This document shows, piece after piece, positions 1 through 50,423 of a stretch of 50,423 nucleotides of DNA; the first letter of the stretch is position 1, and every line of letters starts with the position of its first letter. Source of the DNA: Anaerolineae bacterium (GTDB lineage Bacteria > Chloroflexota > Anaerolineae > 4572-78 > J111); assembly GCA_016931895.1 (NCBI GenBank), contig JAFGDY010000091.1:1-50423 (forward strand). The letters are read 5' to 3'. The notes beneath the pieces are model-generated. The model was not told the DNA's origin. It searched no databases and saw only the letters and a list, made by a program, of their open reading frames with translations. The translations under genes and the position numbers were made by a program.

Positions 1-384
1 GGCGGATAAATCCAATTCGGCCAGTAGTTGTTCCCCCCGGTGGCGGGCGTGATGCCCGGAGAGGCCGTACATCTGGCCGATGAACTGCAACTGCTCCAGA
101 CAGGTGAGCCGTTCCCACAGTACAATATCCTGCGGGCAGACGCCCACCCGGGCGCGGATCTCATCGCTGCCGTTGGCCACCGCCTGGCCCCGGATGGTGA
201 CTTGCCCGGTGTCGGGCCGGAGCAGGCCGCACATCATATTGATGGAGGTGGTTTTGCCGGCGCCGTTGGGGCCAAGAAAACCGAAGACCTCCCCTTCATA
301 AACTTCCAGAGTTAGGTTTTTTACGGCTGTCAACGAACCATAGTGTTTGGTCAAGTCTTTGGTTTGCAGAACAATATTGGACAT
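1..384 (-). CDS. ABC transporter ATP-binding subunit (partial, C-terminal part outside window)
   Basis: The first 128 residues of an ABC ATPase are read on the minus strand from an ATG at 384. They contain a Walker A motif (GPNGAGKTT, about residues 36-44) and a Q-loop region (VCPQD). The signature, Walker B and H-loop lie beyond the window edge. The start is supported by a GAGG ribosome site about 10 bases upstream. It lies 14 bases after the methyltransferase-like gene and in the same operon as an ABC-2 permease (1055-2239), with which it most likely forms a DrrA/DrrB- or CcmA-like exporter. The substrate cannot be told from sequence, although a TetR regulator at the operon head fits drug or lipid export. 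Confidence 0.93.
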   Translation of the reverse strand, partial: MSNIVLQTKDLTKHYGSLTAVKNLTLEVYEGEVFGFLGPNGAGKTTSINMMCGLLRPDTGQVTIRGQAVANGSDEIRARVGVCPQDIVLWERLTCLEQLQFIGQMYGLSGHHARHRGEQLLAELDLSA

Positions 385-398
385 CTCTTTTACCTCGG

Positions 399-986
399 TT
401 ATTCTTTTGGTTTGCGCCTGGGAAAACCAAGATAGCGCGGCGTTTGTCGGCAATACTGACGGCATGCCTCAGGATATACTTTGTGTAGATGTTCCTCTTC
501 GGTAATGATCATTAGATGGGAAATTGTCAGGTAAAGAATAACCCAACCGACCGCATACCCAGACGGCCACAGCACCACGCTGCCAACCACGAGCAGGAAG
601 CCCCCCACAATTTGAGGATTCCTGGTAACCCGATATGGACCGGCTTGGATCAATTCATTCACCTCTAGCCCAAACGCTCGACGTAGCCCAAACCAAAGCA
701 TTGTAATAAAGGCCAGGGCCAGCCCACTGATGATGCAAACCAATCCAATTATCCTGAGGAACGTACTGACCGGTACGTGATCTGACCAGAACCATATCCA
801 TTGGGGAGGATTGTAGATATAGGGGAAGCTCATATACAAGCCCCAGATCAAAAGCTCAAGAAAACTGGAAAACCAGGTTAATCGGCCTGTTTGCCGGTAA
901 TCACGCCGGACAAAGATACGGAAGATGGCAAAGGCGGCAACCAATAACAACAGCGCTGAGATCAAGTAAACGGTAAGAACCATCAT
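399..986 (-). CDS. isoprenylcysteine carboxyl methyltransferase (ICMT)-like membrane protein
   Basis: A 195-residue polytopic membrane protein with about five hydrophobic segments. Its C-terminal half carries the ICMT/PEMT-type signature: a GPYRVTRNPQ block, then an EEEHL block and a YPEAC..YC..TPRYL tail. This family transfers a methyl group from S-adenosylmethionine to a lipid-linked or hydrophobic substrate at the membrane. Bacterial members mostly have no known substrate. The ribosome site is excellent (AAAGGAGG ending three bases before the ATG); a second ATG follows immediately. It sits between the two ABC transporter genes in one operon, so it may modify the exported molecule or its lipid environment (inference). 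Confidence 0.85.
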   Translation of the reverse strand: MMVLTVYLISALLLLVAAFAIFRIFVRRDYRQTGRLTWFSSFLELLIWGLYMSFPYIYNPPQWIWFWSDHVPVSTFLRIIGLVCIISGLALAFITMLWFGLRRAFGLEVNELIQAGPYRVTRNPQIVGGFLLVVGSVVLWPSGYAVGWVILYLTISHLMIITEEEHLHKVYPEACRQYCRQTPRYLGFPRRKPKE

Positions 987-1054
987 AAGCCTCCTTTCTG
1001 GCGAGCCAACCCAAGTTTTCTGATCAGGTCGCCAACCAGCTTCAAAATAGGGTA

Positions 1055-2239
1055 TTACCCTTTTCGCAATTGTAACCGCTGGTACATTACAATCCCTACT
1101 ATCAAAATCAGCGCCGACAATACCGTCATCATCACCAGTTCGTAACCAATATCGGCCAGGCCGTCGCCAAAAATAAGCACTTTGCGCATGGCTGCGGCGG
1201 TGTGGGTGGCGGGTAAGATATCGTAGGCTTCGATGGTGCGCCCGCCGATGGTGAAGAGCGGCGCTTTGGGCATGGGGAACAACGCGCCGGAAAGAAAGAC
1301 CAGCGGCACCAGCACCGCCGATCCCAGATTGGCTACCTCACCGTCGTTGCGGGCAAAACAGGCCACCAGCAGGCCCGCGCCCACCGCCGCCAGGCTAAAC
1401 AGCAAGCCAATGATGATGACCAGCAGGAGCGAACCGTTGTTTTGAAAGCCCAACACGCGGGCCGCGCCAAACGTAAGCAACATCTGGACGACAATAACGG
1501 CCATCTGCCCCAGGGTGACGCCGATGAGTAAATCACCGGCCCGGGCGCGGGTCAGGCGCAAACGCGGCAGCGTGCCTTGCACGTTTTCGCGAACCAGCAC
1601 GGTAGCGGTGGTAATAACGACAAAGGCAATGCCAAAAATAATGATGCCAGCCACGCCAAAATCAAAGTCCGACATGGTGCCGGTGCCGGGCAAAAATTCA
1701 TAATTTACGGCGAAATGCTCATCCGACCACTGCATGGTCTGTAACGTATATTGGCGCACTAGCCCTTCCATAAAACTGCGGGCAAACATAAAATTGCCGT
1801 TGTTGGGGTCGCCTACTAGCGCTACTGCTGCCGGAGAAACCGGGCCTGTCCCGGCCATCCCTTCAACGAGAGCCTGACTGAAATTGGGTGGAATGACCAC
1901 CAGCATGGCGGCTTTGCGCTCGCGCAGGGTAATCTCGGCGGAATGGGGATCGGCGACCACGGCCACATCAAAGATGGGCTGGTCCTCAAATTCGGCAGCC
2001 TGGATAACGTCAAGCAATTCGTTTCCCGCCTGCCAGGTTGATTGATTGGGCAAGGTTGTACCCGCATCATTATTGGCAACCAGCACATCGAGATAGGCAG
2101 CCAATCCTCCCTCTGTGTGGCCAAAAGCAAGGTAATAAAAGCCAACCAGAACAACAGGAAAGAACAGCAACAACCCCAGCAACAGTGGTTCTCGCCACAG
2201 TTCCAGCAATGATTTTTTGGCAATGCTCAAAATTTTCAT
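1055..2239 (-). CDS. ABC-2 type transporter permease
   Basis: A 394-residue protein with the ABC-2 membrane layout: one N-terminal membrane segment (about residues 20-40), a large extracytoplasmic domain (about 45-190), then five or six membrane segments to the C-terminus. This resembles the YhgE/DrrB/NodJ family permeases that pair with a separate ATPase. The start codon overlaps the stop of the upstream TetR gene by four bases (ATGA at 2236-2239), which implies translational coupling. It probably forms the channel for the ATPase encoded at 1-384. Substrate unknown. Confidence 0.9.
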   Translation of the reverse strand: MKILSIAKKSLLELWREPLLLGLLLFFPVVLVGFYYLAFGHTEGGLAAYLDVLVANNDAGTTLPNQSTWQAGNELLDVIQAAEFEDQPIFDVAVVADPHSAEITLRERKAAMLVVIPPNFSQALVEGMAGTGPVSPAAVALVGDPNNGNFMFARSFMEGLVRQYTLQTMQWSDEHFAVNYEFLPGTGTMSDFDFGVAGIIIFGIAFVVITTATVLVRENVQGTLPRLRLTRARAGDLLIGVTLGQMAVIVVQMLLTFGAARVLGFQNNGSLLLVIIIGLLFSLAAVGAGLLVACFARNDGEVANLGSAVLVPLVFLSGALFPMPKAPLFTIGGRTIEAYDILPATHTAAAMRKVLIFGDGLADIGYELVMMTVLSALILIVGIVMYQRLQLRKG

Positions 2240-2931
2240 GGGCTAATTCCACGCAAAATAAAATCAAGTAGGGCTTCCAGCAGGCGCTCCGGCGACACCT
2301 CATCATCGGTAACCTGAAAGTAGGTGTTGAGGTAGGGCATAATCTGGCTGTCGCCCACGGCAATCATCAACGCATTGATCACGCGGGCGGTGGCGGCCAG
2401 GTCAACATCCGCCCTGATTTCGCCGCGTTCAACTGCGCGGGCCAGGATGTTGTGCATCATCTGGCGCATGGTGTTGGCAATGGGGCGCACCACGCGCTCG
2501 GCCATTACCGGGTCGCCGTGGTAGGCGGCCCGGACAAAAAAGTGCACTAGCCCGGCCTGGGTCTGGCTCCACTCCACCCCACCGGTGAGATAGGCGGCCA
2601 GCGACTCGCGCAACGGCATTTGTTCCAGATACGTTCCAAAGTAGTTGAACATGTCGGTCATATAACGCACGCACAGTTCTACGGCAAAATTGAGCAGGCC
2701 GTCTCGATTGCCAAAGTAAGCATAGAGCGAACCGACCGCCACCCCGGCCCGTTCGGCCACCTGTTTGATATTGAGCGAGGTCGGCCCTTTCTCTATCGCT
2801 TCGTCCAGGATAGCGACCAGAATGGCCTGCTGGCGATCCGGGTCAAGCCGGCGGAAGGTGCGGGTTACCAGGCCCTCTTGCTCAAATTGCAGAATATGGG
2901 TGTGAATTTGAGGCCAATCAGAAAGCGTCAT
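2236..2931 (-). CDS. TetR/AcrR family transcriptional regulator
   Basis: A 231-residue regulator. The helix-turn-helix lies at about residues 53-85 (TSLNIKQVAERAGVAVGSL, then YAYFGNRDGLL), the usual TetR pattern, followed by an all-helical ligand-binding domain. There is about 25 residues more N-terminal sequence than in most TetR proteins, so a later start is possible. It heads an operon with the ABC exporter genes. The promoter directly upstream is overlapped by two perfect palindromes, so it very likely represses its own operon and is released by the exporter's substrate or an inducer. Confidence 0.95.
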   Translation of the reverse strand: MTLSDWPQIHTHILQFEQEGLVTRTFRRLDPDRQQAILVAILDEAIEKGPTSLNIKQVAERAGVAVGSLYAYFGNRDGLLNFAVELCVRYMTDMFNYFGTYLEQMPLRESLAAYLTGGVEWSQTQAGLVHFFVRAAYHGDPVMAERVVRPIANTMRQMMHNILARAVERGEIRADVDLAATARVINALMIAVGDSQIMPYLNTYFQVTDDEVSPERLLEALLDFILRGISP

Positions 2932-2964
2932 ATAATATGAACCTTTAGTTCATATTATATGAAC
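2931..2964. promoter_or_regulatory. Overlapping palindromic operators for the TetR regulator
   Basis: Two perfect palindromes share a half-site. One is a 12-base inverted repeat at 2931-2942 and 2948-2959 with a 5-base spacer. The other is an 8-1-8 palindrome at 2948-2964 (GTTCATAT, T, ATATGAAC). GAAC/GTTC half-sites therefore occur at 2939, 2948 and 2961. They cover the -10 element and transcription start, where a repressor would block polymerase. Confidence 0.8.
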
Positions 2965-2982
2965 TTGTTATTCATCTGTCAA
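2954..2982 (-). promoter_or_regulatory. Consensus sigma-70 promoter of the TetR-ABC operon
   Basis: On the minus strand there is TTGACA at 2982-2977 and TATAAT at 2959-2954 with exactly 17 bases between, a perfect match to the housekeeping consensus. Transcription would start near 2947, about 16 bases before the TetR ATG. The promoter core lies inside the operator palindromes. Confidence 0.85.
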
Positions 2983-3090
2983 TAGGGTTGAGGATCTTTT
3001 AAGGATGTGTCTCAAACGAGGGGATTTTAGATAAAGCCTAAACAGGACATTTTTACGCCACAAAACAATGTAATCTGATGGCCTTGGCCA

Positions 3091-3750
3091 TCATGCGGAT
3101 CCCACTTTTTCGCTGCTGATGACTCCCTGCATGGCGGCCAAAACCTCTTCCGTTGTCCAGCGCCGCTCGCCATCAAGCACAACGGTTTTGGGGTTGTCAA
3201 GTAACCATTCATCGTGGAGCCGTTCAAGCTGGGCCAGGTATTCCAGCGAAATGCCGCTCTCTTCCTCACGACCCCTGGCCTGAATGCGCTGCAAGCAAAC
3301 CTCGGCGGGGGTGCGCAGGTAAATGATGAGATTGGGTTCGACCGAAGCCAGCGACACCATAAAGGCCCACATATCGCAATAAAGTTGGTATTCGGCCAGG
3401 GAAAACAGGCCGGTGCGATAGCCGTTTTCCGCAAAAACAAAACGGTCGCAAAAAATGGAGCGTTCCAAAATGATCCGGTGATGATTGTTCAACAACGATA
3501 CCTCGCGCCACGTTTTGGCCCGGGTGAGCAGGGCGCACATCTGAAAGGTGAAGCCCCACCGCTTGGAGTCGCGATAGAACAGGTCTAACATATTAGAGGC
3601 AAACCCTTCTCGCCACATCGCGGTTGGCTCTTCAGAGAAATCAAACGCCCCAGAAACGCTAATGGTGCGGCCCAAGGTGGTTTTGCCGGCGCCAATATTG
3701 CCTTCGAGGAAAATCATCAATCTGTTGTTGGTTGTTAGGGGAGAAGTCAC
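3091..3750 (-). CDS. deoxynucleoside kinase (dNK/dCK family)
   Basis: From the chosen start this is 219 residues, the normal length for the family. It has a P-loop (GNIGAGKTT, residues 17-25), the E-R-S/D-R catalytic block (LERSIFCDRFVFAENG) and an arginine-rich LID (RIQARGREEES). These enzymes phosphorylate deoxynucleosides at the 5' position in nucleotide salvage. I start at GTG 3750 because AAAGGA lies five bases upstream. The open frame extends to 3966, but the extra 72 residues are low-complexity Arg/Lys/Ser sequence and would overlap the SelW-like gene. An ATG at 3798 is a second possibility. It is probably co-transcribed with the SelW-like gene. Confidence 0.88.
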   Translation of the reverse strand: MTSPLTTNNRLMIFLEGNIGAGKTTLGRTISVSGAFDFSEEPTAMWREGFASNMLDLFYRDSKRWGFTFQMCALLTRAKTWREVSLLNNHHRIILERSIFCDRFVFAENGYRTGLFSLAEYQLYCDMWAFMVSLASVEPNLIIYLRTPAEVCLQRIQARGREEESGISLEYLAQLERLHDEWLLDNPKTVVLDGERRWTTEEVLAAMQGVISSEKVGSA

Positions 3751-3856
3751 GCTATTCCTTTTGCCGCCTTTCTGGGAATGAATGGATTTACGGAGGTACA
3801 TTAACTTTCTGCCATTATCACTATCGGCCGTTTCAGTTTGATTGTTTCTTTTGCCG

Positions 3857-4186
3857 CTACGCCGGCGGCGACCACCTACAGAAAGGGGCGTCGCCTTTGA
3901 ACGTTGTTGTATCTTGGGCCAAGCTTGGCCAGGACAGAGGAGGCTGGTACCGGCTGATCTCGGCAAGAACTTCTTCCTCTACCAGCGGATGGGTGCAGGC
4001 CTGGTTGGTATACACCAGCTTGTCGTTGACAGCAATTTCGTAGATGCCGTTGTGTCCGGCAATGAGTTCGGCCTGAAGGCCAAACCTGTGCTGAATTTCA
4101 GCCGCCAAACTGGCGGCCATCGGCCAGAAACCTCACTCCTGGCAGTAGGTAATTTGGATGGTGACGGGTTGGGGGGGATGGGTCAT
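3857..4186 (-). CDS. Rdx-family (SelT/SelW/SelH) selenoprotein with in-frame UGA at the CxxU site
   Basis: Reading through a TGA at 4135-4133 gives a 109-residue protein of the thioredoxin-fold Rdx family. The N-terminal strand ends in ITYC-Q-E-[UGA], so the codon sits exactly where the family has its second redox residue (CxxC or CxxU; C15 and U18). It is followed by the family helix (MAASLAAEIQHRFG), the strand and turn with GHNGIYEIAVNDKLVY, and a C-terminal helix (PLVEEEVLAEI). The ATG at 4186 has a GGGAG ribosome site nine bases upstream. A hairpin suitable as a bacterial SECIS follows the UGA. Treating the TGA as a stop leaves only a headless 87-residue frame from 4120. Role: thiol or selenol redox chemistry, exact partner unknown. 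No selA/selB/selD in the window, so decoding is inferred. Confidence 0.8.
4101..4117 (-). promoter_or_regulatory. Candidate bacterial SECIS hairpin
   Basis: On the mRNA (minus strand) a perfect 7-base stem GCCGCCA (4117-4111) and TGGCGGC (4107-4101) encloses a GUU loop. Two further wobble pairs extend it. The loop begins 22 nucleotides after the UGA, and its first base is G. As I recall it, the bacterial SECIS consensus asks for a loop 16-37 nucleotides downstream with a G among the first two loop bases, so both conditions are met. Confidence 0.65.
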
Positions 4187-4365
4187 CAGCCGGGTCTCCC
4201 TGAAAAATGTGAATGGTGAATTGTGAATGATTAATGGTGAAAGCTTACGCTCCGCTATTCACTGAAACGCTATCACACCGGGGCAAATAGTTTTTATGAC
4301 CGGTGGCGCATTTTTGGCTGTGACAACTGTTTTGTCCAGAACCGATAGCTTTTTCATTGCGGCCC

Positions 4366-4394
4366 ATTGTAGCACACGTATCGTTTACCGACAA
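4366..4394 (-). promoter_or_regulatory. Promoter for the selenoprotein-dNK transcript
   Basis: Minus strand TTGTCG (4394-4389), 17-base spacer, TACAAT (4371-4366). Transcription would start near 4359, giving a leader of about 170 bases before the ATG at 4186. No other structure was recognised in the 219-base gap 4187-4405 except a run of ATGGTGAA/GTGAAT-like short repeats near 4210-4245. Confidence 0.55.
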
Positions 4395-4405
4395 CCTGTG
4401 GATGA

Positions 4406-5776
4406 TTACTCCGCAGGGGTAGAAGGTCGAACGGTATTGCGCGCCCAGTTGTTGGTGATAACGTCCAGGATGTCGTTGGTGGTCAGGTCGGTATGATTGT
4501 CCGGGTCTGGCCCGCGCAGGTAGTTCATGTCGTCAATATGCGAGTAGGGGGGCCATAAGGGATTCCAGGCCCAAAAGGCGTGGTTCATGCCGCGCTGCTC
4601 AAAGAGGTCCATCGAGTCGCGCATAAAGTCTGCCGCGCCGGGTGCCCAACGCATTACGCCAAATTCATTCACGGCCACTGGCGCGCCGGTCCGGGCCTTA
4701 AAGTCATCAATAATCGAGAGATAGCCGTCCAGCCAGGCCCGGTCAAAAACATCCGGCGCTTCGTCCCAGTTCAGGTCAAACGACCCCGGATAGGTGTTGG
4801 AGGCCGGTGGTTCCTGGTGGGTATACTGCTCTTGCGGCTCGTACTGGTGCACCATGTACACCGTGCGCGGGTCGTCCACCGGTTCCAGGAAGGGCAGCCA
4901 GCGCACACTGCCCCAGCCCATAGGGCTAATCAAAATCGGCGTGTCTGGGTCTACCTGGCGGATAGCCTGCGCAATGCGCGGGTAGAATTGGTTCCAGTCG
5001 TAGAGCGTACCCGCATAGGCCGAGTAAAAGTCCTCGCCATTCCAGATGTCCAGCAATCGGCCCGGGCCGTTCGGCTCGCACATCAGGTCGTAGCCGACCA
5101 CTATCGGGTTGTCGCGATAGTGCTCTGCCGTATGACGCCACATCTTCACCCAGGCGTCTTGGGCGTCTTGTTTCAGCCACACGTCATCGTTAAGCAGGCT
5201 GGCGTCGCCCCAATCCGCGGATTCATCCCAGTAAAAGGTAAAGTCGCTGCGGCCGGGGCCGGTGCGGGCGGTGATCACCACAAACAAATCCGCCTGCGCC
5301 GCCATTTCCAGCAGATGGTCCAGGTGGGCCTGCACCGCCTCGTCCAGTACATAGGGCGGCTTTTCGGTAAACAGGCCAGGGCCGGAGATATTAACGTAAT
5401 TTGCGCCCAACGCAGCCAGACGATCAAAGTCTTCCTGAACAAAAGGCGGCCCCACGTGGTCGTTGCCCAGAAACTCGTCGCCGTCCACCCAGGGCACCAC
5501 CACGCGCTGCCAGATGTTGGCCCCGCGCAGTTGGGTGCCGCCCGCCCACAGAGACCACTTGTCTATCGCTGGACCCGTCGGCAAAGGGACCGGGGTGATA
5601 GTTGGCTCGGACGTGGCCGCCGGTTGTAGCGGCATCGTGGGCGTTGCCTCTACCTCTTCTAACCCGCAGCCAACCAGCAGCATGATCAGGCCCGGGGCAA
5701 GGATAGTCAAAACGAACATGAGAGACAAAAGTTTCCCAAGATTATTTTGCATGATTTTTCTCCTCTCTGCCATCAT
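4406..5776 (-). CDS. secreted GH5-like glycoside hydrolase lipoprotein
   Basis: A 456-residue exported protein. The signal peptide ends in a lipobox (LLVGC, Cys about residue 37), followed by a Thr/Pro-rich linker (about 40-70) and a TIM-barrel glycosidase domain. The likely acid/base is the Glu in YDLMCEPNG and the likely nucleophile the Glu in VAVNEFGVMRW, the usual strand 4 and strand 7 positions of clan A, family 5-type enzymes. It should hydrolyse beta-glycans outside the membrane. Substrate specificity is not determined. Two starts have good ribosome sites: ATG 5776 (AGAAGGAG) and ATG 5752 (GAGAGGAG). The second gives a more typical signal length. Confidence 0.87.
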   Translation of the reverse strand: MMAERRKIMQNNLGKLLSLMFVLTILAPGLIMLLVGCGLEEVEATPTMPLQPAATSEPTITPVPLPTGPAIDKWSLWAGGTQLRGANIWQRVVVPWVDGDEFLGNDHVGPPFVQEDFDRLAALGANYVNISGPGLFTEKPPYVLDEAVQAHLDHLLEMAAQADLFVVITARTGPGRSDFTFYWDESADWGDASLLNDDVWLKQDAQDAWVKMWRHTAEHYRDNPIVVGYDLMCEPNGPGRLLDIWNGEDFYSAYAGTLYDWNQFYPRIAQAIRQVDPDTPILISPMGWGSVRWLPFLEPVDDPRTVYMVHQYEPQEQYTHQEPPASNTYPGSFDLNWDEAPDVFDRAWLDGYLSIIDDFKARTGAPVAVNEFGVMRWAPGAADFMRDSMDLFEQRGMNHAFWAWNPLWPPYSHIDDMNYLRGPDPDNHTDLTTNDILDVITNNWARNTVRPSTPAE

Positions 5777-5899
5777 TGCTCCTTCTAATAGTATCCGGCT
5801 ATGAGGTCAATTTCGTCAAGTTTGATAAGTCTCTGCCCTCGTGCCGGTTGTTCTAAGGGAGCCAGAGATTCCTCACCTTCGGGCGGAACATCATCGGCA
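5777..5899. other. Intergenic stretch with coding-like remnant
   Basis: Between the amidohydrolase and GH5 genes, the minus strand holds an open frame (5973-5785) that overlaps the amidohydrolase end. Its last 35 residues look protein-like (rich in Glu, Pro and Leu), and its TAG stop lies just before the GH5 ribosome site. There is no start or ribosome site of its own. It may be a gene remnant, a dispersed repeat, or chance. Confidence 0.25.
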
Positions 5900-7240
5900 C
5901 TACGGATTATAAACCTGAATTCGCTTCTCTGGGATACGCCGGGCCAGGCGGGCCATGTTTTGGTTGACTGCACTAATGATTTGAGCTTTGTCCAACGTCA
6001 GAATCTGGCGGTCGCGCATAATGATCTGCCCATTGACGATGACCGTCTGCACATCGCTGGCCCGGGTATGGTAAACCAGACTGGCGGTAACGCTATGCAA
6101 GGGCTGGCAGTGCGCCCCGCTCATATCTACCAGAATGATGTCGGCCAGGTAACCGGGGGCTAATTGACCGATTTTATCTGCCAGACCTACCACGGCCGCG
6201 CTGCCTCGCGTGGCAATATCCAAGGCCTGGGGAATCGCCATCACCTCCGGGTCACGCGCCTCGTGCTTCTGCAACATGGCCATCAGGCGCAGGCTCTCAA
6301 AAATGTCCAGAGTATTGTTGCTGACCGCGCCATCGGTGCCCAGGCCCACGGCAATACCGGCCTCGCGCAAGCCGGCAATCGGGGTCAGGCCCATGCCCAG
6401 CTTGAGGTAGGTTTTGGGGCAGTGGGCCACCCCAACGTGGTTGGCGTAGGGCCGGAGAAGGTCTATATCCTCCGGCAGAATACCACAGCCGTGAGCAATG
6501 ATGGTGGGCAGTTCCAGGATGCCGGTCTCTTTCAGCACCTTGATCGGTGTGATCCCGCGCTTGTCTAGGCTGGCCCGGGTTTGGCCGATTTCTTCCGCGG
6601 CGTGGATGTGAATACCCACACCCAGCCGCCGGGCGTGGGCTGCCGCGGCTTTGAGAAAATCATCATCACAGGTGTAGGGGGCATGGGGTGCCATCCAGGT
6701 AGTGATCCGGCCGTCGGCCTGACCATGCCAGCGTTCGGCAAAGGCGGCGGTTTCATCAAGAGCTGCATAGCCCCGGTCGGCAAAGACGGCCCAGCCCAGC
6801 GCCGCACGAGTACCAGCGTGTTCCACCGCCTGGGCGGCCCGGCCCATAAAAAAATAATGGTCAGCTACCGTGGTCACCCCCCCTTCGATCATTTCCACCA
6901 GGCCCAGCAGCATGCCCCAGTAAACATCCTCTTCGGTCAGGTTGCTTTCCAGCGGCCACATAAATTCGTTGAACCAGCGCTCAATGGACACATCCTCGGC
7001 CAGCCCGCGAAAAATGACCATCGGCACATGAGCGTGGGTATTGATCAAACCGGGCATGGCCAGCATTTGATTAGCCTCAATCACCTCGTGGGACTGACCG
7101 GCGACCTCACTGTCAGTGGAAGACTGGATGGCAACGATTTTACCCTCATCAACAATGATGTCCTGGTTGCGTTGAACCTCGACCCGTCCCTCGTCGGTAA
7201 TCAACAGGGCATGGCAATTGTGAATCATTAAATCGTACAT
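5900..7240 (-). CDS. mtaD: amidohydrolase, 5-methylthioadenosine/S-adenosylhomocysteine deaminase type
   Basis: A 446-residue full-length metal-dependent hydrolase of the TrzN/MtaD subtype. Metal ligands are visible as NTHAH (near residue 68), the HAPYTC block, HIHAAEE, AHG and GTDGAVSNN. The GTDGAVSNN and HIHAAE patterns are typical of the branch that deaminates MTA and SAH to inosyl compounds in methionine and SAM recycling. Close relatives also act on guanine, cytosine or s-triazines, so the substrate is inferred. Cytoplasmic. It lies on the same strand as its neighbours with gaps of 107 and 123 bases, so operon membership is uncertain. Confidence 0.88.
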   Translation of the reverse strand: MYDLMIHNCHALLITDEGRVEVQRNQDIIVDEGKIVAIQSSTDSEVAGQSHEVIEANQMLAMPGLINTHAHVPMVIFRGLAEDVSIERWFNEFMWPLESNLTEEDVYWGMLLGLVEMIEGGVTTVADHYFFMGRAAQAVEHAGTRAALGWAVFADRGYAALDETAAFAERWHGQADGRITTWMAPHAPYTCDDDFLKAAAAHARRLGVGIHIHAAEEIGQTRASLDKRGITPIKVLKETGILELPTIIAHGCGILPEDIDLLRPYANHVGVAHCPKTYLKLGMGLTPIAGLREAGIAVGLGTDGAVSNNTLDIFESLRLMAMLQKHEARDPEVMAIPQALDIATRGSAAVVGLADKIGQLAPGYLADIILVDMSGAHCQPLHSVTASLVYHTRASDVQTVIVNGQIIMRDRQILTLDKAQIISAVNQNMARLARRIPEKRIQVYNP

Positions 7241-7347
7241 TGAGTTTGTCTCCCCTACTTGATTGGCAAAAAAGCATTACTAAATCTTGACCTTGGGCCA
7301 TGGCCCCTGGACGGGCAAACATTCACCCTTGTCTCGCCGCTCATACT

Positions 7348-8604
7348 CTATTTGCAGCAGCGCTTGAGCCGTTGGATCCGTTGATAGGACTCATCTATGC
7401 GGGACGCGCTAATGGCCCCTGCCTGCACCAGGCCTTTGATCACGGCCATAGCGCGAGAGGCCACATCTTCTTCGTACACAGAATTATTGGCAAAGGCCAA
7501 GACGTCTACCCCCGCCCCAAGCGCCTGCTCGATGGCCGTTTCAAAGCCGTAATAATTTACGATGGCCCCCATCTGCATATCGTCGGAGATGACCACCCCC
7601 TCGTATCCCAATTCCTGGCGCAACAAGCCGGTAATAGCGGCCCGGGAGAGGGTGGCCGGGTATTCGGGGTCAAGGTTGGTGTTGAACACGTGGGCCGTCA
7701 TCATGGCATCGGCCAGGCTGGCCTTGATGAGTTGAGCGTAAGGCTGTAATTCCACCCGCGACCAGGTTTCGGTCACGTCCACCAGGCCCCGATGTGAATC
7801 CTCGCGTGAACTCCCGTGGCCGGGAAAATGTTTGAGCGTGCAGCGCACCCCCTGCGCGTGATGCGCCTGAATGAACTGGCAAGCGTGGACGGTAACAATC
7901 GCCGGGTCGGCGGAGAAACAACGCTCGTATTTGGCAATGATGGGATTGGCGGGATTGATACACAAATCCACCACCGGGGCCAGGTTGAGATTGACGCCAA
8001 CCCCCGCCAGGGTTTGGGCCATGGCCGTGGCCTGCTGGTACGTGGTCGCCAGGTTATTGACCTCCCCCAGATATTGATGCGAGACGGTGGCCGGAAAGCC
8101 GTACTGTTCGTTCAAACGGCTGATCAGGCCGCCTTCCTGGTCAACGGCCACCAGCAGGGGCGTAGCTGAGAACGATTGCAAAGAAGCAATCAACGTTTTT
8201 ACCTGGGCCGGCGATTCGATATTACGCACGGGTTGCCGGGTGGGCACGTCGTAACTAAACAGCACCACCCCGCCCAGGTGGCGCTCCCGAATATCTTGGG
8301 CGATAAAGTGCTCGCCGTCTATCGCCAACCCGCGAAAGCCGACCATCAACATCTGGCCGATTTTGAACTCCAGGTCCGGCGTTAACATTTCTTCGGAGGG
8401 CAATAAAGGCGTAACGGTTGGGGAGGGGGTAGCCAACGAGAGAGTTGGGAATGGGGTTATTTCTGATGGCGCGGAGGAAGAGGAGAGCGGACCGCATCCG
8501 GCCAGCAGAGCCAATGCGGGCAAGCCGGGCCCGACCAACCGGAGAAATTCGCGGCGAGAGAGAGAACGAGCCAAAAACTCCTTGCTGCTGTTTAAGTAGG
8601 TCAT
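7348..8604 (-). CDS. exported GH3 beta-N-acetylhexosaminidase-like lipoprotein
   Basis: 418 residues from the ATG at 8604, chosen because it directly precedes a twin-arginine signal (SRREFL, residues 16-21) and a lipobox (LLAGC, Cys37). An upstream ATG at 8652 only adds sequence with no signal features. The catalytic domain is family 3 of the NagZ branch: KHFPGHG followed by a DSH triad holds the His/Asp acid-base pair, and the nucleophile is the Asp in VISDDMQMG. It would release N-acetylglucosamine residues from peptidoglycan or chitin fragments outside the membrane. Tat export combined with lipidation is uncommon but known. Confidence 0.92.
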   Translation of the reverse strand: MTYLNSSKEFLARSLSRREFLRLVGPGLPALALLAGCGPLSSSSAPSEITPFPTLSLATPSPTVTPLLPSEEMLTPDLEFKIGQMLMVGFRGLAIDGEHFIAQDIRERHLGGVVLFSYDVPTRQPVRNIESPAQVKTLIASLQSFSATPLLVAVDQEGGLISRLNEQYGFPATVSHQYLGEVNNLATTYQQATAMAQTLAGVGVNLNLAPVVDLCINPANPIIAKYERCFSADPAIVTVHACQFIQAHHAQGVRCTLKHFPGHGSSREDSHRGLVDVTETWSRVELQPYAQLIKASLADAMMTAHVFNTNLDPEYPATLSRAAITGLLRQELGYEGVVISDDMQMGAIVNYYGFETAIEQALGAGVDVLAFANNSVYEEDVASRAMAVIKGLVQAGAISASRIDESYQRIQRLKRCCK

Positions 8605-8629
8605 ACTTTGGCCTTCCTGAACAACGACG

Positions 8630-8670
8630 AACGACGAAGGACCAACGACCAAAATTCTTCCTTCGTCGTT
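8630..8670. repeat. Perfect 12-base inverted repeat
   Basis: Arms at 8630-8641 and 8659-8670, loop of 17 bases, about 26 bases upstream of the GH3 start on its transcribed strand. There is no T-tract, so it is not an obvious terminator. It could be a regulatory hairpin or part of a repeat family. Confidence 0.5.
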
Positions 8671-8803
8671 GATCCATCATTGGTGGCTACACATTCAGTA
8701 AACCTATGCGTTAAGCCGTAACCTCACGTGTAATATCTCCCCGGTTTCGCTATTGTACCAGGGATGAACACTATTGGTCAAACGCATCCGGGCTGACGAA
8801 TGC

Positions 8804-8871
8804 GTCTCAAAATTTTGGCGGTAGGGACAGGACAATATTCTATCCCTACCCTCTGGCCTAAAAATTGGGAC
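8804..8871 (-). repeat. 68-base palindromic dispersed repeat, copy A
   Basis: Its reverse complement matches 17078-17145 at about 57 of 68 positions with no gaps. The ends are near-inverted (GTCCCAA against TTGAGAC), and the centre is an imperfect palindrome around GTAGGGACAGGA. This looks like a short non-autonomous (MITE- or REP-like) element. Confidence 0.7.
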
Positions 8872-8895
8872 AGACCCTGAGCCGGTTCCCAGAAT

Positions 8896-8929
8896 TTGAC
8901 TTGACAAGTCAACCCAAGTGGACTACACT
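8896..8929 (+). promoter_or_regulatory. XRE-immA promoter overlapped by operator O1
   Basis: The 8-1-8 perfect palindrome TTGACTTG-A-CAAGTCAA (8896-8912) contains the -35 TTGACA (8901-8906). The -10 TACACT follows after 17 bases (8924-8929). The same arrangement recurs at 10260, which suggests autoregulation by the XRE protein. Confidence 0.75.
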
Positions 8930-8965
8930 AGATTCAAATCTTATTTTTGGGAGAGAGGTTGACTC

Positions 8966-9343
8966 ATGACCGGGGAATACCCAACCAATACCGCCCTCAA
9001 CTTTGGCGAGACCATCCGCCAGCTCCGTCGCGCCCAACGTTTGACCCAACGCGAGCTGGCCGAAAGCGTGCAGGCCTTGGGCCTGAAGGCTGATTTTACC
9101 TACATCAGCAAAATTGAAAATGACCGGCTGGAAGTGCTGCCCAGCGAGGCATTAATTCGCGGCCTGGCCCAAGTTTTAGAGACCGATGCCGAGACCCTGT
9201 TGGATCTGGCCGGCAAGTTTGATCAAAAAGCGCTGCAAAACGTGGCGGCGGAAATACCGGAAGTGGGTATTTTATTACGACGCCTACAAACCAGGCGCAT
9301 TAGCCAAAAGCAGCTAAAAAAGTTTTTAGCAGACACAGCTTAA
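8966..9343 (+). CDS. XRE-family transcriptional regulator
   Basis: 125 residues. A lambda-repressor-type helix-turn-helix spans about residues 13-72 (IRQLRRAQRLTQRELAE, then TYISKIENDRL). The short C-terminal tail (about 85-125) probably mediates dimerisation or contact with the partner protease. The ribosome site GAGAGAGG lies about eight bases before the ATG. The ImmA/IrrE-type protease gene follows after six bases. In known pairs of this kind (ImmR-ImmA, DdrO-IrrE) the protease cleaves the XRE repressor after a stress signal and frees its targets. The 17-base palindrome over its own promoter and before the ATPase-nuclease operon is the likely binding site. Confidence 0.93.
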   Translation: MTGEYPTNTALNFGETIRQLRRAQRLTQRELAESVQALGLKADFTYISKIENDRLEVLPSEALIRGLAQVLETDAETLLDLAGKFDQKALQNVAAEIPEVGILLRRLQTRRISQKQLKKFLADTA

Positions 9344-9349
9344 CCGCCT

Positions 9350-10174
9350 ATGAGCCAAAAAGAAGGCGAAGCCTTGCAAATCAACCCCCGCGTGCCCTAT
9401 ATTGCAGATGCCGACCTGGAGGAACTGGCCAACGAGTTGCTGGAGCGGTACGAACGGGAAGTGGCCCCTATCTTCCGGCCGCCGGCGCCCGTGGAAGAAA
9501 TTGCCGATTTTTTGCTGGAGTTGAACCTGGAATGGCTGGATATTGCCGACACAGAAACAGAGCCGATTCTGGCCTACCTTGACCCCGCCACTAAAACCAT
9601 CCGGTTCAACGAGCGGCGGCTGGCCTATTTTGAACAATATCCGGGCACCTACCAATTTACCCTGGCCCACGAGATTGGCCACTACCAACTGCATTTGTTG
9701 CTGGAGCCGGTGCCGGCTAATCCGGTTTACGTGTATCGCTTTCAGGGTACGCCTAAAGACCGGCGAGAATGGCAGGCCGAACGATTTGCCAGTTACCTGC
9801 TGCTGCCGGCGTCGCTGCTATTGCCGGCCATTGCCAAAATGGACTTGTGCCGCTGGTCTACCTTGTACCAATTGCGCGACCAGTTTGAGGTATCGGTTAC
9901 TGCGCTCAAAATCCGGCTGGAGGAACTGGGCTACGTCTACGCGGCCCCAAACGGACGGCTTTATCCCAACCGCAGCGCCGCCCTCAGCGACCAGCGGCAG
10001 GCGCTGCGCCACCTTATGAGCCAGGGACAACTCTACCACAGCCTGGGGCAAGTGGCCCAAACCAAAATGCTCTACACCCAGGCCCTGCACCTGGCCCGCG
10101 AATTCGGCTATCGGCGCGAGGCAGCGGCCCTGGCCGGGCAGTTGGCGCAATTGGCCGGTACGGACCCGGCCTGA
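9350..10174 (+). CDS. ImmA/IrrE-family zinc metallopeptidase
   Basis: 274 residues. The zinc motif is H107-E108-I-G-H111 in LAHEIGHYQLH. The downstream block with REWQAERFASYLLLP supplies the third ligand Glu and is diagnostic of the COG2856/ImmA-IrrE family. The C-terminal 70 residues are helical and TPR-like, possibly a sensing or protein-contact region. Known members inactivate a cognate XRE repressor by site-specific cleavage, which is the expected role here because the gene sits six bases after an XRE gene. The ATG at 9350 lacks a strong ribosome site and may rely on coupling. Confidence 0.92.
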   Translation: MSQKEGEALQINPRVPYIADADLEELANELLERYEREVAPIFRPPAPVEEIADFLLELNLEWLDIADTETEPILAYLDPATKTIRFNERRLAYFEQYPGTYQFTLAHEIGHYQLHLLLEPVPANPVYVYRFQGTPKDRREWQAERFASYLLLPASLLLPAIAKMDLCRWSTLYQLRDQFEVSVTALKIRLEELGYVYAAPNGRLYPNRSAALSDQRQALRHLMSQGQLYHSLGQVAQTKMLYTQALHLAREFGYRREAAALAGQLAQLAGTDPA

Positions 10175-10259
10175 GCCACCCTAATCCCAAACTGCGCAGC
10201 ACACAAACGTAAAGTAGCCCCTCCCCAGCCCATCATTGATTCCAAAATGTTCAATTTTT

Positions 10260-10293
10260 TTGACTTGACAAGTCAACTCAAGTATGTTATACT
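10260..10293 (+). promoter_or_regulatory. Promoter of the HerA-nuclease operon overlapped by operator O2
   Basis: The palindrome at 10260-10276 is identical over all 17 bases to the one at 8896. It contains TTGACA (10265-10270), followed after 17 bases by TATACT (10288-10293). This gives the XRE protein a second target. Confidence 0.78.
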
Positions 10294-10300
10294 GCCTAGC

Positions 10301-10330
10301 AGTTGTCATAAATAAGGCAACTATTTTTTT
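10301..10330 (+). terminator. Possible attenuator hairpin in the leader
   Basis: AGTTGTC (10301-10307) can pair with GGCAACT (10316-10322) with one wobble and an 8-base loop, followed by ATTTTTTT. It begins about where transcription from the O2 promoter should start, so it could end most transcripts early. The stem is weak. Confidence 0.4.
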
Positions 10331-10340
10331 GAGACGAAAC

Positions 10341-10357
10341 TTGAGTTGATAAGTCAA
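10341..10357. promoter_or_regulatory. Third operator-like palindrome O3
   Basis: It matches the O1/O2 17-mer at 15 positions. It contains TTGATA at the same offset as the -35 boxes of O1 and O2, but the -10 region (CATATC) is poor. It may be a second repressor site or a weak promoter. Confidence 0.6.
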
Positions 10358-10413
10358 CACAAATTAGTCATATCGGGCCGGAACGGGGAACCGGCAAACA
10401 CAGGAGGACGCTG

Positions 10414-10770
10414 ATGAACATCCAAATCCGGCAGATCAAGGGAGACCTGGTGGAATTGCTTTTTAATCCCAAGGAGGTGGACTTGCGAGTGGGCGAAAAC
10501 CTGACCCTGCGCGAGAACGGGAGCGACCGGGGTTTGATTGTGCAAATTATCGAGTTCCGCACCGTCACTTATCCCTCGCTGCTCACCGAGATGATGGAAC
10601 TGCTGGCCGAAGGGCCGCCAGTGCTGGGCCTGAGCTTGCCCCCCTCCCTTCCCGGCTCCGACAGCTTACCGGAGACGAGTAATCTAAAACTGGCTATCGC
10701 CAAGATCAGGAAAGTGGTGACATGGCGCAATCCGGCATTGCAACTGCAAATGGCCCTGAACCTGGCCTGA
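10414..10770 (+). CDS. small protein with possible HAS-barrel-like fold, partner of HerA-type ATPase
   Basis: 118 residues with a strong ribosome site (AGGAGG, six bases before the ATG). Not firmly recognised. The first 55 residues are strand-rich with a GDLVELLF, DLRVGENLTLRE, GLIVQIIEF pattern. This resembles the small N-terminal HAS barrel of HerA ATPases, a domain that the downstream ATPase seems to lack. The remainder is Leu/Pro-rich then basic. Its last 49 bases overlap the ATPase gene, implying coupled synthesis of a split complex. Confidence in the gene is high; the fold is an inference. Confidence 0.75.
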   Translation: MNIQIRQIKGDLVELLFNPKEVDLRVGENLTLRENGSDRGLIVQIIEFRTVTYPSLLTEMMELLAEGPPVLGLSLPPSLPGSDSLPETSNLKLAIAKIRKVVTWRNPALQLQMALNLA

Positions 10771-11996
10771 ACGGCGATCTGAACCGCTGGGAAGAGTGGG
10801 ATGGCTGGATTCCCACCCGCGACGTGGTGGTCGCCCGCACCAGCGATGAGGAGATCTTTCGGCACGCCACCCGCACCCGGGGCCATCCCCTCTGCCTGGG
10901 CCAGGCCCTGACCGGCCAAAGGTTTTACGTGGAAGGGCAGGACCTGGAAAAAGTGAACGTGGTCACCGGCGTTAAGGGCAGCGGCAAAAGCCACCTGGCC
11001 AAGGTTATTCTGCTGCAACTGATTGCCCGGGGCGCGCCCTGCATTGTCTTTGACATCAACCGAGAATATATCCACCTGCCCCCGGTGCAAACCGATCCCG
11101 AAACCGGCCGGGTAACCCGGCGCGGGGTTATTCACCTGGAGGCCGGGGGCAATTTTAGATTGGGCGTGCGCCAGTTTGGTCTGCCTCCCCTGCTTACGCT
11201 GCTGCAACGTTTTGGCCTGCCCGAGGTGTCGGCCTTGTATTTTGAAAACCGGCTGGCCCGTTTGTGGGCCGAGGCCGAGGCCCTGGAAGCGCAGCATGGC
11301 CAGGCCCCTTACGTGGGGTTGGAGCAGCTCATCCAGATGGCCGAACAAAACGAGTTCGGTAGCGGCTCCAACGCCCTGGTAGTGAACCAGGCCATTCGCT
11401 CGCGGCTGGACGCCTTAAAAAACACGCGCATCTTTGCCCGCACGGTGCAAGAGGCCGCTTCGCTGCGGGAGTCGTACCGTAAAATCCGCAATGGCGGAGC
11501 TTTGTTGATTGACGTGTCGGCCCTCTCAAACCTGGCCCGCGAAGGCTTTGTGCAGGCCATCATCGAACTGGTCAAAGGGTTGTGCGAGTGGGAAATTGAA
11601 CAGGGCACAAACCGTTTTCCCTTTATCTTTTTTGAAGAAGCGCACCTGTATGTTTCCCGCCAGAGCATTGACTACATTGTTACCCGCGCCCGCCACCTGG
11701 GCATCACCAGTTTTTTTGTGACCAACATGATCCACGGCCTGGACGAGACCATTCTGCGCCAGGCCGACAACCTGTTTTTGCTGCGCATCCCCTTTGACGA
11801 CGACGTGCGCCATGTATCGCGGGGCGCGGCCACCGATTACGAAACCATGGCCGCCTTTGTCCGCCGCCTGCGCCAGCATCACGCCCTGGCCATTGGCCAG
11901 GCCACCTCCCACTATCCCCTGATGTTCAAGGTAGACCCGCTGGCGGGCATCAATACGGCGGGCGAAACGCGCTATTTTTTCAGAAACGGAAAATGA
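10722..11996 (+). CDS. HerA/FtsK-superfamily DNA-translocase ATPase (DUF87-like)
   Basis: 424 residues. Walker A is GVKGSGKS (83-90). Walker B is FIFFEEAHLYV (301-311) with tandem Glu 305-306, typical of HerA. Sensor-like residues lie in TSFFVTNM and QADNLFLLRI. The LAREGFVQAI and VTRARHLGI blocks match the hexameric HerA fold, including a probable arginine finger. Such motors pump duplex DNA and work with a nuclease (NurA, or Sir2- or DUF4297-type effectors in bacteria). A RecB/Cas4-like nuclease gene lies 116 bases downstream. The start at 10722 has an AGGA site. Confidence 0.88.
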   Translation: MAQSGIATANGPEPGLNGDLNRWEEWDGWIPTRDVVVARTSDEEIFRHATRTRGHPLCLGQALTGQRFYVEGQDLEKVNVVTGVKGSGKSHLAKVILLQLIARGAPCIVFDINREYIHLPPVQTDPETGRVTRRGVIHLEAGGNFRLGVRQFGLPPLLTLLQRFGLPEVSALYFENRLARLWAEAEALEAQHGQAPYVGLEQLIQMAEQNEFGSGSNALVVNQAIRSRLDALKNTRIFARTVQEAASLRESYRKIRNGGALLIDVSALSNLAREGFVQAIIELVKGLCEWEIEQGTNRFPFIFFEEAHLYVSRQSIDYIVTRARHLGITSFFVTNMIHGLDETILRQADNLFLLRIPFDDDVRHVSRGAATDYETMAAFVRRLRQHHALAIGQATSHYPLMFKVDPLAGINTAGETRYFFRNGK

Positions 11997-12007
11997 GAGG
12001 GTGAGCT

Positions 12008-12052
12008 ATGCCCAAAAGAGTTCTCATTAACTGCGTTCACCCCCAAGGATGA
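12008..12052 (+). CDS. 14-codon leader-like ORF
   Basis: An ATG with a GAGAGGGTGAG ribosome site encodes 14 residues and ends at TGA, seven bases before a palindromic repeat. It may be the stub of a gene broken by the repeat, a leader peptide, or chance. There is no family assignment. Confidence 0.25.
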   Translation: MPKRVLINCVHPQG

Positions 12053-12058
12053 AAACTG

Positions 12059-12088
12059 GTAGGGACAGAATAAATATTCTGTCGCTAC
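12059..12088. repeat. Palindromic repeat core, copy B
   Basis: Arms of 14 bases (12059-12072 and 12075-12088) with one mismatch and a 2-base centre. They share the GTAGGGACAG end with copies A and C but lack their outer arms. It lies between the HerA-type ATPase and the nuclease genes. Confidence 0.6.
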
Positions 12089-12112
12089 AAAAATTATTTA
12101 CAGGAGCAGACG

Positions 12113-12985
12113 ATGAAAAAGATAAAAGGGGCCGCCGGTTACGTGATGGACTGGTTACAGGCGGACAAGCCGGGCAAAAGCGACGAACCGTACATCAAAC
12201 CATCCTCCCTGGCCAAGGGCTGTTTGCGCTACGTGGCCTATGAGTTGCTGGGCAAACCCAAGCCACTTTTGGAGGCGCGGGTGGGACGTATTTTGTCGGT
12301 GGGCACCGACAGCCACCGCCGTTTGCAGCGCGGCTTGAGCCGGGCCTGTTTGGGGCAGGAGGTCTTTTTTGAGGTGCCCGAGTACCGCATCCACGGCTTT
12401 TGCGACGGCCTGTTGTACATTCCCCCGGCCAAAGCAACCGGTGAAACAATGGCCGGTTTTTGGGCCTTGGAGTTCAAAACAACCGCCGCCGGCGAGTTTG
12501 ATAAACTCAAAGTGGCCAAAATGCCTAAAGAGGAACACGTCCGCCAGGCTCAAATTTACCTGTGGGGTCTGGACACTTATTACCAGGGCGCAATTCCCCT
12601 GCAAGGGGCGATCATTTATTACGAAAACCGGGACACCCTGGAACACCTGGCCCTGGAAGTATTGCCCAACCCGGAGATGATGGCCGACCTGCTGGCGCGG
12701 GTGAAGGCCATGCTGGAGGGGCTGGCCGGGGATTCCCTGCCCGACGACGTTTTGCCGCCCGACCACTGGGCGCACGGCTATTGCCCGTATCTGGAAATCT
12801 GCGAGCCGGGACAACAAGCCCTGGCCTGGCAAGCCGCGCAGCCCAAAACCCTGCCCGATAAAGTAGTGGCCGACATTATTGCCAAACGCATTGTGGCCAA
12901 AAAAGGGGCAGAAAAGATGACGGGCAAAAAGAAGCCGGGCAGCCGCTCCCTGGCTGAGTTGGCCCAAGACCTGGCCTGGGAATAA
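12113..12985 (+). CDS. RecB/Cas4-like PD-(D/E)XK nuclease
   Basis: 290 residues. The nuclease core is complete: H68 (VGTDSHRRLQ), D98 (HGFCDGLLY), E120-x-K122 (WALEFKTT) and the Q145-x3-Y149 motif (HVRQAQIYLW) typical of RecB, AddB and Cas4. Cys37 plus Cys224 and Cys230 (GYCPYLEIC) recall the iron-sulphur frame of Cas4/AddB, but a fourth ligand is not obvious, so the cluster may be absent or use Cys79 or Cys97. The basic C-terminus (about 255-280) may bind DNA. It is probably the nuclease partner of the HerA-type ATPase. No cas genes are nearby. Confidence 0.88.
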   Translation: MKKIKGAAGYVMDWLQADKPGKSDEPYIKPSSLAKGCLRYVAYELLGKPKPLLEARVGRILSVGTDSHRRLQRGLSRACLGQEVFFEVPEYRIHGFCDGLLYIPPAKATGETMAGFWALEFKTTAAGEFDKLKVAKMPKEEHVRQAQIYLWGLDTYYQGAIPLQGAIIYYENRDTLEHLALEVLPNPEMMADLLARVKAMLEGLAGDSLPDDVLPPDHWAHGYCPYLEICEPGQQALAWQAAQPKTLPDKVVADIIAKRIVAKKGAEKMTGKKKPGSRSLAELAQDLAWE

Positions 12986-13048
12986 AAAGGAATTCAGGCG
13001 GGTTCGGTTTTTGAGCATTCGCTCCGCACTCTAATTCAGGGATTTTTT

Positions 13049-13077
13049 TGGACATCCACCCTCTTTCGTGCTATCAT
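13049..13077 (+). promoter_or_regulatory. Promoter of the DUF5107 lipoprotein gene
   Basis: TGGACA (13049-13054), 17 bases, TATCAT (13072-13077). The predicted start point near 13084 is only about four bases before the ATG at 13088, so the mRNA may be leaderless. No ribosome site is visible. Confidence 0.5.
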
Positions 13078-13087
13078 ACCCTCCCTG

Positions 13088-14755
13088 ATGAAACGTTATT
13101 TACTATACTTTGAACCTGATCTTGCCGCTAAGGTAGCGCTGTTACTCCTGGCGGCAGTTTTAATGACCGCATGTAACCAACCACCGCCCACCGCGGTTGG
13201 CCTCATGACCACCTCTATCCCTACCCAAACCTACAGCCCAAGCCCGCTTCCTACCGGCACAGCGCTGCCGCCTACCTTTACTGCTCTCCCTACTGCCTCT
13301 CCAACCCCTGATCTGAGCCAGGTTGAAGCGCCAACCGACACGCCACAGCCACCGACCCCCACTTCTTCGCCTACGCCCTCAACAACGCCAACCCCTTCAA
13401 CCCAAAAACCACCCCTCACTGCTAATACTTCAATAGCAGCGCCAGAGTCGGCTGTGGCCGGGGTAAAAGTTTACCAAACTACCATCACCCTGCCCACCTA
13501 TCCCCTCCGCGATTACCTGGTTGAGCAGATTGACCCGGTTTATAACATCCCGGTCTACTACTTCCAGCGCCAGGCCTTTGAGGCCGACAACCCTCCGCCT
13601 ACCCCCGTTGATTATACCGGCGTGGTGCTGGAAAACCCCTATCTACGTTTAACATTTTTGCCGGAATTGGGCGGGCGCTTGTATAGCGCCGTGGTCAAAT
13701 CTACGGGCCAGGAAATCTTTTACCATAACCAGGTAGTCAAACCCTCCCGCTACGGGGTGCTGCAACCCTACGAGGCCAACTGGTGGCTGGCCATCGGGGG
13801 CATGGAATGGGCCTACCCCACCCAAGAGCACGGCTACCGTTGGGGCGTGCCCTGGCAGTATGAGGTCAGCCAAAATGCTAACGGCGCTACCATTACCCTC
13901 AGTGATACGGCCCCCAACCGGGTTGGCGTGGAAGTGCAAGTTGCCTTACCGGCCAAGAGCGCGGTATTCACCGTTAGTCCAAAACTAACCAACGCCACCG
14001 CCCATGCTGTGCCGGTGCAATTTTGGGTCAATGCGGCGCTGGCCCTGGCTCCCGAAACCATGTCGCCGCACACGCAGTTTATTGCGGCTACCAACAAGGT
14101 GCTGGTGCACAGCCGGGGCGAAACAGATTGGGCTGTGCCGGACGCCCATCAGGAGTCGCCCTGGCCTTGGGTTGGCAAAACCGATCTGCGCGATTACAGC
14201 CAGTGGGCCGGTTACCTGGGCTTTTTTATGCCCAATATGGCCGTCCCCTTTATGGGCGCCCACAATCCCGAAACCAACCTGGGGATCGTGCGCCTCATTG
14301 AACCCGGCGCTGTGCCCGGCAACAAATTATTCGCCTTTGGCCCAACCTTTCCCGACCGGAGCTATACCAATAATGACTCCCAATACTTTGAGATTTGGGG
14401 TGGGGCCAACACCGGCTTCTGGCCGGAGGATGACATTTCTGTAACCAGCGGTAGCGTGCTGCAATGGCAAGAAAGCTGGTGGCCCCTGGTCGGCCTGGGT
14501 GGAGTAACCTGGGCCAATCACCATGCCGCCATTTATCTGGAAGGGACGGATGGCGTTTATACGCTTTCGGTTTTGACCAGCCAACCCCGCCCCCTGACCG
14601 TGACCGTCTCTACCGGGAAGACACCTATTTTAACCGAGACGTTTGCGGCTGACCCGGCGCTGCCCTGGCAAGGGCACTTTGCCACGGCCGAGAAGCCGGT
14701 ACAGATTCGCCTGGCCGATGAAGACAACTCAACCTTATTAGAGTATCAACGTTGA
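13088..14755 (+). CDS. lipoprotein with DUF5107-type galactose-mutarotase-like domain
   Basis: 555 residues. The signal peptide ends in a lipobox (LMTAC, near residue 29), followed by a roughly 90-residue Thr/Pro/Ser linker of the kind common in Chloroflexota lipoproteins. From about residue 120 the sequence matches the DUF5107 pattern: LENPYLRLTFLPELGGRLYS, the IFYHNQVVKPSRYG block, GGMEWAYPTQEHG and the PWQYEV block. This is a beta-sandwich related to galactose mutarotases and carbohydrate-lyase cores. It probably binds or processes sugars outside the membrane, but no activity is established. The adjacent gene (14791) runs in the same direction. Confidence 0.85.
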   Translation: MKRYLLYFEPDLAAKVALLLLAAVLMTACNQPPPTAVGLMTTSIPTQTYSPSPLPTGTALPPTFTALPTASPTPDLSQVEAPTDTPQPPTPTSSPTPSTTPTPSTQKPPLTANTSIAAPESAVAGVKVYQTTITLPTYPLRDYLVEQIDPVYNIPVYYFQRQAFEADNPPPTPVDYTGVVLENPYLRLTFLPELGGRLYSAVVKSTGQEIFYHNQVVKPSRYGVLQPYEANWWLAIGGMEWAYPTQEHGYRWGVPWQYEVSQNANGATITLSDTAPNRVGVEVQVALPAKSAVFTVSPKLTNATAHAVPVQFWVNAALALAPETMSPHTQFIAATNKVLVHSRGETDWAVPDAHQESPWPWVGKTDLRDYSQWAGYLGFFMPNMAVPFMGAHNPETNLGIVRLIEPGAVPGNKLFAFGPTFPDRSYTNNDSQYFEIWGGANTGFWPEDDISVTSGSVLQWQESWWPLVGLGGVTWANHHAAIYLEGTDGVYTLSVLTSQPRPLTVTVSTGKTPILTETFAADPALPWQGHFATAEKPVQIRLADEDNSTLLEYQR

Positions 14756-14790
14756 GCCTTATTAACGTTTTACGGTTTTTGTTTTAGAAA

Positions 14791-16983
14791 ATGACCGAAG
14801 ACTTAACCATTCAATGTGAAAACTGCGGCACCATCTACCCGGCCACGGACGAAGTGTGTCCTTACTGCGGCCAGCCGCAGCCTTTACCGGAACCACCCTA
14901 TGCAGAAGACCTGCTGCCCGACCAGGAATTTGCCGACCAATTTTATCCGGGGCAGGGTGACGAACCTGACCAGGCATATTTTCCGCCTGTAACTGGCATG
15001 CCGGTGACAGATGAGGATACCGATGAATACCCGGCTCCCTATCCGTTCGACGAACCCCTGGCCGAAGACGATATTTTTGCCGTAGCCGGCGAAGAGGCGT
15101 GGCCGGATGAATACGACGAGTACGGCGAAGAATTTTACGACGAGGATGACGAAGAACTCGATGACCTGGAGGCTGGGCCGCGCCGCCGCACCTGGCCACG
15201 TATCTTTTTGGGCTGTGTTGGCATTGTGGCATGTATCATTGTGTTTTATGGTGGCATTGGTTTGCTCGCTATTCGCCAGGGATTGCAAGAACGCACAGTA
15301 GTTGTCCAAACCGAAGCCGAGGAACATTATCAACGGGGGCAGGAGCATCTGGCCAACCAGGTCATTGAATTGGCCATTGCCGAATTTGAGTTGGCCCTCA
15401 GTCTCAACCCCAATCTGCACATTGCCCGCGAGGCGCTACACGAAGCGCAACGCATCTCGCAAAACCTGCCCACGCCAACATCTGAGGCGCGGCTGGCAGC
15501 GGCCACCGCCCTCTTGAATGAAGCCGAAGCGCTGATAATCCAAGAAAAGTGGTTTGAGGCCGTAGAGAAACTCTCCCAGGTACGCGACCTTGACCCCGAC
15601 CACCAGGTTGAGCGGGTATCGGAATTGCTCTACCAGGCCAACTATCAATTGGGCCTGCAATTGATTTCGCCGGATCGGATTGACGAGGCTCTGCTTTCTT
15701 TTGAGCGGGCCTTGGTTGAGCGCCCTGACGACCAGGCCGCCAACCAACAAATGGCCAAAGCTACCCTTTACCGGGACGGCCAAACCTATGCCGCGCAGGG
15801 CAACCTGGAAAAAGCCGTTGACGCCTTTCGCCGGCTTTACCTGCAAGATGGTAATTATCTGGATGTCAAACAGCGGCTCTTAAAACTGCATGTGCAATGG
15901 GGCGATGAATTGGCGGCGCAGGAAGAGTGGTGCCTGGCCGAGGCACAGTATATTGAAGCGGTTTTATTGCAGCCCAACGATGCACTTAAGGCCAGGTCTG
16001 ATCAAATCCACGGCCGCTGCCAGGATACGTCCGCCGCCAGATCAGCCGGCGCCTCGCCTGCGGTAAAAGCCACCTCGCCCGCAACGGATAGCGCCGCCAC
16101 TCCTGGCGCCGACACTACTTCAGCAGCGACAACACCGGCCATCACCGCCACAACATCAGCCACGCCGGTCGTCTCATCCGGCCAAGGCCAAATTCTTTTT
16201 TCCGTCTTTAATCCCAATGAAACTCGCTGGGAAATTTTGTCTACGCCAGTGAACGGCGGCGCGCCGAAAACGCTGGTGGTCAATGGCACTATGCCCGCCC
16301 TTAGCCCTAACGGTAAATTATTGGTGTACCACTCCAAACTGATTGAGGCCGAGGGGTTTCACGTTTATGATTTAACCAGCGGCGAAGACCGGCGGATTAC
16401 CCTTTATAAGCAACACGTTCTGCCTCGCTGGGGTGGCGATAATAATCAATTTCTGTTTGCGGCCCAGGAACCGGCTACCCAACGCTGGCTGATTCACCTG
16501 GGTTTTGCCGACGGCAAAAGCGCCCCCCTTATTTTGGGCGACGGGCGCACCCCGGATTGGTCGCCCGATAACAGGCTGATTGCCTACCAGGGAGCCGACC
16601 CTGACGGCAACAATCCCGGCCTGTATGTGGTGCCCGCCAACGGCGGCGAACCGACACGCGTGACCAACCACGAAAGCGACCGCGCCCCTGATTTTTCACC
16701 TGATGGGGCGCAATTGGCCTATATGTCTACCAAGGACGGTAATTGGAACATCTATACCGTTAGCCCCGCCGGCAGCGCCCCCCGCCAGATTACAATGTCG
16801 CCGGGCAACAATGGCCTGCCGGCCTGGTCGCCCGATGGAACGCAAATTGCGTATGTTTCGGATGCGGCGGGCAGTTGGGGCATTTACGTGGTCAATGCCG
16901 CCGGCGGCGCGCCGGTTAAGGTGGCCGATTGGGATGGTAATCGGCCCGATTGGTTAATGGCCCAGCTTGACTGGGCGCGTTAG
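14791..16983 (+). CDS. zinc-ribbon / TPR / TolB-like beta-propeller membrane protein
   Basis: 730 residues in five parts. A zinc ribbon has Cys 9, 12, 23 and 26. A very acidic segment spans about 35-128. One membrane helix (about 138-160) follows an Arg cluster, placing the N-terminus in the cytoplasm. A helical TPR region covers about 176-400. An Ala/Thr/Ser linker (about 410-455) leads to a PD40/TolB-type propeller with repeated WSPDG/FSPDG motifs to the C-terminus, outside the cell. It probably senses or scaffolds across the membrane. No catalytic motif seen. The start at 14791 has a weak ribosome site. Confidence 0.82.
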   Translation: MTEDLTIQCENCGTIYPATDEVCPYCGQPQPLPEPPYAEDLLPDQEFADQFYPGQGDEPDQAYFPPVTGMPVTDEDTDEYPAPYPFDEPLAEDDIFAVAGEEAWPDEYDEYGEEFYDEDDEELDDLEAGPRRRTWPRIFLGCVGIVACIIVFYGGIGLLAIRQGLQERTVVVQTEAEEHYQRGQEHLANQVIELAIAEFELALSLNPNLHIAREALHEAQRISQNLPTPTSEARLAAATALLNEAEALIIQEKWFEAVEKLSQVRDLDPDHQVERVSELLYQANYQLGLQLISPDRIDEALLSFERALVERPDDQAANQQMAKATLYRDGQTYAAQGNLEKAVDAFRRLYLQDGNYLDVKQRLLKLHVQWGDELAAQEEWCLAEAQYIEAVLLQPNDALKARSDQIHGRCQDTSAARSAGASPAVKATSPATDSAATPGADTTSAATTPAITATTSATPVVSSGQGQILFSVFNPNETRWEILSTPVNGGAPKTLVVNGTMPALSPNGKLLVYHSKLIEAEGFHVYDLTSGEDRRITLYKQHVLPRWGGDNNQFLFAAQEPATQRWLIHLGFADGKSAPLILGDGRTPDWSPDNRLIAYQGADPDGNNPGLYVVPANGGEPTRVTNHESDRAPDFSPDGAQLAYMSTKDGNWNIYTVSPAGSAPRQITMSPGNNGLPAWSPDGTQIAYVSDAAGSWGIYVVNAAGGAPVKVADWDGNRPDWLMAQLDWAR

Positions 16984-17077
16984 GGCCAAGGATTAAACCT
17001 GGGCGGGGGAAGTTGAACCGAGTTACTCCTGATTTGGTTAGACCCTTAAAAAACCAACATCCACCCGGCAAGGATTT

Positions 17078-17145
17078 GTCCCAATTTTTAGATCATAGGG
17101 TAGGGACAGGACAATGTCCTGTCCTTACTGCCAAGATTTTGGGAC
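17078..17145 (+). repeat. 68-base palindromic dispersed repeat, copy C
   Basis: Bounded by perfect GTCCCAA / TTGGGAC ends. The centre is GTAGGGACAGGACA (17100-17113) against TGTCCTGTCCTTAC (17115-17128), a near-perfect hairpin. It matches copy A (opposite strand) over its full length. Confidence 0.72.
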
Positions 17146-17167
17146 GCACCCACACGGCAAAAATATA

Positions 17168-17196
17168 TTGACATAATAATGCGGAAAGGGTATAAT
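17168..17196 (+). promoter_or_regulatory. Perfect consensus promoter
   Basis: TTGACA (17168-17173), 17 bases, TATAAT (17191-17196). The start point near 17203 gives a leader of about 46 bases to the ATG at 17249. It lies 22 bases after repeat copy C. Confidence 0.85.
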
Positions 17197-17248
17197 TAAA
17201 GAGCTAACAAAATTAGCGAACGCCTCATTAAAAATCAGGACTTGGTAC

Positions 17249-17605
17249 GTGATGGGCAATCCTGTTGGTATCTATCGAAACTATGATCTGCTGTTTACCC
17301 CCCACTTAATCCCCCAACTACGCAATTTAAGAAATCAAACCTGGTCTGAATTGATGGACACGCTTTCCGCTTTGCCTGAGACACATACCGATGTGCTGGC
17401 CTTTGCCATTATGATGATTGGTCTGAACGGCTGCCTCTCTTGTGAGCGAGATAGCTACCGCGCCCAGCGCGGTTGCGCCCGTTGCGCTCGACACACCATT
17501 ATCACTTTTAAGGGCAATGATCAACAGTTGATTGAGTGTTATAAAAACGCCCGCCGCATCATTGGCGCCCGCCAAAACGAAACCGAATTAGAAAAAGCAG
17601 CATAA
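17249..17605 (+). CDS. hypothetical small cysteine-motif protein
   Basis: 118 residues, family not recognised. The central block holds C-x2-C, ten residues, then C-x2-C-x2-H (GCLSC, then GCARCARH). This could bind zinc or act as a redox pair; the CxxCxxH part loosely recalls AhpD-like proteins. The rest is helical with no membrane segment. The gene stands alone between intergenic regions and has a perfect consensus promoter, so it is probably well expressed. A second ATG follows the first directly. Confidence 0.75.
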   Translation: MMGNPVGIYRNYDLLFTPHLIPQLRNLRNQTWSELMDTLSALPETHTDVLAFAIMMIGLNGCLSCERDSYRAQRGCARCARHTIITFKGNDQQLIECYKNARRIIGARQNETELEKAA

Positions 17606-17677
17606 AAAGACCGCCGGTTGAACGGCAGACCCGATCTATTGCCCCCAAAATAGAACATATCTTTTATGTTAAGTTAT

Positions 17678-17706
17678 TTGACAAAACCACAAAGACTTGT
17701 CATAAT
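17678..17706 (+). promoter_or_regulatory. Promoter of the DUF11/LPxTG surface protein gene
   Basis: TTGACA (17678-17683), 17 bases, CATAAT (17701-17706). Start point near 17713, about 26 bases before ATG 17739. Confidence 0.7.
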
Positions 17707-17738
17707 AGAATAGGCGTAGTTTCAGGAGAATGAGCCGC

Positions 17739-18989
17739 ATGCCTACAAAGTTTTCTGGTTTTGTCAGCTTCATTGTTTTGCTGGTGGTCATCATCTTACT
17801 GTTGGTAGCTGCGCCGGTAAATTCCGCGCCTGATCCGGCCAAACTCCTCCGGCCCACGGTTGTACCGGGGGATGGCGGTGGCGGAGGTGGTGGTACCGGC
17901 GGCACTGGCGGTGCTGGGGGTGGAGTTGGTTCCGGCGATGGCACCACTAGAACCAAATGCGCCTCCGTGGTCGGCCAGATTATCAATTGGGGGTACGGTG
18001 GCGAAGGCGGTGTTACCACCGAGCTAGAGACCGGCAGTTGGCAAATCTCTACCATCAGCGCCACCGACGGCAACTATGGCTTTGGCGGCCTGGGGGAAGG
18101 CGTAGCTGTGTTACATGTGGCCCTGACTCCCGGTCAGGCAGAACAATTTGAGCCGCACCTGCAAGACGCCGGCGTGTATCTCAATTGTGCATATCCGACC
18201 ATTGCCAATATCGCTCTGGCCAGCGAGCCTCCCCTTACGCCGCCAGCTACTATCCAGATGTCGGCGCTGCACCAAGTTATTCCTCCCGGCGGCGGCACCG
18301 AGATAACGCTTAAACTTGAAAACACCCTACCCAACGACATTACCAACGTGGTGGTAACCGACCTGATTCCCCCCGGCCTGATTGCCCTGGATGTTTCTAC
18401 TTCTGTTGAGGCCAGGGACACTCAAATCATTAACGGCCCGGATGGACAATTGGTAGCCGTTTATCTTGAGCGCATGGCGGCCGGAGCCAAGGCTACCATT
18501 CAAATTACCGTAATTGCTGCGGCAGATTTGCCCATCCGCACCCAATTGACCAACACTGCCACCCTCTTCTATCGGGAAAGCGCAGCCGACCAGGCCTCCC
18601 TTGATTTTAGCATTGGCTCTGGCGGCGCGCCGCTGCTGCCAACTGCAACCACAGTCATCATCCCGGCCACCCCGCTGACCGCTGTTGCCACCACTACTCC
18701 CAAGATTGAACCAACGCCTGTTTCCCTAGAGGCAACATCTACCCCTACCCCGCTTGCTTCCCCCCCAGAGGGTGAGAGTAGCGAGGAGTTTGTGCCGCCC
18801 AATGGGTTACCCACCACGGGCGAGGAATTTGTGCCGCCTGGTTTTTTGCCTGTTACCGGCGACACGGCGGAAATTCCCAATTCTCTCCCCAATACAGGGC
18901 TTGGCCTTATTTTGCCCTTGAGCGGATTGGGCTTGGCGGGCCTTGCCTTTTTGGTTCATCGCCTGCGTTCACGGTGGCCCCAGGAATAA
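17739..18989 (+). CDS. secreted surface protein with DUF11 domain and C-terminal LPxTG signals
   Basis: 416 residues from ATG 17739, chosen because AGGAG lies ten bases upstream (ATG 17730 would be almost on top of it). N-terminal signal helix (about 8-30), then a Gly-rich stretch (about 50-75). A beta-sandwich DUF11 domain follows, with TEITLKLENTLPNDITNVVVTDLIP as its hallmark (about 185-290). A Thr/Pro linker leads to three LPxTG-like motifs in about 40 residues (LPTTG, LPVTG, LPNTG), a hydrophobic helix and a basic end. The last motif with helix and Arg-rich tail is a textbook sortase signal. No sortase gene in the window. Confidence 0.82.
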   Translation: MPTKFSGFVSFIVLLVVIILLLVAAPVNSAPDPAKLLRPTVVPGDGGGGGGGTGGTGGAGGGVGSGDGTTRTKCASVVGQIINWGYGGEGGVTTELETGSWQISTISATDGNYGFGGLGEGVAVLHVALTPGQAEQFEPHLQDAGVYLNCAYPTIANIALASEPPLTPPATIQMSALHQVIPPGGGTEITLKLENTLPNDITNVVVTDLIPPGLIALDVSTSVEARDTQIINGPDGQLVAVYLERMAAGAKATIQITVIAAADLPIRTQLTNTATLFYRESAADQASLDFSIGSGGAPLLPTATTVIIPATPLTAVATTTPKIEPTPVSLEATSTPTPLASPPEGESSEEFVPPNGLPTTGEEFVPPGFLPVTGDTAEIPNSLPNTGLGLILPLSGLGLAGLAFLVHRLRSRWPQE

Positions 18990-19011
18990 CCTTGACCCTC
19001 TCTTGACGTCC

Positions 19012-19049
19012 CCAGGTTGCGTTTCTATAGAAATGCAGCCTGGTTTTTT
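19012..19049 (+). terminator. Rho-independent terminator
   Basis: A 14-base-pair stem with two wobbles (19012-19025 and 19030-19043), TATA loop and six T. It lies 23 bases after the DUF11 protein stop. Confidence 0.9.
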
Positions 19050-19125
19050 AAAACAACTTGCGGAATCGGCTTTATTCTGCTATCTTTCCTGATGTAAAAT
19101 TTACCCCGCTCCTAAGGATTTTTTT

Positions 19126-19428
19126 ATGATTAAACTTTTGATGAGTTGGGACCTCAAGCCTGGTTCTGAAAGCGACTACTTTGAATTCAGCGTGCGTGAA
19201 TTTATCCCCGGCATCATGAAATTGGGCATCCAGCCCACTGAAGCCTGGTACACCATTTTTGGCGACGGTCCCCAAATCCTCACCGGCGGCGTCACCGAAG
19301 ATATGGAGACGATGCAGTCCATTTTGGCCAGCCAAGATTGGCAACAACTGCAAAAAAAACTCTTTGACTACGTTACCAATTTCAATTTCAAAATTGTCCG
19401 CGCTACCGGCAAATTCCAGATACCCTAA
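19126..19428 (+). CDS. small conserved protein, possible dimeric alpha/beta-barrel
   Basis: 100 residues, no signal peptide. The pattern (strand MIKLLMSWDLKPG, helix SDYFEFSVREFIPGIMKLG, strands and a C-terminal helix) resembles dimeric alpha/beta-barrel (ABM/NIPSNAP-like) proteins, but no active residues can be named. The ribosome site TAAGGA lies seven bases upstream. The large glycosidase-SpoIID gene follows 15 bases later, so the two are probably co-transcribed. Confidence 0.72.
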   Translation: MIKLLMSWDLKPGSESDYFEFSVREFIPGIMKLGIQPTEAWYTIFGDGPQILTGGVTEDMETMQSILASQDWQQLQKKLFDYVTNFNFKIVRATGKFQIP

Positions 19429-19443
19429 ATTAAGGAGATAGCA

Positions 19444-22122
19444 ATGATGCGTCGGCCTGGGCTGTGGGTTGCAAATGGACACCCCGGTAACCCCGCCCAA
19501 ATGCTCAATTGGAATCCTGCGGCCCTGACCTGCTTTTTCGACTACCTGGCGGCAAATCGGGTTTACGAATACAAGGCCGCCCATCCCGAAGTCCCCATTG
19601 TTATCCGTTTCCAGCACCCGCTCAATTGGCATGAAAACCCGGCCTATTACGCCGAGCAGTTGGGGCGCTCCGTCGCCAGCAAATGGAACGAAATCCGGCC
19701 TTTGGACCCCTACGTTTACTTTGCCAACGAGGTCAACCTGCACTATGAAAACGGCGACCCCGACCCCAATAATCAGCACCTCTACACTACGCCTGCCTTT
19801 TACCAAAAATATGCCCACTGGGTGCAACTGACGGCGGATATCATCAAAGATATTACCCCCCAAATGAAACTAATTACCCCTCCCTTTGCTTTTGGGCACA
19901 ATGAAGATGGCAGCCCGGATGACAACGGCAACCCGCTGCTCGGTTGGGCCGGATACGACTATCTCTACGAAACCGTGCGCGACTACTTTGACAACATCCT
20001 TACGTTTCACGCTTATTGGGGCAACGGCAGCGGTTCTATCCACGAGTGGCTCTACGATCCCGAACGCTCCTCCTGGTACGCCTTTCGCTGGCGGCGGGTC
20101 TTGAAATTATTTGAAACCCGTTACCACCTCAACGCCAAAATGATTATTGACGAGGCCGGCAACTTTGCCACGTCGGACCTGGACTTTACCGACCAACTGA
20201 TTTATCATGCCGAAAACTGCTTAAAAGATGGCCGGGTAATTTGCCTCACCTACTTCCTCTGGTTAGACCCCACCAACACCCCCGGCAACTTACCCAACTC
20301 CTGGGTGCAAGGCATCGTCAACCTGAGTCAACACCTCGAACGCCTGAAGAATATGCCCCGGGTGCCTATTACCGAATACCCCCCTGACGAAGCCGAACAA
20401 ACCACCATCCGCGTTCTGTTTGATGACGGCAGCGTACAAGTGATGCCCCTGGAAGAGTATCTGCGGGCTGTAGTGCCAGGCGAAATGCCCGCCCTGTGGC
20501 CGGCCGAAGCCGTGAAAGCCCAGGCCGTCGCGGCGCGCAGTTTTGCCCAATATGCCATTGAACATCCCCGCCATCCCAACGCCGACATCTGCACCGACCA
20601 TACCCACTGCCAAAACTACGACCCCGCCAAGATTCATCCCAACTCAGATGAAGCCATTGCCCAAACCAAAAATATTATTGCCCGTTATGATGGGGCTACG
20701 GCAAATACCATTTTCTCGGCTAATTGCGGCGGACATACCCAAAACAATGAAGATGTTTTTGCTGGAGCTACGCCTATACCTTACCTGCGCGGCGTGCCGT
20801 GCCCCGATAAAGACGAAAAACACGGGCATGGCGTGGGTCTGTGTCAATACGGCGCCCGGGCCCTGGCCGAACAGGGCCTCTCTTACCCAGACATTATCAA
20901 ACATTATTACACCGGCGTTACGCTTGGCCCCCCCACTTCCGTGCGCACCAGCACCATCCTGGGAACCATCCTGGATCACACCGGCCAGCCCGCCGCCGAG
21001 GTGAAAGTTACTCTAACCGGTAAAACCTACGCCGCCGATACAATGAGCCTGGCCGACGGCTCTTATCGCCTGATGGAGATCCCCGCCGGGGTGTATACGC
21101 TTGAGTTACCTGATTACCAGGTGAAACAAGAAAACATCACCACCACCCCTGGTCAGGATATCGTCATTGACCTGATGCTGCCCGATCCCAATGCCACCGT
21201 CACTATGGAAATTACCCGCGGCCCCGGCCTGCCCTTGATTGTGGGCAATTGGCTGACCCCCGGCGAGCCAATGCTATTTACCAGTCCAACCGAGGTTACC
21301 AACCGGGTGATTGCCGGCGACAAACCGGAATATGGTTCCGGCGGCTTTGAAACCTACGCCACCGAAATTGGCACGTATATCCTGGAAGTTGAAACCTATC
21401 GCTTTGAAATTCCCATGAACGGCCAATACACCCAACTCACTTTCCGGCGCGGCGGGCCGCCTCAACCTGCTGGCGTAATTGAAGGCACTTTAACGGATCA
21501 CCTCAACCAACCCGTTGCCAACCGTTTGATTTACCTGGCCAGCAATACGGTTGAACTGACCGACGCTACCGATGAGCAAGGCTACTTTCTTTTTGAGAAC
21601 CTGCCCGCCGGAAATTACACCGTTACCGTTGAAGAGAGCGACCTCAGCCAGGCCATGACCATCACCGGCCAAAATAAAGTAACTCTCACCCTGCAACTGC
21701 CCGCCCCGCCTTCAGATGGTTGGGATGTTGAGATCGAACGCGGCCCCGGCTTGCCGCTGCTGGTGGGGGATATTGGCCTGGCTAACGAACCCCTTGTGAT
21801 GACCGACCCCAAAGGCTTTCAGACAACGGTAACCAGCGGCAGCAAACCGGAGTATGGCGTGGGCGGCTTTGAAATTTATGCCCCTTTAACCGGCGACTAC
21901 GTTGTTCAATTCCTGGACCAAACCTTCACCATCCCCATGCATGGCCAATATACCAGGGTTACTTTCCGCAGAGTTGAAGGGCCAGAAGAGGGCAAAGTTT
22001 TACTGGTGTCCACCTCAATGCCTCGTGATGAAGCCGAAACACTACGCCAGGGCTTAGAAACACACCCGGCGACAAAGGGCCTGTTTGAAATTGTTGACCC
22101 AGACGATATAGAATGTGATTAG
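19444..22122 (+). CDS. fusion protein: glycosidase-like TIM barrel, SpoIID domain, carboxypeptidase-regulatory-like repeats
   Basis: 892 residues. Residues 1-310 look like a TIM-barrel glycosidase (candidate Glu96 in FANEVNLH, Glu237 in IIDEAGN). Residues 330-495 form a SpoIID/LytB domain, with PLEEYLRAVVPGEMP, AQAVAARSFAQYA, the ICTDHTHC zinc-type block, NCGGHT and HGVGLCQYGA. SpoIID is a lytic transglycosylase acting on denuded peptidoglycan. The C-terminal part alternates carboxypeptidase-regulatory-like modules (about 505-580, 675-750) with a duplicated module (587-669 and 762-843) starting ERGPGLPL or TRGPGLPL. There is no visible signal peptide, which is odd for a wall-acting protein. 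Ribosome site AAGGAG. The next gene, xseA, is 18 bases away. Confidence 0.85.
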   Translation: MMRRPGLWVANGHPGNPAQMLNWNPAALTCFFDYLAANRVYEYKAAHPEVPIVIRFQHPLNWHENPAYYAEQLGRSVASKWNEIRPLDPYVYFANEVNLHYENGDPDPNNQHLYTTPAFYQKYAHWVQLTADIIKDITPQMKLITPPFAFGHNEDGSPDDNGNPLLGWAGYDYLYETVRDYFDNILTFHAYWGNGSGSIHEWLYDPERSSWYAFRWRRVLKLFETRYHLNAKMIIDEAGNFATSDLDFTDQLIYHAENCLKDGRVICLTYFLWLDPTNTPGNLPNSWVQGIVNLSQHLERLKNMPRVPITEYPPDEAEQTTIRVLFDDGSVQVMPLEEYLRAVVPGEMPALWPAEAVKAQAVAARSFAQYAIEHPRHPNADICTDHTHCQNYDPAKIHPNSDEAIAQTKNIIARYDGATANTIFSANCGGHTQNNEDVFAGATPIPYLRGVPCPDKDEKHGHGVGLCQYGARALAEQGLSYPDIIKHYYTGVTLGPPTSVRTSTILGTILDHTGQPAAEVKVTLTGKTYAADTMSLADGSYRLMEIPAGVYTLELPDYQVKQENITTTPGQDIVIDLMLPDPNATVTMEITRGPGLPLIVGNWLTPGEPMLFTSPTEVTNRVIAGDKPEYGSGGFETYATEIGTYILEVETYRFEIPMNGQYTQLTFRRGGPPQPAGVIEGTLTDHLNQPVANRLIYLASNTVELTDATDEQGYFLFENLPAGNYTVTVEESDLSQAMTITGQNKVTLTLQLPAPPSDGWDVEIERGPGLPLLVGDIGLANEPLVMTDPKGFQTTVTSGSKPEYGVGGFEIYAPLTGDYVVQFLDQTFTIPMHGQYTRVTFRRVEGPEEGKVLLVSTSMPRDEAETLRQGLETHPATKGLFEIVDPDDIECD

Positions 22123-22140
22123 AGGGATTCCATCATCCCC

Positions 22141-23367
22141 ATGTACCAGCCAACGCTTTTTGACGACTCGCCGCATGTTTTCAGCGTCAGCGCCATTAAT
22201 GCCTACCTCCGCCAAAAACTGGAGGCCGACTTTACCCTGCAAGACCTGTGGCTTGAAGGCGAAATCTCTAACTGGAAACCGGCTGCCTCGGGGCACATCT
22301 ACTTTACCCTCAAGGATGACCAGGCCAGCATCCGCTGCGTGATTTGGCGCTCGCAGGCCAGTCGCCTGATTTATTTGCCCCAAGGCGACGGCGAGGCCGT
22401 GCTGGCCCACGGCAAAATCTCCGTGTACGAGGCGGGCGGCAATTACCAATTTTACGTAGACGATCTTGAGCCGGCCGGGCAGGGCGCGCTCTACGCCCAA
22501 TTTGAATGCCTCAAAGTCAGGCTTGCCGCCGAAGGGCTGTTTGACCCGGAACTAAAGAAACCCCTGCCCCTATTCCCCCAACGGCTGGGGCTGGTCACCT
22601 CACCCCAGGGAGCCGCCCTGCGCGATATTCTCAACGTTCTCCGCCGCCGTTATCCCCTAGTGCAGGTCATTCTTTCTCCCACCCCCGTTCAGGGCGAAAC
22701 GGCGCCGCCTCAAATCATTGCCGCCTTGGAAGCAGTGGCTCGATACGGGGTTAATCAACCAGGGGTTGACGTAATCATTCTGGCCCGGGGCGGCGGCAGC
22801 CTGGAAGATTTGTGGGCCTTTAATAACGAAGCTTTGGCCCGGGCCATTGCCGCCTGTCCCGTGCCCATTATTACCGGGATAGGGCATGAAGTTGACTTTA
22901 CCATTGCCGATTTTGTGGCCGACGTCCGCGCCCCCACTCCTTCCGCCGCAGCCGAGTTAGCCACCCCTGACCGTTTGGAACTGGAACGATTGCTCTATAA
23001 TCACCAACTCGCCTTAACCGACGCCGCCCAACAAGTGGCAGCCACTGCCCAAACCCATTTGCAGCAGCAACAGTGGGCGTTGGCCCAACGCTCGCCCCAG
23101 GTCCAGGTCAATAATTACCGCCAGCGTATTGACGTCGTCGTCAATCGCGCCACCCAAACCCTGCGGCATCACTTGGCCCTGCAACAAGAACGGGTCAAAA
23201 CCCTGGCTGCTCAACTCCAGGCTCTCAACCCGCCCGCCACCCTGGCCCGAGGCTACGCCATTGTGCAGAAAAATCAAAGCGTCATCACCCAAACCGGCCA
23301 GGTGTGCCCGGGAGATGACCTGCTTATTCAGGTGAGCAACGGTGAGTTTGGCGCAACTGTAAAATAA
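22141..23367 (+). CDS. xseA: exodeoxyribonuclease VII large subunit
   Basis: 408 residues, full length. An N-terminal OB fold (about 20-120) has the LEGEISNWKPAASGHIYFTLKD signature. The catalytic domain contains the RGGGSLEDLWAFN block and GIGHEVDFTIADFVADVRAPTPSAAAE. A coiled coil follows, then the ARGYAIV tail. With XseB it degrades single-stranded DNA to oligonucleotides in repair. It lies 18 bases after the upstream gene. xseB is two genes downstream, separated by an SDR gene. Confidence 0.97.
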   Translation: MYQPTLFDDSPHVFSVSAINAYLRQKLEADFTLQDLWLEGEISNWKPAASGHIYFTLKDDQASIRCVIWRSQASRLIYLPQGDGEAVLAHGKISVYEAGGNYQFYVDDLEPAGQGALYAQFECLKVRLAAEGLFDPELKKPLPLFPQRLGLVTSPQGAALRDILNVLRRRYPLVQVILSPTPVQGETAPPQIIAALEAVARYGVNQPGVDVIILARGGGSLEDLWAFNNEALARAIAACPVPIITGIGHEVDFTIADFVADVRAPTPSAAAELATPDRLELERLLYNHQLALTDAAQQVAATAQTHLQQQQWALAQRSPQVQVNNYRQRIDVVVNRATQTLRHHLALQQERVKTLAAQLQALNPPATLARGYAIVQKNQSVITQTGQVCPGDDLLIQVSNGEFGATVK

Positions 23368-23400
23368 TTTGCCATTTACAAACCTCTGGAGAAAACACCC

Positions 23401-24348
23401 TTGAAAATTCTTGTCACCGGCAGTAGCGGCCAGATTGGCACCAATTTATGCCTGGCCTTGATTCAAAAAGGCATTTCCGTTTTGGGCATTGACTGGCGGG
23501 AAAACACCTGGACGGCCAAAATCCCCACCCTCCGGCGTAACCTGGCCCAACAGGGGATGCCGACTCCGGCGGAAATGGCAATGGCTCAGCCGGGCTTTAC
23601 CCGGCCCGACCTGGTGGTGCATCTGGCCGCCAATGCCAAAGTGCATGAATTGGTCCAGGAGCCGAGCCGCGCTCACGAAAACGCCACCATCACCTTTAAT
23701 GTTCTGGATTTCTGCCGCTGCCAGCAAACGCCCATTATTTTCAGTAGTTCCAGAGAAGTGTATGGCCGGCCCGAACCCCCCGCGGTAAAAGAAATCACCG
23801 CCGACGTGTTTCATATCCTCAGCCCCTACGCCGCCTACAAAATGGCCGACGAGATGTTGATTTATGCCTACGCCAATTGTTACAATCTCAAATACCTCAT
23901 CTTCCGTTTGAGCAACGTGTACGGCCGCTACGATAGCGACCTGGAGCGTATGACGCGCGTACTGCACATCTTCATCAGCCGGATGCGCCGGGGCCAACCC
24001 ATCACCATTTACAACCGGGCCAAACTGCTTGATTTTACCTACATTGACGATTGCATTGACGGCCTGATGTTGGGCATTGAAAAAATGCAAACTGGAGACG
24101 TGATCAACGAAACCTTTAACCTCAGCTCCGGCAGCCCGGCCACCCTGCTGCAACTGGCCGAAACGATTGCCGCCAATCTGGGCCTTACGCCCCAAATCAT
24201 TGACAAACCCACCCAGCCCGGCGAGATCAATTTTTACATTGCCGACCTCAGCAAAGCGGAAGAATTGCTGGGCTTTAAGCCCAAAGTCCCTTTTGCGGAA
24301 GGGATCAGGCGGGCCATCAATTGGACGCTGGCCTGGGAGAGAGAATAG
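23401..24348 (+). CDS. NAD-dependent epimerase/dehydratase (extended SDR)
   Basis: 315 residues starting at TTG 23401, with GGAG about ten bases upstream. Rossmann motif TGSSGQIG (6-13). The active site has SSREVYG and YAAYK (Tyr/Lys catalytic pair). A RLSNVYGRYD block and C-terminal FNLSSG, KAEELLGFKPKV are typical of nucleotide-sugar epimerases (GalE/RfbB type). It probably makes an activated sugar for surface polysaccharide. Substrate undetermined. It sits between xseA and xseB in one run, with xseB starting nine bases after its stop. Confidence 0.92.
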   Translation: MKILVTGSSGQIGTNLCLALIQKGISVLGIDWRENTWTAKIPTLRRNLAQQGMPTPAEMAMAQPGFTRPDLVVHLAANAKVHELVQEPSRAHENATITFNVLDFCRCQQTPIIFSSSREVYGRPEPPAVKEITADVFHILSPYAAYKMADEMLIYAYANCYNLKYLIFRLSNVYGRYDSDLERMTRVLHIFISRMRRGQPITIYNRAKLLDFTYIDDCIDGLMLGIEKMQTGDVINETFNLSSGSPATLLQLAETIAANLGLTPQIIDKPTQPGEINFYIADLSKAEELLGFKPKVPFAEGIRRAINWTLAWERE

Positions 24349-24356
24349 GAAAGACC

Positions 24357-24596
24357 ATGAGCCAACAGAGTCAAACCAATATCGAAGCATTGAGCTTTGA
24401 GCAAGCCTATCGTGAATTGGAAGAAACAACGCAAAAATTGGAAGCCGGCAACTTACCCCTGGCCGAAGCCCTGGCCCTGTACCAGCGGGGGATGGCCCTG
24501 GCTAAACACTGCGGCCGGCAATTGGACCAGGCCGAATTGACCATTCAAGCCCTATCCCCCTCCGGCGACCTGGCCGATTTTGACGAAGAAGCCTAA
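24357..24596 (+). CDS. xseB: exodeoxyribonuclease VII small subunit
   Basis: 79 residues from ATG 24357 (AGGAAAG upstream). The open frame begins earlier at 24321 inside the SDR gene, but the added residues are not family-like. Family signature: LSFEQAYRELEETTQKLEAGNLPLAEALALYQRG followed by a C-terminal acidic tail. It forms the helical partner of XseA. Confidence 0.95.
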   Translation: MSQQSQTNIEALSFEQAYRELEETTQKLEAGNLPLAEALALYQRGMALAKHCGRQLDQAELTIQALSPSGDLADFDEEA

Positions 24597-24607
24597 GTGG
24601 CCCGGCC

Positions 24608-27046
24608 ATGCTGAACGCGGTTTACTGGTTCCAGCCCGACCCCGGCCCCTTGACCGCCAAAGCCTGGCTGATTTATGCCTTTTACGTGTTTTTTTTTCTG
24701 GGGTGGGTGGCCTGGTCAGGTTGGCAACTACTTCGCCCGCCGGTTCATAAAAGTGGAGGCGCGGCTTTTCACCTGCCTCATTTTGAACTGGCGATTGGCC
24801 TGGCGGGGCTGGCCCTGGTGGGGGCGCGGCTGGCCCTGGTGCCGGGCTGGTCGGCCCGCATCTGGCCGCCGCTGCTGCTGGGCCTGACCTTGAGTGGGCC
24901 GGCCCTCAGAGTTTGGGCCTCTCGTCCCACCGCCCCCCTGGACCATGCCTGGGCGCTGCTGACCTTCCGGGAGGTTGGCCCGCCCCTGCCGTTACGCTGG
25001 CAGCTAGGGCTGTGGGCCTTCCACCTGGCGGGCCTGGCCGGGTGGGTGCGCGCTGTGGGCCGGCCTTTCTGGTGGAGTGTGGTTTTGTGGAACGCCCTCC
25101 TGGCCCTTCAGCTATTACTGGCCGGGCTGACTTCCCCTCACCGGCGGCGAATCTACGTAACGCCCTTACTGCCGCTGGGCCTGGCCTACTTCAGCGCCGG
25201 CTTGTGTTTGTTGTTCAACCTGCCCCAATCCACCCTACCTGTGCCCACCTACCCCGGCCTGGCCACGCTCTATTGGCTGCCCTTCTATCTGAGCAGTATG
25301 ACCGTGGCCGCGGTGCTGTATACCCTGCTGCTGGAACTGTTCTACTTAAAGCGAAACCTCACCCGTATAATGGTTTACCCCTTAGCCGGCCTCCTTATTG
25401 CAGCTTCGTTGGGCTGGCTGGCCTTTGAACTGTTCAGCCATCGCACCCACGGCGTCACCGGCACCGATCCCTACGGTTACGCCCAGGTGGCGGTTGACCT
25501 AGTTGAGCGCGGCACCGTTTTGCATCAGTTTGATCTGTTCCCCCGTATTGCCGATTTACCCCTGGCCTGGGCCCCGGTGATTGCCCTGGGGTATCACCTG
25601 CCGCTCAACGCCGCCGGCCAGGCCGCCAGCGTGTGGCCGTTAGGTATGTCTATCCTGTTGGCCGGCGGATACCGTTTATTCGGCGAATCCGGCCTGTATA
25701 TCACAACGCCGCTGCTGGCTCTGCTCACGGCCTTAAGCGTAGGCTGGCTCACCCTGGTCACCGCAATGGACCGGTTCCGCTTTAAGGATGGCCTGCCCCC
25801 CGCTTGGGCCTTTATGGCCGGAGGCGCGGCCCTGTTAGTTTGGGCCACCTCTTACGAAGTGGTTGACCGCGCCCTGGTGCCAATGGCCGACGTGGCCGCC
25901 GCCCTGTTCACCACGCTTATGTGGCTGGCCTTGCTCAAAGTGCATCACAAATCAAAAGAGCTTTTGCCGCCCTTTGGGTCTTATCTCATGCCGGCTTTCA
26001 TTGCCGGCCTGGCCCTGGGCCTGGCCTTTGATGTGCGGTATACCCAATTGATGTTGGGCGCCAGCCTGATCCTTGGCCTGGCCTGGTTAAGAGGAGTTAC
26101 GCGCCGGCAACAAGCCGCATTATTGGCCCTGAGCGGGGCGGGGGCGCTGCTCACCGCTCTGCCCGACATCGTCTACCGCTGGCGCGTATTTGGCAGCCCC
26201 CTGGCTAACCCGCAGGCCCGTGAACTGGCCCACTTTGCCCCGGCCAATATCGGGCCTACTTTCACCGGTATTTTTCAAGAGATGTTCCGAGGGCCTGAAC
26301 TTGGCCTGCTGGCTCCCTTTCTATTGGTCGGCCTTATCTGGCACTGGCGACAAGACCGGCGCGGCTGGCTCATCCTGGCCGCCGGCGCGCTGGCCGTGCT
26401 GCTTTTGCAATTGCCCTACCAGTCGCTGCGCTTGCGCGATCTGCTTCCTTTATTCCCTTTATTGGCGGTCTGGACCGGCCTGGGCTGGACCTGGACGTGG
26501 CGCTTACTGGTCAACGCGCCCCTGCGTCCGGCAAAAATGCCCCCCCGCCTGGCCAATCTTCTGATTATGGGCGCCATCTGCCTGACCCTGCTGTTGCCCC
26601 TGGTGCGCATTACGCCCCTGGTAACGCGCGCCTGGCAACCCCACCGTGCCTCATTTGGTTACGTCACCATCTCTGAACGAGCGGCGCTGGCCAAAATAAA
26701 CCTATTCACCCCTGACCCCGCCGCTATTGGCGTCCACTATAATGGTGGGGCCATCACCCTGCATAGCCAGCGCTGGATATTTTATCCCGGCGGCTGGACT
26801 GAAGCCGAATTATCTTGTTTTCTGGCCCGCATGGCCCATCACGGCACGCCTGTTTTCCTGCTCAACGACGGCCCTTCGGTGCAGCCCACCATTGCCCGGT
26901 TGGCTGCCGCCGCCCGGCTGCGGCCCATTGCCTGTTTGGACGTTCCCCTGCCGGCGGGCGACGACGCCAGCGGCCAGTTGTATGAGGTGTTGGGGAGTAA
27001 AACTTATTCTGAAACCAATTGTAAACCGGAGAATAAACTTTATTGA
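24608..27046 (+). CDS. polytopic membrane protein, GT-C glycosyltransferase-like
   Basis: 812 residues with roughly 16-18 hydrophobic segments over residues 15-680 and an extracytoplasmic C-terminal domain (about 690-812). The layout resembles GT-C glycosyltransferases that use polyprenyl-phosphate sugars. An HGVTGTDPYGYAQ loop after a membrane helix (about residue 280) could carry the acidic catalytic residue. No close family recognised. It begins 11 bases after xseB and shares strand and run with it. It could glycosylate surface proteins or polymers together with the neighbouring deacetylase (inference). Confidence 0.78.
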   Translation: MLNAVYWFQPDPGPLTAKAWLIYAFYVFFFLGWVAWSGWQLLRPPVHKSGGAAFHLPHFELAIGLAGLALVGARLALVPGWSARIWPPLLLGLTLSGPALRVWASRPTAPLDHAWALLTFREVGPPLPLRWQLGLWAFHLAGLAGWVRAVGRPFWWSVVLWNALLALQLLLAGLTSPHRRRIYVTPLLPLGLAYFSAGLCLLFNLPQSTLPVPTYPGLATLYWLPFYLSSMTVAAVLYTLLLELFYLKRNLTRIMVYPLAGLLIAASLGWLAFELFSHRTHGVTGTDPYGYAQVAVDLVERGTVLHQFDLFPRIADLPLAWAPVIALGYHLPLNAAGQAASVWPLGMSILLAGGYRLFGESGLYITTPLLALLTALSVGWLTLVTAMDRFRFKDGLPPAWAFMAGGAALLVWATSYEVVDRALVPMADVAAALFTTLMWLALLKVHHKSKELLPPFGSYLMPAFIAGLALGLAFDVRYTQLMLGASLILGLAWLRGVTRRQQAALLALSGAGALLTALPDIVYRWRVFGSPLANPQARELAHFAPANIGPTFTGIFQEMFRGPELGLLAPFLLVGLIWHWRQDRRGWLILAAGALAVLLLQLPYQSLRLRDLLPLFPLLAVWTGLGWTWTWRLLVNAPLRPAKMPPRLANLLIMGAICLTLLLPLVRITPLVTRAWQPHRASFGYVTISERAALAKINLFTPDPAAIGVHYNGGAITLHSQRWIFYPGGWTEAELSCFLARMAHHGTPVFLLNDGPSVQPTIARLAAAARLRPIACLDVPLPAGDDASGQLYEVLGSKTYSETNCKPENKLY

Positions 27047-27063
27047 CACTCATCCCTTCTATT

Positions 27064-27092
27064 TTGACATCCCCCCGCCCTCCACGTATACT
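27064..27092 (+). promoter_or_regulatory. Promoter of the polysaccharide deacetylase gene
   Basis: TTGACA (27064-27069), 17 bases, TATACT (27087-27092). Start point near 27099, about 31 bases before ATG 27130. Confidence 0.8.
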
Positions 27093-27129
27093 TTAAGTTT
27101 GATTTTATTACCGTCAGGTGTTTTAAATT

Positions 27130-28215
27130 ATGTCAATCACGCGGGGACTGGCCAGGCGGATACTGGCCCGTTATTGGTTTATTGTTCCCATTTTTATCCT
27201 GATCGTAGGCCTGCAACTTGGCGCCGGCTTTATGGTATTCAAAAGTATTGGCCTGGGCCTGCAAATCATCGGGCCGGCAGGGCAACAAAACGACGCCCCG
27301 CCTTCTCTACCGCCCTTCTCCTTGTCCTTGCCGGGCCGGCCAACGTCCACGCCTGCCAAAACGCCGGCCCCTTTGGGCTCCGCCACCTTTACCCCCAGCC
27401 CTACCCGCACCCCCACCCCCCTTCACACCCCCACCGGCACGCTCACGCCCAGCAAAACACCCACGCCTTCGGCCACGCCCACCAACACCTTGACCCCCAC
27501 CCCGGAACCAACGCCCCTGGGCCAGGGTTTTACGCTGCAAGTGCCTATTCTTATGTACCACTACCTTTCCGCGCCCCCGGCCGACGCCGACGTCTATCGT
27601 CTGGACCTTTCGGTAACACCGGAACAATTTGAAAGCCACCTGGCCTATCTGCGCCAGGCCGGCTACGAAACCATCACTATGCAACAACTCGCCTATGCCC
27701 TCAGCCGGCAAACGCCCCTGCCGCCCCAACCCATCATCATCACCTTTGACGACGGCTACCGCGACAATTACGAAAATGCCTTCCCCCTGCTACGCAAATA
27801 CGGTTACACCGGCGTCTTTTTCATCTTTACCTACCCCCTTGACTTTGCCGATCCCCACTACCTCACCTGGGATATGGTCGCAGAGATGCACCGGGCCGGC
27901 ATGGAATTTGGCTCCCACAGCTATCGCCATTACGACATGCGCGGGCAAGACGTTGACTTTCTCGTCTACGAAATCCTGGCTTCCAAAGAAGCCATTGAGG
28001 CCCACACCGGCGAGCCGGTCCGTTTTTTCTCCTACCCCGCCGGAAGCTACGATGACCTGACCATCCGGGTGCTCGACTCCGCCCACTTCTGGAACGCCGT
28101 CACCACCGAATGGGGCATTGAGCACGCTTTTGCCAACCGCTTTGAGCTGCCCCGTCTCCGCGTGCGCGGCACCGACACGGCGGCGGATTTGGCGCATAAA
28201 TTAAATTCGTTTTAA
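27130..28215 (+). CDS. membrane-anchored polysaccharide deacetylase (NodB/CE4)
   Basis: 361 residues. An N-terminal membrane anchor (about 15-40) and a Thr/Pro-rich linker (about 60-135) precede a NodB domain. Motif 1 is TFDDGYRDN (Asp-Asp), motif 2 is GSHSYRHYD (metal His pair), motif 3 is FFSYPAGSYDD. An N-terminal MYHYLS block matches the PgaB/IcaB-like subgroup. It would remove N-acetyl groups from beta-1,4- or 1,6-linked N-acetylglucosamine polymers outside the membrane. The rqcH gene follows after 19 bases. Confidence 0.93.
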   Translation: MSITRGLARRILARYWFIVPIFILIVGLQLGAGFMVFKSIGLGLQIIGPAGQQNDAPPSLPPFSLSLPGRPTSTPAKTPAPLGSATFTPSPTRTPTPLHTPTGTLTPSKTPTPSATPTNTLTPTPEPTPLGQGFTLQVPILMYHYLSAPPADADVYRLDLSVTPEQFESHLAYLRQAGYETITMQQLAYALSRQTPLPPQPIIITFDDGYRDNYENAFPLLRKYGYTGVFFIFTYPLDFADPHYLTWDMVAEMHRAGMEFGSHSYRHYDMRGQDVDFLVYEILASKEAIEAHTGEPVRFFSYPAGSYDDLTIRVLDSAHFWNAVTTEWGIEHAFANRFELPRLRVRGTDTAADLAHKLNSF

Positions 28216-28234
28216 CGTTGGCCTTACGTTACCC

Positions 28235-29956
28235 ATGAACTTTGATACCTTTTCTATAGCCGCTATGGCCGCCGAATTACGCCAGATTATTTTGGGCGGT
28301 CGGGTGCAGCGGGTCACCCAAATCAACTCGCTCACCTTTGGCCTGGAGATATTCGTCCATCCCACTCGCCACTACCTGATTCTTTCGGCTGAACCCCAGG
28401 CCCCGCGCTTACATTTGACAGCGGCCAAAACACGCCGCGGCACCGGCTACGATACGCCCTTAATGCTTGTTCTGCGCAAATACATGCGCGGGGCCAGGCT
28501 CAAGGCCATTGAACAGCCGCCCTACGAGCGTATTCTGCATTTTCGCTTCGACACACCCTTTGGCCCCACCGGCCTGGTGGCCGAATTATTGGGCACGCGC
28601 AGCAACCTGATTTTGCTGGATGCCGGGCAAACCATCTTGGGAGTAGCCCGTCTCTCCCACCCCGCCGCCCCCACCGGTCAGCGCCTGCTCACCCCCAACC
28701 GGCCCTACCAACCCCCACCAGCCCAGAATAAACTGCTACCCACCGAACTGAGCGAATTGACCCTGCGCCGGGAACTGGGCGAAGCCTCGCCCCAGCTTCA
28801 CCTGTCTCGTTTGCTCACCGGCGTGCTGGCCGGCGTCAGCCCTCTCCTGGCCTGGGAGATTGTCTACCGGGCTACCGGCCACGCCAATACCAAAGTGGCC
28901 CAGCTTGCCGAGTTAACGCCGCTGCTCAAGGCCTTTGACGAACTGTTTGACCACCTCCGGCAAAACCAGTGGCAGCCCACCCTGGCTTTTGACAAAGATG
29001 GCCTGCCGACGGCCTTTGCCCCTTATCCCCTCCACCACCTGGCCCACACCCAACCCACTACCACCTTCTCTGCCGCCGTAGAAACCTACTTTGCCGAAGC
29101 CGCTGCCGGGTACGCCGCCGCCAAAACGCCCTTAGCGCAAGCCATTGGCGACGCCCGCCAAAAACTCGCCCGCCGCCGCGAACGGCTGCAAGAAGATGCC
29201 GCCGCCCTGGCCAATCCCCTGGCCTTTAAGGAACAGGGCGAAATGATCCTGGCTTGCGCCCATCAAATTCAACCGGGGCAAAAAGAATTGGTGGTTGATT
29301 GGCTGCCCGGCGAGTCGCCCGCCGTGATCGCCCTCAACCCGGCCCTCTCCCCCGGCGACAACGCCCAACAATACTTCAACCGCTACCGCAAAGCCCAACG
29401 CGCCGCCGAAGAAATTCCGGCCCAACTTAAAAATGTTGAATTGGAAGAAAGTTACCTGGAACAGTTAGAGCAGGATTTAGCCATGGCCGAAGACCGCCCG
29501 GAAATTGACGTGATTGCCGAGGCCCTGGCCGAAGTAGGCTACTATCGCTCCAAAAAAGAGCGCAAACAACGCCAAAAACAGGCGACCGGCCGTTACCTGC
29601 GCCTGGCCGCGCCCAAGGGGGCCACCGTGTGGGTGGGCAAAAACGCCCTGCAAAACGCGCACCTCACCTTTAACCGCGCCGCCCCGGACGACCTGTGGCT
29701 ACACGCGCGTAACGTCCCTGGCGCGCACGTTGTCATCCCTACCGCCCAGGGTTTGCCTGCCGAAGCAGACGTTTTTTGGGCCGCCGGTGTGGCCGCTTAT
29801 TACTCCCGCGCCCGCCACGATACCGGCGTAGAAGTGGACGTAACCCTCAAAAAACACGTCCGGGCCATCAAAGGCGCTGCCCCGGGCCTGGTCACCTACC
29901 GTAACGAATCTACTTTGCGGGTGGCGCCAATAGCGCCGGAGGGGGATAATGAATGA
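28235..29956 (+). CDS. rqcH: NFACT family ribosome-quality-control protein RqcH (Rqc2 homologue)
   Basis: 573 residues, full length. The NFACT-N domain opens with MNFDTFSIAAMAAELRQI and the GGRVQRV block. Paired helix-hairpin-helix and a coiled coil cover about 290-430. NFACT-R is C-terminal with WVGKNALQNAHLTF, DDLWLHARNVPGAHVVI and VDVTLKKHVRAIKGA. In the bacterial pathway RqcH binds stalled 50S-peptidyl-tRNA complexes and recruits tRNA-Ala to add C-terminal alanine tails for degradation. It is often annotated as fibronectin-binding protein. Cytoplasmic. Confidence 0.95.
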   Translation: MNFDTFSIAAMAAELRQIILGGRVQRVTQINSLTFGLEIFVHPTRHYLILSAEPQAPRLHLTAAKTRRGTGYDTPLMLVLRKYMRGARLKAIEQPPYERILHFRFDTPFGPTGLVAELLGTRSNLILLDAGQTILGVARLSHPAAPTGQRLLTPNRPYQPPPAQNKLLPTELSELTLRRELGEASPQLHLSRLLTGVLAGVSPLLAWEIVYRATGHANTKVAQLAELTPLLKAFDELFDHLRQNQWQPTLAFDKDGLPTAFAPYPLHHLAHTQPTTTFSAAVETYFAEAAAGYAAAKTPLAQAIGDARQKLARRRERLQEDAAALANPLAFKEQGEMILACAHQIQPGQKELVVDWLPGESPAVIALNPALSPGDNAQQYFNRYRKAQRAAEEIPAQLKNVELEESYLEQLEQDLAMAEDRPEIDVIAEALAEVGYYRSKKERKQRQKQATGRYLRLAAPKGATVWVGKNALQNAHLTFNRAAPDDLWLHARNVPGAHVVIPTAQGLPAEADVFWAAGVAAYYSRARHDTGVEVDVTLKKHVRAIKGAAPGLVTYRNESTLRVAPIAPEGDNE

Positions 29957-30026
29957 TTGAACCGCAATTGTGGATATACCAAGATGCGGTTACAATACCT
30001 TATACCGATATGCAGAGAGGAGAGCC

Positions 30027-30413
30027 ATGATGGCCAATCGGTCTGGGGATTGGTTTGTCCAGGCAGAACGGGACCTTGAACAGGCCAATTCGTCGCGCGC
30101 AGAAAAGCGCCACGAATGGGCCTGTTTTGCCGCTCAGCAAGCTGCTGAAAAAGCAGTGAAGGCGCTTCATTTGGCATTGGGACAAGAGGCCTGGGGTCAC
30201 ATGGTGGCCCGCTTGCTGCAAGAACTACCTGTTCCGGTGACAACCAATTTGATTGAAAAAGCGCAAGTGTTAGATGGTTTCTACATTCCCACCCGATACG
30301 CCAATGGACACCCGGAAGGCCCACCCTTTGCCCACTATGGAGATTTACAAAGTCGCGAGGCAATTCAATATGCCGGTGAAATCCTTGAATTCGTCCGTAC
30401 TCAAATGGCCTGA
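30027..30413 (+). CDS. HEPN-domain toxin of a HEPN/MNT pair
   Basis: 128 residues from ATG 30027 (GAGAGGAG upstream); the open frame from 29970 has no ribosome site. The helix CFAAQQAAEKAVKALHLALG is diagnostic of HEPN. A candidate RNase motif R90-x4-H95 (TRYANGH) lies at the usual site; a second R24-x4-H29 occurs earlier. HEPN toxins of this type cut RNA, often tRNA, and are silenced by AMPylation from the paired MNT enzyme. The reading frame overlaps the MNT gene by 44 bases. Confidence 0.88.
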   Translation: MMANRSGDWFVQAERDLEQANSSRAEKRHEWACFAAQQAAEKAVKALHLALGQEAWGHMVARLLQELPVPVTTNLIEKAQVLDGFYIPTRYANGHPEGPPFAHYGDLQSREAIQYAGEILEFVRTQMA

Positions 30414-30738
30414 TCAAGCCCAGATTGGCCGGGCAGTGCAACAATGGGCTAACCGAGAAGCACCCCGGCACGCTGAATTGATACGGCTGGGATATTTTGG
30501 CTCTTATGCCCGCGGTGATTGGGGCGTAGGCAGCGATCTGGATTTGATTGCCGTAGTCAGCGAAACAGATGAGCCGTTTGAACGGCGAGCGTTAACCTGG
30601 AACCTAACCTCCCTGCCGGTTCCGGCGGAACTTCTGGTTTATACTCAGGCCGAGTGGGAGCAACTACAAGCCAGGGGGGGACGTTTTGCCCAAACCCTGC
30701 GCCAGGAAGTTGTCTGGTTGGATACGTCCCAAACTTGA
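30370..30738 (+). CDS. minimal nucleotidyltransferase (MNT) antitoxin
   Basis: 122 residues from ATG 30370, chosen for its GAGG ribosome site nine bases upstream; the frame is open back to 30274. The catalytic signature GS-x10-D-x-D is complete (Gly44, Ser45, Asp56, Asp58 in GSYARGDWGVGSDLDLI). MNT partners transfer AMP from ATP to a tyrosine on the HEPN toxin. It completes the toxin-antitoxin pair with the gene at 30027. Confidence 0.9.
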   Translation: MPVKSLNSSVLKWPDQAQIGRAVQQWANREAPRHAELIRLGYFGSYARGDWGVGSDLDLIAVVSETDEPFERRALTWNLTSLPVPAELLVYTQAEWEQLQARGGRFAQTLRQEVVWLDTSQT

Positions 30739-30850
30739 ATGTATTCTTTTCCCTTCCGACAGGTATTTAGAAAAAAGTTTTTATTTTTTGCCGGGCAGAA
30801 ACACAACAATGTCCTGGCTCTAGCCAACAGCCAACGCGCCAAGAGAGGCC

Positions 30851-31525
30851 ATGCTCTATCTGGTAGCCACCCCCATTGGAAATTTAAGCGACATCACCCT
30901 GCGCGCGTTAGAAACGCTGGGCCAGGTTGACCTGATTGCCAGCGAAGACACCCGCAAAACCGGTCGGCTGCTCAAACATTACCAGATCGGCAAACCCCAA
31001 CTCTCCTTTCACGAACACAACGAGACGCGGGCCGGCGAGAAAATTATGGCGTTGCTAGAACAAGGTCAATCCGTGGCCCTGGTCACCAACGCCGGCACGC
31101 CCGGCATCTCCGACCCCGGCTTCACCCTGGTCCGCCGGGCCATTGACGCGGGCCTGGAAGTGACCATGATTCCGGGTCCCAGCGCCCTGGTGATGGCCCT
31201 GGTGTTGTCGGGCCTGCCAGTGCACAGCTTTACCTTTCGCGGTTTTCCCCCGCGCAAGGCCGGCCCGCGGCGGCGTTTTTTCCAGGTAGACCAGGAGTCG
31301 CCCCACACCCTGATTTATTACGAGAGTCCCTACCGCCTCAAAGCCTGCCTGGCCGACGCTCTGGAGATCTTTGGCAATCGCAAAGCCGCCATCGCCAACG
31401 ACCTGACCAAACTGTACGAATCGGTCCAACGCGGCGCCCTGGCCGAGTTGGTCAGCGAAACGGAAAACGTTGAACCCCGCGGCGAGTATACCATTGTGAT
31501 TGCGGGCACCGAAAGTAGAGTATAA
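30851..31525 (+). CDS. rsmI: 16S rRNA (cytidine1402-2'-O)-methyltransferase
   Basis: 224 residues, a tetrapyrrole-methylase-fold enzyme. Signatures: [65 protein letters not shown] and FRGFPPRK. It methylates the ribose of C1402 in the ribosomal P site. It lacks the C-terminal extension (about 50 residues) of E. coli RsmI, which is common outside Proteobacteria. A GAGAGG ribosome site precedes it. It opens a run of four RNA-modification genes spaced 3, 15 and -4 bases. Confidence 0.96.
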
Positions 31526-31528
31526 ACC

Positions 31529-32614
31529 ATGCCTCCGGCCAGAAACATTTTAAACCTCCCCTACGGCCGGCTATCCCTCCCGGCTTTCCTGCCCGACGCC
31601 ACCCGCGGCGTGGTGCGTGCCGTGGACAGCGCCGACCTGGAACGCTGCGGCGTGCAGGCCCTGGTGATGAACACCTTTCACCTGATGCAGCGGCCTGGCT
31701 CGTCCACCGTGCAGGCCCTGGGCGGGCTGCATCAAATGGCGGGTTGGCCGCGGCCCATTGTCACCGACTCCGGCGGCTTTCAGGCTTACTCCCTGATCCG
31801 ACAAAACCCCAAAAACGGACGTTTGAGCGAGCAGGGCCTCACCTTCTGGCCGGAAGGCGCCGCGCGGAAATACCAACTCACCCCGGAAAAAACCATCCAG
31901 TTGCAAATGAACTACGGCGCCGATATTGTGATCTGCCTGGACGACTGCACCCATCCCCACGACCCCCGCGAAACCCAGGAGATTTCCGTGCGCCGGACCA
32001 TTTCCTGGGCCAAACGCGGCCAAAACACCTTCCGGCGGCTCATTGAACAAAAAAACCTTGCTGTAGAACAACAACCCAAACTATACGCCGTGATCCAGGG
32101 CGGAGATTTCCGCGACCTGCGGCGGGCGTGCGCGGAGGAGTTACTGGCCATTGGCTTTGACGGGTATGGTTACGGCGGCTGGCCCCTGGATGCGGCCGGC
32201 CATTTACTCACCGAAACCCTGGCTTACATCCGGGAACTGGTACCGCCGGAGTATCCCCTGCACGCCCTGGGCGTCGGACACCCGGCCAACGTGGTCGCCT
32301 GCGCCCGGCTGGGCTACGATCTATTCGACAGCGCTATGCCTACCCGCGATGCCCGGCGCGGCCGGTTGTACGCTTTTACGACTGAAACCGGCCTGGCCGG
32401 GGAATGGTTCACCTACGTTTACGCTCCCGACAACAAACACATCAAAACCGATGCGCCCGTATCGCCCTATTGCGATTGTTTGTGCTGCGCCAATTACTCG
32501 TTGGGTTATCTGCATCATTTATTCAAAATTAACGACAATCTCTTCTTCCGGCTGGCCACCATCCACAATCTCCGCTTTATGACCCAACTGACCGAACGGT
32601 TGCGCGATTTTTAA
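31529..32614 (+). CDS. divergent tRNA-guanine transglycosylase (Tgt family)
   Basis: 361 residues. Family hallmarks are present: NTFHLMQRPG, TDSGGFQ, the catalytic-Asp block FDSAMPTRDARRG and the zinc site CDCLCC..H. The active-site entrance is altered. PVGT near the N-terminus is replaced by PDAT, and the loop normally reading GGLAVGE reads GGWPLDA. These contact the base in known enzymes, so substrate or partner may differ from queuosine precursor exchange in tRNA anticodons. It lies three bases after rsmI and 15 before the Rmt-like genes. Confidence 0.88.
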   Translation: MPPARNILNLPYGRLSLPAFLPDATRGVVRAVDSADLERCGVQALVMNTFHLMQRPGSSTVQALGGLHQMAGWPRPIVTDSGGFQAYSLIRQNPKNGRLSEQGLTFWPEGAARKYQLTPEKTIQLQMNYGADIVICLDDCTHPHDPRETQEISVRRTISWAKRGQNTFRRLIEQKNLAVEQQPKLYAVIQGGDFRDLRRACAEELLAIGFDGYGYGGWPLDAAGHLLTETLAYIRELVPPEYPLHALGVGHPANVVACARLGYDLFDSAMPTRDARRGRLYAFTTETGLAGEWFTYVYAPDNKHIKTDAPVSPYCDCLCCANYSLGYLHHLFKINDNLFFRLATIHNLRFMTQLTERLRDF

Positions 32615-32629
32615 GATTCTCTAAAAATT

Positions 32630-33436
32630 ATGAACGCCGATCAATTAGACCGGCTGGTGGAAACCATTCTGGCCAGCCCCAAATACAAACATATCTGCCG
32701 GGATTTTGTCCGTAACATTGGCGTGCAGGAACTGACCAAACGGCGCAATTTAAAAGAAGCCGTTAAAGTCACCAAAAACAAACTGCACCAGGTGGGCGGG
32801 GCCTACTGGCCAGGCAAAACAGATTACGCCGCCTGGCTGGCCGAACTGCGTGAAGCTCGCGCCGCCGGCAAAGCAGACTTTCTCCGGGCCTGTCTCCGCA
32901 TCCAAAGCCACCACACTTCCACCCGGGAACGGCTGCCCGGCCTGGAAAAATTCTACCCCACCGTCCTGGCCGGCCTGCCCCCTATCCACTCGGTCATTGA
33001 CCTTGCCTGCGGCCTTAATCCGCTGTCCATCCCCTGGATGTCGCTGCCTGGCCAGGTGGAATATTTTGCTTACGACATTTACCGGGACATGATAGAGTTT
33101 TTGACCCAATTTATGGACCTCGCGGGCGTCAACGGCCGGGCCGAAGCCCGCGACGTGATCCATGCCTGTCCCACCCACTCCGTAGATTTAGCCCTGGTGC
33201 TCAAGGCCATTCCCTGTCTAGAACAAGTGAACAAAGCGGCGGGTACTCGTTTGCTAGACACCCTCCAGGCTGACTATCTACTGGTCTCATTTCCGGCGCA
33301 TAGTTTAGGGGGCAGCCGAAAAGGGATGGCCGTTAGCTACGAGGCCAGATTTGAGGAGATGATGGCTAACAGAGATTGGCCGATGAAACGGTTTGCCTTT
33401 GCCCATGAACTGGTATTTCTGGTAAACAAAAAATGA
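32630..33436 (+). CDS. ArmA/RmtB/FmrO-family 16S rRNA methyltransferase, first copy
   Basis: 268 residues. The N-terminal helical domain ends in KLHQVGGAYW, then the HTSTRERLP block. The SAM site is DLACGLNPL (124-132), followed by AYDIYRDMIEF, the LVLKAIPCLEQ motif (189-199) and VSFPAHSLGG. This order is that of aminoglycoside-resistance enzymes (ArmA, RmtB, Sgm) that make m7G1405 in 16S rRNA and block gentamicin- and kanamycin-class drugs. Activity is inferred. The next gene overlaps its stop by four bases. Confidence 0.9.
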   Translation: MNADQLDRLVETILASPKYKHICRDFVRNIGVQELTKRRNLKEAVKVTKNKLHQVGGAYWPGKTDYAAWLAELREARAAGKADFLRACLRIQSHHTSTRERLPGLEKFYPTVLAGLPPIHSVIDLACGLNPLSIPWMSLPGQVEYFAYDIYRDMIEFLTQFMDLAGVNGRAEARDVIHACPTHSVDLALVLKAIPCLEQVNKAAGTRLLDTLQADYLLVSFPAHSLGGSRKGMAVSYEARFEEMMANRDWPMKRFAFAHELVFLVNKK

Positions 33437-34254
33437 CTTCAGCCCAATCCAAGGTTGACCTCGAAGCGCTTGTGGCCGAGATCAAACAATCCAAAAAATA
33501 CCGCCACCTCGGCGTCTGCGAAGAAACCATTCGGGACTTGTTAACCACTGAACTGGCCCGCCATTCTAAAAAGGCGGATGTCCTTAAAGCGGCCCGAAAA
33601 AAACTGCACGAAGTCGTCGCTCCTTACCTGGGCGATCCCAACTACGCCACAGCTACGGCCGAATTAAACGCCGCCTTTCAAACGGCCCACCCGGAAACTC
33701 TCAAAGCCACCTGCGCCCGCCTGATGCAGACCCATGCCACCACCCGAGAACGGCTGCCCGTTCTGGCCGATTTTTACGAACGTATTTTTCAAATAACCGG
33801 CCGGCCCGCCCGCCTGCTGGACCTGGCCTGCGGTCTGAATCCCCTGGCCCTCCCCTGGATGGATTTGCCTCCCGCCGTCCTTTACTACGCCTACGATATT
33901 CATCAAACCCGCATAGATTTTTTGAATCACTTTTTCCGCGGCCAGGGCCTGCCGCCCCTGGCCAGACATCAAGATATTCTGCTTGATTTTCCCCAAGAAA
34001 CAGGCGACGTGGCCTTGATTCTAAAAGAAGTTCATCGTTTTGAACGGCGCCAGCCGGGTTGTACGCTCCCCCTGCTAGATGCCTTGCGCGTCCGCCACCT
34101 GGTGATCTCCTTTCCTACCCGCAGTTTGAGCGGCCGCCGCAGCCTGACCGAACAGTATCGAGAGCTATTCTTTGCTCTCATCAAAGACAGGCCGTGGCCG
34201 GTGACCGAGATCATGTTTGAGCATGAATTGGTGTTTTGTGTTGAAAAATCTTGA
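33433..34254 (+). CDS. ArmA/RmtB/FmrO-family 16S rRNA methyltransferase, diverged second copy
   Basis: 273 residues, start overlapping the previous stop (ATGA at 33433). It shares with the first copy KLHEV, the HATTRERLP block, DLACGLNPLALPWMDLP (130-146), AYDIHQTRIDF and VISFPTRSLSG. The segment after LILK (195-198) reads EVHRFERRQ instead of the family KxxPxLEQ, so substrate contacts have diverged. It may be a specialised paralogue or an inactive partner. The two copies probably arose by tandem duplication, although much divergence has followed. Confidence 0.88.
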   Translation: MTSAQSKVDLEALVAEIKQSKKYRHLGVCEETIRDLLTTELARHSKKADVLKAARKKLHEVVAPYLGDPNYATATAELNAAFQTAHPETLKATCARLMQTHATTRERLPVLADFYERIFQITGRPARLLDLACGLNPLALPWMDLPPAVLYYAYDIHQTRIDFLNHFFRGQGLPPLARHQDILLDFPQETGDVALILKEVHRFERRQPGCTLPLLDALRVRHLVISFPTRSLSGRRSLTEQYRELFFALIKDRPWPVTEIMFEHELVFCVEKS

Positions 34255-34322
34255 GGGGGAATAAATACAGACATTCGACTTTGAATTTCTGCGGAGGGAT
34301 AAGCCCTCAACCTCTAGGCCAT

Positions 34323-34351
34323 TTGACTCTAAAAACCTTCTGTACTAAACT
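34323..34351 (+). promoter_or_regulatory. Promoter of the lacI-type / arabinose gene cluster
   Basis: TTGACT (34323-34328), 17 bases, TAAACT (34346-34351). It is immediately followed by the operator palindrome at 34352. The same hexamers and spacing occur at 43436-43408 on the other strand. Confidence 0.6.
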
Positions 34352-34375
34352 GTTATCGTTCCCGTGAACGATAAC
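34352..34375. promoter_or_regulatory. LacI-family operator
   Basis: A perfect 10-base inverted repeat: GTTATCGTTC (34352-34361) and GAACGATAAC (34366-34375) with CCGT between. It begins right after the -10 box and ends 14 bases before the LacI ATG, so it covers the transcription start. Confidence 0.85.
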
Positions 34376-34389
34376 GAATAGGTTTGCGG

Positions 34390-35439
34390 ATGGCTATAAG
34401 ACCCAGAAAAATCACAATCAAACAGGTGGCGCAAGAGGCGGGCGTATCCACCCAAACCGTCTCCCGCGTGCTCAATGATCGGCCCGACGTGGCTTCTCAA
34501 ACCCGGCAGCAAATCCTGGACATCATTGATCGGCTGGGTTACCAACCCAGCGCCCTGGCCCGTAGCCTCATCCAACAAAGAAGCTATACCCTGGGCGTGG
34601 TCATCGCCGGGCTGCGTTACATTGGCCCCTCGCAAACACTCAACGGCATCACCACCCAGGCCGAGGCAAAGGGTTATTCCCTTCTGCTTAAAAAATTGCC
34701 CCGCTTTGATACCGGCAATGTTGAACCCATTTTTAACGATTTGTTGGCCCGCCAGGTGGACGGCATCATCTGGGCTGTGCCCGAAGTAGGCAACAATTGC
34801 GACTGGCTGCATGAACGCCTGCCCGGTTTACCGGTCCCGATAATCTTTCTGACTATGCACCAAGAAAGCACCCTCTCCACTGTGGCCGTTGATAACTACC
34901 TGGGCGGGTGGCTGGTTACAGAACACTTGCTTAAGCAAGGCTGCCAGCACATTGGCCACCTGGCCGGCCCCTTGACCTGGTGGGAGGCTCGACAGCGCCA
35001 GGCCGGTTGGCATGATGCATTGGCCGATGCCGGCCGGCAGGTAGAAAAAAATCACCGGCTTGAAGGCGATTGGTCTTCCCAAAGTGCGGTCACGCCCATC
35101 GCCCAACTATTAGCCCAATATCCAGAAATGGATGCCGTATTTGCGGCCAACGACCAAATGGCCTTGACCGTTTTGCAGGTGGCCCACTGCCGGGGGCTGC
35201 GGGTGCCCCAGGACCTGGCCGTGGTTGGTTTTGACAATATTCCCGAATCGGCTTACTTCTATCCCCCCCTGACTACCATCCAACACAATCTGCACGAGTT
35301 AGGCAGCACGGCTGTCCAAGAAATCATCGGCATGATTGAAGCCAGCCGGGAGTCTGCTGAAGGTGTTTACCAGCCGGAAACGGTTTGGCTCAAACCGCAA
35401 TTAATTGTTAGAGAAAGTTCCCTCAAAAACCCAATTTAA
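34390..35439 (+). CDS. LacI-family transcriptional regulator of sugar catabolism
   Basis: 349 residues from ATG 34390; the frame also offers an in-frame TTG at 34384. Helix-turn-helix with hinge helix at residues 7-55 (ITIKQVAQEAGVSTQTVSRVLND, then YQPSALARSL), followed by a periplasmic-binding-like effector domain (about 62-345) with FAANDQMALTVLQ and DLAVVGFDNIPES. A palindromic operator sits over its promoter. The isomerase gene follows after 24 bases, so it probably represses itself and the L-arabinose genes and responds to a sugar from that pathway. Confidence 0.95.
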   Translation: MAIRPRKITIKQVAQEAGVSTQTVSRVLNDRPDVASQTRQQILDIIDRLGYQPSALARSLIQQRSYTLGVVIAGLRYIGPSQTLNGITTQAEAKGYSLLLKKLPRFDTGNVEPIFNDLLARQVDGIIWAVPEVGNNCDWLHERLPGLPVPIIFLTMHQESTLSTVAVDNYLGGWLVTEHLLKQGCQHIGHLAGPLTWWEARQRQAGWHDALADAGRQVEKNHRLEGDWSSQSAVTPIAQLLAQYPEMDAVFAANDQMALTVLQVAHCRGLRVPQDLAVVGFDNIPESAYFYPPLTTIQHNLHELGSTAVQEIIGMIEASRESAEGVYQPETVWLKPQLIVRESSLKNPI

Positions 35440-35463
35440 ATTAAGTGCAAAGGAGACTTAAAC

Positions 35464-36906
35464 ATGAAACAAGTAACATTAGGCGTTATTGTTGGCAACC
35501 GTGGATTTTTCCCCAGCCATCTGTGCAGCACTGGCCGGGAAATCATCCTGAAAGTGTTGCAGGAAGAGGGCATCAAAGCCATCGCGCTTTCGCCCGATGA
35601 CACCCCTTACGGCAGTGTGGAGAGTTTGAGCGAGGCCCAAAAGTGCGCCGACCTCTTCAAAAAACACCGGGATGAGATTGACGGCATCTTGGTTACGCTG
35701 CCCAACTTTGGCGACGAGCGCGGCATTGCCAATACCCTGCGCTTTGCCGGACTAAACGTGCCGGTGCTGATCCAGGCGTTTCCCGATGACGCTGCCAAAA
35801 TGACCATCGCCGACCGCCGCGATTCTTTCTGCGGCAAAATGTCGGCCTGCAACAACCTCTACCAATACGGCATTAAATATTCGCTCACCAGCCTGCACAC
35901 CGTTGACCCCGAAAGCGATAGCTTCCGGGCCGACCTGCGCCGTTTTGCCGCCACCTGCCGGGTGGTCGGCGGTCTCCGGGGGGCGCGCTTTGGCATGATT
36001 GGGGCGCGACCGGCTGCCTTTAAGACTGTGCGCTTCAGCGAAAAATTGCTAGACCGCTCCGGTATCTCGGTGGATACCCTGGACCTATCAGAACTTTTTG
36101 GCCTGGCCGGCCGCATTGCCTCTGGCGACGCCAAGCTCAAGGCCAAAATTGAGCAAATCAAAGATTACGTGCCCACCAAAGGCATCCCCGCCGAGGCCCT
36201 GGAAAAAATGGCTAAATTGGGCGTGGTCATTGACAACTGGATGGCCGAAAACAACTTGCAAGCCACGGCCATTCAATGCTGGACCGCTATGCAGGAGTTT
36301 TACGGCGTGGTGCCTTGTGCCCTGATGAGCATGATGAGCAACACGCTGATGCCTTCGGCCTGCGAAACAGACATCGCCGGAGTGATGGGCATGTACGTTA
36401 TGGCCCTGGCCTCGCAGAAACCCAGCGCCATTGTGGACTGGAACAATAACTACGGCGACGACCCAAACAAAGCCGTTGTCTTTCACTGCTCTAACCTACC
36501 CAAAGGCGTCTTCACCGATAAAGACGACCCTGGTCTCATCTCGCCCGATGACATCCCGGTGATGGATTATCAAGAGATTATTGCCGGTACGGTGGGCAAA
36601 GAGAACACCTATGGCACCTTGGTGGGTCGCGTGCGAGCCAAGCCGTTCACTTACTGCCGCGTATCCACCGACGACTTCAATGGTAAAATCCTGGCCTACG
36701 TGGGCGAAGGCGAACTGACTACCGACCCGCTCAAAACCTTTGGCGGTTACGGCGTGGTAAAGGTGCCCAACCTGCAAAAATTACTGGCCTACATCTGTGA
36801 AAATGGCTACGAACACCACACCGCCATCAATCTGTCCCAAACCGCGGCCGCCGTCAACGAAGCCCTGGGCAAATACCTGGGTTGGGATGTGTACTATCAT
36901 CAATAA
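35464..36906 (+). CDS. L-fucose/L-arabinose isomerase-family ketol isomerase
   Basis: 480 residues of the FucI/COG2407-type isomerase family (VGNRGFFPSHLC near the N-terminus, GILVTLPNFGDERG, CWTAMQEFYG, the ACETDIAG metal-ligand block, and DWNNNYG). Metal ligands are likely the Glu in ACETD, an Asp in DWNNN and a His near the C-terminus. It is not AraA. Because araB- and araD-type genes follow, it probably converts L-arabinose (or a related aldose) to L-ribulose. Strong ribosome site AAAGGAG. The distance to the kinase gene is 233 bases and holds a repeat element. Confidence 0.85.
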   Translation: MKQVTLGVIVGNRGFFPSHLCSTGREIILKVLQEEGIKAIALSPDDTPYGSVESLSEAQKCADLFKKHRDEIDGILVTLPNFGDERGIANTLRFAGLNVPVLIQAFPDDAAKMTIADRRDSFCGKMSACNNLYQYGIKYSLTSLHTVDPESDSFRADLRRFAATCRVVGGLRGARFGMIGARPAAFKTVRFSEKLLDRSGISVDTLDLSELFGLAGRIASGDAKLKAKIEQIKDYVPTKGIPAEALEKMAKLGVVIDNWMAENNLQATAIQCWTAMQEFYGVVPCALMSMMSNTLMPSACETDIAGVMGMYVMALASQKPSAIVDWNNNYGDDPNKAVVFHCSNLPKGVFTDKDDPGLISPDDIPVMDYQEIIAGTVGKENTYGTLVGRVRAKPFTYCRVSTDDFNGKILAYVGEGELTTDPLKTFGGYGVVKVPNLQKLLAYICENGYEHHTAINLSQTAAAVNEALGKYLGWDVYYHQ

Positions 36907-36983
36907 AATCGCCACATGATACGTGACACTTGATACTATAAAAACAGAATGAGGCCGATACTTCTGTTGAGCGACAAGCTGAA

Positions 36984-37074
36984 TGTCATTTCGAGGCCAT
37001 AGGCCGAGAAATCTCCTTCTAGAGATACGGTTTTGAGGAGATTTCTCCTGTAAGCGTAGCGGCATCGAATGACA
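36984..37074. repeat. 91-base inverted-repeat element
   Basis: Ends TGTCATT / AATGACA are inverted. An inner perfect 11-base pair, GAGAAATCTCC (37006-37016) and GGAGATTTCTC (37037-37047), can form the stem of a large hairpin. It lies between the isomerase and araB genes of one apparent operon. This is a REP/MITE-like element of the type carrying GAGAAATCTCC palindromes. Confidence 0.7.
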
Positions 37075-37139
37075 TATCCCCCATTGTTACTGAAAGTAAC
37101 GGTTTCAAACTAATCTCAGTATAATTTGAGGAGGTCAAT

Positions 37140-38819
37140 ATGAGTAACAGCAAATACGCCATTGGTGTGGATTTTGGCACCGAATCCGGCCGGGGCGTGA
37201 TAGTGGATGTGGCAAACGGCCAGGAACTTGCGGCTTATGTTCATATCTACGCCAACGGCGTAATTGACGAAAAACTACCGGGCAGCGGTATCCGCCTGGA
37301 ACACGACTGGGCGCTGCAAGACCCCAACGATTATCTGGAAGTGTTTAAACACGCCATCCCGGCGATACTTAAAGAGAGCGGCGTGGACCCCGCCGATGTA
37401 ATTGGCCTGGGCATTGACTTTACAGCCTGCACCATGCTGCCCACCAAAGCCGACGGCACGCCTCTGCGTTTTTTGCCGGAATGGCGCGACAATCCCCATG
37501 CCTGGGTAAAGCTGTGGAAGCACCACGCCGCCCAGCCGGAGGCCAACAAACTTAACGAGATTGCCCGCCAGATGGGACAAAAATGGCTCGACCGCTACGG
37601 CGGCAAAATCAGCTCCGAATGGTTCTTTCCCAAAGCATGGCAAATTCTGGACGAAGCGCCGGAAGTATACGCGGCTGCCGACCGGCTTATTGAAGGCGCA
37701 GATTGGGTGGTCTGGCAGCTTACGGGTAACGAAACGCGCAACTCCTGTACCGCCGGGTACAAGGCCATCTGGTCCAAAAAAGAGGGCTTCCCGGACAAGG
37801 AATTTTTTAAGGCGCTCGACCCACGTATGGAAAACATTATTGATGAAAAAATGAGCCACGATATTGCCCCGTTGGGCGGCAAAGCAGGCGGCCTCACCGC
37901 AGAAGCCGCGCAGTGGACCGGCCTTAAGCCCGGCACTGCCGTGGCCGTGGCCAATGTTGACGCGCATGTGGCCGTGCCGGCTTCTACCGTGACCGAAGCG
38001 GGCCGGATGGTCATCATTATGGGCACGTCCAACTGCCACATGGTTTTGGGCACGGAAGAGCGCATCGTGCCCGGCATGTGCGGCTATGTGGAAGACGGCA
38101 TCATTCCCGGATTTTACGGCTACGAAGCCGGCCAATCGTGCGTGGGCGACCACTTTGCCTGGTTTACGGAAAATTGCGTGCCGGCGGCCTATGAAGCGGA
38201 AGCCAAAAAACGCGGCCTTTCCGTCCATGAATTGCTGGAAGAAAAAGCGGGCCAACTGAAACCGGGCGAAAGCGGCCTGCTGGCTCTGGATTGGTGGAAC
38301 GGCAACCGCAGCGTATTGGTAGACGTTGATCTGACCGGCATGCTGCTGGGCGCAACCCTGGCCACCAAACCGGAAGAAATCTATCGCGCCCTGATTGAAG
38401 CCACGGCCTACGGCACCCGCATCATTATTGAAACCTTTGCCAATAACGACGTGCCGGTCAACGAGATTGTGGCCACGGGCGGCCTGCCCGACCGGAACAA
38501 GCTATTGATGCAGATTTATGCCGACGTGACCGGCCGGCCCATTCGCGTGGCCGGAACCAGCCAGGGCGGCGCGCTTGGTTCGGCCATGCACGGAGCAGTG
38601 GCAGCGGGCAAAGCAGCCGGGGGCTACGATACCATTGTTGAAGCCAGCCAGAAAATGGCTTGGCTGCGCGACGACAAATACGAACCCATTCCCGCAAACA
38701 AGGCAGTCTACGACAAACTCTTTGCCGAGTACGTTACGCTGCACGATTATTTTGGCCGGGGAGCCAACGACGTAATGAAACGGCTCAAGGCTTTGAAAGC
38801 AGAAGTCCGCAATAAATAG
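37140..38819 (+). CDS. araB: ribulokinase
   Basis: 559 residues of the FGGY kinase family. [15 protein letters not shown] is the N-terminal phosphate motif. [25 protein letters not shown] is diagnostic of Ara[34 protein letters not shown] and the C-terminal [24 protein letters not shown] block complete it. It phosphorylates L-ribulose to L-ribulose 5-phosphate. The ribosome site GAGGAGG is strong. A small hairpin (GTTACT-GAA-AGTAAC) lies upstream. Confidence 0.95.
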
Positions 38820-38851
38820 CAATTTTTTGAGGCTAAGGAGACCAACCCGCC

Positions 38852-39493
38852 ATGCTTGAAGCTTTACGACAAGAGGTATGGGAGCTGCACATGGAGCTGC
38901 CCAAAAATGATTTGGTCAAATGGACCGGCGGCAACATCAGCGCCCGCGACCCGGAAACAGGTTACGTGGTCATCAAACCCTCGGGGGTGCGCTACGAGGC
39001 CCTGAAACCGGAACACATGGTTATTGTGGATTTGCAGGGTCAAGTGATTGAAGGCCGGCTCAAATATTCATCCGATACAGCCAGCCATCTTTACATCTAC
39101 CGCCACCGGCCCGACGTGAACGGGGTGGTGCATACCCATTCGCCTTACGCCACGGCCTTTGCCGCGGTCAACAAACCCATTCCGGTTTACCTGACCGCCC
39201 ATGGCGACGAATTTGGCGGGACTATTCCCTGCGGCGGTTTTGCCCTCATCGGCAGCGAAGACATTGGCAAAGTAGTAGTGGAATCAATTGGCCGTTCGCC
39301 GGCCGTCTTGCTGAAAAATCACGGCGTCTTCACCATCGGCGAAACCGTAGAAAAGGCCACCAAAGCAGCGGTGATGGTGGAAGACGTAGCCAAAACGGTG
39401 TGGCTGGCCCTGCAAATCGGCCAGCCGGATGAGATTGACCCGGAAGATGTAAAAAAATTGCATTATCGCTACACCAACATTTACGGCCAATAA
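38852..39493 (+). CDS. araD: L-ribulose-5-phosphate 4-epimerase
   Basis: 213 residues of the class II aldolase/epimerase family. TGGNISARD, KPSGVRYEAL, the KYSSDTASHL block, HTHSPYATAFAAV (zinc His pair) and NHGVFTIG are present. The SSDT and AHGDEFGGTIP blocks fit L-ribulose-5-phosphate 4-epimerase rather than fuculose aldolase. It completes the path to D-xylulose 5-phosphate after AraB. It begins 32 bases after araB with AAGGAG. Confidence 0.93.
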   Translation: MLEALRQEVWELHMELPKNDLVKWTGGNISARDPETGYVVIKPSGVRYEALKPEHMVIVDLQGQVIEGRLKYSSDTASHLYIYRHRPDVNGVVHTHSPYATAFAAVNKPIPVYLTAHGDEFGGTIPCGGFALIGSEDIGKVVVESIGRSPAVLLKNHGVFTIGETVEKATKAAVMVEDVAKTVWLALQIGQPDEIDPEDVKKLHYRYTNIYGQ

Positions 39494-39569
39494 GTAGGCA
39501 TCAGAAAGGGATACATGCCGCCTAATTCCTATCCCTTACCCCTATTCATGACTTGAGGAGATAAACCCC

Positions 39570-40955
39570 ATGCCCAAAATCACCTTTATCGGTGCCGGCA
39601 GCACCGTATTTGCCAAAAACCTGATGGGCGATATTCTCAGTTACCCGGAATTGGCTAACGCCACCATCAGCCTGCACGATATTAATGAGAAACGCTTGCG
39701 GGAATCTGAGGGGGTGGCGCACTGGATTGCCGACAAGCTCCAGGTCAATCCTACTTTTCAAGTGACCACCGACCGGCGCGCCGCACTTGATGGCGCCGAT
39801 TACGCGATTAGTATGTTCCAGATAGCGGGCTACAAACCCGGCACCGTAATTGACTTTGAAATCCCCAAAAAATATGGCCTGCGCCAGACCATTGCCGATA
39901 CCCTGGGCATCGGCGGGATTATGCGCGGACTGCGCACCATCCCTGTTCTGCTGGACATGTGCCGGGATATGGAAGAACTCTGCCCGGACGTAACTTTTTT
40001 GAATTACGTCAACCCGATGGCCATGCTCTGCTGGGCCGTCAGCCGGGTCAGCAAGATTAAAACCGTGGGCCTATGCCACAGCGTGCAAGGCACGGCCTGG
40101 GAATTATCCCATGATATTGGTGTGCCCATTGAAGAGATCAATTACCTTTGCGCGGGCATCAACCACATGGCCTTTTACCTGAAATTTGAGCGTAACGGCG
40201 AGAACCTGTACCCCCTGGTTCAGAAGGTGGCCGATGAAGGTCGCGTGCCGGATTACAACCGTGTTCGCTACGAGATGTTCAAGCGGCTGGGCTACTTTGT
40301 CACCGAATCCAGCGAGCACTTCAGCGAATACACGCCCTGGTTCATCAAACGAGATCGGCCTGACCTGATTGAAAAGTTCAACATTCCCCTGGATGAATAC
40401 CTGGGCCGCTGCGAAATACAGATAAAGGCCTGGGATTATGCTCAGGAAATCCAGGGCAACCCCGGCGCTTATTCGGAAGCGGAACTTCGCCGCCGCCTAG
40501 AAGGAATCACCGTCATGCCAGGGGCCATCGAGTGGACGGTCGGCGCATTTAAGGAGATGGACCAAATCACCCGCAGCCACGAGTACGGCTCGGGCATCAT
40601 TCACAGCCTTGAAACCGGCCAACCGCGCGTGGTTTATGGCAACGTGCCCAACACCGGCCTGATTGACAACCTGCCCCAAGGCTGTTGCGTAGAAGTGCCC
40701 TGCCTGGTAAACAAAAACGGCATCCAGCCGGTCAAAATTGGCGCCCTGCCGCCCCACCTGGCCGCCTTGATGCAAACCAATATCAACGTGCAGGCGCTCA
40801 CGGTGGAAGCCGCGCTCACCCAAAAACGGGAACATATTTACCACGCCGCCATGCTCGACCCACACACCGGAGCCGAACTCGACCTGGAACAAATCTGGAA
40901 TCTGGTAGACGAACTGATTGAGGCTCACGGTGATTGGCTGCCGCCATATCACTAA
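39570..40955 (+). CDS. melA: GH4 alpha-galactosidase/alpha-glycosidase
   Basis: 461 residues of glycoside hydrolase family 4, which uses NAD and a divalent metal. Rossmann motif TFIGAGSTVF (4-13). VNPMAMLCWA, LCHSVQGTAWELS (metal Cys/His) and CAGINHMAFYLKFE (metal His) match the MelA/LplD branch. It hydrolyses alpha-galactosides or uronides in the cytoplasm. Here it may free a sugar linked to L-arabinose. It starts 76 bases after araD (TTGAGGAG site) and is followed by a hairpin terminator. Confidence 0.92.
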   Translation: MPKITFIGAGSTVFAKNLMGDILSYPELANATISLHDINEKRLRESEGVAHWIADKLQVNPTFQVTTDRRAALDGADYAISMFQIAGYKPGTVIDFEIPKKYGLRQTIADTLGIGGIMRGLRTIPVLLDMCRDMEELCPDVTFLNYVNPMAMLCWAVSRVSKIKTVGLCHSVQGTAWELSHDIGVPIEEINYLCAGINHMAFYLKFERNGENLYPLVQKVADEGRVPDYNRVRYEMFKRLGYFVTESSEHFSEYTPWFIKRDRPDLIEKFNIPLDEYLGRCEIQIKAWDYAQEIQGNPGAYSEAELRRRLEGITVMPGAIEWTVGAFKEMDQITRSHEYGSGIIHSLETGQPRVVYGNVPNTGLIDNLPQGCCVEVPCLVNKNGIQPVKIGALPPHLAALMQTNINVQALTVEAALTQKREHIYHAAMLDPHTGAELDLEQIWNLVDELIEAHGDWLPPYH

Positions 40956-40994
40956 AAAACCATCAGGCTTTTTAGAAACCCTAATGGTCTATCC

Positions 40995-41037
40995 AGTCAA
41001 AAAGGTCTTCCCTATCTTGCGGAAGACCTTTTTGACT
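40995..41037 (+). terminator. Strong hairpin terminator after melA
   Basis: A perfect 17-base inverted repeat (40995-41011 and 41021-41037), 9-base loop, with an internal run of five T at the end of the stem (and A on the other side), so it may act in both directions. It closes the arabinose cluster. Confidence 0.85.
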
Positions 41038-41162
41038 CCTTGCGGAGAAAAGGCAGAGGGTGATCTCCACACCGACTATTCCTTACATGTACGCCTCGTT
41101 GCCCAATTGCAACTTACAACCGATGGCGAGGTTGCATCCCCTAACTGCGCCCTCGTCAATCC

Positions 41163-41220
41163 GGGCTTTGTCCGGGCGCAAGAAGCTTGCGCTTTACGCT
41201 TACCATTTACAGACAAAGCC
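41163..41220. repeat. 9-base inverted repeat in intergenic region
   Basis: GGCTTTGTC (41163-41171) and GACAAAGCC (41212-41220) with an inner GCGCAAG/TTGCGC pair. This is the only other structure in 41038-41249. It could end the minus-strand gene at 41250. There is no T-tract. Confidence 0.4.
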
Positions 41221-41249
41221 GGGGAACTGAACTGTTTTAAGACAACCCC

Positions 41250-41447
41250 TTACTTAACGCGCTTGAGGACAGGCAGGCCGTTCTTGCTTTCGGAAACCTG
41301 ATATCCCGTGGGCACTGTCTCCAGAGCGGACTCTCGCTTATTTTTGGCAAAAAAGTAGATAGTTTGCGGATTGCCGTTCTTGAGCGTCATCTCTTTAGAG
41401 TGCAGGATGTAGCTTTGCCCTTTGGAATTTGTGTAAGTATAAGCCAT
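41250..41447 (-). CDS. small conserved Chloroflexota-type protein of unknown function
   Basis: 65 residues, basic, beta-rich: MAYTYTNSKGQSYILHSKEM, then NPQTIYFFAKNKRESAL and GYQVSESKNGLPVLKRVK. I recall similar short proteins in Anaerolineae genomes, with no known role. The ribosome site AAAGGAG lies nine bases upstream. A plausible promoter lies at 41593-41565 (minus). No membrane or signal segment. Confidence 0.75.
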   Translation of the reverse strand: MAYTYTNSKGQSYILHSKEMTLKNGNPQTIYFFAKNKRESALETVPTGYQVSESKNGLPVLKRVK

Positions 41448-41564
41448 ATCTCATCTCCTTTCTTGAGGGATGATAGTACAAGTGTGGATTCTAACGGCGA
41501 TTATTTCTGTCTTCATTAACAAATCACGCCTGGCAAACACCCTTTGCTACCTTATGTTAACTCC

Positions 41565-41593
41565 ATCGTACCCTAAAATCTTAATTTTGACAA
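41565..41593 (-). promoter_or_regulatory. Promoter of the 65-residue protein gene
   Basis: Minus strand TTGTCA (41593-41588), 17 bases, TACGAT (41570-41565). Leader of about 110 bases to ATG 41447. Confidence 0.5.
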
Positions 41594-41640
41594 GTTTAGT
41601 GTTTTAATATTTTTAACACTCTTAAATCAGATTTTTGAGG

Positions 41641-43377
41641 CTAATTTCTGCTTTCTACATATCCTTGAACTCGCGCCTTAAGCCGATCTCCCCACCTGGC
41701 CCCGCTATCCCACTGCAAACCGGGACTTTGGGTGTTGGCCAATTCTTTGTAACCGTTCACAGCGGCCATGGCCAAACCAAATTGAACCATGAGCCAGGCA
41801 ATCAACTGCGCCCCGGCCTCAATCTGGGCCGGCGAGGGTGTGGCCTCGGTAAAATCTCCGGCAAAACAGATGCCGATGGCCACAGGGTCGTAAGCGCCGG
41901 CATGTTTGGCCTGCGTGGTCAATTCGTTGGTTTGCTGAATCAGGCCATTGGGCGTGATAAAATAATGGTAGCCAATACCCGGCCAGCCCTGCTTATCTAC
42001 CCGGTGTTCGGCAATACGCTCGGCCCCAATTGTGGGGGCAATGGCAGTGTGATGAATAATAATCCGCCGGATTTGGCTTAAAGGACGGGCAGGAAATTGC
42101 CGGTTAGGGTCGCGTTTGAGTTGGTTGGTGATATTTTGGATGGGGGGCATACCCAGGCCCGGCGGAGGGGGAACAGACGGTTCTCCGGTTTCTGGTGGCC
42201 GCAGCCCTGGCTGATTCTGTAATTGCTGATTGAGCAACTGCTGCAATTGGCTCTGGAATTGAGCTACTTGATTTTGTAACTGCTGCGCTTGCGCTTGCCA
42301 CACCGCAGCTTGCTGTATGAGTTGTCCTAACGCCTCCTCGCTAATCGCGGGCGGAGCGCCCCCGGCAGGGCTGACCAGCGAACCCGGAAAAATAGGAGGC
42401 GGCGGGGGAGGCAGCGGCGAAGGCGTAACGGGGGGGGTAATAACCGGCGGGCCGACCGGCAATGAAGGTGTAACCGGTTGTAACCGTTTGGGGGCAACCT
42501 CACGGTAGGCTTGATAGGCCGGCTTGCGCGTGCCCGCGCTGTCAAGCAAGCCAAAAGGCGCCACCATCCCATCGCTATAACAAAACCAGATCAATTGCTG
42601 CACCTTGTTACTATAGTAGGTGGTGATAAGGCGATAATAACGACGCAGAAACTCGGCCACCAAATCCCGGTTGTGACCCAGGTCTTCTTCTTTGACCCCC
42701 ATTTCGGTGATCCAGATGGGCCGCTGGCCGCCCACCTGGTAATATTTGTTCAGCAAATCCCCTACATACCCAAAAAACCAATCCGGCCTGGGCCAATCGC
42801 GGGCCGGACGCTGGCCATAAGGATGAACGGCAATGGCGTCAACGGGCAAGTTGCCCCCCACCGCCTGGACCACGCGCTCCAGCCAACCGGGATCGCCCTT
42901 GGCCAATCCCCCGGCCACCACAAACAGATTGCCATTAACAGCCTTGATGGCCTGGTTGGCCTGGCGCAACATTCGGCCAAATACCGCCTCGCGGATGGTG
43001 GGAGCGTAACCGGGGTGAACCGGATGGTCCGGCTCGTTCCAGATTTGAAAGGCCGGTTGCCAGGCCAGAAACTCCCCGGCAATCTGCCCGCAACGACGGG
43101 CCAGCCGGTCAATATAAGCATCCCATTCCCCCTCTCCCGCGTTGGGGTCGGGCTTGTGGGGATAGGTTTCATAGTTTAAAATAAGCAAAGACTCAATACC
43201 GGCTTGCCGATAGGCCCGCACTCTTTCCCGGTAGAATTGAAGCTGGGCCGGATCAAGCCGGTCCCCGCTGCCGGGATCGGCATAGGTAAAACGGACCATT
43301 TCCACCCCCAGTTCGCGCAGTTCGGTGGGGGTGGGATTGCCCTTGGCATTTCTGGGATCAATATTTAAACCAAACAT
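41641..43377 (-). CDS. glycosidase-like TIM barrel fused to a PGRP/amidase_2 domain lacking two zinc ligands
   Basis: 578 residues. Residues 1-300 form a clan-A-like barrel with Glu115 (IWNEPD) and Glu225 (ITEMG) at the expected catalytic positions. A long Pro/Gln linker follows (about 300-425), including a Gln-rich coiled coil (350-388). Residues 435-575 match amidase_2/PGRP: IIHHTA (His442-443), GIGYHYFI and IGICFAGDF. In this fold the second zinc site is normally a His and a Cys (HRD...TDCPG); here they are Tyr543 and Ser551, so amidase activity is doubtful and binding is more likely. No signal peptide is visible. Ribosome site AAGGGA. Confidence 0.85.
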   Translation of the reverse strand: MFGLNIDPRNAKGNPTPTELRELGVEMVRFTYADPGSGDRLDPAQLQFYRERVRAYRQAGIESLLILNYETYPHKPDPNAGEGEWDAYIDRLARRCGQIAGEFLAWQPAFQIWNEPDHPVHPGYAPTIREAVFGRMLRQANQAIKAVNGNLFVVAGGLAKGDPGWLERVVQAVGGNLPVDAIAVHPYGQRPARDWPRPDWFFGYVGDLLNKYYQVGGQRPIWITEMGVKEEDLGHNRDLVAEFLRRYYRLITTYYSNKVQQLIWFCYSDGMVAPFGLLDSAGTRKPAYQAYREVAPKRLQPVTPSLPVGPPVITPPVTPSPLPPPPPPIFPGSLVSPAGGAPPAISEEALGQLIQQAAVWQAQAQQLQNQVAQFQSQLQQLLNQQLQNQPGLRPPETGEPSVPPPPGLGMPPIQNITNQLKRDPNRQFPARPLSQIRRIIIHHTAIAPTIGAERIAEHRVDKQGWPGIGYHYFITPNGLIQQTNELTTQAKHAGAYDPVAIGICFAGDFTEATPSPAQIEAGAQLIAWLMVQFGLAMAAVNGYKELANTQSPGLQWDSGARWGDRLKARVQGYVESRN

Positions 43378-43407
43378 AAACTTCCCTTAAAATTAAGTTC
43401 TGAGACA

Positions 43408-43436
43408 AGTTTACTCAGGTAGATGAGATAAGTCAA
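43408..43436 (-). promoter_or_regulatory. Promoter of the GH-PGRP fusion gene
   Basis: Minus strand TTGACT (43436-43431), 17 bases, TAAACT (43413-43408). Leader of about 24 bases to ATG 43377. Confidence 0.6.
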
Positions 43437-43543
43437 TCATTTACGAGCTATCCCAGGCTTTGAAGATTTTGGTCTGGGGCAGCCATTTTTGACAAAATGC
43501 AGGCAGCAGGCCAGAATTGTTTGAGATACGCAAGGAAATCAAT

Positions 43544-45787
43544 ATGACAAAATCGCCAATCACTTCCAAACTCAAATCTTCCACTTCCCATCTCCTCGTT
43601 TTGGCCGCTTATTTTCTGCTCACCGTATTAATGACCTGGCCCACCGTTCTGCACCTGACCGACGGTATCCCTGGCGACGGCTTTGACGGCTGGCAAAACT
43701 ATTGGAATTTATGGTGGAGCAAAGAGGCCGCGCTGGTATTGGGCCAAAGTCCATACTTTACGGATTATCTCTACCCCCCGGCCGGCACCAACCTGCTTTT
43801 TCACACCCTCAACATCTTCAATTTTGGGTGGACATTACCCCTGCAATTGAACATTGGCCTGGCTGTGGCCTACAACAGTATTGTTTTTTTTAGTTTTGTG
43901 TTTGCGGGCTATGGCGGCTATCTGCTCTCGCTGCATACGCTGAGTCAATGGCGACCGCCCGGGCCTAAAGGGCTGCGCCCGGCGGCGTTTGGAGGAGGGC
44001 TGGTGTTTACCATGTCGCCCTTTCACCTGGCCCACCTGCTGGGGCACATGCAAGTGTTCAGCATGGTCTGGCCCCCCTTTTACGTTTTGTGGCTCCTGCG
44101 CACGCTGAAACCGTGGGCCGCTTCACCGCCGCCCCGTTATGCGCCGCGCGACGTGGCCCTCACCACGCTCTTTCTCGTCCTCGCCACCCTGGTTGATTGG
44201 TACCATACTTTGTACCTGCTCATTTTTACCGGGCTGGTTCTCCTGTGGTTGTGGGGACGGCGTTTACCGGCGCTGAGGAACAAAAATACCAAAGAGCCGG
44301 CTCAAAACCAAACAAAGGATTTAGGTTATGCGCCATCGGCTTTGCTTTTCCACCCCCTCTGGATTGTCCTGCTCATCGGCTTTGGCTTTGCCCTTGTTCT
44401 TTCCCCCCTGCTCATCCCGATGATCCAGGAAGCCAACGTCCGGCCCGATTTGGAAACCGGCCTGGCCCAAAATATTACCCTTTCCGCCGACCTGCTGGCC
44501 TTTGTTTTACCTTCAGAAATGCACCCCCTGTGGGGCCGGTGGGCTGCCGGCATAGCCCACAATTTCAGTAGCACTACCTCGGAGCGACTCATTTTTGCCG
44601 GGTTTGTTCCCCTGGCCTTGGGCCTGTTCATTATCATTCGCCGGTGGGTCAGCCATATTGTTAAATTTTGGCTGCTGGTGTCTGCCACATTTTTTATCCT
44701 GGCCCTGGGGCCATACCTGCACCTTATGGGCAAAGTTGTGTCCGTTGGCCATTGGCCCCTGCCCATGCCCTACCTTCTGCTTTACAAAACCATTCCCTTT
44801 ATTGGCCTCACCCGTTCTCTCAGCCGCTACGATTTAATGGTGATGCTGGGGCTGGGCGTGCTGGTGGCTCTGGCCCTGGCCCACCTGTCAAACCGGCCGG
44901 CCAAATCACGTTTTGCCCTTTTCGTTTCACGTTTTAGTACGCCCCTGGCTATCCTGCTCATCTGTGTTGAATTTCTGCCTGCCCCCTATCCTGTTTCAAA
45001 AATAGAGGTGCCGCAATTGTATTTTGACCTGGCCACGCAGACAGAAGATTATGTAATTGCCGAATTACCTATGAATTGGGACAGGCCAACACCGTTGCTG
45101 CACCAAACGGTGCACCATAAACGCCTGCTCACGGCCTACACTTCCCGCGACCACCCCTTAGATTTGGCCCGGCGCACGCCTGTGTTTCAGCAGTGGCGTT
45201 ATTTAGGGCCGGACATCATAACCCAGCCGCTTGAGGTGATTGCGCCAACGATTTTTGCCGACTATAACCTGCGTTACATTGTGCTTGATTATTGGCAAAT
45301 GCCGCCCGGCCCCGAACGGAACGGCACGGAGCAATGGGTGGCGGTAGCTTTGCCCGGCGTTGCGCCGGTTTATGCCGACGACCGCCTGAAGGTGTACCAG
45401 GCTCCCCCAAAAACCGGCTGCCAACCCTATCTCACCCTGGGCACCGGCTGGAGCGAACCCCAAAAAAACGAAGCCGGCCCGTTCCGGGTTCTCTCAACAA
45501 GGCCGGAAAGCCCGCCCCAGCTATTTCTGCATCATCCCCAACAACAAACGTTTATTCTGGCAATAACTGCCGCCGCCCCTATAACGCAAAAATTAATCCT
45601 CTTTGTTGAGGCGGAACCGGCAGGCCAATTTACCGTAACCCAAACTTATTCCACCTGGGCGGTGGATTTACCGCCGTTGGCCGGAGATGTGGTTGCCCTA
45701 ACCTTTAAGGCCGATGATCCCGGCAGCCAGATTGCGGTGAGTCGCATCGGTTTACAAACAAAAGAAGGCCAGGGGGACTGGCAGTAA
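43544..45787 (+). CDS. polytopic membrane protein, possible glycosyltransferase
   Basis: 747 residues from ATG 43544, chosen for its AAGGA site seven bases upstream; the frame opens at a TTG (43517). About 10-12 membrane segments lie in residues 15-510. The first extracytoplasmic loop carries DGWQNYWNLWW and PYFTDYLYPPAGTN, which resembles the acidic loop and aromatic region of GT-C enzymes. A soluble C-terminal domain (about 520-747) faces outside. No closer family recognised. The lipoprotein gene follows after 15 bases. Confidence 0.78.
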   Translation: MTKSPITSKLKSSTSHLLVLAAYFLLTVLMTWPTVLHLTDGIPGDGFDGWQNYWNLWWSKEAALVLGQSPYFTDYLYPPAGTNLLFHTLNIFNFGWTLPLQLNIGLAVAYNSIVFFSFVFAGYGGYLLSLHTLSQWRPPGPKGLRPAAFGGGLVFTMSPFHLAHLLGHMQVFSMVWPPFYVLWLLRTLKPWAASPPPRYAPRDVALTTLFLVLATLVDWYHTLYLLIFTGLVLLWLWGRRLPALRNKNTKEPAQNQTKDLGYAPSALLFHPLWIVLLIGFGFALVLSPLLIPMIQEANVRPDLETGLAQNITLSADLLAFVLPSEMHPLWGRWAAGIAHNFSSTTSERLIFAGFVPLALGLFIIIRRWVSHIVKFWLLVSATFFILALGPYLHLMGKVVSVGHWPLPMPYLLLYKTIPFIGLTRSLSRYDLMVMLGLGVLVALALAHLSNRPAKSRFALFVSRFSTPLAILLICVEFLPAPYPVSKIEVPQLYFDLATQTEDYVIAELPMNWDRPTPLLHQTVHHKRLLTAYTSRDHPLDLARRTPVFQQWRYLGPDIITQPLEVIAPTIFADYNLRYIVLDYWQMPPGPERNGTEQWVAVALPGVAPVYADDRLKVYQAPPKTGCQPYLTLGTGWSEPQKNEAGPFRVLSTRPESPPQLFLHHPQQQTFILAITAAAPITQKLILFVEAEPAGQFTVTQTYSTWAVDLPPLAGDVVALTFKADDPGSQIAVSRIGLQTKEGQGDWQ

Positions 45788-45802
45788 CCCGGAAAGGAAA
45801 AA

Positions 45803-46849
45803 ATGGCCCGGCTCATCCGTTTATTCGCATTACTTCTCACCATCGTTATCATTCTTGCTTGTGGCCTGAACCGCCCCCCCCATTTCTGGCCCATAGGCGA
45901 TACCTCTCCTGCGCCCACCCCTACCCCGGCCCAATTCAGCCCTGGCCCCACTTCGATCAATAACGGCCTGGCTGAATTAAAAAGTTACCGGGCCAATTTA
46001 ACCGTAGATTTCACCGGCGGTTACAACGGCCAACCGGTAGCCGGGCGCATCGAGTCCTTAACCGAAGTGACCCAATCGCCGCCCGCCCGGCATCTTTATC
46101 TCAAGCTGGAGGGCCAACTTCCTAAATCAAATTTGCCGGTTGGGGTGTCAGAGTTTTATCAACTAAACGGCCAGGTGTATCTTAAAAAGGCAGGCGATAA
46201 TATTTGGTCCCACTTTGCCGATGAAAACAGCCACCCTGTGCAGTTTGGCTTTCCCACGCCGGAACAACTCATCATCCTGCCCCGGCTGGTTTCCAGCCCT
46301 CCCCTTACGGAAACCTTGCACGGCCTCAGCGTGCAGCATTACCGTTTCAGTGAAAACGATCTGCATGACCCCAACGTAATTTTTCACCAGGCCCAGGGCG
46401 AAGTATGGATTGCCGGAGACTACGTGGCCCAATATGTCATCTCCGCCAGCCTGCGGGTGATTGTGCCCAACCCGCAGGCCCATATTTTTGACCAGGGGCA
46501 ACTCAGGTTATACTATACGCTAACTAACATAAACGCCGATACCGCCATTACGCCGCCAACAAACATTGCCACCAACAACATCTTGAGCAACCTGCCCCAA
46601 CTGCCCGACGCCAAACCGATTTCAGTTTTTCCAACTCTCATTGAATACACCAGCGCCATCAGCGCCATCAGCGCGACGATCTTTTATCAAGATACCCTGG
46701 CTACACTGGAATGGGCCGAAAAAGACGCCGCCATCTTCAATGAAAAAGCACGCCTACTTTTCAGCAGCGAAGGCCGGTTGCTGACCATCATTATTACGCC
46801 CGCCGATGATGGCGACGGAATTAAGGTAACTTTGAGCATAAGCCAATAA
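45803..46849 (+). CDS. lipoprotein of unknown function
   Basis: 348 residues. The signal ends in a lipobox (ILAC, Cys about residue 20), followed by a short Pro/Thr linker and a strand-rich domain to the C-terminus. The pattern (LKSYRANLTVDFTG, a YQLNGQVYLKK hairpin, VWIAGDYVAQYVISASL) recalls LolA/LprG-type lipid-binding folds, but this is a guess. Ribosome site AAAGGAAAAA. It shares direction and close spacing with the membrane protein before and the histidine kinase after. Confidence 0.72.
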   Translation: MARLIRLFALLLTIVIILACGLNRPPHFWPIGDTSPAPTPTPAQFSPGPTSINNGLAELKSYRANLTVDFTGGYNGQPVAGRIESLTEVTQSPPARHLYLKLEGQLPKSNLPVGVSEFYQLNGQVYLKKAGDNIWSHFADENSHPVQFGFPTPEQLIILPRLVSSPPLTETLHGLSVQHYRFSENDLHDPNVIFHQAQGEVWIAGDYVAQYVISASLRVIVPNPQAHIFDQGQLRLYYTLTNINADTAITPPTNIATNNILSNLPQLPDAKPISVFPTLIEYTSAISAISATIFYQDTLATLEWAEKDAAIFNEKARLLFSSEGRLLTIIITPADDGDGIKVTLSISQ

Positions 46850-46865
46850 TCCACAAAGCGCCGCC

Positions 46866-49721
46866 ATGAGGGACAGCATGGGACAAAAAACAACACAGCC
46901 AGGGATTGATTGGTCCAGACAAGGCCGGGAGGCGGAACTACTGCACGCCCTTAATGCTGCCGCAGCTTCGTTACAACGCTCGGCCCATTCCGAAGCCGAA
47001 GTTTTTGACGCTTTCAAAGAGCAGATTGCCCGGCTTGGCTTGAACGGCAGCCTCGGCCTGTTTGATGAGACGGGGAAACAGATGGCCTTGCACGCCATTG
47101 TTTATCCGGGTCAAATGGAGTGGGTGGTCAAATTTGAAAAAATGGCGGGCTTAAAGGCCGAAGGATATGTCTACAACGTTGCCGAAATAGAGGTCTACCA
47201 ACAGATAACGCAAACAGGCGAGCCAATTTTTTCGCCGGACAGTAAAGAGGCCCTATTGCAAATGTTCCCGGTTGAAATACCCCCCGCCATGATAGAACGC
47301 TTGCTCAAGGTCTTTGGTTCGTTTCCCTGCCTCTACGTGCCGCTGATAGCGGGGGGTTGTTTTCTGGGCGTTATGTTTGTAGCCGGCCCCGGCCTCACCC
47401 CAAACGACATCCCGGCGATGGAGGTGTTTGCCAATCACCTGGCCATTGCCTTAACCAATGCGCGTTTATTTGCCGCTCTCCAGCAATCGGAGGCTAAACT
47501 GCACCAATCGCACGCGGAGTTAGAGGCTCGGGTGGTCGAACGCACCGCCGCCCTGACAGCGGCCAATGAAGCCCTGGAACGCGAAATCGCCGAACGGCGA
47601 CAGGCCGAGCAAGAAGCGCAACAGCGCACGGCAGACCTGGCCCTGATCAATGCGCTCAACGAAGCCATCAATCGCGGCGACAGCCTGTCAGACGTTATTC
47701 TCCTCCTGTCTAACGCCACCAAAGAGCTTTTCTCCGGCTACGAAGCCTCCGTGTATCTGCTCAGCGAAGACAAAAAATATTTGGTCATGCAAACCCTTTC
47801 CCCTTCGCCCGCTGTGCTCAAGCGTATTGAGCAACTCATCCACATCCAGATCCCACCCATCAAAATCCCTCTGAGACCTAACGGTCCTTACAGGGCCTTG
47901 CTCCAAAATGGCAAGCCGCGGCTCGTCAATGATCCGGCCGAAATCCGGGCCTTAATTGAAGAATTCACCTATACCGTCCATCTTCCCAATCGGCAATTGC
48001 GCCGCGCGCTCCGCAAGCTGATTCCCCAAATTCAAAAAACCCTGAATGTACATGGGGTTATCAATATGCCCCTGGTTTCTGAAGGCGAAGTCATTGGCCT
48101 GCTGGATATTTCCAGCCAAGAACCTCTGGCGGAAATAGATATGCGCCGGCTGGAAGCTATCTCTGGACAATTGACCGCCGCCATCAAACGCAAACAAACA
48201 GAAGATGCCTTACGCCAGAGCGAGGCAGGCTACCGGATGCTGTTTGAGCAAAACCTGGCCGGGGTCTATCGCACCACCCTGGCCGGGCGTATTTTGGAAT
48301 GTAACCAGGCCTTTGCCCAGATTTTGGGCTATGACTCGCCGCAAGAGTTGATTGAGTGCCAGGCTACAAAATTCTATTTCGACTCTGCCGACCGGAACAA
48401 ATTTATTGCCCGGCTACAGGAGCAAGGCACGCTAACCAGCTTTGAAACGTATCTGCGACGCAAAGACGGCACGCCGGTTTGGATTCTGGAGAATGTAAAC
48501 TTGATCAAGGGGATAGACCCGGCCTCCTCTATTATTCAAGGCACATCGGTTGACATCACCGACCGCAAACAGGCCGAAGAACAGATGCGGCGTCAGGATC
48601 GGCTGGTGGCTGTTGGCCAACTGGCCGGGGGAATTGCCCATGATTTCAATAACCTGCTGACCGCTATCAACGGCTTTGCGGCTTTACTGAAATCTGAACT
48701 ATCGCCGGATGACCCCCTCCATGAATTGGCCGAAAAGATATTAAGCTCCGGCCGCCGCGCCGCCGACCTGGTTCGGCAACTGCTGATTTTTAGCCGCAAG
48801 CAACTTGTTGAGCCGCAGGTAGTTAATCTCAATAACATTGTGCTTGATCTGGAGAAGATGCTGCGTCGCATCATTGGGGAAGATATTCAAATAAACACAA
48901 TTTTGGCGTCGGATCTGTGGCCAATTGAAGTAGACCCTACCCAAATTGAACAGGTCATCGTCAATCTGGTTGTCAATGCCCGCGACGCTATGCCTCAAGG
49001 GGGGCAGTTGATCATTGAAACGGCCAATACCACGCTGAACGAGGCGTTTATTGCCAATCACCAGGGGCCGCCGCCAGGCGATTACGTGCTGCTGACCGTT
49101 AGCGATACGGGGATGGGCATGAGCGCAGAGGTTAAAGAACGCATTTTTGAACCGTTTTTTACCACCAAAGAGGTCGGCCAGGGGACCGGCCTGGGCTTAG
49201 CCATGGTCTATGGCATTGTCAAACAAAGCGGAGGGGATATTTGGGTGTATAGCGAGGAAGGGCTGGGCGCTACTTTTAAGATCTACCTACCGCGCGTCGC
49301 CGAAACCAGGCCGCTATCTTTCAGGCCGGATATTGCGGAGGAAATACCCCGAGGGGACGAAACAATCCTGTTGGTTGAAGATGACCCCGTGGTGCGCTTG
49401 CTGGCGCAGCGCGTGCTCCAGGAATGCGGCTACACCCTGCTAGAAGCGAAACACGGCTCAGAAGCATTGGATTTGGCAGTTAGCCATGCCGCCCCCATTC
49501 ACCTCCTGCTGACCGACGTTATCATGCCTACAATGAGCGGCAAAGCCCTAGCCGAAGCGTTAGCCCAAACCCACCCCAATCTGAAAACGCTTTTTATGTC
49601 CGGCTATCCCGGCCACGTTATTTCCCAACACGGCATTCTGGACCCCGATGTTGAACTGCTCCCTAAACCGTTCAGCCCGCTGGACCTGGCCCGCAAAGTG
49701 CGCGCCGTGCTGGACGGTTAG
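46866..49721 (+). CDS. hybrid sensor histidine kinase with receiver domain
   Basis: 951 residues, no membrane segment, so it is a cytoplasmic sensor. Order: GAF (about 25-190), coiled coil (195-250), second GAF (255-440), PAS/PAC (450-570), HisKA with His592 ([11 protein letters not shown]), HATPase with N-box ([11 protein letters not shown]), G1 (DTGMGM) and G2 ([11 protein letters not shown]), and a receiver with phospho-Asp884 (LLLTDVIMP) to the C-terminus. It should autophosphorylate on signal binding and pass the phosphate to its own receiver. An output partner is not seen nearby. It starts 16 bases after the lipoprotein gene. Confidence 0.95.
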
Positions 49722-49734
49722 GATTAGGCCATTA

Positions 49735-50423
49735 TCATTTCCCCAGATATACGCCATCTCTGAGCAGGGTTTGGCGCAAAACCTGCACATCCAGGTCTCG
49801 CGGGGTTATACCTTGCGCTGCGCTCAAGGCTGCGGCCGTCCCGGTCGCCTGGCCCTGGCCCATACAACTCACCGTATTCCGGGTAGACATGTGGGCCTCA
49901 TGGTCCGACGTAATCATCATCCCGGCCACCAACAGGTTATCTATGCCTCTGACCAACAACGCTCTATATGGGATGCCGTACGTGCCGCCGTTTTTAATCT
50001 GCAAGCGAGGGGCGGAGTCGTGAAAGCCGTAAACCATAATTTCGTCGTCAAAATGTCTACCCTCAAGCACGTCGCTCAAGGTGATGTCATAATCGCACGC
50101 AATCAGCCTGCCGCGCCTGATGCACAACGAGGGGCTGGTTCTGGCAATGAAGGCTTTTTCACAGCCGGGAATGGATGTTTTGATCAGGTCTATGGCTTTG
50201 GCCTGACGCCTTCTCAATTCCAATTCCGCTCTGACCACCTCATCTCTATTGGTAGGGCTGACCGGCATAGTGAAATTGAGCTTGATGAACATAAAATAAT
50301 CGTCGTGAATTGTAGTGGTGACCAGCGCCATTCCAATCTTACTGATCTTCTCAACAAACTCCGGCGGCAGTTTTTCCAGGTTACCATGCAAACGCACAAT
50401 TTGCCCGTCTTGCCCGCTCCGCA
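49735..50423 (-). CDS. FAD-dependent oxidoreductase (partial, N-terminal part outside window)
   Basis: The frame is open from the window edge, so the called GTG at 50397 is internal. The visible 229 codons carry the C-terminal signature of the FAD_oxidored family (GMMITSDHEAHMSTRNTVSCMGQGQATGTAAALS: an H-x-A-x-x-S-x-R block followed by the FAD-binding GQATGTAAA helix). These enzymes oxidise substrates such as sugars or aromatic acids; the substrate is not identifiable. It converges with the histidine kinase gene with 13 bases between. Confidence 0.9.
   Translation of the reverse strand, partial: RSGQDGQIVRLHGNLEKLPPEFVEKISKIGMALVTTTIHDDYFMFIKLNFTMPVSPTNRDEVVRAELELRRRQAKAIDLIKTSIPGCEKAFIARTSPSLCIRRGRLIACDYDITLSDVLEGRHFDDEIMVYGFHDSAPRLQIKNGGTYGIPYRALLVRGIDNLLVAGMMITSDHEAHMSTRNTVSCMGQGQATGTAAALSAAQGITPRDLDVQVLRQTLLRDGVYLGK

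Follow-up and report, generated by a model that had tools for sequence, protein, structure and literature searches.

The minus strand of the stretch of DNA analysed here (the window, 50,423 nucleotides) almost certainly carries a functional gene of the Rdx family that encodes a small SelW-like selenoprotein with a thioredoxin fold and whose UGA at codon 18 is read as selenocysteine (Sec). The gene has the marks of genuine recoding; standard annotation shortens it, and reading the sequence alone is enough to recognise it. A first, sequence-only reading had proposed an Rdx selenoprotein with UGA at the CxxU site, a proposal that homology, the sel genes of the genome, a conserved TGA column and covariation in the SECIS hairpin now support at the level of sequence. 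The DNA comes from a draft genome (G000; 6.06 Mb, 320 contigs, 97.4% complete, 4.7% estimated contamination), of which the window is contig C91.

Read directly on the minus strand, the gene opens with an ATG at 4186-4184, closes with a TAG at 3859-3857 and contains a single in-frame TGA, at 4135-4133. Its parts and its downstream neighbour are as follows.

3857 to 4186, minus strand: coding sequence of the SelW-like Rdx selenoprotein, 109 amino acids from ATG to TAG with the TGA read through, Sec being residue 18.
4133 to 4135, minus strand: inferred Sec codon, the in-frame TGA, U of the CxxU motif (C15-Q-E-U18), from direct reading and a column conserved in homologues.
4196 to 4201, minus strand: plausible ribosome binding site, AGGGAG, 9 nt 5' of the ATG, from direct reading.
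4099 to 4119, minus strand: bacterial SECIS hairpin, UGGCCGCCA-GUU-UGGCGGCUG, apical loop at 4110-4108 with G as its first base, from model fit, covariation and AGY-only Ser codons.
3857 to 3919, minus strand: C-terminal extension past the Rdx domain, with Cys103 and a low-confidence structure, from a three-way alignment and AlphaFold pLDDT.
3091 to 3717, minus strand: deoxynucleoside-kinase-like gene (MIFLEGNIGAGKTTLGR...), the downstream neighbour, from the ORF lists, its family called by eye from the P-loop motif.

Translation through the TGA gives MTHPPQPVTIQITYCQEUGFWPMAASLAAEIQHRFGLQAELIAGHNGIYEIAVNDKLVYTNQACTHPLVEEEVLAEISRYQPPLSWPSLAQDTTTFKGDAPFCRWSPPA. The coordinates of the sequence-only reading all proved correct on direct reading and translation, among them the start at 4186, which is an ATG with AGGGAG upstream. 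The site it gave for the TGA also stands, while its wording, the second residue of the redox motif, does not: the codon specifies the fourth residue of CxxU, which is the second redox residue. Conventional ORF calling yields only an 87-aa frame (3857-4120) that opens with an ATG at 4120, just the headless frame of 87 codons that standard gene finders had been expected to report.

The two translations differ in how well they fit the family. The read-through protein scores 42.8 bits against the Pfam Rdx model (PF10262), above the cut-off of 22.6, whereas the headless frame reaches 20.3 bits and falls below it, which bears out the earlier claim that family-like sequence flanks the TGA on both sides in one frame. 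C15 and residue 18 are invariant among 40 aligned proteins. The sequence is divergent nonetheless: it scores 33.6 bits against the NCBIfam model TIGR02174 (CXXU_selWTH), marginally below the cut-off of 34.2. The top-scoring curated model is another NCBIfam entry, NF041051 (SelTWH_Campy, SelT/SelW/SelH family (seleno)protein), and its score of 56 bits lies below the cut-off of 88, so the protein is not a member of that equivalog.

Comparison across homologues places the TGA in a conserved column. The read-out searched around each profile match for a CxxU pattern, which all TGA-bearing matches yielded. In 84 of 84 TGA-bearing homologues, drawn from many families, the TGA stands for residue four of CxxU. 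All 84 show the strand-1 pattern before the TGA and family sequence after it. Alignment with Rdx homologues, a check proposed at the outset, finds Cys or Sec at this position: 11 Cys homologues have CxxC at the column where the 84 Sec genes have TGA. Rdx was found in 9 of the 25 genomes of the order, with exactly one in-frame TGA in all matches but one, and in 179 of 396 sampled genomes of the class, where all but a handful of the matches listed carry one TGA. Rdx in this class is thus nearly always a selenoprotein, from which it follows that most such genes are probably misannotated, and many annotated Rdx proteins of the class are probably headless fragments. Cys-form Rdx is rare and scattered in the class (G013, G154, G171, G187, G261, G326, G349 and G388). 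One Cys-type group (CxEC or similar, ...VHSM..DGGFP), comprising G187:C8 (L061), L070, L073-L075 and L078, forms a single well-supported clade in the tree and probably either arose by conversion of Sec to Cys or is a paralogue in its own right.

These comparisons bear on the reading of the TGA as a nonsense mutation, or as a misread TGC or TGT, in a gene that would otherwise encode a normal CxxC Rdx protein. In its favour are the fragmented state of the draft genome and the existence of Rdx proteins with Cys (L026, L037 and L061 among them), yet such a pseudogene or sequencing error is very improbable. A second, independent genome from the genus carries an orthologue (L035) with TGA at the identical codon and a protein identity of 65-66%, and the same codon is TGA in every one of the TGA-bearing homologues inspected. 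Over the 61 codons around the TGA, the window gene and L035 share 31 unchanged codons and differ by 14 synonymous and 16 non-synonymous changes, with family residues conserved on both sides.

The RNA downstream of the TGA argues for Sec as well. The hairpin described by the sequence-only reading, of 7 bp with a G-first loop 22 nt downstream, is present: its GUU loop starts 22 nt past the UGA and its stem has 7 Watson-Crick pairs, or 9 pairs with the G-U pairs at the outer end, for a folding energy of −13.3 kcal/mol. The published bacterial SECIS model allows a loop of 3-9 nt, an upper stem of 4-16 bp, a G in the first two loop positions, a spacing of 16-37 nt and an energy of at most −7.5 kcal/mol (PMC13188914). 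With a loop of 3, a stem of 9, G first, a spacing of 22 and its energy of −13.3 kcal/mol, the window hairpin lies within every range, so that the suggested bacterial SECIS prediction comes out positive and is joined by covariation. A model-passing hairpin follows 5% of the TGAs in the window by chance, and an equally strong one follows 0.8% (12/1504); the hairpin by itself is therefore only suggestive, and the case is made by homology and comparative evidence. Synonymous recoding of the gene's own hairpin region still produces a model-passing hairpin in 10% of cases, which counts against the SECIS reading.

The comparative evidence is stronger. A strict form of the model, which demands a perfect hairpin, is passed by 32 of the 84 Sec genes against 3.6 expected from synonymous recoding, and by none of the 11 Cys homologues. 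Of the 84 Sec genes, 58 share the register with spacing 22 and loop 3, and in that register 81% of cells are paired, compared with 23-58% when it is slid. Two pairs covary in the homologue alignment, 21-33 (CG/TA/GC) and 23-31 (TA/CG/TG), and within the clade of the window gene (n=4) pairing reaches 97% of hairpin cells and 3 double changes occur. All 83 distinct sequences have G as the first loop base. Furthermore, Ser at the loop is encoded by AGY 48 times and by TCN never, as against 102 and 245 elsewhere in the same genes (p = 3e-23, with homologues that are not independent). This AGY-only usage is not attributable to the protein and is the clearest sign of selection on the RNA. Minimum-free-energy z-scores relative to synonymous recoding, which were also tried, fail to tell Sec genes from Cys genes (each group has a mean z of about −1); overall folding energy is thus a poor test, and the model-based hairpin, covariation and codon tests were used in its place.

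Hairpin conservation of this kind would serve no purpose if the UGA mainly terminated translation and the 87-aa frame were the product, with readthrough a minor event. Readthrough of UGA in bacteria is generally inefficient, and an ATG does open the frame at 4120. That frame, however, lacks strand 1 and CxxU and lies under the Rdx cut-off, and the first start downstream of the TGA in the same-genus orthologue is a TTG at a different codon. We regard termination as extremely improbable and decoding of the UGA as Sec as the far better account.

The genes that a selenoprotein gene calls for are all present in the genome. The search for them that accompanied the original proposal as a check recovered selA (584 bits), selB (331 bits including its C-terminal part, 289 over the main stretch alone), selD (357 bits) and selC, a tRNA-Sec with anticodon TCA that Rfam (67.2 bits against a gathering threshold of 47) and ARAGORN each detect; the absence of selB and tRNA-Sec, named beforehand as a refuting outcome, did not occur. 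These genes sit on contigs other than C91, which counts against the case in a draft genome with this level of contamination. The second genome of the genus holds the same Rdx genes and selA. Across the class (n=396), selA occurs in 165 of 179 genomes with Rdx and in 153 of 217 without it (Fisher p = 3e-8, indicative only, since genomes are counted as independent). Several of the 14 Rdx genomes that lack a selA match are incomplete, and one (G326) has Cys forms only. The SelD of the genome has an in-frame TGA of its own at KCAGU (KCAGUASKMAPEA), in the active-site loop (G000:C62:963-1904; L022:936-2009), and a second Rdx gene, with TGA at CRVU, lies on contig C288 (G000:C288:5671-5895; L001:1498-1737).

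A reassigned code in which TGA means Trp or Gly would also place a TGA in frame, but its chance is negligible: TGA acts as a normal stop in the window, where 10 of 34 long ORFs end with it, it stands within the gene only at the redox position that homologues fill with Cys, and the tRNA-Sec with its TCA anticodon explains the decoding. Homology, covariation, the invariant loop G and the exclusive AGY codons together make a pseudogene, a sequencing error, a reassigned code or chance very unlikely.

In an AlphaFold model of the Cys form (pLDDT 81.9), a strand and a helix are followed by three strands and a second helix, and the motif comes directly behind strand 1; CxxC/CxxU is predicted to lie between strand 1 (residues 10-15) and helix 1 (residues 21-35) of a thioredoxin-like fold. 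Confidence falls over the last 20 residues (mean pLDDT 50-53). Structural alignment of the model with SelW-family structures gives Z of 9-13, the crystal structures of bacterial SelW-related proteins reaching 12.4-12.8. MIEN1 is the best PDB match by sequence. Mouse SelW (2npb) and human MIEN1 (2ljk) share the fold (Z 9.2 and 9.1) and differ in having 20-27% identity and, according to passages of PMC1088965, in the location of eukaryotic SECIS elements in the 3' UTR.

The gene anatomy, homology, SECIS conservation, Sec pathway and predicted fold point to a mechanism of Sec incorporation and redox chemistry that would run as follows. During translation, the UGA at residue 18 would be decoded as Sec by SelB carrying Sec-tRNA(Sec), held by the SECIS hairpin that begins 13 nt past the UGA; the Sec itself would come from SelA and SelD. 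Cys15 and Sec18, in the loop that joins strand 1 to helix 1, would then act as the CxxU redox pair, whose reactive selenol would most likely reduce disulfides or glutathionylated or peroxide-oxidised partners. By family, the protein is most likely a thiol/selenol oxidoreductase.

Bacterial SelW-like proteins of this type are well documented. Passages of the relevant papers describe SelW-like CxxU proteins as bacterial selenoproteins for which organisms that use Sec have few Cys homologues or none (PMC1794560), as the most abundant selenoprotein family of the Sargasso Sea set with 48 genes (PMC1088965), as the largest family with 427 sequences (PMC2398784), and as entered under PF10262 (PMC9312934). 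The window protein resembles those described there in PF10262 membership, in a CxxU with Sec as the second redox residue and in a SECIS directly downstream, and differs in its clade, which is divergent and bears a C-terminal extension. The passages of these four papers that the comparison covers contain no SelW-like entry for such a genome. Annotations of Epsilonproteobacteria missed SelW genes wholly (PMC4607533). Because SelW-like CxxU selenoproteins have been known in bacteria since at least 2005-2006, the window gene is a new member of an established family: real, so far unannotated and otherwise ordinary.

Within that family the gene falls in a divergent clade. It groups in the tree with L035, L036 (SAR324) and L067 (another genome of the phylum) with support of 98/95, apart from 41 other rows that include the genome's own Rdx on C288, in a tree of only 72 columns whose deep branching is accordingly weak. 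When an alignment of this clade was run against the 396 class genomes, only the two genomes of the genus scored about 190 bits and the others at most 54. These results put the gene in a second clade of Rdx, separate from the Rdx that is common in the class, and the patchy distribution of the clade suggests horizontal spread or loss. Scans of viral contigs with the clade alignment found no relative, and a search of plasmids found no match. The C288 protein shares family, TGA column and genome with the window gene; it differs in its class-wide clade, in a hairpin with spacing 17 and a 5-nt loop, and in lacking the C-terminal extension. Relatives from the same family share its hairpin register. 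With two Rdx selenoproteins, this genome lends itself to the question of why SelW-like proteins are duplicated. The C-terminal extension of the clade carries an aligned Cys, Cys103 in a three-way alignment, and one speculative picture, which we think unlikely as a whole, is of a separate, patchy SelW-like clade (CxEU, Cys-bearing C-terminal extension), probably spread horizontally, beside a vertically inherited Rdx selenoprotein, with Cys103 in the tail perhaps a resolving thiol and the clade perhaps having a partner or function of its own.

The deoxynucleoside-kinase-like neighbour follows the Rdx gene in both genomes of the genus. In L067 (439-3242), the relative of the window gene is flanked on one side by a membrane permease-like gene and on the other by two genes for small thioredoxin-like lipoproteins, a neighbourhood that suggests a redox or metal(loid) export cluster. 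Upstream of the window gene, positions 4202-4244 (minus strand) and 15 other sites in the genome carry an intergenic repeat of the type (A)ATTCACCATTCAC. The element ATTCACCATTCACA was considered as a common regulatory element upstream of both Rdx genes and rejected, as it also precedes unrelated genes and sites with no clear downstream gene; its 16 exact copies in the genome, against 0 for the reversed control, mark it as a dispersed repeat.
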